Source: Catenulispora pinistramenti (GTDB lineage: Bacteria > Actinomycetota > Actinomycetes > Streptomycetales > Catenulisporaceae). Taken from it: 39,301 nt of DNA. Position numbers and translations under genes: made by a program. Numbering within the stretch: the stretch's first letter is position 1; every line of letters begins with the position of its first letter. A model generated the notes under the pieces. The model saw only the letters and a program-made list of their open reading frames with translations, was not told where the DNA came from and did no database searches. The DNA is taken from positions 1-39,301 of the forward strand of contig NZ_JAAFYZ010000084.1 in assembly GCF_018274385.1 (NCBI RefSeq), given 5' to 3'. Of this stretch, positions 1 through 39,301 are shown piece by piece.

Positions 1-2
1 CC

Positions 3-377
3 CCCGAACCCGCCCCCGACGGCCGCACTCGCCTGCGAGCCCTGACCGGCGGCCTCGCAGACCTCTCCGACGCGCTGGCCGCGATCGGTGTCGAATCGGT
101 CGCCCTGCGTAGTTCCCGCGCCGCCGCGCCGCAGCAAGCGGCTCCGGCCGCCGACTTCCGGGTGCGGTGTCCAGACTGCGGACCGCAGTATGTGGCCATC
201 GCCGACGTGCGGTTCGTCGAGACCGGTGACGGTGCGGAGGCGAACCGCTACCTGTTCACCTGCCCCGCCTGCGGGGCCCGGGTGCGCCGGCCCGCCGGGC
301 CGGAGTTGGCCGAGATCCTGAAATCCGCGGGTGTGGCCACCCTCGCCCTGCGTCGCGGGCCCGGCCAGGCCCTATAG
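3..377 (+). CDS. C-terminal part of a zinc-ribbon protein (5' end outside window)
   Basis: An open frame runs from the window edge to a TAG at 375-377, so only the last 124 residues are seen. It carries two CxxC pairs, CPDC (about residues 56-59 of the fragment) and CPAC, about 35 residues apart. This spacing is typical of a small zinc ribbon. The part before it is Ala-rich and looks like a helix (LADLSDALAAIGVESVAL) followed by a flexible linker. A GTG at 162 could begin a 71-residue version, but the frame stays open and protein-like upstream, so I treat it as truncated. The next gene starts 8 nt after the stop. In many actinobacteria the region just before tatA holds the pafB/pafC WYL regulators, but nothing in this fragment identifies it as one of them. 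Function not recognised. Confidence 0.6.
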   Translation, partial: PEPAPDGRTRLRALTGGLADLSDALAAIGVESVALRSSRAAAPQQAAPAADFRVRCPDCGPQYVAIADVRFVETGDGAEANRYLFTCPACGARVRRPAGPELAEILKSAGVATLALRRGPGQAL

Positions 378-378
378 T
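373..378 (+). promoter_or_regulatory. -10 element TATAGT, probable leaderless start
   Basis: TATAGT matches the actinobacterial TANNNT -10 consensus and lies 7 nt before the ATG at 386, which has no Shine-Dalgarno sequence. It overlaps the stop of the preceding gene. No convincing -35 is visible. Confidence 0.45.
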
Positions 379-385
379 TTCCTGC

Positions 386-595
386 ATGTATTGGGTCCTG
401 CTGATCACGATCACCGCCGTCGTCGCCCTGGTGATCATCGCCGCGTTCGGCTGGCGGGTGTTCGCCGCGGCCAAGGGTCTGATCCGGGAGCTGAAGAAGA
501 CCTCGGCCGTTCTGAACGACGCGAGCCAGACGTTGCGCGGAGTTCAGGAAATGGAGGGCGTCAAGGCGCTGCGCGCACGGGCCCAGCACGATTAG
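386..595 (+). CDS. Small single-pass membrane protein, unknown function
   Basis: The gene encodes 69 residues. Residues 3-25 (WVLLITITAVVALVIIAAFG) form one clear transmembrane helix. The rest (about 26-69) is an amphipathic, charged helix rich in K, E, R and A, with no cysteines and no signal-peptidase site. That is the layout of a tail-exposed small membrane protein, and it superficially resembles TatA-like or DUF948-like proteins. It lacks the FG hinge that TatA shows, and a clear TatA follows 75 nt downstream. It may be co-transcribed with tatA and tatC, but no partner role can be assigned. The start is supported by a -10 element 7 nt upstream. Confidence 0.6.
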   Translation: MYWVLLITITAVVALVIIAAFGWRVFAAAKGLIRELKKTSAVLNDASQTLRGVQEMEGVKALRARAQHD

Positions 596-670
596 TCTTC
601 GCATCGTGCCCGTGTTCATATCCGTGGCGCCCGCATACCCGGGGCCTGTCGCAGCGAAGGGGGTCGGACC

Positions 671-895
671 GTGTTCATGCGGCTGATCGAGATCGGTCTG
701 ATCGTGCTGTTGGCGTGGGCGCTGTTCGGGCGCAACCGGCTGCTCGACTCGGTGCGCAACGTCCGCAAGTCGGCCCGGATCATGAAGTCCGAGATGCACG
801 CCGCGGCGGACGACGTGGAGCTGCCCGAGGAAAAAGTGATTCCCGGCTCGATCGTCGACGACGGCGCCCAGCGCGCCGACAAGGCCCAGAACTGA
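671..895 (+). CDS. tatA: Sec-independent translocase subunit TatA
   Basis: TatA forms the pore-forming oligomer of the twin-arginine translocase, which exports folded proteins across the cytoplasmic membrane. The 74-residue product has a short N-terminal membrane helix (residues 4-18, RLIEIGLIVLLAWAL), the FG hinge (LFG at 18-20), a basic amphipathic helix (RNRLLDSVRNVRKSARIMKSEM) and an acidic, flexible tail. The start is GTG at 671, chosen because GAAGGGGG lies 7 nt upstream. The usual KLP that follows FG in TatA is replaced by RLLDS, with no proline. tatC begins 16 nt downstream, so the two form an operon. No tatB is visible; many actinobacteria encode it elsewhere. A TatB identity is less likely given the length and position. 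Confidence 0.85.
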   Translation: MFMRLIEIGLIVLLAWALFGRNRLLDSVRNVRKSARIMKSEMHAAADDVELPEEKVIPGSIVDDGAQRADKAQN

Positions 896-911
896 AGGAC
901 CGGCGACAACC

Positions 912-1877
912 ATGACCACGCAGGCCAGCGCCAACGGGACCCGGCCCAAGGGCAAGAGCAAGCCGCCGAAGGCGGTGAAGGCCAACAAGGACCCCGAGGG
1001 CCGGATGCCGCTCGGCGACCACATCCGTGAGCTGCGCACCCGGCTGTTCCGGGCTTCTGTGGGCATCGCGCTGGGCGCCATCGCCGGGTGGCTGGTCCAC
1101 GCCTGGGTGATCCAGCTGCTGGAGAACACGGTCTGCAACGACTCCAGCATCCGCGGCGTCGGCCAGGCCACCAAGCAGTGCAAGAACGGCATCGTGACGC
1201 TGTCCGGGGCCACCGCGGGCATCTCGATCAGCCTGAAGGTCTCGCTCCTGGTCGGCCTGCTGCTGGCCTCGCCGGTCTGGCTGTACCAGCTCTGGGCGTT
1301 CATCGCGCCGGGCCTGCACAAGAACGAGAAGAAGTACAGCCTCAGCTTCGTCGCCGCCGGCGTGCCGCTGTTCGCCGCCGGTACCGCGCTGTGCTACCTG
1401 ATCTTCCCGACGATCATGCGGGTGCTGCTCGGCTTCACCCCGAAGGGCGTCAGCAACCTCCTGCCGCTGGACACCTTCATCAACTTCTTCATGCGCATGG
1501 TGCTGATCTTCGGTGTCTCCTTCGAGGTCCCGCTGATCGTGGTCGCGCTGAACTTCACCGGCGTGCTGTCCGCCGCGCGGCTGAAGAAGTCCTGGCGCTA
1601 CGTGACCTTCGGCATCTTCATCTTCGCCGCCACCGCGGTCCCGACCGGTGAGCCGCTGGGCATGACGGCCTTGGCCGCCCCGATGTGTCTGCTCTACTAC
1701 GGCGCCATCGGCATCGCGGTCATGAACGACAAGCGCCGCGCCGCCCGCAACATCAACGCCAACCTGTCCCCGGACGAGGCCTCGGACGTGGACCTGGCGC
1801 CGCTCCCGGTCGAGCAGGCCCGTCCGGTCGAGCAGGTCCGGCGCGGCTTCGACGACGACTACGACGACCTCACCTGA
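912..1877 (+). CDS. tatC: Sec-independent translocase subunit TatC
   Basis: TatC is the polytopic receptor that binds twin-arginine signal peptides and, with TatA/TatB, moves folded proteins across the membrane. The 321-residue product has a basic N-terminal extension (about residues 1-36, KGKSKPPKAVKANK), then the family start MPLGDHIRELRTRL and six hydrophobic segments. The conserved FGVSFEVPL around residue 205 contains the glutamate expected in the fifth helix region. The C-terminal tail (about 275-321) is acidic and contains two copies of PVEQ(A/V)R. The ATG at 912 follows GAAGGA at 894-899, which overlaps the tatA stop, so translation is probably coupled. The length exceeds the common 250-260 residues because of the two tails, as in other actinobacterial TatC proteins. 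Confidence 0.95.
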   Translation: MTTQASANGTRPKGKSKPPKAVKANKDPEGRMPLGDHIRELRTRLFRASVGIALGAIAGWLVHAWVIQLLENTVCNDSSIRGVGQATKQCKNGIVTLSGATAGISISLKVSLLVGLLLASPVWLYQLWAFIAPGLHKNEKKYSLSFVAAGVPLFAAGTALCYLIFPTIMRVLLGFTPKGVSNLLPLDTFINFFMRMVLIFGVSFEVPLIVVALNFTGVLSAARLKKSWRYVTFGIFIFAATAVPTGEPLGMTALAAPMCLLYYGAIGIAVMNDKRRAARNINANLSPDEASDVDLAPLPVEQARPVEQVRRGFDDDYDDLT

Positions 1878-1881
1878 GGCC

Positions 1882-1898
1882 CGCACCGGCCCGGTGCG
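1882..1898 (+). terminator. Hairpin after tatC
   Basis: CGCACCGG-C-CCGGTGCG is a perfect inverted repeat starting 5 nt after the tatC stop. It has no T tract, so it could be a weak terminator or an mRNA 3'-end stabiliser. Confidence 0.4.
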
Positions 1899-1920
1899 AT
1901 AACGCGCCGGTCACGACGCC

Positions 1921-1950
1921 ATGACGCGGGAGGGCACGCGCTGCTAACGT
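1921..1950 (+). promoter_or_regulatory. Promoter of the lipid kinase gene, probable leaderless mRNA
   Basis: ATGACG (1921-1926, four of six matches to TTGACA) is followed after 18 nt by TAACGT (1945-1950). The GTG start lies 6 nt further on, with no Shine-Dalgarno sequence. Transcription would start at or next to the start codon. Confidence 0.5.
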
Positions 1951-1956
1951 TCGCGC

Positions 1957-2895
1957 GTGCCCAGCCGTTCCGACCAACACCGACCCGACCACCTCGTCGT
2001 CCTGATCAACCCCACGTCCGCCAAGGGCGCGGGGGCGAAAGCCGGCCGGCGCGCCGTCGCCGCGCTGCGGGCCGCCGGGATCGACGTGACCGAGATCGTC
2101 GGGCGCACCGCCGCCGACGGTGAGCAGCGGGCCGGCGACGCCCTGCTGAAGAACCCCGAAGCCGCGCTGGTGGTGGTCGGCGGCGACGGCATGGTCTCGG
2201 CCGGCCTGCGGCTGCTGACCGCCGAGCCGGAGTGCGTGCTCGGCATCATCCCGGCCGGCACCGGCAACGACACCGCGCGCAGCCTGGGCATCCCGCTGAA
2301 GGACCCCGAGGCCGCGGCCCGGGTGATCGTCGAGGGCCGCGTCGACCGGGTCGACCTCGGCGAGGCCACGGTCGGCGCCGGCACCTCCGCCGAGGTGGTC
2401 CGCCGCTTCTCCACGGTGCTGGCCTGCGGGCTGGACTCCAAGGTCAACGACCGGGCCAACCAGATGCGCTGGCCCCGCGGCAAGCGCCGCTACGACCTGT
2501 CGATGCTGCTGGAACTGCCCCGCTTCAAGGCTCCGGCGTTCCAGATGCTGCTGGACGACCAGGAGCGGACCGCCGAGTGCATGCTGATCGCGGTCGGCAA
2601 CGGCCCCTCCTACGGCGGCGGCATGCTCATCTGCCCCCAGGCCCGCATGGACGACGGCCGGTTCCAGCTCACCGAGGTCCGCAAGATCTCCAAGCCGGCG
2701 CTGCTGACGATCTTCCCGAAGGTCTTCTCCGGCCGGCACGTGAACCATCCCAAGGTGAACGTCCACCACGCGGCCCGGATCGAGCTGCGCGCCGACGGCG
2801 TCAGCTGTTGGGCCGACGGCGAGCGGATCGGCGCGCTGCCGGTGGCGCTGCGGACGCTGCCAGGGGCGTTGCGGGTGTTCCGGCCGGCGAGCTGA
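1957..2895 (+). CDS. Diacylglycerol kinase-family lipid kinase
   Basis: The product (312 residues) belongs to the DAGK catalytic-domain / LCB5 family, which phosphorylates diacylglycerol or related lipids at the membrane using ATP. Visible landmarks are LINPTSAKGAG near residue 16, the nucleotide-binding VVGGDGM (about 70-76), PAGTGNDTARSLGIP (about 99-113) and the C-terminal GGGMLICPQARMDDGRF block. In the GGDG motif the following residue is Met where Thr is common. The start is GTG at 1957, supported by a -10 element 6 nt upstream. The gene sits between tatC and helY, as it does in related actinomycetes, but the precise substrate cannot be read from sequence. Shared promoter use with helY is unlikely because helY has its own -10 element. 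Confidence 0.85.
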   Translation: MPSRSDQHRPDHLVVLINPTSAKGAGAKAGRRAVAALRAAGIDVTEIVGRTAADGEQRAGDALLKNPEAALVVVGGDGMVSAGLRLLTAEPECVLGIIPAGTGNDTARSLGIPLKDPEAAARVIVEGRVDRVDLGEATVGAGTSAEVVRRFSTVLACGLDSKVNDRANQMRWPRGKRRYDLSMLLELPRFKAPAFQMLLDDQERTAECMLIAVGNGPSYGGGMLICPQARMDDGRFQLTEVRKISKPALLTIFPKVFSGRHVNHPKVNVHHAARIELRADGVSCWADGERIGALPVALRTLPGALRVFRPAS

Positions 2896-2948
2896 GCACC
2901 GCCGGAGCCCGCCGGGCAAACCTGAGGCGCGGCGATCAAGCTTGCGGT

Positions 2949-2954
2949 TAGGGT
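2949..2954 (+). promoter_or_regulatory. -10 element TAGGGT before helY
   Basis: TAGGGT ends 6 nt before the ATG at 2961. The GGAGG in the spacer is only 1 nt from the ATG, too close for normal ribosome binding, so a leaderless start is more likely. Confidence 0.5.
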
Positions 2955-2960
2955 GGAGGC

Positions 2961-5801
2961 ATGTCATCGCCCGCTGAGCCCCTGCGGGCTCCCGACGTGC
3001 CTGCCCTCTCCGAGTTCCAGCGCTTCCGCGGGGGTTACGACTTCGACCTCGACGGGTTCCAGATCCAGGGGTGTCGGGCGCTGGAGGCCGGGGACAGCGT
3101 CCTGGTCGCGGCCCCGACCGGCTCGGGCAAGACCGTCGTGGGGGAGTTCGCCGTCCACCTGGCCCTGGCGCAGGGCGTCAAGTGCTTCTACACCACCCCG
3201 ATCAAGGCGCTGTCCAACCAGAAGTTCGCCGATCTGGTGGCCCGGCACGGCGCCGCCAACGTCGGCCTGCTGACCGGCGACAACACGGTCAACGGCGAGG
3301 CCCCGATCGTCGTGATGACGACCGAGGTGCTGCGCAACATGCTCTACGCGGGCTCGGCGACCCTGTCCGGCCTGGGCTACGTGGTCATGGACGAGGTCCA
3401 CTACCTCGCCGACCGCTTCCGCGGCGCGGTCTGGGAAGAGGTCATCATCCACCTGCCGGAGTCGGTGCGCCTGGTGGCGCTGTCGGCGACGGTGTCGAAC
3501 GTCGAGGAGTTCGCCGGCTGGCTGCGCACCGTCCGCGGCGACACCAAGTCCATCGTCTGGGAGCACCGACCGGTCCCGCTGTGGCAGCACGTCCTGTCCG
3601 GCAAGCGCATGTTCGACCTGTTCGCCAACGGCGCCGACGGCGAGGCCATGCCCGGCGCCAACGGCCAGGGCGGTATCTCGGCGGCCCGCGAGCTGCGGGT
3701 CAATCCCGAACTGGTGCGCCTGAACCGCGAAGAATCGATGTACAAGCGGAGCGGCCCGCGCAGCAGCGGCCCCAACGCCAACCGCGGCGGACGCGGCCGG
3801 GACCGGCGCCGGGGCGGCTGGGTCCCCAGCCGGGTCGACGTGATCGAGAAGCTGGACGCCGAGGGCCTGCTCCCGGCCATCACCTTCATCTTCAGCCGGG
3901 CCGGCTGCGACGCCGCGGTCCAGCAGTTCCTGCACGCCGGGGTCAGGCTGCTGAACGCCGACGAGCGGGCCCGGGTCAAGACGCACGTGCTGGAGCGCAC
4001 CGGCAAGATCCCCTCCGAGGACCTCAATGTCCTGGGTTTCCACGACTGGTTCGACGGCCTGCAGCGCGGGGTGGCCGCCCACCACGCGGGCATGCTGCCG
4101 ACGTTCAAGGAGATCGTCGAAGAGCTCTTCGTCCAGGGCCTGGTCAAGGCGGTCTTCGCCACCGAGACGCTGGCCCTGGGCATCAACATGCCGGCCCGCA
4201 CGGTCGTCCTGGAGGCGCTGACCAAGTGGAACGGTGAGAACCACGTCGACCTGACGGCCGGGGAGTACACCCAGCTCACCGGGCGCGCCGGCCGGCGCGG
4301 CATCGACATCGAGGGCCACGCCGTGGTGCTGTGGCGCCAGGACCTGGACGCCAAGGCGCTGGCCGGGCTGGCCGGGACCCGCACCTATCCGCTGCGCTCG
4401 TCGTTCAAGCCGTCCTACAACATGGCGGTCAACCTGGTCGGCCAGTTCGGCGCCGAGCGGGCCCGCAACCTGCTGGAGACCTCGTTCGCGCAGTACCAGG
4501 CCGACCAGGCCGTGGTCGGCCTGACGCGGCAGGTGCGCAAGAACACCGGCGCGCTGGAGGGCTACTCCGAGGCCATAACGTGCCACCTCGGCGACTTCGA
4601 CGAGTACATGGCGCTGCGCCGTCAGCTCTCGGAGCGGGAGGCTGACCTGTCGCGGCAGGGGGCTGCGAACCGGCGCGCGGCGTCGCTGGAAGCGCTGGAG
4701 AAGCTGCAACCCGGCGACATCATCGTGGTGCCCGCCGGCAAGCGCGCCGGCGTGGCCGTGGTCCTGGACCCGGGGACACCGGCTTCGACCGCGGGGCGGC
4801 AGAAGCAGTTCACCGGCGACGGCCCGCGCCCGGTGGTCCTGACCGTCGACCGCCAGGTGGTGCGGCTGTCGCTGACGGACTTCCCCAGCCCGGCCGAACC
4901 GCTGGACCACATGCGCGTCCCGAAGTCCTTCAACGCCAAGTCGGCCCAGTCCCGCAAGGACCTGGCCGCGGTCCTGCGCAGCAAGGCCGGGGACAAGGAG
5001 ATCCCGCCCTACCGCAAGACCCGCTACCGTGCCGAGGCCACGGACGACACCGAGATCAACCGCCTGCGCAAGGCCATCCGCGCCCACCCCTGCCACGGCT
5101 GCCAGGAGCGCGAGGACCATGCCCGCTGGGCGGAGCGCTACCACAAGCTGGACCGCGAGACGAAGCAGCTGGAGAAGCGCGTCGCCGGCCGGACGAACAG
5201 CATCGCCCGCGTCTTCGACCGGGTCTGCGGCCTGCTGGAACAGCTGGGCTACCTCGACGGCGACCAGGTCACCCCGATCGGCAAGCGCCTCGGGCGGCTC
5301 TACACGGAACTGGACTTGCTCACCGCCGAAACCCTGCGAGCGGGCCTGTGGGAGGGCCTGACCCCGCCCGAACTCGCCGCCTGCGTATCAGCTCTGGTCT
5401 ACGAGGCCCGCCGCGCCGACGACGCCGGCCCCCCGCGCCTGCCCGGCGGCGCCGTCCCCAAGACCCTCGACGAGATGGTCCGCCTCTGGGCCAAGCTCGA
5501 AGAGCTGGAGACCGACCACCACCTGGAGTTCCAACGCGAACCAGACCTCGGCTTCGCCCTCCCGGCCTACCACTGGGCCTCGGGCAAGGCGCTGGAAGAG
5601 GTGCTGTGGGACGTGGAGATGCCCGCAGGCGACTTCGTCCGCTGGTGCAAGCAGCTGATCGACCTGCTGGGCCAGGTCGCCAACGCGGCGGCGGAGCTCA
5701 AGGCGGACAACGGGAAGAAGAGCACGGTGCGCGAGGCCGCGCAGGAGGCGATCGACGGGCTGCGGCGCGGCGTGGTCGCCTACTCGATGCTGAACGGGTA
5801 G
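2961..5801 (+). CDS. helY: SKI2/Mtr4-family DEVH-box RNA helicase HelY
   Basis: The product is a 946-residue superfamily 2 helicase related to eukaryotic Ski2/Mtr4 and mycobacterial HelY, likely acting on RNA with ATP hydrolysis. Motifs in order: Walker A APTGSGKT (51-58), DEVH (144-147), LSATVS (about 174), and motif VI QLTGRAGRRG (starting at 438). A basic Gly/Arg linker (about 255-285, rich in RGGRGRDRRRGG) separates the two RecA-like lobes. A CHGC pair near residue 712 and the C-terminal all-helical DSHCT-type region (about 760-946) follow. Length and order are typical for the actinobacterial family. It is the last gene of the tatA-C/lipid-kinase block and faces the exonuclease gene, with a hairpin between them. 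Confidence 0.95.
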   Translation: MSSPAEPLRAPDVPALSEFQRFRGGYDFDLDGFQIQGCRALEAGDSVLVAAPTGSGKTVVGEFAVHLALAQGVKCFYTTPIKALSNQKFADLVARHGAANVGLLTGDNTVNGEAPIVVMTTEVLRNMLYAGSATLSGLGYVVMDEVHYLADRFRGAVWEEVIIHLPESVRLVALSATVSNVEEFAGWLRTVRGDTKSIVWEHRPVPLWQHVLSGKRMFDLFANGADGEAMPGANGQGGISAARELRVNPELVRLNREESMYKRSGPRSSGPNANRGGRGRDRRRGGWVPSRVDVIEKLDAEGLLPAITFIFSRAGCDAAVQQFLHAGVRLLNADERARVKTHVLERTGKIPSEDLNVLGFHDWFDGLQRGVAAHHAGMLPTFKEIVEELFVQGLVKAVFATETLALGINMPARTVVLEALTKWNGENHVDLTAGEYTQLTGRAGRRGIDIEGHAVVLWRQDLDAKALAGLAGTRTYPLRSSFKPSYNMAVNLVGQFGAERARNLLETSFAQYQADQAVVGLTRQVRKNTGALEGYSEAITCHLGDFDEYMALRRQLSEREADLSRQGAANRRAASLEALEKLQPGDIIVVPAGKRAGVAVVLDPGTPASTAGRQKQFTGDGPRPVVLTVDRQVVRLSLTDFPSPAEPLDHMRVPKSFNAKSAQSRKDLAAVLRSKAGDKEIPPYRKTRYRAEATDDTEINRLRKAIRAHPCHGCQEREDHARWAERYHKLDRETKQLEKRVAGRTNSIARVFDRVCGLLEQLGYLDGDQVTPIGKRLGRLYTELDLLTAETLRAGLWEGLTPPELAACVSALVYEARRADDAGPPRLPGGAVPKTLDEMVRLWAKLEELETDHHLEFQREPDLGFALPAYHWASGKALEEVLWDVEMPAGDFVRWCKQLIDLLGQVANAAAELKADNGKKSTVREAAQEAIDGLRRGVVAYSMLNG

Positions 5802-5822
5802 GTCGGCATATCGCGTGTATGA

Positions 5823-5856
5823 CGCTCGCCGCTGACGGAGGTGTCGGCGGCGAGCG
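5823..5856 (+). terminator. Hairpin between convergent helY and exonuclease
   Basis: CGCTCGCCGC (5823-5832) pairs exactly with GCGGCGAGCG (5847-5856) across a 14-nt loop that can itself pair partly (GAC/GTC). It lacks a T tract, but lies 21 nt after helY and is placed to end transcription from both sides. Confidence 0.55.
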
Positions 5857-5871
5857 AGCATCGGCCTCGTC

Positions 5872-5915
5872 CATCGCCGCTCATCGCCGCTCGCCCATCA
5901 CCGCTCGCCCATCAC
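5872..5915. repeat. Two short tandem duplications at the 3' end of the exonuclease gene
   Basis: CATCGCCGCT occurs twice in tandem (5872-5881, 5882-5891). CGCTCGCCCATCAC occurs twice in tandem (5888-5901, 5902-5915). The second pair spans the stop codon of the minus-strand exonuclease gene (5898-5900), so the duplicated unit carries the last codons and the stop. Confidence 0.8.
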
Positions 5916-6854
5916 CCGGATCACCCGCGCCATCGCCGTCTTCAACCCGAACTTCTCCGCCAGCATCGCCGCCATGATCGGGTCCTTGGCCTCGCGCGGC
6001 AGCATGTCGTCGTGCTCCACCACCGGGGCGTCGCGTACCACGCGCACCACCGTCGGGGCCGCGTCCAGGTAGCCCGCCGCCTCGGCGATCCGCTTGCGCT
6101 GGGCCGGCTTCAGCGTCGAGGTCGGGTCGGTTGCCGCCGCGCGGACGCCGGGCAGGTCGCGGTACTGCGAGATCAGGGCCGCCGCCGTCTTCTCGCCGAT
6201 GCCGGTGACGCCGGGCAGGCCGTCGCTCGGGTCGCCGCGCAGAGCCGCGAAGTCCGCGTACTCGTTGCCGCTGATGCCGTACTTCTCGCGCAGCACGGCG
6301 TCGGTGACCACTTCCAGCTTGGTCACGCCCTTGCCGATGTTCAGGACCCGGATCTGCCGGGCGTCGTCGACCATCTGGTACAGGTCTCGGTCCATGGTCA
6401 CCACGTCCACCGGCCCGTGCCCGCTCCAGCGCTCGGCCAGCGTCGCCAGGACGTCGTCGGCCTCGAAGCCGGGTGCCTCGGCGCGCGCGATGCCCAGCGC
6501 GTCCAGCGCCGCCTCGATCACCGGCACCTGCGGGCTCAGCGTGTCCGGTACCTCCTCGACGTCGACGCCGTCGGCGCCCGAGGCCCCGGCCGGTGCCTCC
6601 GCCAGCACCCGGTGCGCCTTGTACGACGGGATCGCCTCGACGCGGAACGCCGGACGCCAGTCGGCGTCGAAGCACGCGACCAGCCGGTCCGGCTTGTAGG
6701 TGCCGATCAGGTGGCTGACGAAGTCCAGCGTCCCGCGCACCGCGTTCACCGGCATCCCGTCGGGGGAGCGGATCGTGTCCGGCACGCCGAAGAAGGCGCG
6801 GAAGTACAGCGTGGGGGTGTCGAGCACCATCAGGCGCTCCTGGGTCTTCGCCAT
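5898..6854 (-). CDS. 5'-3' exonuclease / flap endonuclease-like protein (PolA exonuclease-domain family)
   Basis: The product (318 residues) matches the stand-alone form of the DNA polymerase I 5'-3' exonuclease domain, a metal-dependent enzyme that removes RNA primers and 5' flaps. Visible features are the N-terminal LMVLDTPTLYFRAFFG, CFDADWRPAFR and YKAHR in the first part, EADD and MDRDLYQ (acidic metal ligands) in the middle, and the helix-three-turn-helix DNA-binding segment GDPSDGLPGVTGIGEKTAAA. The C-terminal end is short; no polymerase domain follows. The start at 6854 is supported by a -10 element 7 nt upstream; a start at the internal Met-9 (MVLDTP) is possible. It is transcribed towards helY and divergently from the alanine symporter. 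Confidence 0.9.
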   Translation of the reverse strand: MAKTQERLMVLDTPTLYFRAFFGVPDTIRSPDGMPVNAVRGTLDFVSHLIGTYKPDRLVACFDADWRPAFRVEAIPSYKAHRVLAEAPAGASGADGVDVEEVPDTLSPQVPVIEAALDALGIARAEAPGFEADDVLATLAERWSGHGPVDVVTMDRDLYQMVDDARQIRVLNIGKGVTKLEVVTDAVLREKYGISGNEYADFAALRGDPSDGLPGVTGIGEKTAAALISQYRDLPGVRAAATDPTSTLKPAQRKRIAEAAGYLDAAPTVVRVVRDAPVVEHDDMLPREAKDPIMAAMLAEKFGLKTAMARVIRVMGER

Positions 6855-6861
6855 GAGGCCG

Positions 6862-6867
6862 ATCCTA
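6862..6867 (-). promoter_or_regulatory. -10 element TAGGAT for the exonuclease gene
   Basis: On the minus strand TAGGAT ends 7 nt before the ATG at 6854. There is no Shine-Dalgarno sequence, so a leaderless mRNA is likely. Confidence 0.45.
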
Positions 6868-6961
6868 GAGTGCCGCGCTGACCCGACCGGCGACCTCGGC
6901 CACCCGACTCGACCGGCCCAAGCGATCTTTCGCGCCGCCCGCGAAGGATCATCACCTCCTC

Positions 6962-8395
6962 ATGGACTTCGTCAGGGAGCAGTTCATCGACCCGGTCAGC
7001 CACTTCCTGTACACGTACGTCCTCATCTACCTCCTCATCGGCGCCGGCCTCTACTTCACCGCCCGCACCCGCGCCGTCCAGGTCCGCCTCCTGAAGCCGG
7101 CCCTGCGCCTGCTGGTCGGCGACTCCTCCCGCAGCCACTCCGAGAACGGCGTCTCCTCCTTCCAGGCCTTCGCCATCGGCCTGGCCTCGCGCGTGGGCAC
7201 CGGCAACATCGCCGGTGTCGCGGTGGCCCTGACCGTCGGCGGGCCCGGCGCGGTGTTCTGGATGTGGGTGGTCGCGGTGGTCGGCATGGCGACCGGGTTC
7301 GTCGAGGCCACCCTGGCGCAGTTGTTCAAGCGTGCCGCGCCAGGCGGCGGCTATCGCGGCGGCCCCGCCTACTACATGGAGACCGGCCTCGGCTCCCGCC
7401 GGGCCGGCGCGGTTTTCGCCGTCCTGCTGATCTTCACCTTCGGTATCGCCTTCACGATGGTCCAGGCGAACACCGTCGCCGACGTCCTGGCCGGTACGCA
7501 CGGCGTCTCCGCGCACTGGACCGGCCTGATCCTGGTCCTCCTGTCCGCCCCGGCTCTGTTCGGCGGCGTCCAGCGGGTGGCCAAGATCGCCGGCCTGGTG
7601 CTGCCGGTGATGGCCGTGGCCTATCTGCTGCTGGCCGTGGTGATCATCGTCACCAACCCCGGCCGCGTGGTCGAGGCCCTCGGCTGGGTCTTCCGCGACG
7701 CCTTCGGCTTCGGCCCGGCCGCGGTCGGCGGCGTCTCCGGCCTCGGCGCGGCGATGCTCAACGGCGTCAAGCGCGGTCTGTTCTCCAACGAGGCCGGTAT
7801 GGGCTCGGCCCCGAACGCCGCCGCGACCGCCGACACCACCCACCCGGCCAAGCAGGGCCTGCTCCAGTCGCTCGGCGTCGCGGTGGACACCCTGGTGGTC
7901 TGCACGGCGACCGCGATGATCATCATGCTCGCCGACCGGAGCGTCTACGACCCCAGACATCCCGGCTCCTCGACCGGCGCCTCGCTGACCCAGGCAGCCG
8001 TGGTGAACCAGTTCGGCGACTGGAGCAAGTGGGTGATGACCGTGATGGTCTTCGTCTTCGCCTACTCCTCGGTGCTGGGCAACTACGTCTACGCCGAGGT
8101 CAACCTGGACTACCTGGGTGCGACCCGGGCCCGGGTCCAGGCCTTCCGCGTGGTGGTGCTGGCAGCGGTCGGTGTGGGCTCGCTGTTGAGCCTGCAGCTG
8201 GTGTGGGAGTTCGCCGACGTGGCGATGGGCGTCATGGCCTTGATGAACCTGGCGGCGATCGTCCTGCTGGGCCGCTGGGCCTTCGGCGCGCTGCGGGACT
8301 ACGAGGCCGGGCGGGCCGGTGGCGCCGATCCGTCGTTCCACGCACCCGGCAACGAATACCTGCCAGGAAGCCTCCGCACGGATGTTTGGGTCTGA
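6962..8395 (+). CDS. Sodium:alanine/glycine symporter (AGCS family)
   Basis: The product (477 residues) is a polytopic inner-membrane transporter of the AGCS (AlsT/AgcS/DagA-like) family, which imports alanine or glycine with Na+. The family signature region FQAFAIGLASRVGTGNIAGV lies near residue 62. It is followed by GGPGAVFWMWVVAVVGMATGFVEATLAQ and by GGPAYYMETGLG, both typical of the family. About ten hydrophobic segments are visible, and NEAGMGSAPNAAATADTTHP follows in the second half. The start ATG at 6962 has AAGGA 13 nt upstream, slightly farther than ideal. The gene is divergent from the exonuclease. Alanine dehydrogenase lies 8 kb downstream, which fits alanine use, though the two are not in one operon. 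Confidence 0.93.
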   Translation: MDFVREQFIDPVSHFLYTYVLIYLLIGAGLYFTARTRAVQVRLLKPALRLLVGDSSRSHSENGVSSFQAFAIGLASRVGTGNIAGVAVALTVGGPGAVFWMWVVAVVGMATGFVEATLAQLFKRAAPGGGYRGGPAYYMETGLGSRRAGAVFAVLLIFTFGIAFTMVQANTVADVLAGTHGVSAHWTGLILVLLSAPALFGGVQRVAKIAGLVLPVMAVAYLLLAVVIIVTNPGRVVEALGWVFRDAFGFGPAAVGGVSGLGAAMLNGVKRGLFSNEAGMGSAPNAAATADTTHPAKQGLLQSLGVAVDTLVVCTATAMIIMLADRSVYDPRHPGSSTGASLTQAAVVNQFGDWSKWVMTVMVFVFAYSSVLGNYVYAEVNLDYLGATRARVQAFRVVVLAAVGVGSLLSLQLVWEFADVAMGVMALMNLAAIVLLGRWAFGALRDYEAGRAGGADPSFHAPGNEYLPGSLRTDVWV

Positions 8396-8411
8396 TCGGA
8401 TCCAGCCCTTT

Positions 8412-8456
8412 CCATACGCTCCCTGATTCTCTACTGACCATACGATCGTGTAGTGT
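8412..8456. promoter_or_regulatory. Candidate operator/promoter region of the lipoprotein-conservon operon
   Basis: The 154-nt gap before the lipoprotein gene is richer in A+T than its surroundings. It holds a direct repeat CCATACG (8412-8418 and 8438-8444). It also holds an 8-bp palindrome ACGATCGT (8442-8449) inside an imperfect dyad ACnnnACGATCGTnnnGT, and a TAGTGT (8451-8456) that could serve as a -10. No clear -35 is seen. This is the only gap before the five overlapping or closely spaced genes that follow, so control of the operon probably acts here. Confidence 0.35.
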
Positions 8457-8549
8457 GCAGCGCGTCGCGTACGGTCGCGTGCCGTCCGTGTCCCCCCACG
8501 CAAGGCTCTGGCATGACAAGCGACGAGTGAGCAGAAAGCGCCCCGGTCT

Positions 8550-9755
8550 ATGGCGATAGTGCGTTCGGCGTCCTCTGGACGTCGATACGGGTCCCTCGTG
8601 GCGCGCCTGGCCGCCGTGGTCACCAGCCTGGCGCTGATGGCGGGTTGCTCCTCCGGGGCGGGATCGGCTGCCGCCGGGGCCTTCGTCGCGCCGCCGGTGC
8701 CGATGGCCGAGCCGGGCTCGGCCTCCGAGGGCGACCTGTACATGGTGGTGTGGGACGGCTACGCCGAGAACCAGTGGATCGTGCCGTTCCAGCAGCAGAC
8801 CAACTGCCAGGTGCACGCCGACACCGCCGGCAGTTCCGACGAGATGGTCGCGGACGTCAAGTCCGGACGCTACGACGTGGTCTCCGCCTCGGGGGACGCC
8901 AGCCTGCGGATGATAGCCAGCGGGGACGTCGCCCCCGTCGACGTCTCCAAGGTCCCCAACTACGCGCAGATCTACCCGGGCCTGAAAGACCGGCCCTGGA
9001 ACTCGGTGAACGGCGTGCCCTACGGGATCCCCCAGGGCCGCGGCGCGAACGTCCTGATCTACAACAAGAACAAGATGGCGCCGCCGACCTCGCTGGGCGC
9101 GGTGTTCAACCCCGACCCCTCGGCGGCCGGGCACGTGTCGGTCTACGACTCACCGATCACCATCGCCGACGCCGCGCTGTACCTGATGAGCAGCCAGTCG
9201 GCGCTGGGTATCAAGAACCCTTACGAGCTGGACAAGAACCAGTTCGACGCGGTCGTCGCGCTGCTGACCAAGCAGCGCGCCGCGGTCGGTGACTACTGGC
9301 CCGACACCGCCGACCAGGAGGCCGCCTTCGCCAAGGGCGCGGACACCATCGGCACCGGCTGGCAGGTGGTCGTCAACAGTCTGCAGAACGCCGGACACGG
9401 GGAGATCGCCACCGCCACGCCGACCGAGGGCAGCACCGGGTGGTCCGACACCTGGATGGTGAGCGCCACGGCGAAGGATCTGACCTGCACCTATGAGTGG
9501 CTGAACTACATCTCCTCGCCGACCGTCAACGCGCAGGTGGCCCAGTGGGCCGGGGAGGCCCCGGCGAACTCGCAGGCCTGCGCCAAGACCACCGACCCCA
9601 AGTTCTGCGCCGCCTACCACGCCGACGACGAGTCCTACTGGAAGAACATCTGGTTCTGGACCACGCCCAGCGCGCGCTGTGGGGACGGAAGCGACCGTAC
9701 GTGCGTGCCCTACTCGCAGTGGGTGGCGGCCTGGAACCGGATCAAACACCAATGA
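8550..9755 (+). CDS. PotD-like extracellular solute-binding lipoprotein
   Basis: The product (401 residues) is an ABC-type solute-binding protein anchored as a lipoprotein. It has a basic N-terminus, a hydrophobic stretch (about 18-30) and the lipobox LMAGC with the lipidated Cys at 33. The mature part resembles spermidine/putrescine-binding proteins: LYMVVWDGYAENQWIVPFQQ at the start, VPYGIPQGRGANVLIYN in the first lobe, and a C-terminal EWLNYISSPTVNAQVAQWAG followed by APANSQA, typical of PotD. No permease or ATPase gene is near. Its TGA (9753-9755) overlaps an in-frame ATG of cvnA as ATGA. The context suggests ligand sensing for the conservon rather than transport; that is inference. The ligand may be a polyamine or another small cation, which is unproven. 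Confidence 0.85.
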   Translation: MAIVRSASSGRRYGSLVARLAAVVTSLALMAGCSSGAGSAAAGAFVAPPVPMAEPGSASEGDLYMVVWDGYAENQWIVPFQQQTNCQVHADTAGSSDEMVADVKSGRYDVVSASGDASLRMIASGDVAPVDVSKVPNYAQIYPGLKDRPWNSVNGVPYGIPQGRGANVLIYNKNKMAPPTSLGAVFNPDPSAAGHVSVYDSPITIADAALYLMSSQSALGIKNPYELDKNQFDAVVALLTKQRAAVGDYWPDTADQEAAFAKGADTIGTGWQVVVNSLQNAGHGEIATATPTEGSTGWSDTWMVSATAKDLTCTYEWLNYISSPTVNAQVAQWAGEAPANSQACAKTTDPKFCAAYHADDESYWKNIWFWTTPSARCGDGSDRTCVPYSQWVAAWNRIKHQ

Positions 9756-9784
9756 CCGCACGGGGCAAGGGAGGCGGTGCGGAC

Positions 9785-12700
9785 ATGACGCAGAGCTCGG
9801 GCGCCGACGTCGCCAACACCACCAAGACCGGGATCCGCGCCCGGCTGCCGTTCCGGCGCCGCATGGACCTGCTGGTCATCCTGCCCACCGTGGCCATGGC
9901 CGCGCTGATGACCCCGGTCGCGGTCCACGAGGTGGACGTGGCCGGCCAGTGGAACTCGGCGGCCGACTTCCTGTCCTCGTCCAAGTCCGTCAGCCAGCTG
10001 ATCCAGGACCTGTCGGTGGAGCGCGACAAGGCCCAGGCGGCGATGAGCGGCGACCCGGACAAGGTGGCGCAGTACACGGCCGCCATCGGCACCACCGACT
10101 CCCAGGTCCAGCAGGTCACCTCGGACTACGGCAGCAGCGCCACGCCGACCCTGACCGCCGCCCTGGCCGCCGTCTCCGACCTGAGCTACGTGCGCGAACT
10201 GCCGGCCACCGAGGGCATGTCGCAGAACTATGTGCTGCAGGCCCACGTCCAACAGTTGGTCGACACCGTGTACGGGGCCATCGACTCGCAGATGGTCTCG
10301 GCGCTGGACTTCGGCGGGCACGCGGCCGACGGCGGTCCGGCCGCCTCGCTGGAGTCCGAGCTGTCCGCGCTGTACTCCGGCGACATGGCCGAGAGCCAGC
10401 GCGAGGCCTCGCTCACCGCCTTCGCCTCCGGCCCCACCGAGTTCAACGCCGGTGAGGAGTACGCCACCGCGCTGCGCTGGGACCAGGTCGCGCAGGTGCA
10501 GTTCGGGCTGGTGCAGCAGTCCACCGCGGCCTCGGACCGCAACGCCATCGCCGACCTGCTCCGCTCGGCGCAGGCCGAGGTCTTCCGCGGCTACCAGGAC
10601 CGCGCCGAGGCCATGTACGGCCTGGCCTTCGACCCGATCCGCGGGGTCAGCGGCGCCACCCAGGTCAACCCGCAGACCATCCAGACCCTGAGCGACCGCA
10701 CGTCGCTGACCGCGGCCTTCGAGACCGCGTCCAACTCCCGGGCCGGGGCCGAGGCCCAGATCACCGACCGGATCATCGGCCTGGCCCGGGACAACGCCCA
10801 GCAGGCCGAGCTCACCGTGGCGCTGCTGATCGGCATCGGGGTGCTGGCCGCCGGCGGGCTGATGGTGCTGTCCGGACTGATCCGCAGATCCGTGGTGCGG
10901 CCGGTGCTGGCGCTGACCCGGGCCGCCACCCGCGTCGCCCGCGCCGCCGCGGCCGATCTGGAACGGGTCACCGACGAGGACCTCGGCGAGCGCGGTGAGC
11001 TGCCGGAGTTCGAGGCCATCCCGGTGCCGACCGACGACGAGCTCGGCGACCTGGCGCTGGCGTTCAACAAGGTGCAGGAGACCGCGCTGCTGATGCTGGA
11101 GCGGCAGGTCACCATCCGGCGCAACACCGCGGAGATGTTCGGCAACGTCGGGCACCGGATCCACAACCTCACCGGACGCCAGCTGTCGATCATCGACCAG
11201 GTGGAGCGGACCGAGACCGATCCGACGCTGCTGGACCGGCTCTACCGCATCGACCACCTCGCGGTGCGCTTGCAGCGCGGTGCCGACAGCCTGATCCTGC
11301 TCTCCGGCGAGCGCGAGGCCAACATCTCCGGCGCGCCGATGCGGCTCACCGACGTGGTGCGCTCGGCCGTCGGCCGCGTCGAGGGCTACCAGCGGGTGGT
11401 GCTGATCGCCGAGGACGACGCCATGGTCGCGCCCTCGGCGGTCGGCGACCTGACGCTGATGGTCGCCGAACTCGTGGAGAACGCGGTGTCGTTCTCCCCG
11501 GCCAGCCAGCGGGTGGAGATCGCGGTCGGGCTGTCGGCGCGCGGGTTCGTGATCGAGATCGTGGACCGCGGGATGGGCATGTCGCCGGAGCAGATGGCGC
11601 AGGAGAACGCGCGCCTGGTGCGCCGCGAGCGCCTGGACCTGGCGCCGACCCGGGTACTGGGCCTGTTCGTGGTGGGCCGGCTGTCGGTGCGGACCGGTGC
11701 GGCCGTGGAACTGTCGGCGACGGCAGGCGGCGGGACCACGGCGCGGGTGTACGTGCCCGGATTCCTGCTGGCCGGGCCGGTGGCCGAGACGGCCGGGACG
11801 GCTGGGACGCGGGCCCCGCGCGGAGACGCCGCCGAGGCCGCCGCGACGGGGACGCCGGGTGCGGCCGCCGCGCCGGCCGGCAACGGGGTGCCGACGTTGC
11901 CCTCCGGCCCGATGCTGCCCTCCAGCCCAGCCCAGGCGCATGCTCAGGCGCTGGAGACGCGCGGGCGGCCGCCGCTGACGCCGGCGCAGCCGATGCACGT
12001 CCCGGAGCCTTCGCCGGCTGCGGAGTCGGCGCCCGCTGGATTCGGCTCCGGCGCCGGGTTCGGTCCTGGTTCTGGTTCGGGTTCGGCCCCCGCGCTGCCG
12101 CCGGGGGCTGAGGGTCTGCCTCGGCGGGTGCCCGGGGCGTCGCAGCCGGGGGAGGCGTTCAGCCTGCCGACACCGAATACACCGTTCGACGGGTACGCCG
12201 CCGGTCCGGCCGCTGCCGGGCAGGCCGGTGCGCACGCCGCCCCGTATCCGGCGGCTGATCCGGCCGGGGTGAACCCGGCTGGGGTGAACCCGGCCGGGGC
12301 GAACGCCGCCGGAACCGGTGGCGCATCCGGGTCGCCGTCGTTCCAGACCTTTGACCGGGCTGCGGCTGACGCGCAGTCCGGCCCGCCTTCCTACCAACCG
12401 CGACCGTCCCAGCCGCCGACCGCCGGACCGGAGAACTCCTCGCTCCAGGTGTCCGGCTTCGACGCGCTCGGCCAGCCGGGGGCGACCGACGCCCCGGGCG
12501 GCCGCTACTCGCTCGGCCCGCTGGCGCCGGTGCCGCCCGAAGGACCCGGCCGGCGGCGCGCGCTGTCCGGCGGCGACGTCCAGCAGCAGCCGCATCAGCC
12601 GGTGCCCGAGCCGCGCCGGGAGACCGAGATGCTGCCGGTGCGCCGGCCGCGGGCGGTGCCGCCGCCATCGAATTCCCAGGCGACGGCTTCTCCCCAGGCG

Positions 12701-13051
12701 GCGGCTCCCCAGGCGGCGACCCCACCGGCCGCCGCGGCCTCCGCGTCCCCGGTCGCCGCGCCCCCGCCCAGCGCCACCGCCCCGCAGCCTTCCGACGGAG
12801 CCCTGCCCCGCCGAGTCCGCAAGACGCCCTCGCACCCGGACTGGCCGACCAGCCAGATCTCCGCGGTGACCGAGGGGCCGGCCCAGCAGCAGGACGCGCG
12901 GGCCGTGCGGGACGCGTTGCAGGAGTTCGAGGCGGGAGTGGAACGAGCGAACCGCGACAGCGCCGAACAGACGACGCAGCTGCCGACCCGCCGGCAGGCG
13001 GCCCGCCACGCGGGCCCGGCCACGCCGCAGCGGGACGGGGAAGACCAATAG
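9785..13051 (+). CDS. cvnA: Conservon sensor histidine kinase-like protein CvnA
   Basis: The product (1088 residues) is the membrane sensor of a conservon, a Streptomyces-type system in which CvnA works with CvnB, C and D at the membrane. Layout: transmembrane helix at about 27-48; an extracellular nitrate/nitrite-sensing-type helical domain (NIT; LIQDLSVERDKAQAAMSG near the start); a second transmembrane helix (about 341-363); a HAMP linker; a DHp-like segment with VGHRIHNL (His-457 is the likely equivalent of the phospho-acceptor); and an HATPase domain with ELVENAV (Asn-566) and DRGMGMS (about 594-600). A Pro/Ala/Gly-rich, probably disordered tail of about 425 residues follows. I chose ATG 9785 because AGGGAGG lies 10 nt upstream; ATG 9752 overlaps the lipoprotein stop and would add 11 residues. 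Confidence 0.88.
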   Translation: MTQSSGADVANTTKTGIRARLPFRRRMDLLVILPTVAMAALMTPVAVHEVDVAGQWNSAADFLSSSKSVSQLIQDLSVERDKAQAAMSGDPDKVAQYTAAIGTTDSQVQQVTSDYGSSATPTLTAALAAVSDLSYVRELPATEGMSQNYVLQAHVQQLVDTVYGAIDSQMVSALDFGGHAADGGPAASLESELSALYSGDMAESQREASLTAFASGPTEFNAGEEYATALRWDQVAQVQFGLVQQSTAASDRNAIADLLRSAQAEVFRGYQDRAEAMYGLAFDPIRGVSGATQVNPQTIQTLSDRTSLTAAFETASNSRAGAEAQITDRIIGLARDNAQQAELTVALLIGIGVLAAGGLMVLSGLIRRSVVRPVLALTRAATRVARAAAADLERVTDEDLGERGELPEFEAIPVPTDDELGDLALAFNKVQETALLMLERQVTIRRNTAEMFGNVGHRIHNLTGRQLSIIDQVERTETDPTLLDRLYRIDHLAVRLQRGADSLILLSGEREANISGAPMRLTDVVRSAVGRVEGYQRVVLIAEDDAMVAPSAVGDLTLMVAELVENAVSFSPASQRVEIAVGLSARGFVIEIVDRGMGMSPEQMAQENARLVRRERLDLAPTRVLGLFVVGRLSVRTGAAVELSATAGGGTTARVYVPGFLLAGPVAETAGTAGTRAPRGDAAEAAATGTPGAAAAPAGNGVPTLPSGPMLPSSPAQAHAQALETRGRPPLTPAQPMHVPEPSPAAESAPAGFGSGAGFGPGSGSGSAPALPPGAEGLPRRVPGASQPGEAFSLPTPNTPFDGYAAGPAAAGQAGAHAAPYPAADPAGVNPAGVNPAGANAAGTGGASGSPSFQTFDRAAADAQSGPPSYQPRPSQPPTAGPENSSLQVSGFDALGQPGATDAPGGRYSLGPLAPVPPEGPGRRRALSGGDVQQQPHQPVPEPRRETEMLPVRRPRAVPPPSNSQATASPQAAAPQAATPPAAAASASPVAAPPPSATAPQPSDGALPRRVRKTPSHPDWPTSQISAVTEGPAQQQDARAVRDALQEFEAGVERANRDSAEQTTQLPTRRQAARHAGPATPQRDGEDQ

Positions 13052-13063
13052 GAGGACGACACC

Positions 13064-13561
13064 ATGATCGGCTCTAATAGTGCCGCCCCGTGGGAGAGCG
13101 AAGATCAGCGGCTCGCAGCCGACGCCGCGGACTTCACGTGGATGGTCGCCCGGTTCGCCAACGAGACCGCCGGCGTGGTCGACGCCATCGCGGTCTCGTC
13201 CGACGGGCTGTTGATCGCCGTCTCGCGCCCGCAGGACCCGGGGTCCTCCGAGCGGCTGGCCGCCGTGGTCTCCGGGATGACTTCCCTGGCCGCCGGCGCC
13301 GGCGGCAACTACGGCCTGGGCGCGCTGAACAAGGTCATCATCGACATGGAGGGCGGCTACCTGCTGATCACCCGGATCGGCAGCGGCGCGGTGCTCGGCG
13401 CGGTCACCACGGCCGACGCCAAGCTGGCCAACGTCGCCTACGAGATGACGCTGTTCGCCAACCGGGTCGGCGCGGTGCTGAGCCCGGCGCTGATCATCGA
13501 GCTGAAGAACACCGTCGGCATGGGCGTCCCCGCACGCAGGCCAGGTGGTGGGCAGGGGTGA
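13064..13561 (+). CDS. cvnB: Roadblock/LC7-domain protein CvnB
   Basis: The product (165 residues) is the roadblock/LC7 member of the conservon, a fold related to MglB that regulates small GTPases. The sequence has the usual pattern: FTWMVARFANETAGVVDAIAVSSDG, then SGMTSLAAGAGGNYGLGALNKVIIDMEGGYLLITRIG, then VLGAVTTADAKLANVAYEM. These are the alternating strands and helices of the fold. GGAGG (13051-13055) lies 8 nt before the ATG and overlaps the cvnA stop. Its own stop overlaps the GTG start of cvnC (GTGA), so the pair are translationally coupled. In known conservons CvnB acts between the sensor and the GTPase CvnD. Confidence 0.93.
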   Translation: MIGSNSAAPWESEDQRLAADAADFTWMVARFANETAGVVDAIAVSSDGLLIAVSRPQDPGSSERLAAVVSGMTSLAAGAGGNYGLGALNKVIIDMEGGYLLITRIGSGAVLGAVTTADAKLANVAYEMTLFANRVGAVLSPALIIELKNTVGMGVPARRPGGGQG

Positions 13562-13983
13562 CCGAACCGGGCCGGGCGGGCCCCGCCGAGCAGGGCCGCC
13601 GCGACGCCGTCGAGCAGGTCTCGGCGGTGCGTCCGTTCCTGCTCACCGAGGGCCGGGTGGTCGACGGCGAACAGGCGCTGCCGATGGAGACCCAGCTGGT
13701 CGCCACCCCCGAGGCGCTGGCCCAGCTGGAGCAGCCGCACCTGGCCTTCGAACGCCGCGCCATCATCGAGACCTGCCGCGTCCCGGTCTCCCTGGCCGAG
13801 CTGGCCGCCCGCCTGAAGCTGCACTTGAACGTGGTCCGCGTCCTGGTGGGCGACCTGCACACACGACAGCTGCTGACCGTCCACGTCCCCCGCGCGGCCG
13901 GCGGCTCGGATCTGGACATCTTGAGAAGGGTGATCGATGGCCTCCGCGCAATACACACGTCAGGCGGGCCCGGCCATGACTGA
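13558..13983 (+). CDS. cvnC: DUF742 protein CvnC
   Basis: The product (141 residues) is the DUF742 component of the conservon. The start GTG at 13558 overlaps the cvnB stop (GTGA), giving VTEPGRAGPAEQ; a longer reading from 13090 in the same frame would run inside cvnB and is rejected. Recognisable parts are VRPFLLTEGRV, METQLVAT and FERRAIIETCRVPVSLAELAARLKLHLNVVRVLVGDL. The last is a winged helix-like segment ending in LLTVHVP, typical of DUF742. The C-terminus overlaps cvnD by 47 nt. Its biochemical role within conservons is not well known; it is thought to bind the partner proteins. Confidence 0.9.
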   Translation: MTEPGRAGPAEQGRRDAVEQVSAVRPFLLTEGRVVDGEQALPMETQLVATPEALAQLEQPHLAFERRAIIETCRVPVSLAELAARLKLHLNVVRVLVGDLHTRQLLTVHVPRAAGGSDLDILRRVIDGLRAIHTSGGPGHD

Positions 13984-14560
13984 AGCCACCCCCACGGCGA
14001 CGGCCGTCCGGCCGCCGCAGCCGGTGAAGATGGTGATCTCCGGCGGCTTCGGCGTGGGCAAGACCACCGCCATCGGGGCGGTCAGCGAGATCGAGCCGCT
14101 CACCACCGAGGCCGCCATCACCGAGGTGGCGGCGGGCGTGGACGACACCAGCCTGACCCCGCGCAAGACCACCACCACGGTCGCGATGGACTTCGGCTGC
14201 CTGACCCTGGACCCCACGCTGAAGCTGTACATCTTCGGCACCCCGGGCCAGGACCGCTTCGGCTTCATGTGGAAGGACGTCACGGCCGGCGCCCTCGGCG
14301 CGCTGGTGGTCGTCGACTCCCGGCGCCTGGACGAGTGTTTCCCGGCGGTGGACTACTTCGAGCGCGAGGGGACCCCGTTCGCGATAGCGGTGAACGCCTT
14401 CGACGGGGTGCTCTCGCACTCGCTGCCCGCGGTGCGGTCGGCGCTGGACGTGGCACCGGAGGTGCCGGTGGTGGCATTCGACGCCCGCAGCGCGGATTCG
14501 GTGCGGGAATCGCTGATTGTCGTGCTCGAACATGCCTTGATGCGGGCCCGGGGGTATTAG
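13937..14560 (+). CDS. cvnD: Conservon small GTPase CvnD
   Basis: The product (207 residues) is a Ras-like small GTPase, the output element of conservons. The P-loop GGFGVGKTT lies at about residues 36-44, followed by TTTVAMDFG (switch I region), FGTPGQDRFGFMW (the DxxG-like Switch II, here TPGQD) and VNAFDGV, where NxxD-type specificity is expected. The ATG at 13937 is supported by AGAAGGG 6 nt upstream; ATG 13976 is a second candidate, overlapping the cvnC stop. The 47-nt overlap with cvnC indicates coupled translation. Several Streptomyces conservons carry a fifth gene for a cytochrome P450. None follows here; the next gene is rtcB, 93 nt downstream. Confidence 0.92.
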   Translation: MASAQYTRQAGPAMTEATPTATAVRPPQPVKMVISGGFGVGKTTAIGAVSEIEPLTTEAAITEVAAGVDDTSLTPRKTTTTVAMDFGCLTLDPTLKLYIFGTPGQDRFGFMWKDVTAGALGALVVVDSRRLDECFPAVDYFEREGTPFAIAVNAFDGVLSHSLPAVRSALDVAPEVPVVAFDARSADSVRESLIVVLEHALMRARGY

Positions 14561-14586
14561 GGGCCGCAAATCCTGTTGCCCGCACC

Positions 14587-14628
14587 CGCGTTCGCATGGC
14601 GTCATAGTTCCCGTCATCAACGAACGCG
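14587..14628. promoter_or_regulatory. Inverted repeat before rtcB
   Basis: CGCGTTCG (14587-14594) is complementary to CGAACGCG (14621-14628) across 26 nt. A second pair, TTCGCAT (14591-14597) and ATGCGAA (14630-14636), gives an alternative fold. The structure lies between cvnD and rtcB and could be an mRNA hairpin or a binding site. Confidence 0.35.
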
Positions 14629-14653
14629 AATGCGAATGAGGCTGGGTAGAAGC

Positions 14654-15862
14654 ATGTACACGACAGTTCCCGGACCGACCGAGCAGAGCTCGCCGATCCG
14701 GATGTGGGCCGAACCGGAGTCTGTGGAGCCGCAGGCGCTGGAACAGCTCCGAAACGTCGCCGCGCTGCCCTGGACCCACGGCGTCGCCGTGATGCCCGAC
14801 GTGCACCGGGGGATCGGGGCGACGGTCGGGTCCGTCATCGCGATGAAGGGTGCTGTCTCGCCGGCCGCGGTCGGGGTCGACATCGGCTGCGGGATGTCCG
14901 CGGTCAAGACCTCGCTGGTCGCCGATCAACTGCCGGACGATCTCAGTAAGCTGCGGACCCGGATCGAGCAGGCGGTGCCGGTCGGGCGGGGCGTGCACCA
15001 CAAGGACGTGCGGCTGGAGGCGGTGCAGGAGCCCGGCGCGAAGAAGCCGCTGCGGGGCTGGCACGAGTTCTGGCAGGGCTTCGACGAGCTCGAGCGCACC
15101 GTCACGCGGGGCAAGCGGGGCCGGGTCTCGGAGCAGATGGGGACGCTCGGGGGCGGGAACCACTTCCTCGAGGTGAACCTGGACGCGCAGGGCGGCGTGT
15201 GGCTGATGCTGCACTCCGGCTCCCGGGGCATCGGGAACCAGCTGGCCGCGCACCACATCGAGGTGGCCCGCACGCTCCCGCAGAACCAGGACCTGCCGGA
15301 CCCGGACCTCGCGGTCTTCCTCGCGGACACCCCGCAGATGGCCGCCTACCGGCGCGACCTGTTCTGGGCGCAGGAGTACGCGCGGCGGAACCGGGCCGTG
15401 ATGCTGTGGCTGTTCGCCGAGGTGCTGCGCAAGGAGTTCCCGAAGGTCACCTTCGACAAGGCCATCTCCTGCCACCACAACTACGTGGCGGAGGAGACCT
15501 ACGACGGCGTCGAGGTCCTGGTCACCCGCAAGGGAGCGATCCGGGCTGGCGGCGGGGACCTCGGCATCATCCCGGGGTCGATGGGCACCGGTTCCTACAT
15601 CGTGCGCGGTCTGGGCAACGCCGCGGCGTTCAACTCGGCCTCGCACGGGGCCGGCCGGCTGATGAGCCGGAACCAGGCCCGCAAGCAGTTCACCGTCGAG
15701 GACCTGAAGAAGCAGACCAAGGGCGTCGAGTGCCGGAAGGACCCCGGCGTCGTGGACGAGATCCCCGGCGCGTACAAGGACATCCGGTCGGTCATGGCGC
15801 GGCAGACCGACCTGGTGGAGATCGTCGCCGAGCTCAAGCAGGTGGTCTGCGTCAAGGGCTGA
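14654..15862 (+). CDS. rtcB: RNA ligase RtcB
   Basis: The product (402 residues) is the GTP- and Mn2+-dependent ligase that joins RNA 2',3'-cyclic phosphate or 3'-phosphate ends to 5'-OH ends, acting in RNA repair. All key positions known from E. coli RtcB are visible: Asp-76 and Cys-79 (DIGC), His-170 (GGNHFLE), His-187 (HSGSRGIG), His-275/Asn-276 (CHHNYV), PGSM (307-310) and the GMP-accepting His-331 in SHGAGRLMSR. The start ATG 14654 aligns these numbers with the family; upstream in-frame ATGs at 14630 and 14636 are possible. No RtcA, RtcR or archease gene is adjacent. The gene follows the conservon by 93 nt and ends in a strong terminator. Confidence 0.95.
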   Translation: MYTTVPGPTEQSSPIRMWAEPESVEPQALEQLRNVAALPWTHGVAVMPDVHRGIGATVGSVIAMKGAVSPAAVGVDIGCGMSAVKTSLVADQLPDDLSKLRTRIEQAVPVGRGVHHKDVRLEAVQEPGAKKPLRGWHEFWQGFDELERTVTRGKRGRVSEQMGTLGGGNHFLEVNLDAQGGVWLMLHSGSRGIGNQLAAHHIEVARTLPQNQDLPDPDLAVFLADTPQMAAYRRDLFWAQEYARRNRAVMLWLFAEVLRKEFPKVTFDKAISCHHNYVAEETYDGVEVLVTRKGAIRAGGGDLGIIPGSMGTGSYIVRGLGNAAAFNSASHGAGRLMSRNQARKQFTVEDLKKQTKGVECRKDPGVVDEIPGAYKDIRSVMARQTDLVEIVAELKQVVCVKG

Positions 15863-15900
15863 CGCCGGCCGCGGGCCGGGCCGACCCCGGGCCGCACGAA

Positions 15901-15935
15901 ACCCCGTCCCCTCGAACACCACGAGGGGGCGGGGT
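15901..15935 (+). terminator. Rho-independent terminator of rtcB
   Basis: A 14-bp stem (15901-15914 with 15922-15935, one G-T wobble) closes a 7-nt loop (AACACCA) and is followed by TTTT in the right arm extension. It starts 38 nt after the rtcB stop. Confidence 0.85.
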
Positions 15936-16021
15936 TTTCGCCTGTTTTCCCCAGGTCGACAACCGTGGCTGCCTTCGATTGCCAGGATCATGTACTGTCA
16001 CTCCGTACGAATTCCGCCCCT

Positions 16022-16039
16022 CAGCCTGACAGGCTGTCA
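16022..16039. promoter_or_regulatory. Palindromic operator candidate upstream of ald
   Basis: TGACA-GGC-TGTCA (16027-16039) is a perfect dyad 93 nt before the ald start. It overlaps a second perfect dyad CAGCC-TGACA-GGCTG (16022-16036). Size and symmetry fit a dimeric regulator site. In mycobacteria ald is controlled by the Lrp-type activator AldR, but no known site can be assigned here. Confidence 0.45.
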
Positions 16040-16132
16040 ACCGATCCGGCCGGTCACGCAGAGATACACTCGCACAGCCGGGGCCGACAGCGAGGTCGGC
16101 GTCGTACCGAACCGAACGAAGGACTGGTCGCC

Positions 16133-17248
16133 ATGAAGGTCGGCGTTCCCCGCGAACTCAAGAACAACGAGTTCCGTGTCGCGATCACCCCCTCCGGGGT
16201 CCACGAGCTGGTCCGCAACGGCCACGAGGTCTTCGTGGAGAAGGACGCCGGCGCCGGCTCCTCGCTCTCCGACGAGCAGTACGTCGCCGCCGGCGCGACC
16301 ATCCTGGACACCGCCGACGAGGTGTGGGCCACCGGCGACCTGATCCTGAAGGTCAAGGAGCCGATCGCGGCCGAGTACCACCGGATGCGCCGGGACCAGG
16401 TCCTGTTCACCTACCTGCACCTGGCCGCCTCCCGGGAGTGCACCGACGCGCTGCTGGACTCCGGCATCACCGCCATCGCCTACGAGACGGTCCAGCTGCC
16501 CGACGGCTCGCTGCCGCTGCTGGCCCCGATGTCCGAGGTGGCCGGCCGGATGGCGGCCCAGGTCGGCGCCGCGACGCTGCAGAAGGCCAACGGCGGGCGC
16601 GGCGTGCTGATGGGCGGCGTGCCCGGCGTGCAGGCCGCGAACGTGGTGGTCATCGGCGGCGGCGTGTCCGGCATCAACGCCGCGGTCATCGCCAAGGGCA
16701 TGGGCGCCCAGGTGAAGCTGCTCGACAAGAGCATCGCCCGGCTCCGCCAGGTGGACGCCGACCAGTTCGGCCAGATCCAGACCCTGGCCTCGAACGCCTT
16801 CGAGATCGAGCAGGCCTGTCTGGACGCCGACCTGGTGATCGGCGCGGTCCTGGTCCCCGGCGCCAAGGCCCCCAAGCTGGTCAGCAACGAGCTGGTCTCG
16901 CGCATGAAGCCGGGCTCGGTGCTCGTCGACATCGCCATCGACCAGGGCGGCTGCTTCGAGGACTCGTACCCGACCACGCACGCCGAACCGACCTTCCAGG
17001 TCCACGACTCGGTGTTCTACTGCGTGGCCAACATGCCCGGCGCGGTGCCCTACACCTCCACCTACGCGCTGACCAACGTCACCCTGCCCTACGCGGTGGA
17101 GATCGCGAACTTCGGCTGGAAGGACGCCTGCCAGCGCGACCACGCCCTGGCCCTGGGGCTGAACACGCACGACGGCCAGCTCACCTACCCGCAGGTCGGC
17201 GAGGCGCACGGGCTGCCCTCGCTGAAGCTGGACGAGGTGCTGGCCTAA
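16133..17248 (+). CDS. ald: L-alanine dehydrogenase
   Basis: The product (371 residues, the usual length) catalyses the reversible NAD-dependent deamination of L-alanine to pyruvate and ammonia in the cytoplasm. Family marks are the N-terminal [23 protein letters not shown] in [18 protein letters not shown] (the catalytic His-96 equivalent), the NAD-binding [14 protein letters not shown], and [11 protein letters not shown] near the C-terminus. ATG 16133 is chosen over the longer open frame (from 15965) because AAGGA lies 9 nt upstream and the family starts with MKVGVP. It has its own 5' region with a palindrome and follows the rtcB terminator, so it is probably monocistronic. It ends facing the minus-strand membrane protein, with a hairpin between. 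Confidence 0.97.
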
Positions 17249-17253
17249 CACAG

Positions 17254-17298
17254 CGGTCGGATACAGGCCGGTCGGATACAGGCCGGTCGGATACAGAC
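17254..17298. repeat. 15-bp tandem repeat, three copies, after ald
   Basis: CGGTCGGATACAGGC occurs at 17254-17268 and 17269-17283, with a one-base variant (GAC at the end) at 17284-17298 and a partial fourth copy after it. The array begins 6 nt after the ald stop and ends before the hairpin at 17317. It is not coding. Confidence 0.85.
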
Positions 17299-17316
17299 CG
17301 GCCGGATGGCGTGAAG

Positions 17317-17344
17317 AAGGGCCCCGGCGCTTGCCAGGGCCCTT
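17317..17344. terminator. Bidirectional hairpin between ald and the membrane protein
   Basis: AAGGGCCC (17317-17324) pairs with GGGCCCTT (17337-17344), and an inner GGC/GCC pair extends the stem with one mismatch. It lies between two convergent genes and has no long T tract. Confidence 0.6.
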
Positions 17345-17373
17345 GCCCGCGTCATGGCTCGAAGAGCCGCCGA

Positions 17374-18000
17374 TCAGCCCTGGTTGTAGGGCCGGCCACC
17401 GCCCTGGTTCGGGTCGTAGGGCTGACCGCCGCCCTGGTTCGGGTCATAGGGCTGGCCCGTCGGGGGCCGGTCGTAAGGCTGCCCCTGCTGGTAGGGCGCA
17501 CCACCGCCACCGCCCTGCGGCGGCTGGTTGCGGAACGAGCCCTGCGCCTGCTTCAGCGAGTCGGTGGCGGACTTCAGGTCGCCGCCGCCGGCCCGGTAGT
17601 CCAGCCACCCGAACACCGCCGCGGCGATGGCCAGCACGAGGCCGATGTAGAGCCCGAACGCGGCGCTCATCGACGCGCCCATCTCGCTGGGCAGGGTGAT
17701 CCAGCGCAGCAGGATGATGACGAAGCTCAGGGCTCCGACCACGGCGCTGACCAGCGGCAGGCCGAGCGGGACGGAGAAGTCCCGGCCGAACGCCGGCAGC
17801 GCGGCCAGGGCGCCGAGCGCCAGCAGGAGCAGCATCGGAAGCCAGGCGCCCAGGCCCGCGTTCCAGCCGTTCCAGTTGAACTGCGAGTAGGTTCGCCCGC
17901 CGACGCTCAGATCCGCCCAGTGGAGGAATGAGTCGACAAAGGCCAGTAGCCCGATGACGGCCAGCGCCATCCGGGTACGGTCAAGCCTGGACAGATCCAT
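17374..18000 (-). CDS. Four-helix membrane protein with Gly/Pro-rich tail
   Basis: The product (208 residues) has four hydrophobic helices, starting with MALAVIGLLAFVDSFLHWADL and ending with GLYIGLVLAIAAAVFGWLDY. A low-complexity tail follows, containing two tandem QPYDPNQGGG-type repeats. The layout resembles the DUF5336 / 34-kDa-antigen type of mycobacterial membrane protein, but I cannot assign a family with certainty. I start at ATG 18000 (MDLSRLDRTRM), as GGGGG lies about 12 nt upstream and such proteins commonly begin MDLS; ATG 18018 adds six residues. It diverges from xerD. Function unknown; the loop between helices 1 and 2 carries aromatic residues (YSQFNWNGWNAG) and is probably extracellular. 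Confidence 0.7.
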   Translation of the reverse strand: MDLSRLDRTRMALAVIGLLAFVDSFLHWADLSVGGRTYSQFNWNGWNAGLGAWLPMLLLLALGALAALPAFGRDFSVPLGLPLVSAVVGALSFVIILLRWITLPSEMGASMSAAFGLYIGLVLAIAAAVFGWLDYRAGGGDLKSATDSLKQAQGSFRNQPPQGGGGGAPYQQGQPYDRPPTGQPYDPNQGGGQPYDPNQGGGRPYNQG

Positions 18001-18043
18001 TGTGGTGCTAACCCCCATAATGCCCGATGCGTTCCCTACGCAT

Positions 18044-18063
18044 GTTCGGCACAGTGCCGGAAC
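18044..18063. promoter_or_regulatory. Inverted repeat in the membrane protein / xerD divergent gap
   Basis: GTTCGGCA and TGCCGGAAC (18044-18063, spacer CAG, one bulged base) form a dyad in the 204-nt divergent region. It sits 44 nt upstream of the minus-strand start. It does not match the actinobacterial SOS box, whose half-sites are in the opposite orientation. Confidence 0.3.
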
Positions 18064-18192
18064 GACAGTTTTACGCCATCGCACCCTCGCAAGTAAGACC
18101 TCCTGCCGAAGTCCCGGGAAAAGATCGCCGAACGCGGCCCGACCTGCCGACCCGTCAGGAACTTCAGGGGCCGCCGCGGGCCGGGGCCGGGG

Positions 18193-18198
18193 TACCGT
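18193..18198 (+). promoter_or_regulatory. -10 element TACCGT before xerD
   Basis: TACCGT ends 6 nt before the GTG at 18205. There is no Shine-Dalgarno sequence, so the message is probably leaderless. Confidence 0.45.
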
Positions 18199-18204
18199 GA
18201 GCCC

Positions 18205-19116
18205 GTGTCCGACGACGTCGATTCCCGCGTAAAAGCGCACCTAGAGCATCTGTCCGTGGAACGCGGACTGAGTGCCAACACCCTTGCCGCCTATCGCCGG
18301 GACCTCGCGAGGTACGGGGTTTTCCTGGACACCCGGGGCCGTGCAAATTTCACTGACATCGAGCGCGCGGATGTGTCGGCTTTCCTGGCAAGTCTCCAGG
18401 ATGGTGCCGCGTCGTCCGCTGCACGCACAATGTCGGCTGTACGCGGCTTGCACCGATTCGCGCTGTCAGAGGGCTGGGTCGGGGTCGACGTGAGCGACGA
18501 CGTGCCGCCGCCGCAGGTCCCGCTCCGGCTTCCGAAGGCGCTGCCGCTCGACGATGTGGAACGGCTCTTGGCCGCGACCGAGATCGACGAGCCGTTGGCC
18601 CTGCGCGACCGGGCTTTGCTGGAGTTCCTGTACAGCACCGGGGCGCGCGTCAGCGAGGCCGTGGCACTGGATGTCGACGACGTGGACCGTGAGGACCGCA
18701 CTGTCATCCTCGACGGCAAGGGCGGCAAGCAGCGACTGGTCCCGGTCGGCTCCTACGCCTGCCGGGCCATAGACGACTACCTCGTGCGCCTGCGTCCGGA
18801 ACTCGCGCGCAAGGCCAGATCCGGCACCGCCGGAGCGCTCTTCCTCAACGCGCGGGGCGGCCGGCTGACCCGGCAGGGTGCCTGGATGGTCCTCGGCGCC
18901 GTCGCGGAGCGTGTGGGGCTGGCCGGGCGGGTCTCGCCGCACACCTTGCGGCACTCCTTCGCGACGCATCTGCTCGACGGGGGAGCGGACATCCGGACCG
19001 TGCAGGAGCTGTTAGGTCACAGTTCGGCCACGACCACCCAGATCTACACCCGGGTGACCGTCGAGCGGTTGCGTGAGGTGTACGCCACCAGCCATCCCAG
19101 GGCCCTGAACGGCTGA
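18205..19116 (+). CDS. xerD: Site-specific tyrosine recombinase XerD
   Basis: The product (303 residues) is the XerD recombinase that, with XerC, resolves chromosome dimers at dif. The N-terminal SAM-like core-binding domain (about 1-95) carries [19 protein letters not shown]. The catalytic domain shows the full set of active-site residues: Arg-148 (TGARVSE), Lys-172 (GKGGKQR), His-246 and Arg-249 (HTLRHSF), His-272 (LGHSS) and the nucleophile Tyr-281 (IYTRV). The start is GTG at 18205, backed by the -10 element 6 nt upstream. It belongs to the conserved ald-xerD-parA-scpAB region of actinomycetes, where it acts with chromosome-segregation genes. It is a housekeeping recombinase, not a phage integrase, since no mobile genes are near. 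Confidence 0.95.
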
Positions 19117-19312
19117 TCACGGTAGGCTGACCTCTCGGGAGAAGTGGTCTGTCGGGGTGTCCGCGGGTACCCGGTCGGGTACTGAGACACTCCCGTGACC
19201 AACCATCCTGATATGAGATGACAGATACCGGCGACGCATACCGGTTCGGGTGATTTATCTCCTGTTTTCCGCCGTGAACCGGGTTGAAACACCCCCTGTG
19301 TGTCTCATTGCC

Positions 19313-19341
19313 TTGCTGTAATGACACCGTGCCCATAGAGT
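19313..19341 (+). promoter_or_regulatory. Promoter of parA
   Basis: TTGCTG (19313-19318) and TAGAGT (19336-19341) are separated by exactly 17 nt in a locally A+T-richer stretch. The transcript would have a leader of about 40 nt that includes the strong ribosome site AAGGAGGT (19372-19379). The 196 nt between xerD and this promoter hold the palindrome GGGTACCC and a GGGTGTC/GACACTCCC pair, possibly the end of xerD transcription. Confidence 0.5.
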
Positions 19342-19389
19342 CACTCCAGCGATGAGAGTGGGCAAGTCGGTAAGGAGGTAGAGCGACTT

Positions 19390-20544
19390 GTGAATGAGTC
19401 GACATTTGCCGCCGGCCGGGTGGTAGCGCCGACCGACGCCGCCCGGGGAGGCACTGCCGGGGCGATGGCGTCTCAGACGGGGATCACGCCTGCTCCTCGT
19501 CATCCACAGCGTTCCGAGGACATGATGAACACGACTGACAAGACCTCCGACGCCAGCCGCGCCGGAGTGGAGTTCGACGACCCCTACGGCATCATCGAGG
19601 ACGAACTCCGCTACCAGGACGGGTTCGACCCGGATGCGGAGATAGAGCCAGACCCCGATTACGCCGCCACCTTGGCGCCGGACCCGGCGACGCAGCGCCG
19701 CGAGCGGGTGGGGCCGACCGGCCGCCCGATGCCGCGCTTCCCGGTGCCCCGGCCCCCGGTCGAGCACGGCCCGGCGCGCATCATCGCGATGTGCAACCAG
19801 AAGGGCGGCGTCGGGAAGACCACGTCGACCATCAACCTGGGCGCCGCGCTGGCCGAGTACGGGCAGAAGGTGCTGCTGGTCGACTTCGACCCGCAGGGCG
19901 CGCTGTCGGTGGGTCTGGGCGTGAACCCGATGGAGCTGGACCGCACGGTCTACAACCTGCTGATGCACCGGGGCGTGAACGTCGAGGACGTGCTGCTCAA
20001 GACGGTGACCCCGGGGATGGACCTGCTGCCGTCCAACATCGACCTGTCGGCCGCCGAGGTGCAGCTGGTCACCGAGGTCGCCCGGGAGTCGGCGCTGGCC
20101 CGCACGCTCAAGCCGGTGATGCACGACTACGACTTCATCATCATCGACTGCCAGCCCTCGCTGGGCCTGCTCACGGTGAACGCGCTGACCGCCGCGCACA
20201 GTGTGATCGTCCCGCTGGAGTGCGAGTTCTTCGCGCTGCGCGGGGTGGCGCTGCTCACCGAGACCATCGAGAAGGTCCGCGAGCGGCTGAACCCGGAGCT
20301 GGAGCTCGACGGCATCCTGGCCACCATGTACGACGCCCGGACCGTGCACGGCCGCGAGGTGCTGGCCCGGGTGGTCCAGGCCTTCGGCCCGCAGGTGTTC
20401 CACACCGTGATCGGCCGCACCGTCCGCTTCCCGGAGACCACCGTCGCCGGCGAGCCCATCACCTCGTACGCCTCGGCCTCGGTGGGCGCCGCCGCCTACC
20501 GCCAGCTGGCGAGGGAGGTTCTGGTCCGGTGCCACGCCGGGTGA
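19390..20544 (+). CDS. ParA-family ATPase (Soj-like), scpAB-linked
   Basis: The product (384 residues) is a ParA/Soj-type ATPase that uses ATP-dependent DNA binding to move or position DNA. The deviant Walker A KGGVGKT is at about residues 138-144 (NQKGGVGKTTSTINLGAAL). It is followed by the Walker A' DFDPQGAL and IIIDCQPSLG. The first 120 residues are an acidic, probably flexible extension with no family match. The GTG start at 19390 is supported by AAGGAGGT 10 nt upstream. This is not the oriC-linked parA with a neighbouring parB. Instead it overlaps a ribbon-helix-helix-like gene and precedes scpA/scpB, a layout shared with Streptomyces. The role in segregation or in SMC loading is inferred from context. 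Confidence 0.9.
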   Translation: MNESTFAAGRVVAPTDAARGGTAGAMASQTGITPAPRHPQRSEDMMNTTDKTSDASRAGVEFDDPYGIIEDELRYQDGFDPDAEIEPDPDYAATLAPDPATQRRERVGPTGRPMPRFPVPRPPVEHGPARIIAMCNQKGGVGKTTSTINLGAALAEYGQKVLLVDFDPQGALSVGLGVNPMELDRTVYNLLMHRGVNVEDVLLKTVTPGMDLLPSNIDLSAAEVQLVTEVARESALARTLKPVMHDYDFIIIDCQPSLGLLTVNALTAAHSVIVPLECEFFALRGVALLTETIEKVRERLNPELELDGILATMYDARTVHGREVLARVVQAFGPQVFHTVIGRTVRFPETTVAGEPITSYASASVGAAAYRQLAREVLVRCHAG

Positions 20545-21101
20545 GGATGCCCGCGGCTGACGAGCTGTTCCGCACCACCGCCGGCAACGGCACCCTGGTG
20601 CGCGAACCGCGCGAGGCCCACGAGGGCCGCGGCGAGGAGGGCGCGGAGCTCCCCGAGCGTCCGGCGCGCAACAGCCACACCCCCGTCGCGCCGCCGAACG
20701 CGCCCGCGCCGGCCGCCGCCGGGCCGAAGGGCCCGGCCAACACGGTCCCGGCGCCGACGGCCTCCGCCGATGTGGCGCAGGTTTCGGCGACGCAGGCCGC
20801 GGCGCCCGCCGAGCCCGCGCCGGCCGTCGCGCCGCCACCGGCCCAAGCCGCTCCGGCCCGCAAGGTCACGGCCCCGCGCCGGCCCAGCGGCCGCGAGCGC
20901 CACGACGAGAAGATCACCGTCTACGTCTCCCCGGACGAACTGATCGGCCTGGAGCACGCGCGCATCATGCTGCGCGGCGAGTACGGCCTGGCGGTGGACC
21001 GGGGCCGCATCGTCCGCGAGGCGGTGGCCGCGCTGCTGGCCGACCTCGACGCGCGCGGCCGGGACAGCATCCTGGTCAAACGGCTGTCCGCGGGCGGCTG
21101 A
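20529..21101 (+). CDS. Probable ribbon-helix-helix DNA-binding partner of ParA
   Basis: The product (190 residues) has a long Ala/Pro-rich, acidic N-terminal part (about 1-115). A conserved-looking C-terminal block (about 120-175) follows, beginning ERHDEKITVYVSPDEL and continuing through HARIMLRGEYGLAVDRGRIVREAVAALLADL. A short strand followed by two helices is the ribbon-helix-helix pattern of ParG, omega or CopG, the DNA-binding partners of small ParA proteins. The GTG at 20529 lies 10 nt after AGGGAGG; the gene overlaps parA by 16 nt. GTG 20541, which forms GTGA with the parA stop, is a second candidate. Coupled expression supports a ParA-partner role. No fold search was possible, so the family call rests on the pattern only. 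Confidence 0.65.
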   Translation: MPRRVRMPAADELFRTTAGNGTLVREPREAHEGRGEEGAELPERPARNSHTPVAPPNAPAPAAAGPKGPANTVPAPTASADVAQVSATQAAAPAEPAPAVAPPPAQAAPARKVTAPRRPSGRERHDEKITVYVSPDELIGLEHARIMLRGEYGLAVDRGRIVREAVAALLADLDARGRDSILVKRLSAGG

Positions 21102-21232
21102 ACGCTAGACGATCGATTCCTGGGGGTACCGGCGCGAAACGACACGCAGCCTCTGGCTGCCAAGGGCACAGTAGCGGCGCCTGGCCGCCCCGGCCGGCCC
21201 CCCGAAGCCAACCAGTCTGAGGGAGGCCTTCC

Positions 21233-21337
21233 GTGACGCCCATGCTTGCTGCTGAGCCGTTTCGCAATACTGCTTGTCAACAGGCGGTCCTGCTAGCCGG
21301 AACCCCCAGGAATCAATCGTCTAGAGTGCAACGGTGA
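21233..21337 (+). CDS. Possible 34-residue leader ORF before scpA
   Basis: GAGGGAGG (21219-21226) lies 6 nt before a GTG at 21233, giving a short frame that begins VTPMLAAEPFRNTACQQAV and stops at TGA 21335-21337. That stop overlaps the scpA GTG start as GTGA. The scpA start itself has no ribosome site. The ORF uses codons rare in this DNA (CTA, AGA, AGG, TTT, AAT), so it may be a regulatory leader peptide, a real small protein, or chance. The 131 nt between the ribbon-helix-helix gene and this ORF show no other gene. Confidence 0.4.
   Translation: MTPMLAAEPFRNTACQQAVLLAGTPRNQSSRVQR
21322..21327 (+). promoter_or_regulatory. -10 element TAGAGT just before scpA
   Basis: TAGAGT ends 6 nt before the scpA GTG at 21334, the same arrangement seen at other leaderless starts in this window. 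It lies inside the 34-codon ORF and offers an alternative explanation for the missing ribosome site. Confidence 0.4.
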
Positions 21338-22373
21338 CGTTGGAAGTGGACCAAGCCGATGCGGCGACCGCGCCCGTGCCGGCCGAAGCCGGGGCGGGCG
21401 AAACCGGGGTGGCCGAAGGCGGGCCGGCTGCAGGCGGGTCGGCGGCGGCTGCGTCGGCGGTGGCCGTGCCGGTTGAGGACTCCGCGGCCCGGGTCGACGG
21501 CTTCCAGGTCAGCCTGCCGGAGTTCTCCGGCCCCTTCGATCTGCTGCTCGGCCTGATCGCCAAGCACAAGCTGGACGTCACCACACTCGCGCTGTCGAAG
21601 GTCACCGACGAGTTCATCGCCTACATCCGGGCCATGGGCGACTCCTGGGACCTGGACCAGGCCTCGGAGTTCCTGGTCATCGCGGCCACCCTGCTGGACC
21701 TGAAGGCCGCCCGGCTGCTGCCGGCCGCCGAGGTCGAGGACGAGGGCGACCTGGCCCTGCTGGAGGCCCGGGACCTGCTGTTCGCCCGGCTGCTTCAGTA
21801 CAAGGCGTACAAGCAGGTGGCCATCGACCTGGGCCGTCGGCACGCGGCGGCCGGGCGCATGTTCCCGCGCGCGGTGAAGCTGGAGCCCTCGTTCGCGGAC
21901 CTGCTGCCCGAGGTGATCATCAACCTGACGCCGGAGCAGTTCGCGGCGCTGGCGATCAAGGCGATGACGCCGAGGACCCCGCCGGAGGTCTCGGTCACCC
22001 ACCTGCACGGCAGCCCGGTCAGCGTCCGCGAGCAGGTGGCGGTGCTGATCGCGAAGATGCGCGAGTTCGGCACCGCCAGCTTCCAGAAGCTGTGCGAGGA
22101 CGCACCGGACACCCTGACGATCGTCGCGCGCTTCCTGGGCCTGCTGGAGCTGTTCCGCGAGGCGGCGGTGATGTTCGACCAGCCCGACGCCTTCGAGGAG
22201 CTGACGGTCTCCTGGACCGGCACCGAGGAGGGCGAGCTGAAGGTCGCGGTCGACGAGTTCGACCGGAGCGCGCCGGTCGAGGAGACGGCGGCGGCGCCGG
22301 AGACGCAAGACGAGCAAGAAGTGCAAGAAGAGCAAGAAGTGCAAGGCGAACTGTGGGAAGCGGGAGAGTTGGA

Positions 22374-22377
<4 letters not shown>
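21334..22377 (+). CDS. scpA: Segregation and condensation protein ScpA
   Basis: The product (347 residues) is the kleisin subunit that bridges SMC heads and, with ScpB, forms the bacterial condensin. An Ala/Gly-rich N-terminal extension (about 1-52) precedes the kleisin core FQVSLPEFSGPFDLLLGLIAKHKLDV (starting near 57). It continues with ASEFLVIAATLLDLKAARLLP and ends in a winged-helix part (LTIVARFLGLLELFRE). The last 30 residues are Glu/Gln-rich and include a 15-nt repeat unit (GAGCAAGAAGTGCAA at 22312 and 22330). No Shine-Dalgarno sequence precedes the GTG; translation may depend on a leaderless transcript or on coupling to the upstream ORF. scpB overlaps its stop by ATGA. SMC itself is not in the window. 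Confidence 0.93.
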
Positions 22378-23288
<911 letters not shown>

Positions 23289-23332
23289 CACCTGTGTGTC
23301 AACTGAGCAATACAGCTGTCGGCAGGGTCCAT

Positions 23333-23338
23333 TACAGT
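23333..23338 (+). promoter_or_regulatory. -10 element TACAGT before the septum-formation-domain gene
   Basis: TACAGT ends 8 nt before the ATG at 23347. No ribosome site is present in the short gap, which fits a leaderless or nearly leaderless message. Confidence 0.4.
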
Positions 23339-23346
23339 TCAGCGCC

Positions 23347-24111
23347 ATGACCGAGCCCAACCCCAATCAACAGCCCTACCAGGGCATACCTGGGTCCGGG
23401 GGCCCATACGCGCCGGTACAGGACCAAGTCCCGTACGAAGCGCAAAGCCCTTACGGCCAGCAGCAGCCGCAGTACGGCGGCGCGAACCCTTATGCAGCGC
23501 AGCAGTCCACGCAGAACCCTTATGGCGCCGGCCAGCCGCAGACCCCGTACGGCCAGGGGCCGCAGAACCCATACGGCGACGGCAGCCCCTACGGCGGCCT
23601 CGGCCCGGGCCCGCGTCGCAAGCGCCGCCCGGTCCTGCTCTACATCCGCCTCGGCGTGCTGGTCGTGATCCTGATCGGCGGCGGTGTCAGCTGGCTGATC
23701 ACCAACAGCCACAAGGCCCACCGGGACGCCGGCGGCACCATCAGCAAGGCGGGGAACGTGGACGTGATCAACCTGCGGGCCGGGGATTGCTACGAGAAGC
23801 CCAGCGACCCCACGGTCGCGTTCTCCTCGATCAAGGCGGTCCCCTGCACCCAGCCGCACGACGCGCAGGCCTTCTTCAGCTTCACCTACCCGGGCGCCAC
23901 CTCGCTGCTGCCCAGCGACGACGACATGAAGACCAACGCCGAGCCGCAGTGCGAGGCCGCGGCCAAGACCAAGGTCGATGAGACCAAGATCCCGGACAAC
24001 GCGAACCTGATGCTGATGTTCGCCGACGACAGCACCTGGTCGCAGGGCTATCACGACATCCTTTGCACCTTCGAGAACGACAGCGACTTCACCGGATCGC
24101 TGATGAAGTAG
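23347..24111 (+). CDS. Membrane protein with septum-formation-type domain
   Basis: The product (254 residues) has a Pro/Gln/Tyr/Gly-rich cytoplasmic part (about 1-90) with repeats such as NPYG and PYGQG. A basic stop (RRKRRP) and one membrane helix (about 97-118, VLLYIRLGVLVVILIGGGVSWL) follow, and then an extracytoplasmic domain. That domain holds four cysteines in GDCYEK, VPCTQPHDAQ, PQCEAAAK and DILCTFEN, which match the actinobacterial Septum_form type domain; two disulfides are likely. The family name comes from a link to septation, but its role is not well established. The gene lies between scpB and the pseudouridine synthase and has its own -10 element. Confidence 0.75.
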   Translation: MTEPNPNQQPYQGIPGSGGPYAPVQDQVPYEAQSPYGQQQPQYGGANPYAAQQSTQNPYGAGQPQTPYGQGPQNPYGDGSPYGGLGPGPRRKRRPVLLYIRLGVLVVILIGGGVSWLITNSHKAHRDAGGTISKAGNVDVINLRAGDCYEKPSDPTVAFSSIKAVPCTQPHDAQAFFSFTYPGATSLLPSDDDMKTNAEPQCEAAAKTKVDETKIPDNANLMLMFADDSTWSQGYHDILCTFENDSDFTGSLMK

Positions 24112-24176
24112 GCCGGCACACATCGGGCAAGTAGCCCGCCTGCAAACGGGCGGACGAGCGGGGGTCTCCGATAGGG

Positions 24177-24182
24177 GACAAT
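24177..24182 (+). promoter_or_regulatory. -10-like GACAAT before the pseudouridine synthase gene
   Basis: GACAAT (one mismatch to TANNNT) ends 7 nt before the ATG at 24190. The same hexamer stands 6 nt before the lactonase start. A GGGGA at 24174-24178 could also serve as a ribosome site for ATG 24190. Confidence 0.3.
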
Positions 24183-24189
24183 GGACGTC

Positions 24190-25194
24190 ATGAACACCCC
24201 CGCTCGCCGTTCCCAGCCCAGTAAGTCCGGAGGAGGCCGCGCCACCGGTTCCGGCGGCGGAGGGCCCAGGAAGACCGGCGCGGGATCCGGCGGAGGCCGG
24301 CAGCCCGCCCCCTATGGCGGCCGTTCGCCCGGCAAGTCCGGCGGCGCTTCGAAGCGCGGTGGCAGCGGCAACGGCGGTCCCAGCGGCAATAGTGGCACCA
24401 GCGGTAACAGCGCCAAGCCGACCGCCGCCAAGCCCGACTGGCGCGATTACGACCCCTTCGCGGACCCCAACGAAGAAGGCGTCCGCCTCCAGAAGGTCCT
24501 GGCCCAGGCCGGGGTCGGCAGCCGCCGGGTCAGCGAGGACCTGATCGCCGCCGGCCGGGTCGAGGTCAACGGCGAGGTGGTGCGCCACCAGGGCATGCGC
24601 GTGGATCCCGAGACCGCGGTGATCCGGGTGGACGGGATGCGCATCTCCACCGCCGAGGGCATCGTCCATTTCGCGTTCAACAAGCCGGTCGGCGTGGTCT
24701 CCGCGATGGACGACCCCGACCGCCCCAACCTGGGCGACTACGTCCGGGGCCGCAACGAGCGGCTGTTCCACATCGGCCGCCTCGACGTCGACACCGAGGG
24801 CCTGATCCTGCTCACCAACGACGGGGAGCTCGCGCACCGGCTGGCGCACCCGTCGTACGAGATCCGCAAGGTCTACCGCGCGCAGATCTACGGCACCGTC
24901 CCGAAGGACCTGGGCCGCCGCCTGCGCGAGGGCGTGGACCTGGAGGACGGTCTGGCCCGGGTGGACCACTTCCGGCTGCTGGACTCCGTCGGCCGCAACG
25001 CGTTGGTGGAGATCACCATCCACGAGGGCCGCAACCGTATCGTCCGGCGCATCATGGAGGCCGTCGGGCTGCCGGTGCGGGGCCTGGTGCGGACCAAGTT
25101 CGGCCCGATCTCGCTCGGCGACCAGAAGCCGGAGCGGATGCGCCCGCTGAACAAGGAAGAGGTCGGCGCGGTCTACAAGTCCGTCGGACTCTAA
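24190..25194 (+). CDS. 23S rRNA pseudouridine synthase (RluB/RsuA family)
   Basis: The product (334 residues) isomerises a uridine to pseudouridine in ribosomal RNA, most likely 23S. A Gly/Ser/Lys/Asn-rich, disordered N-terminus (about 1-80) precedes the S4 RNA-binding domain, which begins VRLQKVLAQAGVGSRR and continues IAAGRVEVNGEVV. The catalytic domain shows FNKPVGVVSAMDD, the active-site aspartate at residue 199 in GRLDVDTEGL, and the closing HEGRNRIVRRIMEAVGLPV. I use ATG 24190; ATG 24181 is an alternative that adds three residues. The gene normally follows scpB in actinomycetes; here one membrane-protein gene is inserted between them. A strong hairpin follows the stop. Confidence 0.93.
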   Translation: MNTPARRSQPSKSGGGRATGSGGGGPRKTGAGSGGGRQPAPYGGRSPGKSGGASKRGGSGNGGPSGNSGTSGNSAKPTAAKPDWRDYDPFADPNEEGVRLQKVLAQAGVGSRRVSEDLIAAGRVEVNGEVVRHQGMRVDPETAVIRVDGMRISTAEGIVHFAFNKPVGVVSAMDDPDRPNLGDYVRGRNERLFHIGRLDVDTEGLILLTNDGELAHRLAHPSYEIRKVYRAQIYGTVPKDLGRRLREGVDLEDGLARVDHFRLLDSVGRNALVEITIHEGRNRIVRRIMEAVGLPVRGLVRTKFGPISLGDQKPERMRPLNKEEVGAVYKSVGL

Positions 25195-25230
25195 GACCGT
25201 CGGGGCGAGAACCCCCGTCGAAAAAGCCAA

Positions 25231-25266
25231 AGCGAAGCGCCCCCGGATCTCCGGGGGCGCTTCGCT
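25231..25266. terminator. Strong hairpin terminator between convergent genes
   Basis: A perfect 17-bp stem (25231-25247 with 25250-25266) has a 2-nt loop. On the minus strand it is followed by TTTGGCTTTTT, a good T tract for ending transcription of the efflux pump gene. It can also serve the rluB-type gene on the plus strand. Confidence 0.9.
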
Positions 25267-25287
25267 GTAGTCAGATCCGCAGACCGC

Positions 25288-26844
25288 CTACAGGGCGGCC
25301 GCGGCCTTGGCCGCACGCTCGTGCTTGTCCAGGTTGTACAGGTAGTACGCGAACCCCACGGCGACCAGCGTGACCACCACTCCGGCGCCCGACAGGTAGG
25401 CCATGGCCTGGCCCGCGGCGTGCACCGCGTGGCCGGCGGCCACCGTCAGGTACAGCGTGCCGAGTGAGGCGATGCCGACGACCTGCGCCAGCTGCGCGTT
25501 GGTGGCCAGGGTGCCGGAGGCGTCCGCGGCTTCGGTCACCGGGACCCGCATCAGGGCCAGGGTCATCGTCGGGGCGTTGCCGATACCGACGCCGAGCCCG
25601 AAGACCATCTGGTTCAGGTAGAACCACACGCCGCCGTAGCCGCCGTCCTTGAACATCCAGATCTGCGCCGCCATGCTGGCCGCGCCGATGACCAGGCCGA
25701 TCACCGAGAACCGCCGGATCAGGTGGGCCGGGATGTTCCGCCAGAAGTAGCTCACCAGGCCGAAGGCCAGTGCGCACGGGGCGAAGGCCAGGCCGGTCTT
25801 CAGCGCGCTGAAGCCCAGGGCGCCCTGCAGGTGGATCGCGGTGGCGAACAGGTTGCCGGCGTAGACCACCATGACCAGGAAGATCAGGACCAGCGAGGGC
25901 TTCATCCCGGACATCTCCAGGATCCGGCCCGGCAGGATCGGCGAGTCACCGCGGCGCGCCACCCGGCGCTCCACGGCCAGGAACAGGACCAGCAACGGCA
26001 CGGTGGCGGCCAGCAGGACCCAGCCCCAGATCGGCCAGTGCTCGTCGTGGCCCAGCACCAGCGGCACCACCAGGGCCAGGATGGTCGGCGACAGGGTCAG
26101 CACGCCGGCCAGGTCGACCTTGTTGTTCGCCGCGCTGTTCTGCGGCTTCACCGACGGCAGGGCCCGGATCGAGGCGATCCACAGCACGATGCCGATCGGC
26201 ACGTTGACCAGGAACACCGGCCGCCACGACCAGCCGAACAGGTTCGCGGTCACCAGGACGCCGCCGAGCACCTGCCCGACCACGATCCCGGAGGCCAGCA
26301 CCGCGGTCCAGGCGCTCATCGCCTTGGCCCGGGCCTCGCCCTGGAAGGTCTGCTGGATCAGGCTCAGCACCTGCGGCAGCATCACGGCCGCGGCTATGCC
26401 CTGGATCACCCGGAAGATGATCAGCTCGCCGCTGTTCTGGGCCAGCCCGCAGGCCAGCGAGGCGATGGTGAAGCCGGCCAGCCCGGCCTTGAACAGCCGT
26501 TCGTGGCCCAGGATGCGGCCCAGCCGGGCCCCGGTCACCAGCAGCACCGCGTAGGCGATGATGTAGCCGGCGGCGACCATCTGCAGGCTGGCGCCGTTGG
26601 CGTGCAGCTTCTCGCGGATGCTCGGCAGCGCCACGTTGACGATCGAGCCGTCCAGCAGGGCCATGAAGTAGCCGACCAGCAGGGTGGCCAGGATCAGCCC
26701 CGGACGGCGAACGCCGCCCGGGGCGTCCGCAACGCCGGGCGTACGGTGGTTCGTGGCCGGGGATAAGGTCGCGGCGGCGCCCCGGGCGCCGGTGGCGGTC
26801 ACGCGGTTCGGTCCGATCTCGGACTCGCTCAAGGTCTTCGTCAC
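25288..26844 (-). CDS. DHA2-family MFS multidrug exporter
   Basis: The product (518 residues) is a 14-helix major facilitator transporter of the EmrB/QacA (DHA2) type, which expels drugs or metabolites with the proton gradient. The N-terminal 45 residues are cytoplasmic. The first helix then carries ILATLLVGYFMALLDGSIVNVALPSI, with the DHA2 motif D1 (LDGSIVNVALP). Motif A is seen in GARLGRILGHERLF, and motif C-like GIVVGQVLGGVLV in helix 5. The start is GTG at 26844; no good ribosome site is visible. The gene is divergent from the regulator at 26938, with an operator-like region between, so the regulator probably controls it. The substrate cannot be predicted. Confidence 0.9.
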   Translation of the reverse strand: MTKTLSESEIGPNRVTATGARGAAATLSPATNHRTPGVADAPGGVRRPGLILATLLVGYFMALLDGSIVNVALPSIREKLHANGASLQMVAAGYIIAYAVLLVTGARLGRILGHERLFKAGLAGFTIASLACGLAQNSGELIIFRVIQGIAAAVMLPQVLSLIQQTFQGEARAKAMSAWTAVLASGIVVGQVLGGVLVTANLFGWSWRPVFLVNVPIGIVLWIASIRALPSVKPQNSAANNKVDLAGVLTLSPTILALVVPLVLGHDEHWPIWGWVLLAATVPLLVLFLAVERRVARRGDSPILPGRILEMSGMKPSLVLIFLVMVVYAGNLFATAIHLQGALGFSALKTGLAFAPCALAFGLVSYFWRNIPAHLIRRFSVIGLVIGAASMAAQIWMFKDGGYGGVWFYLNQMVFGLGVGIGNAPTMTLALMRVPVTEAADASGTLATNAQLAQVVGIASLGTLYLTVAAGHAVHAAGQAMAYLSGAGVVVTLVAVGFAYYLYNLDKHERAAKAAAAL

Positions 26845-26846
26845 AA

Positions 26847-26922
26847 CACCAGGATCCCGTGACTCCTATGGGGGTACCAGGAGTCTAGTTATCCTATTAC
26901 TACCAGTACCTGGCACCAGGAT
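26847..26922. promoter_or_regulatory. Operator-like region between efflux pump and regulator
   Basis: The 93-nt divergent gap holds a perfect dyad GACTCCT-(11)-AGGAGTC (26861-26885) and a second dyad CCAG-TAC-CTGG (26903-26913). It also has three ACCAGGA boxes (26848-26854, 26876-26882, 26915-26921), two of them as CACCAGGAT. The region is A+T-richer than the genes around it. This is the expected binding zone for the regulator encoded at 26938. Confidence 0.55.
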
Positions 26923-26937
26923 GTCCGAGCATGCATC

Positions 26938-27927
26938 ATGGTGTTCGTGAGCATAGACCTAACCCACCCACAGGCGGCCGGCAGTCGAACACCTGGCAGG
27001 GACGCCGGCCCGCGCCGCCGCTCGGAGCTGGCCTCGTTCCTGCGCAGCCGCCGCGAGCGGCTGGACCCGGAGCAGCTGGGCATGCCGACCGGCACCCGCC
27101 GCCGCACCCCGGGCCTGCGCCGCGAGGAGGTCGCGCAGCTCGCCGGGGTGGGGGTGACCTGGTACACCTGGCTGGAGCAGGGCCGGCAGATCAACGCCAG
27201 CGTCCAGGTGCTGGACGCGGTGGCCCGCACGCTGCGGCTGGACCAGGCCGAGACCGAGCACCTGTACCGGCTGGCCGACGTCCCGGCGGTGCCGGCGGTG
27301 GTCAACTGCCGCCGGCTGGCCCCGGAGGTCCAGCAGATCCTGGACGGGCTGCGCCCGCTGCCGGCCTCGGTGGTCAACGGCCGCAGCGACATCCTGGCCT
27401 GGAACCGCTCGTTCGCCCTGCTGTTCCCGTTCATGGTGAACGCGCCGGAGGACAAGCGGAACTCGCTGTGGTCCACGTTCACCAGCCCGAAGTGCTGCCA
27501 CCCGTACGTGAACCGGGGCGACGACCTGGGCCGGATGGTCGCCAACTTCCGGGCCCGCTACGGCCGGCACGTCGGCGAGCCGGCCTGGGACGAGTTCGTG
27601 AAGCGGCTGTGCGCGGCCAGCCCGGAGTTCGCCGAGCTGTGGGCCGAGCACGGCGTGGCCGACGGCGGTGTGCACGTGAAGGTCTTCCGGCACCCGGCGC
27701 TCGGCGAGCTCAGCGTCGTGTCGACCACCTTCGACCTCGCCGCCGCCCCGGAGACCCGGATGATGGTCAGTACCCCGAACGATGAGAGCACCCGCGAGAA
27801 GTTCGAGATGCTGCGGCAGGACACCCTGCCCAAGGGCCTCACCTACCCCTGCGGCCACAGCTTCGACCCGCCGCCGGAGGCCGAGCGGGCGTCCTCGCCG
27901 GGTGCCTACACGCTGCACAAGGTCTGA
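26938..27927 (+). CDS. XRE-type regulator with MmyB-like ligand domain
   Basis: The product (329 residues) is a helix-turn-helix regulator. The N-terminal DNA-binding domain (about 28-110) contains RRRTPGLRREEVAQLAGVGV and TWYTWLEQGRQINAS, a canonical XRE pattern of this family. The rest is a PAS-like MmyB domain beginning near 130, with NGRSDILAWNRSFALLF and VFRHPALGELSVVSTTFDL. This family is large in actinomycetes and usually regulates a divergent gene; here that is the DHA2 exporter. The start is uncertain: ATG 26938 is used, but GTG 26947 would remove three residues. No Shine-Dalgarno sequence is clear. The 3' end carries tandem repeats that include the stop codon. Confidence 0.88.
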   Translation: MVFVSIDLTHPQAAGSRTPGRDAGPRRRSELASFLRSRRERLDPEQLGMPTGTRRRTPGLRREEVAQLAGVGVTWYTWLEQGRQINASVQVLDAVARTLRLDQAETEHLYRLADVPAVPAVVNCRRLAPEVQQILDGLRPLPASVVNGRSDILAWNRSFALLFPFMVNAPEDKRNSLWSTFTSPKCCHPYVNRGDDLGRMVANFRARYGRHVGEPAWDEFVKRLCAASPEFAELWAEHGVADGGVHVKVFRHPALGELSVVSTTFDLAAAPETRMMVSTPNDESTREKFEMLRQDTLPKGLTYPCGHSFDPPPEAERASSPGAYTLHKV

Positions 27928-28009
27928 GCGCAAGGTCTGAGCACCGGATCTGTGCGCAAGGTCTGACCACCGGATCTGTGCGCACGGTCTGAGCACCGGA
28001 TCTGAGCGC
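27919..28009. repeat. 26-bp tandem repeat at the regulator 3' end
   Basis: A 13-nt partial copy (27919-27931) is followed by three units of 26 bp (27932-27957, 27958-27983, 27984-28009), each beginning A(A/C)GGTCTGA and containing CACCGGATCTG. The partial copy includes the last codons and TGA stop of the regulator (AAGGTCTGA). Each further unit therefore carries a copy of the gene end. Units differ at a few bases. Confidence 0.85.
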
Positions 28010-28045
28010 TGCCGCCTGGTCACGGCGCGTGCCGTCTCGCACGAC

Positions 28046-28060
28046 GGGACGGGCCGTCCC
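28046..28060. terminator. Hairpin before aroH
   Basis: GGGACGG-G-CCGTCCC is a perfect inverted repeat between the regulator repeats and the aroH promoter. It could end transcription of the regulator. The loop of one base means the inner pairs must open; no T tract follows. Confidence 0.35.
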
Positions 28061-28088
28061 GCCGCGCGACGGGCCCGGCGGTGATCAG

Positions 28089-28094
28089 TAGGGT
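28089..28094 (+). promoter_or_regulatory. -10 element TAGGGT before aroH
   Basis: TAGGGT ends 6 nt before the ATG at 28101. The helY and tyrA starts have the identical hexamer at the identical distance. Confidence 0.5.
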
Positions 28095-28100
28095 GGTCGC

Positions 28101-28463
28101 ATGGCAGTCCGGGCGGTACGAGGCGCGATCCAGTTGGACCACGATGACCGGGACCACCTGTTGGCGGGGGTCACCGAACTGGTCAAGCAGGTGTTGGAGC
28201 AGAACGGCTTCGCCGTCGAGGACCTGATCAGCATGCTGTTCACGGCCACTCCCGACCTGCACAGCGAGTTCCCGGCGGTGGCGGCGCGCGAGCTGGGCAT
28301 CGTCGACGTGCCCCTGATGTGCGCGCAGGAGATCGACGTGACCGGCGCGATGCCGCGCGTGGTCCGGCTGCTGGCGCACGTGGAGACGCTGCGCGGCAGG
28401 CACGAGATCCAGCACGTCTACCTCGGCGGGGCTGCGGCGCTGCGCAGGGACATCGCTCAGTAG
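28101..28463 (+). CDS. aroH: Chorismate mutase, AroH type
   Basis: The product (120 residues) is the monofunctional trimeric AroH-type chorismate mutase that converts chorismate to prephenate, the first step of the phenylalanine/tyrosine branch. Residues equivalent to the B. subtilis active site are visible: Arg-7 (VRGAI), Cys-74 and Glu-77 (CAQEID), Arg-89 (RVVRLL) and Tyr-107 (QHVYLGG). The length is normal. The gene is followed 30 nt later by tyrA, which uses prephenate, though tyrA has its own -10 element. In Streptomyces the same two genes follow the scpAB-rluB block. Here the efflux pump and regulator are inserted between them. Confidence 0.95.
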   Translation: MAVRAVRGAIQLDHDDRDHLLAGVTELVKQVLEQNGFAVEDLISMLFTATPDLHSEFPAVAARELGIVDVPLMCAQEIDVTGAMPRVVRLLAHVETLRGRHEIQHVYLGGAAALRRDIAQ

Positions 28464-28481
28464 GCCCGAGCGGGGAGCCGA

Positions 28482-28487
28482 TAGGGT
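28482..28487 (+). promoter_or_regulatory. -10 element TAGGGT before tyrA
   Basis: TAGGGT ends 6 nt before the ATG at 28494. A tyrA transcript could therefore be independent of aroH and leaderless. Confidence 0.5.
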
Positions 28488-28493
28488 TTCCCC

Positions 28494-29579
28494 ATGCGTT
28501 CCGCCCTGGTCGTCGGCACCGGTCTCATCGGCACCTCCATCGCTTTGGCGTTGTCCCGCCGCGGGATAGAGGTGTATCTGCGCGACGCCGACGAGTCCGC
28601 GGTGCGCACCGCGGCGTCCCTGGGCGCCGGCCGCACCGGCCAGCCGCCGCAGGCGGTGGACCTCGGCATCCTGGCCGTGCCGCCGGCCCGGATCGGCGTG
28701 ATGCTGGCCGAGGCGCAGCGCGAGGACTGGGCCCGGGTATACACCGACGTCGGCTCGGTCAAGGCGCTGGTGCACGGCGCCGCCGAGGACGCCGGCGCCG
28801 ACCTGAGCCGGTTCATCGGCGGCCACCCGCTGGCCGGCCGCGAGCGCTCCGGCCCGCTGGCCGCGCGCGCGGACCTGTTCGAGGGCCGTCCCTGGGTGCT
28901 GACACCCGGCCCGACCACCTCCCGCGACGCCCTGAACCAGGCCCTGGAGCTGGTCTCGCTGTGCGGCGCGGTGCCGGTGGTGATGGACACCGACGAGCAC
29001 GACCACGCCGTCGCCCTGATCTCGCACGCCCCGCACCTGGTGGCCGCGCTGATGGCGGCCCGGCTGGAGAACGCCCGCGAGGAGTCGGTGCGCATCTCCG
29101 GTACCGGTATCCGGGACCTGACCCGCATCGCCGGCGGCGCCCCGGAGCTGTGGGAGGACATCCTGTCGGCCAACGCCCCGGCGATCGCCGAGGTCCTGGC
29201 CGCCTACGCCGAGGATCTGCGGGCCGCCGTCGACGCGCTGCACGCGGTCGGCGGGGACGACGCCGAGGCCGCCAAGCGCGGCGCCGCCGACCTGGCCGAC
29301 CTGCTGCGGCGCGGCAACACCGGGCACGCGCGCATCCCCGGCAAGCACGGAGCGGCTCCGGCCTCTTACACCGGGGTGCCGGTGCTGATCTCCGACCGGC
29401 CCGGCGAGCTGGCGCGGCTGTTCGCGGCGGCCGGCAGCGTCGGGGTGAACATCGAGGACGTGCGGATCGACCACTCGCCGGGGCGCGAGGCCGGTCTGGT
29501 GGAGCTGATGGTGGACCCGACCGTGGCCGATCGGCTGGCCACGGACCTGGCCGCCGCCGGCTGGACCGTCCAGTCCTGA
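28494..29579 (+). CDS. tyrA: Prephenate dehydrogenase with ACT domain
   Basis: The product (361 residues) oxidatively decarboxylates prephenate (or arogenate) in tyrosine synthesis using NAD(P). The Rossmann motif GTGLIG is at residues 8-13. GGHPLAGRERSG and DTDEHDHAVALISHAPH (with the catalytic histidine region) follow, and the helical dimerisation domain carries GTGIRDLTRIAGGAPELWEDI. A C-terminal ACT domain (about 295-361, GVPVLISDRPGELARLF and VNIEDVRIDHSPG) suggests feedback control by an amino acid, typically tyrosine. The cytidylate kinase and der genes that follow tyrA in many actinomycetes are missing here; the next gene is sbcD, 112 nt downstream across a G+C-rich gap without other features. 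Confidence 0.93.
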   Translation: MRSALVVGTGLIGTSIALALSRRGIEVYLRDADESAVRTAASLGAGRTGQPPQAVDLGILAVPPARIGVMLAEAQREDWARVYTDVGSVKALVHGAAEDAGADLSRFIGGHPLAGRERSGPLAARADLFEGRPWVLTPGPTTSRDALNQALELVSLCGAVPVVMDTDEHDHAVALISHAPHLVAALMAARLENAREESVRISGTGIRDLTRIAGGAPELWEDILSANAPAIAEVLAAYAEDLRAAVDALHAVGGDDAEAAKRGAADLADLLRRGNTGHARIPGKHGAAPASYTGVPVLISDRPGELARLFAAAGSVGVNIEDVRIDHSPGREAGLVELMVDPTVADRLATDLAAAGWTVQS

Positions 29580-29677
29580 CTCGGCCCGTCTGGTCCGAGC
29601 CGGCTCCGGCGCGTCCTGGCTCCGGCCTGACTCGGGCCCGACTCGGGGTTCCGGTCCGGGCTGACGGTCCCACCGTC

Positions 29678-29683
29678 TACGGT
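29678..29683 (+). promoter_or_regulatory. -10 element TACGGT before sbcD
   Basis: TACGGT ends 8 nt before the ATG at 29692, which lacks a ribosome site. The three overlapping genes sbcD, sbcC and the DUF445 gene may be transcribed from here. Confidence 0.4.
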
Positions 29684-29691
29684 TGACTTCC

Positions 29692-30852
29692 ATGCGATTC
29701 CTGCACACCGCCGACTGGCAGCTCGGTATGAGCCGCCGGTTCCTGGACCCCGAACGCCAGGGCCAGTTCGACGCCGCCCGGCGCGACGTGCTCGGCACCC
29801 TGGGCCGGCTGGCGGTGTCCGAGGGCTGCGAAGCGGTGGTGGTCGGCGGGGACGTGTTCGAGACGAACAACGAATCGGCGCGCACAGTACGGCAGGCCAT
29901 GGAGAAGCTGCGCGACCTGCCGCTGAAGGTGTTCCTGCTGCCGGGCAACCACGATCCGCTGAACGCGGCGTCGATCTGGGACTCGCCGAAGTTCCGCGAC
30001 GCCTGCCCGGACAACGTGCTGGTGCTGCGCGACGGGCAGCCGGTGCGGGTGCGGCCCGGTTTCGAGGTGGTCGGGGCGCCGTGGCGCTCGAAGCGGCCGA
30101 CCTCGGACCTGCTCGGCGACCTGCTGACCGCCCTGGACCCGGCGCCGCCGGGCGTGCTGCGGGTCGCGGTCGGCCACGGGGCGGTGGACGCGGTCGCGCC
30201 GCAGGCCGACCCGGTGGCGCTGATCCGCATCGCCGGCGTCCGCGCGGCGCTGGAGGCGGGCAAGGCCCACTACGTCGCGCTCGGTGACCGGCATTCGACC
30301 ACTGAGGTGACGCCCCGGGTGTGGTACTCCGGCGCCCCGGAGCCGACCGACTTCGACGAGGTGGACGCCGGCAACGTGCTGATCGTCGAGCTGGACGAGG
30401 CCGATCCCGCGGCCCCGCCGACCGTGACCCGGCACCGGGTCGGCACCTGGCGCTTCGAGCCGGTGACGGTCGAGGTGGCCGGCGCGGCCGACGTCGCGGC
30501 GCTGCGGGCCCGGCTGGCCGCGATGCCGGACAAGGACCGCACGGTGCTGAACTTCGCGCTGCGCGGGACGCTGTCGGTCGCCGAGAAGGAGGCGCTGGAC
30601 GCGGTGCGTGAGGAGGCCGCCGACCTGTTCGCGGGCTCGCGCGACTCCTCCAGCCGCACCGATCTGGCGATCCGGCCCGCCGACGACGACTTCGACGCCC
30701 TCGGCCTGACCGGCTTCGCCGCCCGGACCCTGGACGACCTGCGGGAGCTGGCCGCGGGCGGGGACGAGGCCGCCGCGCGGCAGGCTTCGGACGCGCTGGG
30801 GCTGCTGGTGCGCCTGACGGGTTCGGGCGCTACCTCCAGGAGGGCCTCGTGA
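29692..30852 (+). CDS. sbcD: Mre11/SbcD-like DNA exonuclease
   Basis: The product (386 residues) is the calcineurin-type nuclease of an Mre11-Rad50 (SbcCD) pair that processes DNA ends and hairpins. Metal-ligand motifs are seen: HTADWQLG (Asp-8), VVGGDVFE, LPGNHDP, VGHG and LGDRHST. The usual histidine two residues after Asp-8 (DxH) is Gln-10 here, a substitution that may define a subfamily. Its effect on nuclease metal binding is not known. The ATG at 29692 is preferred to the TTG at 29683, as MRFLHTADW is the family start. The GTG of sbcC overlaps the TGA (GTGA), so the two subunits are made together. Confidence 0.88.
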   Translation: MRFLHTADWQLGMSRRFLDPERQGQFDAARRDVLGTLGRLAVSEGCEAVVVGGDVFETNNESARTVRQAMEKLRDLPLKVFLLPGNHDPLNAASIWDSPKFRDACPDNVLVLRDGQPVRVRPGFEVVGAPWRSKRPTSDLLGDLLTALDPAPPGVLRVAVGHGAVDAVAPQADPVALIRIAGVRAALEAGKAHYVALGDRHSTTEVTPRVWYSGAPEPTDFDEVDAGNVLIVELDEADPAAPPTVTRHRVGTWRFEPVTVEVAGAADVAALRARLAAMPDKDRTVLNFALRGTLSVAEKEALDAVREEAADLFAGSRDSSSRTDLAIRPADDDFDALGLTGFAARTLDDLRELAAGGDEAAARQASDALGLLVRLTGSGATSRRAS

Positions 30853-33824
30853 GGCTGCTGCGGATCCGGCTGACGAACTTCCGCGGCGTCGCCGACCGGG
30901 AGCTGACGTTCGCCGAGCACGGCGTGACCGTGGTCGAGGGGCCGAACGAGTCCGGCAAGAGCAGCACCATCGAGGCCTTCGGCCTGCTGCTGGACGAACT
31001 GGACTCCTCCCGCAAGGAAGCGGTCCGCGCGGTCAAGCCCCGGCACAGCGACGCCTCGCCGGAGGCCGAGGCGGAGTTCCGCGTCGGCGGCTACCACCTC
31101 CTCTACCGCAAGCGCTGGCTGCGTCCGCTGACCGAGCTGCGGATCCTGGCGCCGGCCCCGGAGACGCTGACCGGCCGCGAGGCCCACGAGCGGGTCCTGG
31201 CGATCTTGAACCAGGCCACCGACTACGACCTGTTCAAAGCCCTGCGGGTGCTCCAGGACAAGCCCTTCGACGTCGACCGCATCGCCGGCAGCGCCTCCCT
31301 GCGCGCCGCCCTGGACGCGGCGGCCGGCGGCGCGGGCCCCGGTGACGGCTCCGAAGACACCCTGGTCCAGCGGGTCGAGAAGGAGTTCACCCGCTACTTC
31401 ACCCCCAGGAACCACCAGCCGACCGGCGAATACCGCACCGCCCTGGACGCCCACACGGCCGCCACCGCCGAAGCCACGGACCTGGCCGCCACCCTCGCGC
31501 GCGTCGAAGCCGACACCGAGCGGCACGGCGAGGTCACGGCACGCCTGGCGGACTTGCAGCAGCGGCTCCTGGCCGACCGCGGCGACCTGGAGCAACTGGG
31601 CCAGCGCGCCAAGAACGTGGAAACGCTGCGCACCCGCCGAGACGGCGCCGACGCCCTGGTCGAGCGCGCCTCGCGCGACGCGGACCTGGCGGCGGCCGCG
31701 TGGACGGCGCGCCAGGCGCTGGTGCGGGGCATGAGCGACTACGAGGGCGAACTCACCACCCTGCGCGACCAGATCGCCGCCCACGCCGAACTCCGCGCGG
31801 ACGCCGACACCCGCCGCACCGGCGCCCAGGCCATGCACCAGAGCGCGGACGAGGCGCACCGCCTGGCTCTGCGCGGCTACCAGGCGGCGGACGCGGACTA
31901 CCGCTGGATGCGCGACGCGCACGAGCTGGAGCGCGTCCGCGCCGACCGCGAAGCGCTGGCGGAAGCGGACCGCGAGGTCGAGGCGGCCGCGGCGGAGAGC
32001 GCGGCGACGGAGATCGACGACCGCGCGGTCGACGCGATCGACCAGGCCGACCGAAGCGTGCGCGACGCGCGGACCACGATCGAGGTGGCTGCCGCGACCG
32101 TGCGCGTGGAGCGGCTGGGCGGCGCGGTGGTGACGGTGACGGAGGCGCGGGGCGCCGTGCCTGAGGCCCGCGATGGCCTTGAAGCTTCGCAGGCGGCTGC
32201 GATGCCAAGCCTGCCGCTGAGTGAGTCGAGCGCCGCGCCGGCTGGCTCAGCCGACTCGCAAGCTGGCCTGAGCGCTGCCGACTCGCTTACCGCTGGGCCT
32301 GCCACTGCCGCGAGCGCCGCCGCCATCCCCGAAGCCCGCGCCGGTGCGGCCACCACTATCGCGACCACCACCATCGCGACCACCCCGGATCTCGCCGCAC
32401 CCCTGATCCGCCGCATCACCGACCCGCTGGTCATCGAGGCCGAGGGCATCCTGCGCATCACCCTCGCCCCCGGCGCCAGCGAGCGCGAGCTCCGCGCGAA
32501 GCTCGATGCCGCCGAGTCCGCACTCGTCGCCCTGTGCCACCAGACCGGCGTGCGCGACCTCGCCGCCGCCCGCATCCGGCAGCAGCGCCATGTCGAGGCG
32601 CGCGCCGCCTTGGTGGCAGCTGAGTCCGCGCGCAAGAGGCTGAGCAAGGACCCTGCCGCGCTCGCCGATGAGCAGGCCCGCCTCGAAGCCCGCATCGCCG
32701 ATCACCTCGATCGCCGCGACGGCTCCGTCCTCCCGCCCGCCGATCGCGATGAGGCCGAGACCGTCGCCGAGCACCGGCGCGCCGAGTCGGAGGAGACCGC
32801 CGCCAACCTCGACCGCGTCGCCGACGCCCTCCGCTCCGCCGAGGCCCGGGCCAACGAGCTCGTCGCCGAGGCGCAGAAGCTCGCGGGCCGGGCCGAGCAC
32901 CTCGCCGCCGAGCACGAGGCGGCCCGAGTGCGCCTGGCCGAGGCCCGTGCCGCCGCCGAGGATCAGGTCATCGAGCAGCGGGACGCCGACGCGGCCAAGG
33001 CCCTCGCAGCCGCCGTGCAGGACCGCGCCGCCCACGACGCCGCCTACCGCGAGGCCGAGCCCGATCAGGTCGCGCTGCTGCTCGGCAACGCGCGGGACGT
33101 GGTCGGGCGCACCGAGTCCGAGATCGCCGAGGCGCGGGCCGAGTTGCAGCACCTGGCCGGGCGGCTCGACACCGTGGGGGACGACCTCGCCGACCGGCAC
33201 CGGGAGGCCGAGGCGCGCCGGGACGCCGCCGAGCGGGAGAAGGACTCCGTCACCGCGCGTGCCGAGGCGGCGCGGCTGCTGCGCGACACCCTCCTGCGCC
33301 GTCGGGACGAGGCCACGCGCGCCTATCAGGGCCCGTTCAAGGAGCAGGTCGAGCGCTTCGGGCGGCTGGTGTTCGGGGCGTCGTTCGGGGTCACCGTGGA
33401 CGCCGACCTGCGGGTGGCCGCCCGCACGCTCGACGGCCGCACCGACCCCTACGCCGAGCTCTCGACCGGCGCGCGTGAGGCGGTGGCGATGTGTGTGCGG
33501 CTGGCGTGCGCGGCGCTGGTCGGGCCGGACGGCGGGGTGCCGGTGATCATCGATGACGCGCTCGGCGCGGCCGACCCGGGACGGCGCCGGATGCTCGGCG
33601 CGCTGCTGGCCCACGCCGGAAGCCCGGCCGGTGCCAGTGCCGGTGCCGCGGTAGTCGCCGGAGCCGCTGATGCCGCCAGCGCTGCCGCCGCTCCCGAAAC
33701 GCCGCCCGAACCCACCCAAATCATCGTTTTCACCTGCGACCCCGACCGCTACCGTGCCGTCGGCTCGGCGCAAGTCCGCTCGCTGGGCCACAATAACGAT
33801 CGTGACGAAAGCCCGGCCTCCTGA
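30849..33824 (+). CDS. sbcC: Rad50/SbcC-like SMC-family ATPase
   Basis: The product (991 residues) is the ATPase arm of the SbcCD-type complex. The N-terminal ATP-binding half has RLTNFRGV and Walker A GPNESGKSS (31-39). Two long Ala/Arg/Glu-rich coiled-coil regions follow, then the C-terminal signature ELSTGAREAV (about 870) and Walker B VIIDDALGAAD (about 900; Asp-Asp instead of the common Asp-Glu). The middle (about 449-516) is Ala/Ser/Thr-rich, with a TTIATTTIATT run. It is followed by a short folded-looking segment (ILRITLAPGASERELRAKL). No CxxC zinc hook is present. The GTG at 30849 has AGGAGGG 4 nt upstream and overlaps the sbcD stop. A YhaN-like subfamily is possible. Confidence 0.88.
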   Translation: MRLLRIRLTNFRGVADRELTFAEHGVTVVEGPNESGKSSTIEAFGLLLDELDSSRKEAVRAVKPRHSDASPEAEAEFRVGGYHLLYRKRWLRPLTELRILAPAPETLTGREAHERVLAILNQATDYDLFKALRVLQDKPFDVDRIAGSASLRAALDAAAGGAGPGDGSEDTLVQRVEKEFTRYFTPRNHQPTGEYRTALDAHTAATAEATDLAATLARVEADTERHGEVTARLADLQQRLLADRGDLEQLGQRAKNVETLRTRRDGADALVERASRDADLAAAAWTARQALVRGMSDYEGELTTLRDQIAAHAELRADADTRRTGAQAMHQSADEAHRLALRGYQAADADYRWMRDAHELERVRADREALAEADREVEAAAAESAATEIDDRAVDAIDQADRSVRDARTTIEVAAATVRVERLGGAVVTVTEARGAVPEARDGLEASQAAAMPSLPLSESSAAPAGSADSQAGLSAADSLTAGPATAASAAAIPEARAGAATTIATTTIATTPDLAAPLIRRITDPLVIEAEGILRITLAPGASERELRAKLDAAESALVALCHQTGVRDLAAARIRQQRHVEARAALVAAESARKRLSKDPAALADEQARLEARIADHLDRRDGSVLPPADRDEAETVAEHRRAESEETAANLDRVADALRSAEARANELVAEAQKLAGRAEHLAAEHEAARVRLAEARAAAEDQVIEQRDADAAKALAAAVQDRAAHDAAYREAEPDQVALLLGNARDVVGRTESEIAEARAELQHLAGRLDTVGDDLADRHREAEARRDAAEREKDSVTARAEAARLLRDTLLRRRDEATRAYQGPFKEQVERFGRLVFGASFGVTVDADLRVAARTLDGRTDPYAELSTGAREAVAMCVRLACAALVGPDGGVPVIIDDALGAADPGRRRMLGALLAHAGSPAGASAGAAVVAGAADAASAAAAPETPPEPTQIIVFTCDPDRYRAVGSAQVRSLGHNNDRDESPAS

Positions 33825-35079
33825 GCCGCTGACCCCCAGCGAACTGCAGAAAAGGCGCGCCATGCGCCGGATGAAAGCGGTGGCGACCGGCTTCCTGTTG
33901 GGGGCGGCCGTCGTCTACATCGCCATGAAGCTCCTGCAGAACCACGGGGTCACCGGCTGGACCGGCTACATCGAGGCGGCCGCGGAGGCCGGCATGGTCG
34001 GCGGCCTGGCCGACTGGTTCGCCGTCACCGCCCTGTTCAAGCACCCGCTGGGGCTGCCGATCCCGCACACCGCGATCATCCCCAAGCGCAAGGACGCGTT
34101 CGGCGAGGGCCTGGGCACCTTCGTCGGCGAGAACTTCCTGTCCGAGGACGTCATCCGCGGCCGCCTGTCCGCGCTGGGCATCTCCCGCCGCACCGGCCAG
34201 TGGCTGTCGGAACCGGAGAACGCCGCCCGGGTCACCAGGGAGCTGGCCACCGCGGTGCGCGGCGTGCTGACCGTCCTGCGCGACGAGGACATCCAGAAGA
34301 TCCTCGGCGAGGCCGTCACCACCCGGCTGGCCAAGGCCGACCTCGCGGCCCCGCTCGGCGGCCTGCTCCAGCGGGTCACCGAGTCCGGCAGCCACCACCA
34401 GCTGGTGGACATCATCGCGGCCCGGGCCCACGACTGGCTGGAGGAACACCCGGAGGCGATCGAGAACGCGGTGTCCAACGAGGCCCCGCTGTGGTCCCCG
34501 CGCTTCCTGGACGACGCGCTCGCCCGCCGCATCCAGCGCGAGCTGGTGAAGCTGGCCGGCAGCGTCCGCGACGACCAGCAGCACCCGGTGCGCGGGGCAC
34601 TGGACCGCTTCCTGGCCGACTACGCCGAGGAACTGAAGACGGATCCGGCTACCCGGGCCCGCGTCGACAAGCTCAAGGCCGAGTTCCTTCAGCACTCCGA
34701 GATCCAAGGCCTGGTCGCCTCCGGCTGGACCGCCATGCGCCAAGCCGTGATAGAGGCCGCCGAGGACCCGGACAGCGACTTGCAGACGCGCGCCCGCGAG
34801 GGTCTGCAGAACCTGGGCCACCGCCTGGAGACCGACACCGGCATGCAGGAGAAGGCCGACGGCTGGGTCCGCGAGGTCGCGGTGCACCTGGTGACCACCT
34901 ACCGCCAGGAGATCACCTCCCTGATCACCGACACCGTCGCGGCCTGGGACGGCCCGGCCACCTCCCGCAAGATCGAGCTCCAGGTCGGCCGGGACCTGCA
35001 GTTCATCCGCATCAACGGCACGGTGGTCGGGGCGCTGGCCGGCCTGCTGATCTACACGATCACGCAGCTGGCGTTCTGA
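33802..35079 (+). CDS. DUF445 membrane protein
   Basis: The product (425 residues) has a short basic N-terminus and a membrane helix (about 26-42, ATGFLLGAAVVYIAMKLL). The conserved DUF445 start YIEAAAEAGMVGGLADWFAVTALFKHPLGLPIPHTAIIP follows. A long helical, charged middle comes next, and the C-terminal helix is ALAGLLIYTITQLAF. The orientation (both ends in the membrane, helical middle in cytoplasm or periplasm) is typical of the family, whose function is unknown. The GTG at 33802 overlaps sbcC by 23 nt in another frame and adds VTKARPPEP; a start at Met-21 (33862) is possible. Overlap with sbcC suggests co-expression, not necessarily shared function. Confidence 0.85.
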   Translation: MTKARPPEPLTPSELQKRRAMRRMKAVATGFLLGAAVVYIAMKLLQNHGVTGWTGYIEAAAEAGMVGGLADWFAVTALFKHPLGLPIPHTAIIPKRKDAFGEGLGTFVGENFLSEDVIRGRLSALGISRRTGQWLSEPENAARVTRELATAVRGVLTVLRDEDIQKILGEAVTTRLAKADLAAPLGGLLQRVTESGSHHQLVDIIAARAHDWLEEHPEAIENAVSNEAPLWSPRFLDDALARRIQRELVKLAGSVRDDQQHPVRGALDRFLADYAEELKTDPATRARVDKLKAEFLQHSEIQGLVASGWTAMRQAVIEAAEDPDSDLQTRAREGLQNLGHRLETDTGMQEKADGWVREVAVHLVTTYRQEITSLITDTVAAWDGPATSRKIELQVGRDLQFIRINGTVVGALAGLLIYTITQLAF

Positions 35080-35137
35080 GGCGCGCTCCTTCTGAGGCGC
35101 GCTCCTTCTGAGGCGCGTTCATTCTGGGGCGCGCTCC
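35074..35137. repeat. 16-bp tandem repeat, four copies, spanning the DUF445 stop
   Basis: TTCTGAGGCGCGCTCC occurs at 35074-35089 and 35090-35105, with variant copies at 35106-35121 and 35122-35137. The first unit includes the last sense codon and TGA stop of the DUF445 gene. Units two and three thus carry TTCTGA again. Confidence 0.9.
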
Positions 35138-35194
35138 ATACGCTGTCAGCAGAAAGGCTCGCCTCCAGCCGCCGCCCGCTGCGAGGGTGGAGCG

Positions 35195-36247
35195 ATGAGA
35201 CTTCTGATCATCGGCGGCAGCGCGTTCCTGGGCCGCGCCCTGGCCCAGGAGGCCCTGGACGCCGGCCACGAGGTGACCGTCTTCAACCGCGGCCGCACCG
35301 CTCCCGACGTGCCCGGCGTCCGCTCGGTGCGCGGCGACCGCGAGTCGCGGCCGGACCTGGGGCGGCTGGCCGCCGAAGGGCCCTGGGACGCCATCGTCGA
35401 CACCTCCGGCTACGTCCCGCAGACCGTCGGCGCCTCGGTCCGTGCCCTGGCGGACCAAGCCGCGGCCTACGTCTTCATGTCCACCATCAACGTCTTCCCC
35501 GACTGGCCGGCCACCCCGATCACCGACGCCTCCCCGGTCCACGACTGCTCCCCGGACGCCGGTCCCGACGACGGCGACTACGGCACCCTCAAGGCCGGCT
35601 GCGAACGCGTCGTCGTCCGCGACTTCCCCGGCCGGGCCCTGTCCCTGCGCCTGGGCCTGCTCCTCGGCCCGCACGAGGACATCGGCCGCCTCCCGGCCCT
35701 CCTGCTGCGGATAGCCGACGCCGGCCCGACCCGCGACCTCCGCGTCCTGGCCCCCGGCGACCCCGGCTCCCCGCTCAGGCCGATCGACGTCCGCGACATC
35801 GCGCAGTTCACCCTCGGCGCCATCGGCCAAGGCCTGACCGGCCCCTACACCGTCGCCGGAACCCCGGCGAACGCCTCCACCTACGGCGAACTCCTCCAGG
35901 CCTGCATCACCGCCACCGGTTCGGCGGCCCGCCTGGACTGGGTCGACGCCGATTTCCTGCGGAACCAGGATGTCGAAGCCTGGACCGAACTGCCGATCTG
36001 GATCCCGCCGGGCGAAGTGCCGTGGTCCGTGGACACCTCGCGCGCCGAGGCGGCCGGGCTGCGCTGCCGTCCGCTGCGCGAGACCGTCCAGGACACCTGG
36101 GCCTGGCTCGCGGCCGACGACGGGCAGGTGCGGCGCTCGTACCAGCCGAAGCGGCCGCACGGGCTCAGCGAAGACAAGGAACGCGCGCTGTTCGCGGCCT
36201 GGGACGCGGCAAAAACGCCGTCGCGGGAGGCTGACCCCGCTTCATAG
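35195..36247 (+). CDS. NAD-dependent epimerase/dehydratase-like SDR protein
   Basis: The product (350 residues) is an extended short-chain dehydrogenase/reductase. The N-terminal nucleotide-binding motif is GGSAFLGR (residues 7-14; GxxxFxGR). A Asn-Arg follows strand 2 (VFNRGRT). The active-site region contains FMSTINVF and YGTLKAGCE (YxxxK). The remainder has PLRPIDVRDIAQFTL and a C-terminal substrate part. The pattern suits reductases or epimerases such as isoflavone-reductase-like or NAD-dependent epimerase proteins; the substrate is unknown. ATG 35195 has GAGGG about 7 nt upstream. The next gene begins 10 nt after the stop. Confidence 0.8.
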   Translation: MRLLIIGGSAFLGRALAQEALDAGHEVTVFNRGRTAPDVPGVRSVRGDRESRPDLGRLAAEGPWDAIVDTSGYVPQTVGASVRALADQAAAYVFMSTINVFPDWPATPITDASPVHDCSPDAGPDDGDYGTLKAGCERVVVRDFPGRALSLRLGLLLGPHEDIGRLPALLLRIADAGPTRDLRVLAPGDPGSPLRPIDVRDIAQFTLGAIGQGLTGPYTVAGTPANASTYGELLQACITATGSAARLDWVDADFLRNQDVEAWTELPIWIPPGEVPWSVDTSRAEAAGLRCRPLRETVQDTWAWLAADDGQVRRSYQPKRPHGLSEDKERALFAAWDAAKTPSREADPAS

Positions 36248-36250
36248 GCT
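36245..36250 (+). promoter_or_regulatory. -10 element TAGGCT before the 36258 gene
   Basis: TAGGCT overlaps the stop of the SDR gene and ends 7 nt before the GTG at 36258. This suggests a separate leaderless transcript. Confidence 0.4.
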
Positions 36251-36257
36251 CGCGGGT

Positions 36258-37394
36258 GTGGTGGATCAGATCGATGAAACCGTCCGGTCGCTCCGCAACC
36301 TGAAGCACCTCCACCAAGGCGAGTCCGAGAAGGTCATCCGCTGGGTCCGGGGCGAGTCGGCACGCCGCCTCGCCGACGGCGACCCCGGCTACCTGGGCGA
36401 CCTCGGCATCGCGCTGCTGGCCTGCCATCGGGACGAACCGAAGGCCTGGCAGTACCAGGACATCTTCGACCACCTGCTCAGGCTGCTCATCGGCGACGCC
36501 GGGAAAGGCGACCTCGGGCAGGCGCTCCGACTGATCGGGGCGGCCCGGCACTCCGGTCACGACGTGGACCGCGTCGCGGCCGCGCTCCTCGCGGCGAACC
36601 GGCGCCGGGTGTCCTTGACGGCCGTGTTCGCCGAGGACGGATCGACGGCCGGGGTGAGCGACACCTTCCGAGCCTGCGTCGTCCATGAACTCGTCCTGCG
36701 CGAGGGCACGATCTCCCGCCGGAAGACGATCGCCGATTGGGCCGCCTCCCCGGCCATGCGGAACCAGCCGCTGGGCTGGCTGCCGCTGCACCTGGCGCCG
36801 TTCGAGCTGGACGGCGACCAGTGGCCGCACGCCACCCGACCTGACCGGGTCGCCACGGTCTCCCCGGACGTGCTGGCCTCGTGGCCAGCGACCGACCTGA
36901 TCACGCCGGAGCTGTCCCAAGCCCTGTCCGCGCCGGTGATGAACTGGGTCGAGGACTCCAACGGCCGGGTCGAGACCGGAGTCTTCGGGCTGGCCGAACC
37001 GGTGCGGCCGCAGAGCGTCCCGGAGGTCCTGGCCGGGCTCGGGATGGACTTCCTGGAACCGGTCGACGGCCCGTTCCGGCTCGACGTCCACGACACCTCG
37101 GTCTGGGACGTCTGGCAGACGCTGTTCCGCGCGGCCTCCGGCGGCGGCGCCTACAGCCGGGGATGCCACGGCGCCTACAGCCGGCTGTTCGCCTGGCAGG
37201 CACTGGCCGCGCTCGCCGGAGCGTCGGCGAACAGCCCCCACGATGAAGTGGCGCGCTCGGCCCAGGCCTGCACCTGGCACCGCTTCGACGGCGAACTGCC
37301 CGGATTCTTCCGGATCTTCTGGGACATCGGCCTGGTCGGCGTCCGGCCTGGCGGCGGCAGCATCGCGGTCCTCGCCGCGACGGACACCGACTGA
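36258..37394 (+). CDS. Uncharacterised protein, possibly DUF6183-like
   Basis: The product (378 residues) is soluble, with no signal peptide or membrane helix. The N-terminal half is helical and charged (VRSLRNLKHLHQGESEKVIR, then WQYQDIFDHLLRLLIG), and QALRLIGAARHSGHDV suggests repeat-like helices. The C-terminal half contains DVWQTLFRAASGGGAYSRG and AYSRLFAWQALAALAGA, and ends GGSIAVLAATDTD. I recall similar features in the Streptomyces DUF6183 family, but could not check. The GTG at 36258 (VVDQIDETV) is supported by a -10 element 7 nt upstream; the next GTG (36261) differs by one residue. No catalytic motif is seen and no function is proposed. Confidence 0.7.
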   Translation: MVDQIDETVRSLRNLKHLHQGESEKVIRWVRGESARRLADGDPGYLGDLGIALLACHRDEPKAWQYQDIFDHLLRLLIGDAGKGDLGQALRLIGAARHSGHDVDRVAAALLAANRRRVSLTAVFAEDGSTAGVSDTFRACVVHELVLREGTISRRKTIADWAASPAMRNQPLGWLPLHLAPFELDGDQWPHATRPDRVATVSPDVLASWPATDLITPELSQALSAPVMNWVEDSNGRVETGVFGLAEPVRPQSVPEVLAGLGMDFLEPVDGPFRLDVHDTSVWDVWQTLFRAASGGGAYSRGCHGAYSRLFAWQALAALAGASANSPHDEVARSAQACTWHRFDGELPGFFRIFWDIGLVGVRPGGGSIAVLAATDTD

Positions 37395-37447
37395 TTTCCC
37401 GTTTACTGGAAGAGATTCCCCGCGTGATCGAGTTGCATATCGGCGGA

Positions 37448-37493
37448 GGGGAGAACCGTGGCGGTGGCGTCCCATCCGCCGCCGCGGTTCCCC
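37448..37493. terminator. Hairpin between convergent genes
   Basis: GGGGAGAACCGTGGCGG (37448-37464) can pair with CCGCCGCCGCGGTTCCCC (37476-37493), with one bulge and minor mismatches, around an 11-nt loop. It lies between the unknown plus-strand gene and the minus-strand lactonase gene. Confidence 0.6.
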
Positions 37494-37542
37494 TGCCGTC
37501 TTCTCGTGCTCTTCCTGTCCTTGCTGTCCCGGCGTTCCGGCC

Positions 37543-38598
37543 TCAGCCCGCGATCGGCAGCAGCGAGGCCGGGGACTTGACGCTGTAAGGCGTCCCGACC
37601 GGCGTCAGCCGCCCGGTCCCGGCGTCCACCCGGAACACCGTGATCAAGTCCGAGTGCTGGTTCGCGCTGAACAGCAGCGTCCCGTCCGGGGACAGCACGA
37701 TGTCCCGCGGCCACGCCCCGCCGGCCGGCACCACCTCGACGGGCTCAAGAGCGGCGCCGTCGGAATCGATCGAGAACACCGCGATCGTGTCGTCGATGCG
37801 GTTGGAGACGTAGAGGAAACGGTCGTCGGCCGACACCCGGATCGCCGCGCACCAGGTCCGGTCGGACTTCCCGCGGTCGGCCTCGGCCCGGCTCTGCACT
37901 TCCGGGCCCGCCTCGCCAGTGCCCGCGGCCTCGTCCCACGAGCAGACCGCGACCGTGCAGGAGACCTCGTTCAGCAGGTAGAAGTAGCGGCCGGAGCCGT
38001 GGAACGCCAAGTGCCGCGGACCCGAACCGCCGGGCAGCGCCACAACACTGTGCGCGGCGAGCCGGCCGGCGCTGTACTCGTACACATACACCGAGTCCGT
38101 CCCGAGATCCACGGCCAGCACCCAGCGGCCGGACGGGGAGACCACCACCTGATGCGCGTGCGGCCCCTCCTGCCGGTCAGCGCGGGGCCCGGAACCGCTG
38201 TGCTGGATGACCTGCGCGGGCTCGGTACCGGTCACCCGGCCCTCAGCGTCCAGCGGGAAGACCCCGACGGTGCCGGAGGTGTAGTTGGCGACGAACAGCG
38301 CCGTGCCGTCCGGGTGCGACGCCAGGTGGCACGGGGCCGCGCCGCCGCTGGCAGTCTGGTCGCGCACGTCGGAGCTGCCATCAGCGACGCTGAAGCGGGC
38401 AGAGGCGACCCGGCCATCGGGCTCCTGTTCCACCACCGCGGTCAAGACGCCGCGCGCATCGTCGTAGACGACGTAGGAGGGATCGGCGATGTCCACCACC
38501 GAGACCGGGGACAGGGTGCCGTCGGCGGCATAGCGCAGGCAGTGGATGCCCACACCGTAGCTGCCGACCAGAAGATACGAGTTCGCAGAGTCGACCAT
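37543..38598 (-). CDS. Lactonase-family beta-propeller protein (6-phosphogluconolactonase-like)
   Basis: The product (351 residues) fits the seven-bladed Lactonase/YbhE-type propeller family, which includes 6-phosphogluconolactonases. Blade-like repeats appear as YLLVGSYGVGIHCLRY, GTALFVANYTSGTVGVFPLD, GPHAHQVVVSPSGRWVLAVDLGTDSVYVYEY, GPRHLAFHGSGRYFYLLNEVSCTVAV and WPRDIVLSPDGTLLFSANQHSDLITVFRVD. The family histidine/arginine pair region GPHAHQ and GPRHLAF is present. I start at ATG 38598 (MVDSANSYLL). The open frame extends to 38988, but that extension crosses 16-bp repeats (not a multiple of 3) and is low in complexity. No glycolysis or pentose-phosphate genes are near. Actual substrate unproven. 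Confidence 0.87.
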   Translation of the reverse strand: MVDSANSYLLVGSYGVGIHCLRYAADGTLSPVSVVDIADPSYVVYDDARGVLTAVVEQEPDGRVASARFSVADGSSDVRDQTASGGAAPCHLASHPDGTALFVANYTSGTVGVFPLDAEGRVTGTEPAQVIQHSGSGPRADRQEGPHAHQVVVSPSGRWVLAVDLGTDSVYVYEYSAGRLAAHSVVALPGGSGPRHLAFHGSGRYFYLLNEVSCTVAVCSWDEAAGTGEAGPEVQSRAEADRGKSDRTWCAAIRVSADDRFLYVSNRIDDTIAVFSIDSDGAALEPVEVVPAGGAWPRDIVLSPDGTLLFSANQHSDLITVFRVDAGTGRLTPVGTPYSVKSPASLLPIAG

Positions 38599-38604
38599 GG
38601 TCGT

Positions 38605-38610
38605 ATTGTC
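38605..38610 (-). promoter_or_regulatory. -10-like GACAAT before the lactonase gene
   Basis: On the minus strand GACAAT (one mismatch to TANNNT) ends 6 nt before the ATG at 38598. No ribosome site is present between them. Confidence 0.35.
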
Positions 38611-38674
38611 GCCCAAGCTGGAGCCTGGCGCTTTCCTTTCGATCACTGGCCGGTTCGGTTCGGTCTGGGCTTGT

Positions 38675-38754
38675 CCGGTCTGGTCCGGAACCGGTCTGGT
38701 CCGGAACTGGTCTGGTCCGGAACTGGTCCGGTCCGGAACTGGTCCGGTCCGGAA
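38675..38754. repeat. 16-bp tandem repeat, five copies, upstream of the lactonase gene
   Basis: Units at 38675-38690, 38691-38706, 38707-38722, 38723-38738 and 38739-38754 follow the pattern C(C/T)GGTC(T/C)GGTCCGGAA. Each unit has the palindrome TCCGGA in its right half. The array sits 65-145 nt upstream of the probable transcription start, so it may bind a regulator or be a slippage product. It is preceded by degenerate copies (38650-38674). Confidence 0.9.
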
Positions 38755-39301
38755 CCGGTGGGGCGGAGCGACCGCCCCGCTGGTGGGCCCACCTGGCGCG
38801 CTGGGTTCACTCGGGCAGTGACTGCGGCGCGGGTATTGCGGTTCTGCGTTCTGTGTTCCGGCAGCGGTTTCGCCTGGTTCCGCTGATCCAGCAGTGTGTT
38901 CGGGGCGGGGGCTTTCGGGGTGAGGGGTTTTCGAGCCGGGTCGCTGTTGGGGTGTGGGTTTCAAATGCTTTTTACGGCCTTCGGTCATAGTTGTGCCGGT
39001 TCGGGGTTCGGGGTGGTGGGTGTGTTTGTCGGCTGCCAGTTCGCGCGTTCACAACCCCGCCGCACCTCAGGCCTCTTCAACTCCGGCAAGTCAGGACAAG
39101 GGCAAAGGGCCAGATCAAGAGCAAGATCAACGGCGCAAGCAAGATCAACAGCAAGATCAAAGTCAAAACCATGGTGAAGGGCCGGGCCTCCGGCGGGCCT
39201 CGGCAACCTCAGGGAAACTAGCGCGGTTCCCTCGGGTGGCCGGGTGAGTCTCAGCGGCTGCGGTCCCTGAGGTGGTGCGGTCCGTTCCCCTCGGTCGCGT
39301 C
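38755..39301. other. Gene-poor end of window
   Basis: No gene is supported here. Short frames exist on both strands but are low in complexity and without ribosome sites. The segment holds three copies of GCAAGATCAA (39121-39130, 39139-39148, 39151-39160) in an A-rich stretch whose base composition differs from its neighbours. It also has an AGGGAA/TTCCCT hairpin (39211-39232). The minus strand is open from the edge to a stop near 39252, which could be the end of a gene outside the window. Confidence 0.5.

Follow-up and report, generated by a model that had tools for sequence, protein, structure and literature searches.

Conservons (AGPS) encode the sensor kinase CvnA, the roadblock protein CvnB, the DUF742 protein CvnC and the small GTPase CvnD in this order, and NIT-fold ectodomains and C-terminal LPxR sequences are known from their kinases (PMC13343842, PMC8510531); the LPxR motif is described for conservon kinases in the excerpted part of PMC4316618. 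The only accessories that these papers name are CvnE (a P450) and CvnF (a GAF protein), which both follow cvnD (PMC13343842, PMC8510531) and occur with a CvnA that has no NIT domain; as the first-pass annotation of the present locus held, known conservons are not defined by a solute-binding lipoprotein. According to the part of PMC6321045 available, periplasmic-type solute-binding proteins (SBPs) are paired with kinase ectodomains in TorT-TorS, XylFII-LytS and LuxP-LuxQ. In the actinobacterial GlnH-GlnX-PknG operon of Corynebacterium and Mycobacterium, as outlined in a portion of PMC9769921, an SBP lipoprotein proposed as the input is encoded with a helical membrane receptor, but this receptor is not a kinase, a Ser/Thr kinase stands downstream, and the SBP belongs to SBP_bac_3. 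In Streptomyces CseA-CseC and AfsQ3-AfsQ2, the gene of a sensor kinase is accompanied by that of a lipoprotein, which is a proposed modulator of the kinase, whereas the outputs are conventional two-component ones and the lipoproteins are not termed SBPs in the section of PMC9739842 that describes them.

The locus studied here lies in a 39,301-nucleotide stretch of DNA (the window) from Catenulispora pinistramenti, a soil actinobacterium, and all of its features are on the forward strand. The first gene (8550..9755; ATG start, TGA at 9753-9755) encodes a YdcS/PotD-like solute-binding lipoprotein of 401 aa with no adjoining transporter genes, and its signal peptide, up to the lipobox cysteine at residue 33, is encoded at 8550..8648. 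The second gene, cvnA (9752..13051; ATG at 9752, TAG at 13049-13051), encodes a NIT-fold sensor kinase of 1099 aa with HATPase_c (6.3e-11) and HAMP (1.2e-7) matches in Pfam; its extracytoplasmic domain (residues 59-353; 9926..10810) lies between two predicted transmembrane segments, and one of its four C-terminal LPxR sequences is encoded at 12803..12814. Then come cvnB (13064..13561; Robl_LC7, 9.3e-16), cvnC (13558..13979; DUF742, 5.4e-23), which has a GTG start and a GTGA overlap with cvnB, and cvnD (13937..14560), encoding an MglA/Ras-like GTPase (ATP_bind_1, PF03029, 1.7e-22) that aligns with its counterparts in the other five conservons. The order and domains from CvnA to CvnD are those of conservons (AGPS); what sets this locus apart is the additional lipoprotein gene that precedes cvnA. 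The SBP gene and cvnA are joined by an ATGA overlap, kept in 10/10 loci of the genus. A second in-frame cvnA start at 9785, to which the first-pass annotation had also pointed, is preceded by GGAGG, and length differences between the two starts in the 10 genus loci are multiples of three. Coordinates and Pfam domains thus confirm the overlap and the tight spacing of cvnB, cvnC and cvnD reported by the first-pass annotation, whose word "fused" applies to the operon but not to the proteins, which are separate. Scans for an operon promoter and terminator yielded none of either, no better than shuffled sequences. The gene 3' of cvnD encodes RtcB, not a P450 or GAF protein; RtcB and the alanine dehydrogenase downstream were rejected as partners and appear to be ordinary neighbours.

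The SBP matches SBP_bac_8 in Pfam (3.8e-18), and its nearest NCBIfam model is YdcS (2.2e-78; 264 bits, under the model cut-off of 725), which far outscores PotD (4.9e-13) and PotF (3.3e-12). "YdcS-like" is therefore more precise than the earlier "polyamine-type", of which the assignment to a YdcS/PotD-type SBP stands, while "polyamine" was a guess. Like the SBPs of the YdcSTUV and PotABCD importers, it combines an SBP_bac_8 domain with a lipoprotein signal and with aromatic residues plus an acid at the putative ligand site. A lipobox of LMAGC, LVAGC or LLAAC is present in 10/10 orthologues, and residues W68, Y71, W298 and D300 are invariant in 10/10 genus orthologues; the PotD residues aligned with this putative site contact the ligand. 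Of 84 positions at which at least 17 of 18 transporter-linked relatives share one residue, the window SBP retains 76. Unlike in these importers, the SBP is not encoded with cognate permeases and an ATPase, either in the window or at the genus loci. No ABC permease or ATPase was matched in the 39-kb window (tblastn at 1e-3, with such proteins in the query panel), which bears out their absence as first annotated, and the best YdcV match across the genus is 35-36% (10/10 genomes). Outside the genus, 18 of the 21 loci read of SBP relatives are complete YdcT-S-U-V-type ABC operons, and in the mycobacterium-like loci L068 and L069 the SBP is, by eye, an orphan beside unrelated genes. None of the 21 shows linkage to cvnA or adjoins a conservon, and the idea that the YdcS-like family is conservon-specific was rejected.

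The first-pass annotation had also predicted a helical extracellular domain in CvnA, and this domain proved to have a NIT fold: in structural comparison it matches NasR with Z 25.0 over 268 residues. The window ectodomain alone gave no match to Pfam NIT up to E 1, a miss resolved by the fold and by a profile of 39 relatives, which matches NasR at 1.6e-26. One bundle of the ectodomain gives Z 12.8 with McpS, a value within the range of unrelated helical bundles, and Z 12.7 over 109 residues with TorS of TorS-TorT, again in a range common for helical bundles; in the Foldseek ranking a TorS-TorT chain came 37th (probability 0.09). In gene arrangement the pair resembles TorT-TorS: the SBP gene adjoins that of a kinase whose ectodomain is helical. 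The window pairing is thus a candidate SBP-gated sensor kinase, set apart by its roadblock/GTPase partner genes. Compared with the SBP-gated kinases covered in the part of PMC6321045 cited above, the SBP family and the NIT domain differ as well.

The SBP-cvnA junction is retained in 10/10 genomes of the genus. The AGCS alanine symporter gene upstream is present in only 3 (the window, L054 and L058) of the 8 loci holding the helicase-SBP stretch and was rejected as a linked gene, and this difference indicates that the SBP-cvnA link is more than chance. Lack of linkage to cvnA in relatives, which the first-pass annotation had named as evidence against its proposal, is thus found for the SBP family at the 21 loci read outside the genus but not within it. 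Between the window and nine genus-mates, identities are 65-96% for the SBP, 65-95% for the CvnA ectodomain and 95-100% for the kinase; that SBP and ectodomain diverge to a similar degree may simply reflect fast evolution of exposed proteins.

The survey of conservon loci proposed in the first-pass annotation found SBP-conservon linkage with several SBP families. In a set of the best 80 of 573 confirmed loci, a sample that leans to close CvnD relatives because of this choice, the first gene upstream of cvnA encodes an SBP in 24 of 61 loci, compared with 2 of 125 genes farther away. An upstream gene could be read at these 61; of the others, 14 lacked a cvnA match within reach, L131, L163, L173 and L180 had no usable call, and L153, with a call of just 61 residues, was left out. 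Among the 24 SBPs, those of L142, L165 and L146 (NMT1), L101 and L104 (OpuAC), and L105 and L110 (Peripla_BP_4) were scanned singly with Pfam, and the remainder were assigned by family tally and similarity clusters. The 125 scanned control genes were drawn from 133; eight (two of L141, one each of L149, L152 and L154, and three of L157) were dropped as neighbours of a further conservon, and some of these are same-type SBPs. The Pfam tally of the 125 lists the 25 commonest of 164 families, and a panel search placed the two control SBPs (L148 and L154) in the conservon-linked NMT1 subfamily. In the same best 80 of 573, an SBP occupies position -2 in 2/56 loci and directly follows cvnD in only 1/68. 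On a kinase tree built by a quick method with SH-aLRT support, the SBP partner labels require 14 changes, versus 43.5 in shuffles; three rows labelled "none" (L131, L163 and L180) are without upstream sequence, and L124, also labelled "none", has by eye an NMT1-like SBP and an ABC ATPase farther upstream. All SBP-conservon counts are uncorrected for relatedness.

In six genomes, leaving out the loci of G206, an SBP flanks 13 of 29 ectodomain-bearing conservons and 0 of 16 without an ectodomain. Lack of an ectodomain was judged from where the kinase profile falls, and the flanks of the ectodomain-less conservons were searched by phmmer with five SBP families as the panel, plus Pfam for two only. 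Thus 16/29 ectodomain conservons are without an SBP as immediate neighbour, or 20/33 counting four with an unclear ectodomain (L184, the second conservon of L191/L196, L205/L207 and L230), for which the panel matched no SBP in the first neighbouring gene. These four were unclassed, as were L229 (short CvnA), L189, L204, L214, L215, L219 and L231 (CvnA not recognised) and L100 (whose cvnA is not on the contig); with the four taken as ectodomain-bearing and L229 as not, the counts become 13/33 versus 0/17 (p 0.002). The sister of the window's conservon (L191, same family) has no SBP as immediate neighbour. For one cvnA of Streptomyces, a Peripla_BP_4 SBP gene lies upstream in 16/16 orthologues.

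We consider it probable that the operon encodes a lipoprotein-gated G protein system with the SBP as input to CvnA. The operon would specify a five-component actinobacterial G protein system whose lipoprotein, a YdcS-type SBP parted from its ABC transporter, would sit on the outer face of the membrane, capture a small solute and bind to the NIT-fold CvnA ectodomain. This docking, or a closure that depends on the ligand, could shift the CvnA helices and alter kinase activity, which would act through CvnB (as GAP) and CvnC (as GEF) on the GTP state of CvnD, the GAP and GEF roles being those that the introduction of PMC13343842 gives for the Mfp system. The first-pass annotation had proposed a ligand-loaded lipoprotein that signals to CvnA in this way, and the genus-wide linkage, the missing transporter genes next to it, the retained putative ligand-site residues and the NIT fold support this in part. 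Docking, ligand dependence and the direction of signalling are what we infer in this model.

The SBP could instead be an output: the conservon would control uptake genes in cis, and of a one-time transport operon this genus would have kept nothing but the SBP. Permease or ATPase genes do accompany several conservon-linked SBPs (a permease is at -2 in 9/14 NMT1 loci), Streptomyces conservons have an OpuAC SBP on one side and permease/ATPase genes on the other, and a Liv-like operon follows one conservon of the window's genome. We nevertheless regard this as unlikely: the window SBP gene lies upstream of cvnA and overlaps it, and the SBP would therefore be co-expressed with its own regulator, while four SBP types have no importer gene in the flanks seen (the window; LivK, L098; NMT1, L181 and L192; Peripla_BP_4, L210 and L224) and thus leave little to regulate. 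Somewhat less likely again is an SBP that feeds a permease encoded elsewhere, such as the PotABC-like locus on C668, and is merely co-regulated with the conservon. A PotC-like gene (35-36% to YdcV) occurs in 10/10 genus genomes, with ATPase and PotB-like genes at the two loci read, and the window SBP keeps its putative ligand-site residues; yet the PotABC-like locus has its own SBP_bac_8 protein (two genomes), which is only distantly like the window SBP (unmatched in the SBP search; 21% to the L066 relative) and is 90.5% conserved between two genomes, against 78% for the window SBP. A chance neighbourhood inherited within one genus would fit the restriction of the YdcS-like linkage to this genus but is very improbable, as the coding overlap has outlasted 35% divergence of the SBP, next to a gene that some loci have and others lack, and the design recurs with other SBP families.

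The best reading is that NIT-type conservons take SBPs as exchangeable inputs from outside the cell. Tentatively, and with a little less than even confidence, NIT-type G protein systems as a class may be SBP-gated receptors whose ectodomains are docking modules that lineages have time and again fitted with varied SBPs (YdcS/PotD, LivK, NMT1, OpuAC and sugar-type Peripla_BP_4), several of them transporter-less, nutrients thereby being passed straight to a Ras-like GTPase switch; the transport genes beside many linked SBPs (NMT1, OpuAC and one LivK) fit uptake control equally well. The recurring SBP-cvnA pairings suggest how conservon sensors may receive signals, and they would complement the published rule, with CvnE/CvnF accompanying an ectodomain-less CvnA and SBPs accompanying some ectodomain-bearing CvnAs. 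Should SBPs act as inputs, their family would allow the ligand class of many conservons to be guessed and then checked by standard binding assays, and bacterial nutrient sensing into Ras-like GTPases would become accessible.

The solute-binding protein (SBP) gene (8550-9755) heads a plus-strand operon that continues with cvnA (9752-13051), cvnB (13064-13561), cvnC (13558-13979) and cvnD (13937-14560), all confirmed by Pfam. The junctions, in gene order, are a 4-nt ATGA overlap, a 12-nt gap, a 4-nt GTGA overlap and a 43-nt overlap. The host genome is 11.46 Mb in size. Orthologues sharing 65-96% identity with the window SBP were found in 9 other genomes of the genus, and thus in 10 of 10. Outside the genus, four genomes of the same family yielded only weak matches (26-31%) in three cases and none in the fourth. 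At all 10 genus loci, the SBP gene lies immediately 5' of cvnA and the ATGA overlap is kept. Of the 8 genus loci containing the helicase-to-SBP stretch, 3 (the window, L054 and L058) carry an AGCS symporter gene between the helicase and SBP genes and 5 (L055, L056, L059, L060 and L061) do not, which indicates a fluid neighbourhood around a fixed SBP-cvnA junction.

CvnA has two predicted transmembrane segments, 295 residues apart. The ectodomain fold predicted from 39 sequences (pLDDT 86, pTM 0.76) resembles the NIT domain of NasR (Z 25.0, 3.4 A, 268 residues), which was also the top Foldseek match, although with an E value of 0.03; the ectodomain profile matches NasR at 1.6e-26. One bundle of the ectodomain gave Z values of 12.8 with McpS and 12.7 with TorS in its complexes with TorT, a modelled likeness that is only suggestive at such values in helical bundles. 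In the best reading, which we consider probable and which the first-pass annotation had also proposed, the SBP would dock on CvnA as its input. Precedents in the accessible parts of the literature are XylFII-LytS, TorT-TorS and LuxP-LuxQ (PMC6321045) and, in actinobacteria, GlnH-GlnX-PknG, for which the GlnH-GlnX contact is stated as yet to be demonstrated (PMC9769921); in Streptomyces, the lipoproteins CseA and AfsQ3 are proposed to modulate kinases (PMC9739842). Downstream, homologues of CvnB and CvnC are assigned GAP and GEF roles, respectively, in the introduction of PMC13343842.

An alternative reading, in which the SBP would be an output regulated by the conservon, we regard as unlikely. 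Between the window and its nine genus-mates, identities were 65-96% for the mature SBP, 65-95% for the CvnA ectodomain and 95-100% for the kinase. Between the window genome and a second genome of the comparison (G005), SBPs without adjacent importer genes were 78% (window SBP), 78% (LivK of L098) and 81% (NMT1 of L096) identical, those with them were 89% (LivK of L099) and 90.5% (PotD-like protein of L094) identical, and the ectodomains were 79-85% identical. The lower identity of SBPs lacking importer genes is only a hint, with two or three cases a side.

The best NCBIfam model for the window SBP is YdcS, with a score under the model cut-off; its closest solved relative is 6nlp (E 4.5e-64), and PotD/PotF-type structures match it from E 2.4e-11. 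Relatives at E 1e-20 occur in 48 of 396 genomes of the phylum sample, including the window genome, and 21 loci from the other 47 genomes were read. In total, 18 of these loci follow the YdcT-S-U-V order, with genes for an ATPase, the SBP and a pair of permeases, and at L074 an ATPase gene is present and the contig stops after the SBP gene. Two mycobacterium-like genomes contain an orphan YdcS-like SBP (L068:8269-9477 and L069:8059-9429), with no transporter or conservon around it in the stretch read. No conservon gene was found beside the SBP relative at any of the 21 loci within the stretch read. The best YdcV match in the genus has only 35-36% identity (10 of 10 genomes), compared with 42-59% for permV matches in YdcT-S-U-V-type operons of relatives (excluding L066, which was the query, and its near-identical counterpart L065), and the PotC-like locus to which it belongs, read in two genomes, encodes its own SBP. 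Together with the predominance of YdcT-S-U-V operons among the relatives, this makes the lipoprotein look like a transport SBP parted from its transporter. The window SBP retains 76 of the 84 positions identical in at least 17 of the 18 transporter-linked relatives; across the 10 genus SBPs, 72 of these are conserved in 9 or more, another 9 show a mixed pattern, and 3 (window SBP positions 91, 102 and 182) have been lost from all ten. Aligned to PotD, residues W68, Y71, W271, W298 and D300 fall at what we take to be PotD ligand contacts, and judging from sequence a cationic amine is a plausible putative ligand. Such retention would also be expected of an SBP that serves a distant permease, which is quite unlikely.

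Among the best 80 of 573 CvnD-relative loci, 61 yielded the gene immediately 5' of cvnA, which encoded an SBP in 24 (14 NMT1, 8 OpuAC, all from Streptomyces, and 2 Peripla_BP_4), the CvnD of a tandem conservon in 10 and, judged by eye, an apparently helical membrane protein in 8, from Micromonosporaceae. Among control genes at the fourth to sixth positions 3' of cvnD, SBPs accounted for 2 of 125 (8 of 133 being left out; Fisher p 1e-11, relatedness ignored). It is very improbable that the window SBP and its conservon have no link. SBPs were rare at position -2 (2/56) and at +1 downstream (1/68) in the same set, so the excess sits immediately upstream of cvnA. A permease occupied position -2 in 9 of the 14 NMT1 loci. 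At four Streptomyces loci looked at (L101, L103, L104 and L111), the conservon separates an OpuAC SBP gene from permease or ATPase genes (ATPases judged by eye), an arrangement resembling a transport gene cluster with the conservon embedded in it. The apparently helical, membrane-anchored proteins encoded 5' of cvnA (L113:2748-3965, L119:3039-4211, L121:3387-4514, five more Micromonosporaceae loci and also L203) occur in a clade adjacent to that of the window, gave no Pfam match in the three of the eight Micromonosporaceae proteins scanned, and are candidates for a further class of CvnA partner. A second cvnB-like gene follows cvnD at L146, L159, L160, L138 and L164, joined by a second cvnC-like gene at the first three.

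In a kinase tree of 91 CvnA rows built by a quick method, partner labels required 14 changes versus 43.5 in shuffles, none of 200 shuffles being as low as 14, a contrast that near-copies inflate. The window's clade (25 rows, SH-aLRT 100) includes YdcS, OpuAC, Peripla_BP_4, NMT1 and helical partners. Two of its rows are labelled as having none: L124, with an NMT1-like SBP and an ABC ATPase further upstream, and L191, which is the row closest to the window from beyond the genus and has a tetrapyrrole methylase gene upstream. Peripla_BP_4 partners fall into two separate clades of the tree. At two Streptomyces loci (L210 and L224), a Peripla_BP_4 SBP gene lies 5' of a co-oriented cvnA, and a scan of five flanking genes there revealed none for transport. 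CvnA of this type (at least 75% identity) occurs in 16 of 60 genomes of the order, and in all 16 the end of an SBP match (at least 68%) lies 55-253 nt upstream of the CvnA match. The solved relatives of this SBP are sugar SBPs, including the binding protein of entry 5xsj, which is the LytS complex with XylFII according to the accessible part of PMC6321045.

The window genome has six roadblock loci. CvnA has an ectodomain in four, with NIT detected by Pfam in the three besides the window's, and an SBP flanks each of the four: the YdcS-like SBP upstream of cvnA in the window, a divergent NMT1-type SBP at L096, and LivK directly after cvnD at both L098 (3067-5404), with no importer gene adjoining, and L099 (4216-6591), where Liv-like permease and ATPase genes follow. 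Beyond cvnA at L098 there is an ABC exporter-like gene pair (its counterpart in L185 was scanned), and the L098 and L099 conservons gave no DUF742 match. The other two conservons are flanked by a P450 (L097) and, by eye, a GAF-like protein whose nearest solved relative is part of a diguanylate cyclase (L100), which are the published CvnE and CvnF types. A survey of 485 genomes, as far as its accessible text goes, scored accessories via CvnE and CvnF orthogroups and found cvnE and cvnF overwhelmingly with NIT-less CvnA (PMC13343842).

The accessible text of that survey contains no mention of lipoprotein, solute-binding, substrate-binding, ABC transporter or periplasmic; that of PMC8510531 contains none of lipoprotein, substrate-binding or solute-binding, and that of PMC4316618 none of solute-binding, substrate-binding or periplasmic. 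No earlier report of SBP-conservon pairing was found in the accessible open-access literature among the matches listed. At L191/L196 of genome G004, a pro-kumamolisin-type gene is enclosed by two conservons in tail-to-tail orientation, of which one is the window conservon's nearest relative outside the genus and does not have an SBP as neighbour. At L195 (11598-14711), an IS4-type transposase gene separates cvnA from divergent genes resembling an ABC ATPase and permease. Across six genomes, an SBP is the immediate neighbour of 13 of 29 ectodomain conservons versus 0 of 16 conservons without an ectodomain (p 0.0014; 13/33 versus 0/17 with unclear cases added, p 0.002; relatedness ignored in both). 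The counts per genome are uneven (4/4 in the window's own, 4/4 in G005, 1/4 in G004, 1/7 in G217, 2/5 in G036 and 1/5 in G141), which indicates that SBP linkage is common yet far from universal in sensor-type conservons and varies between genera.
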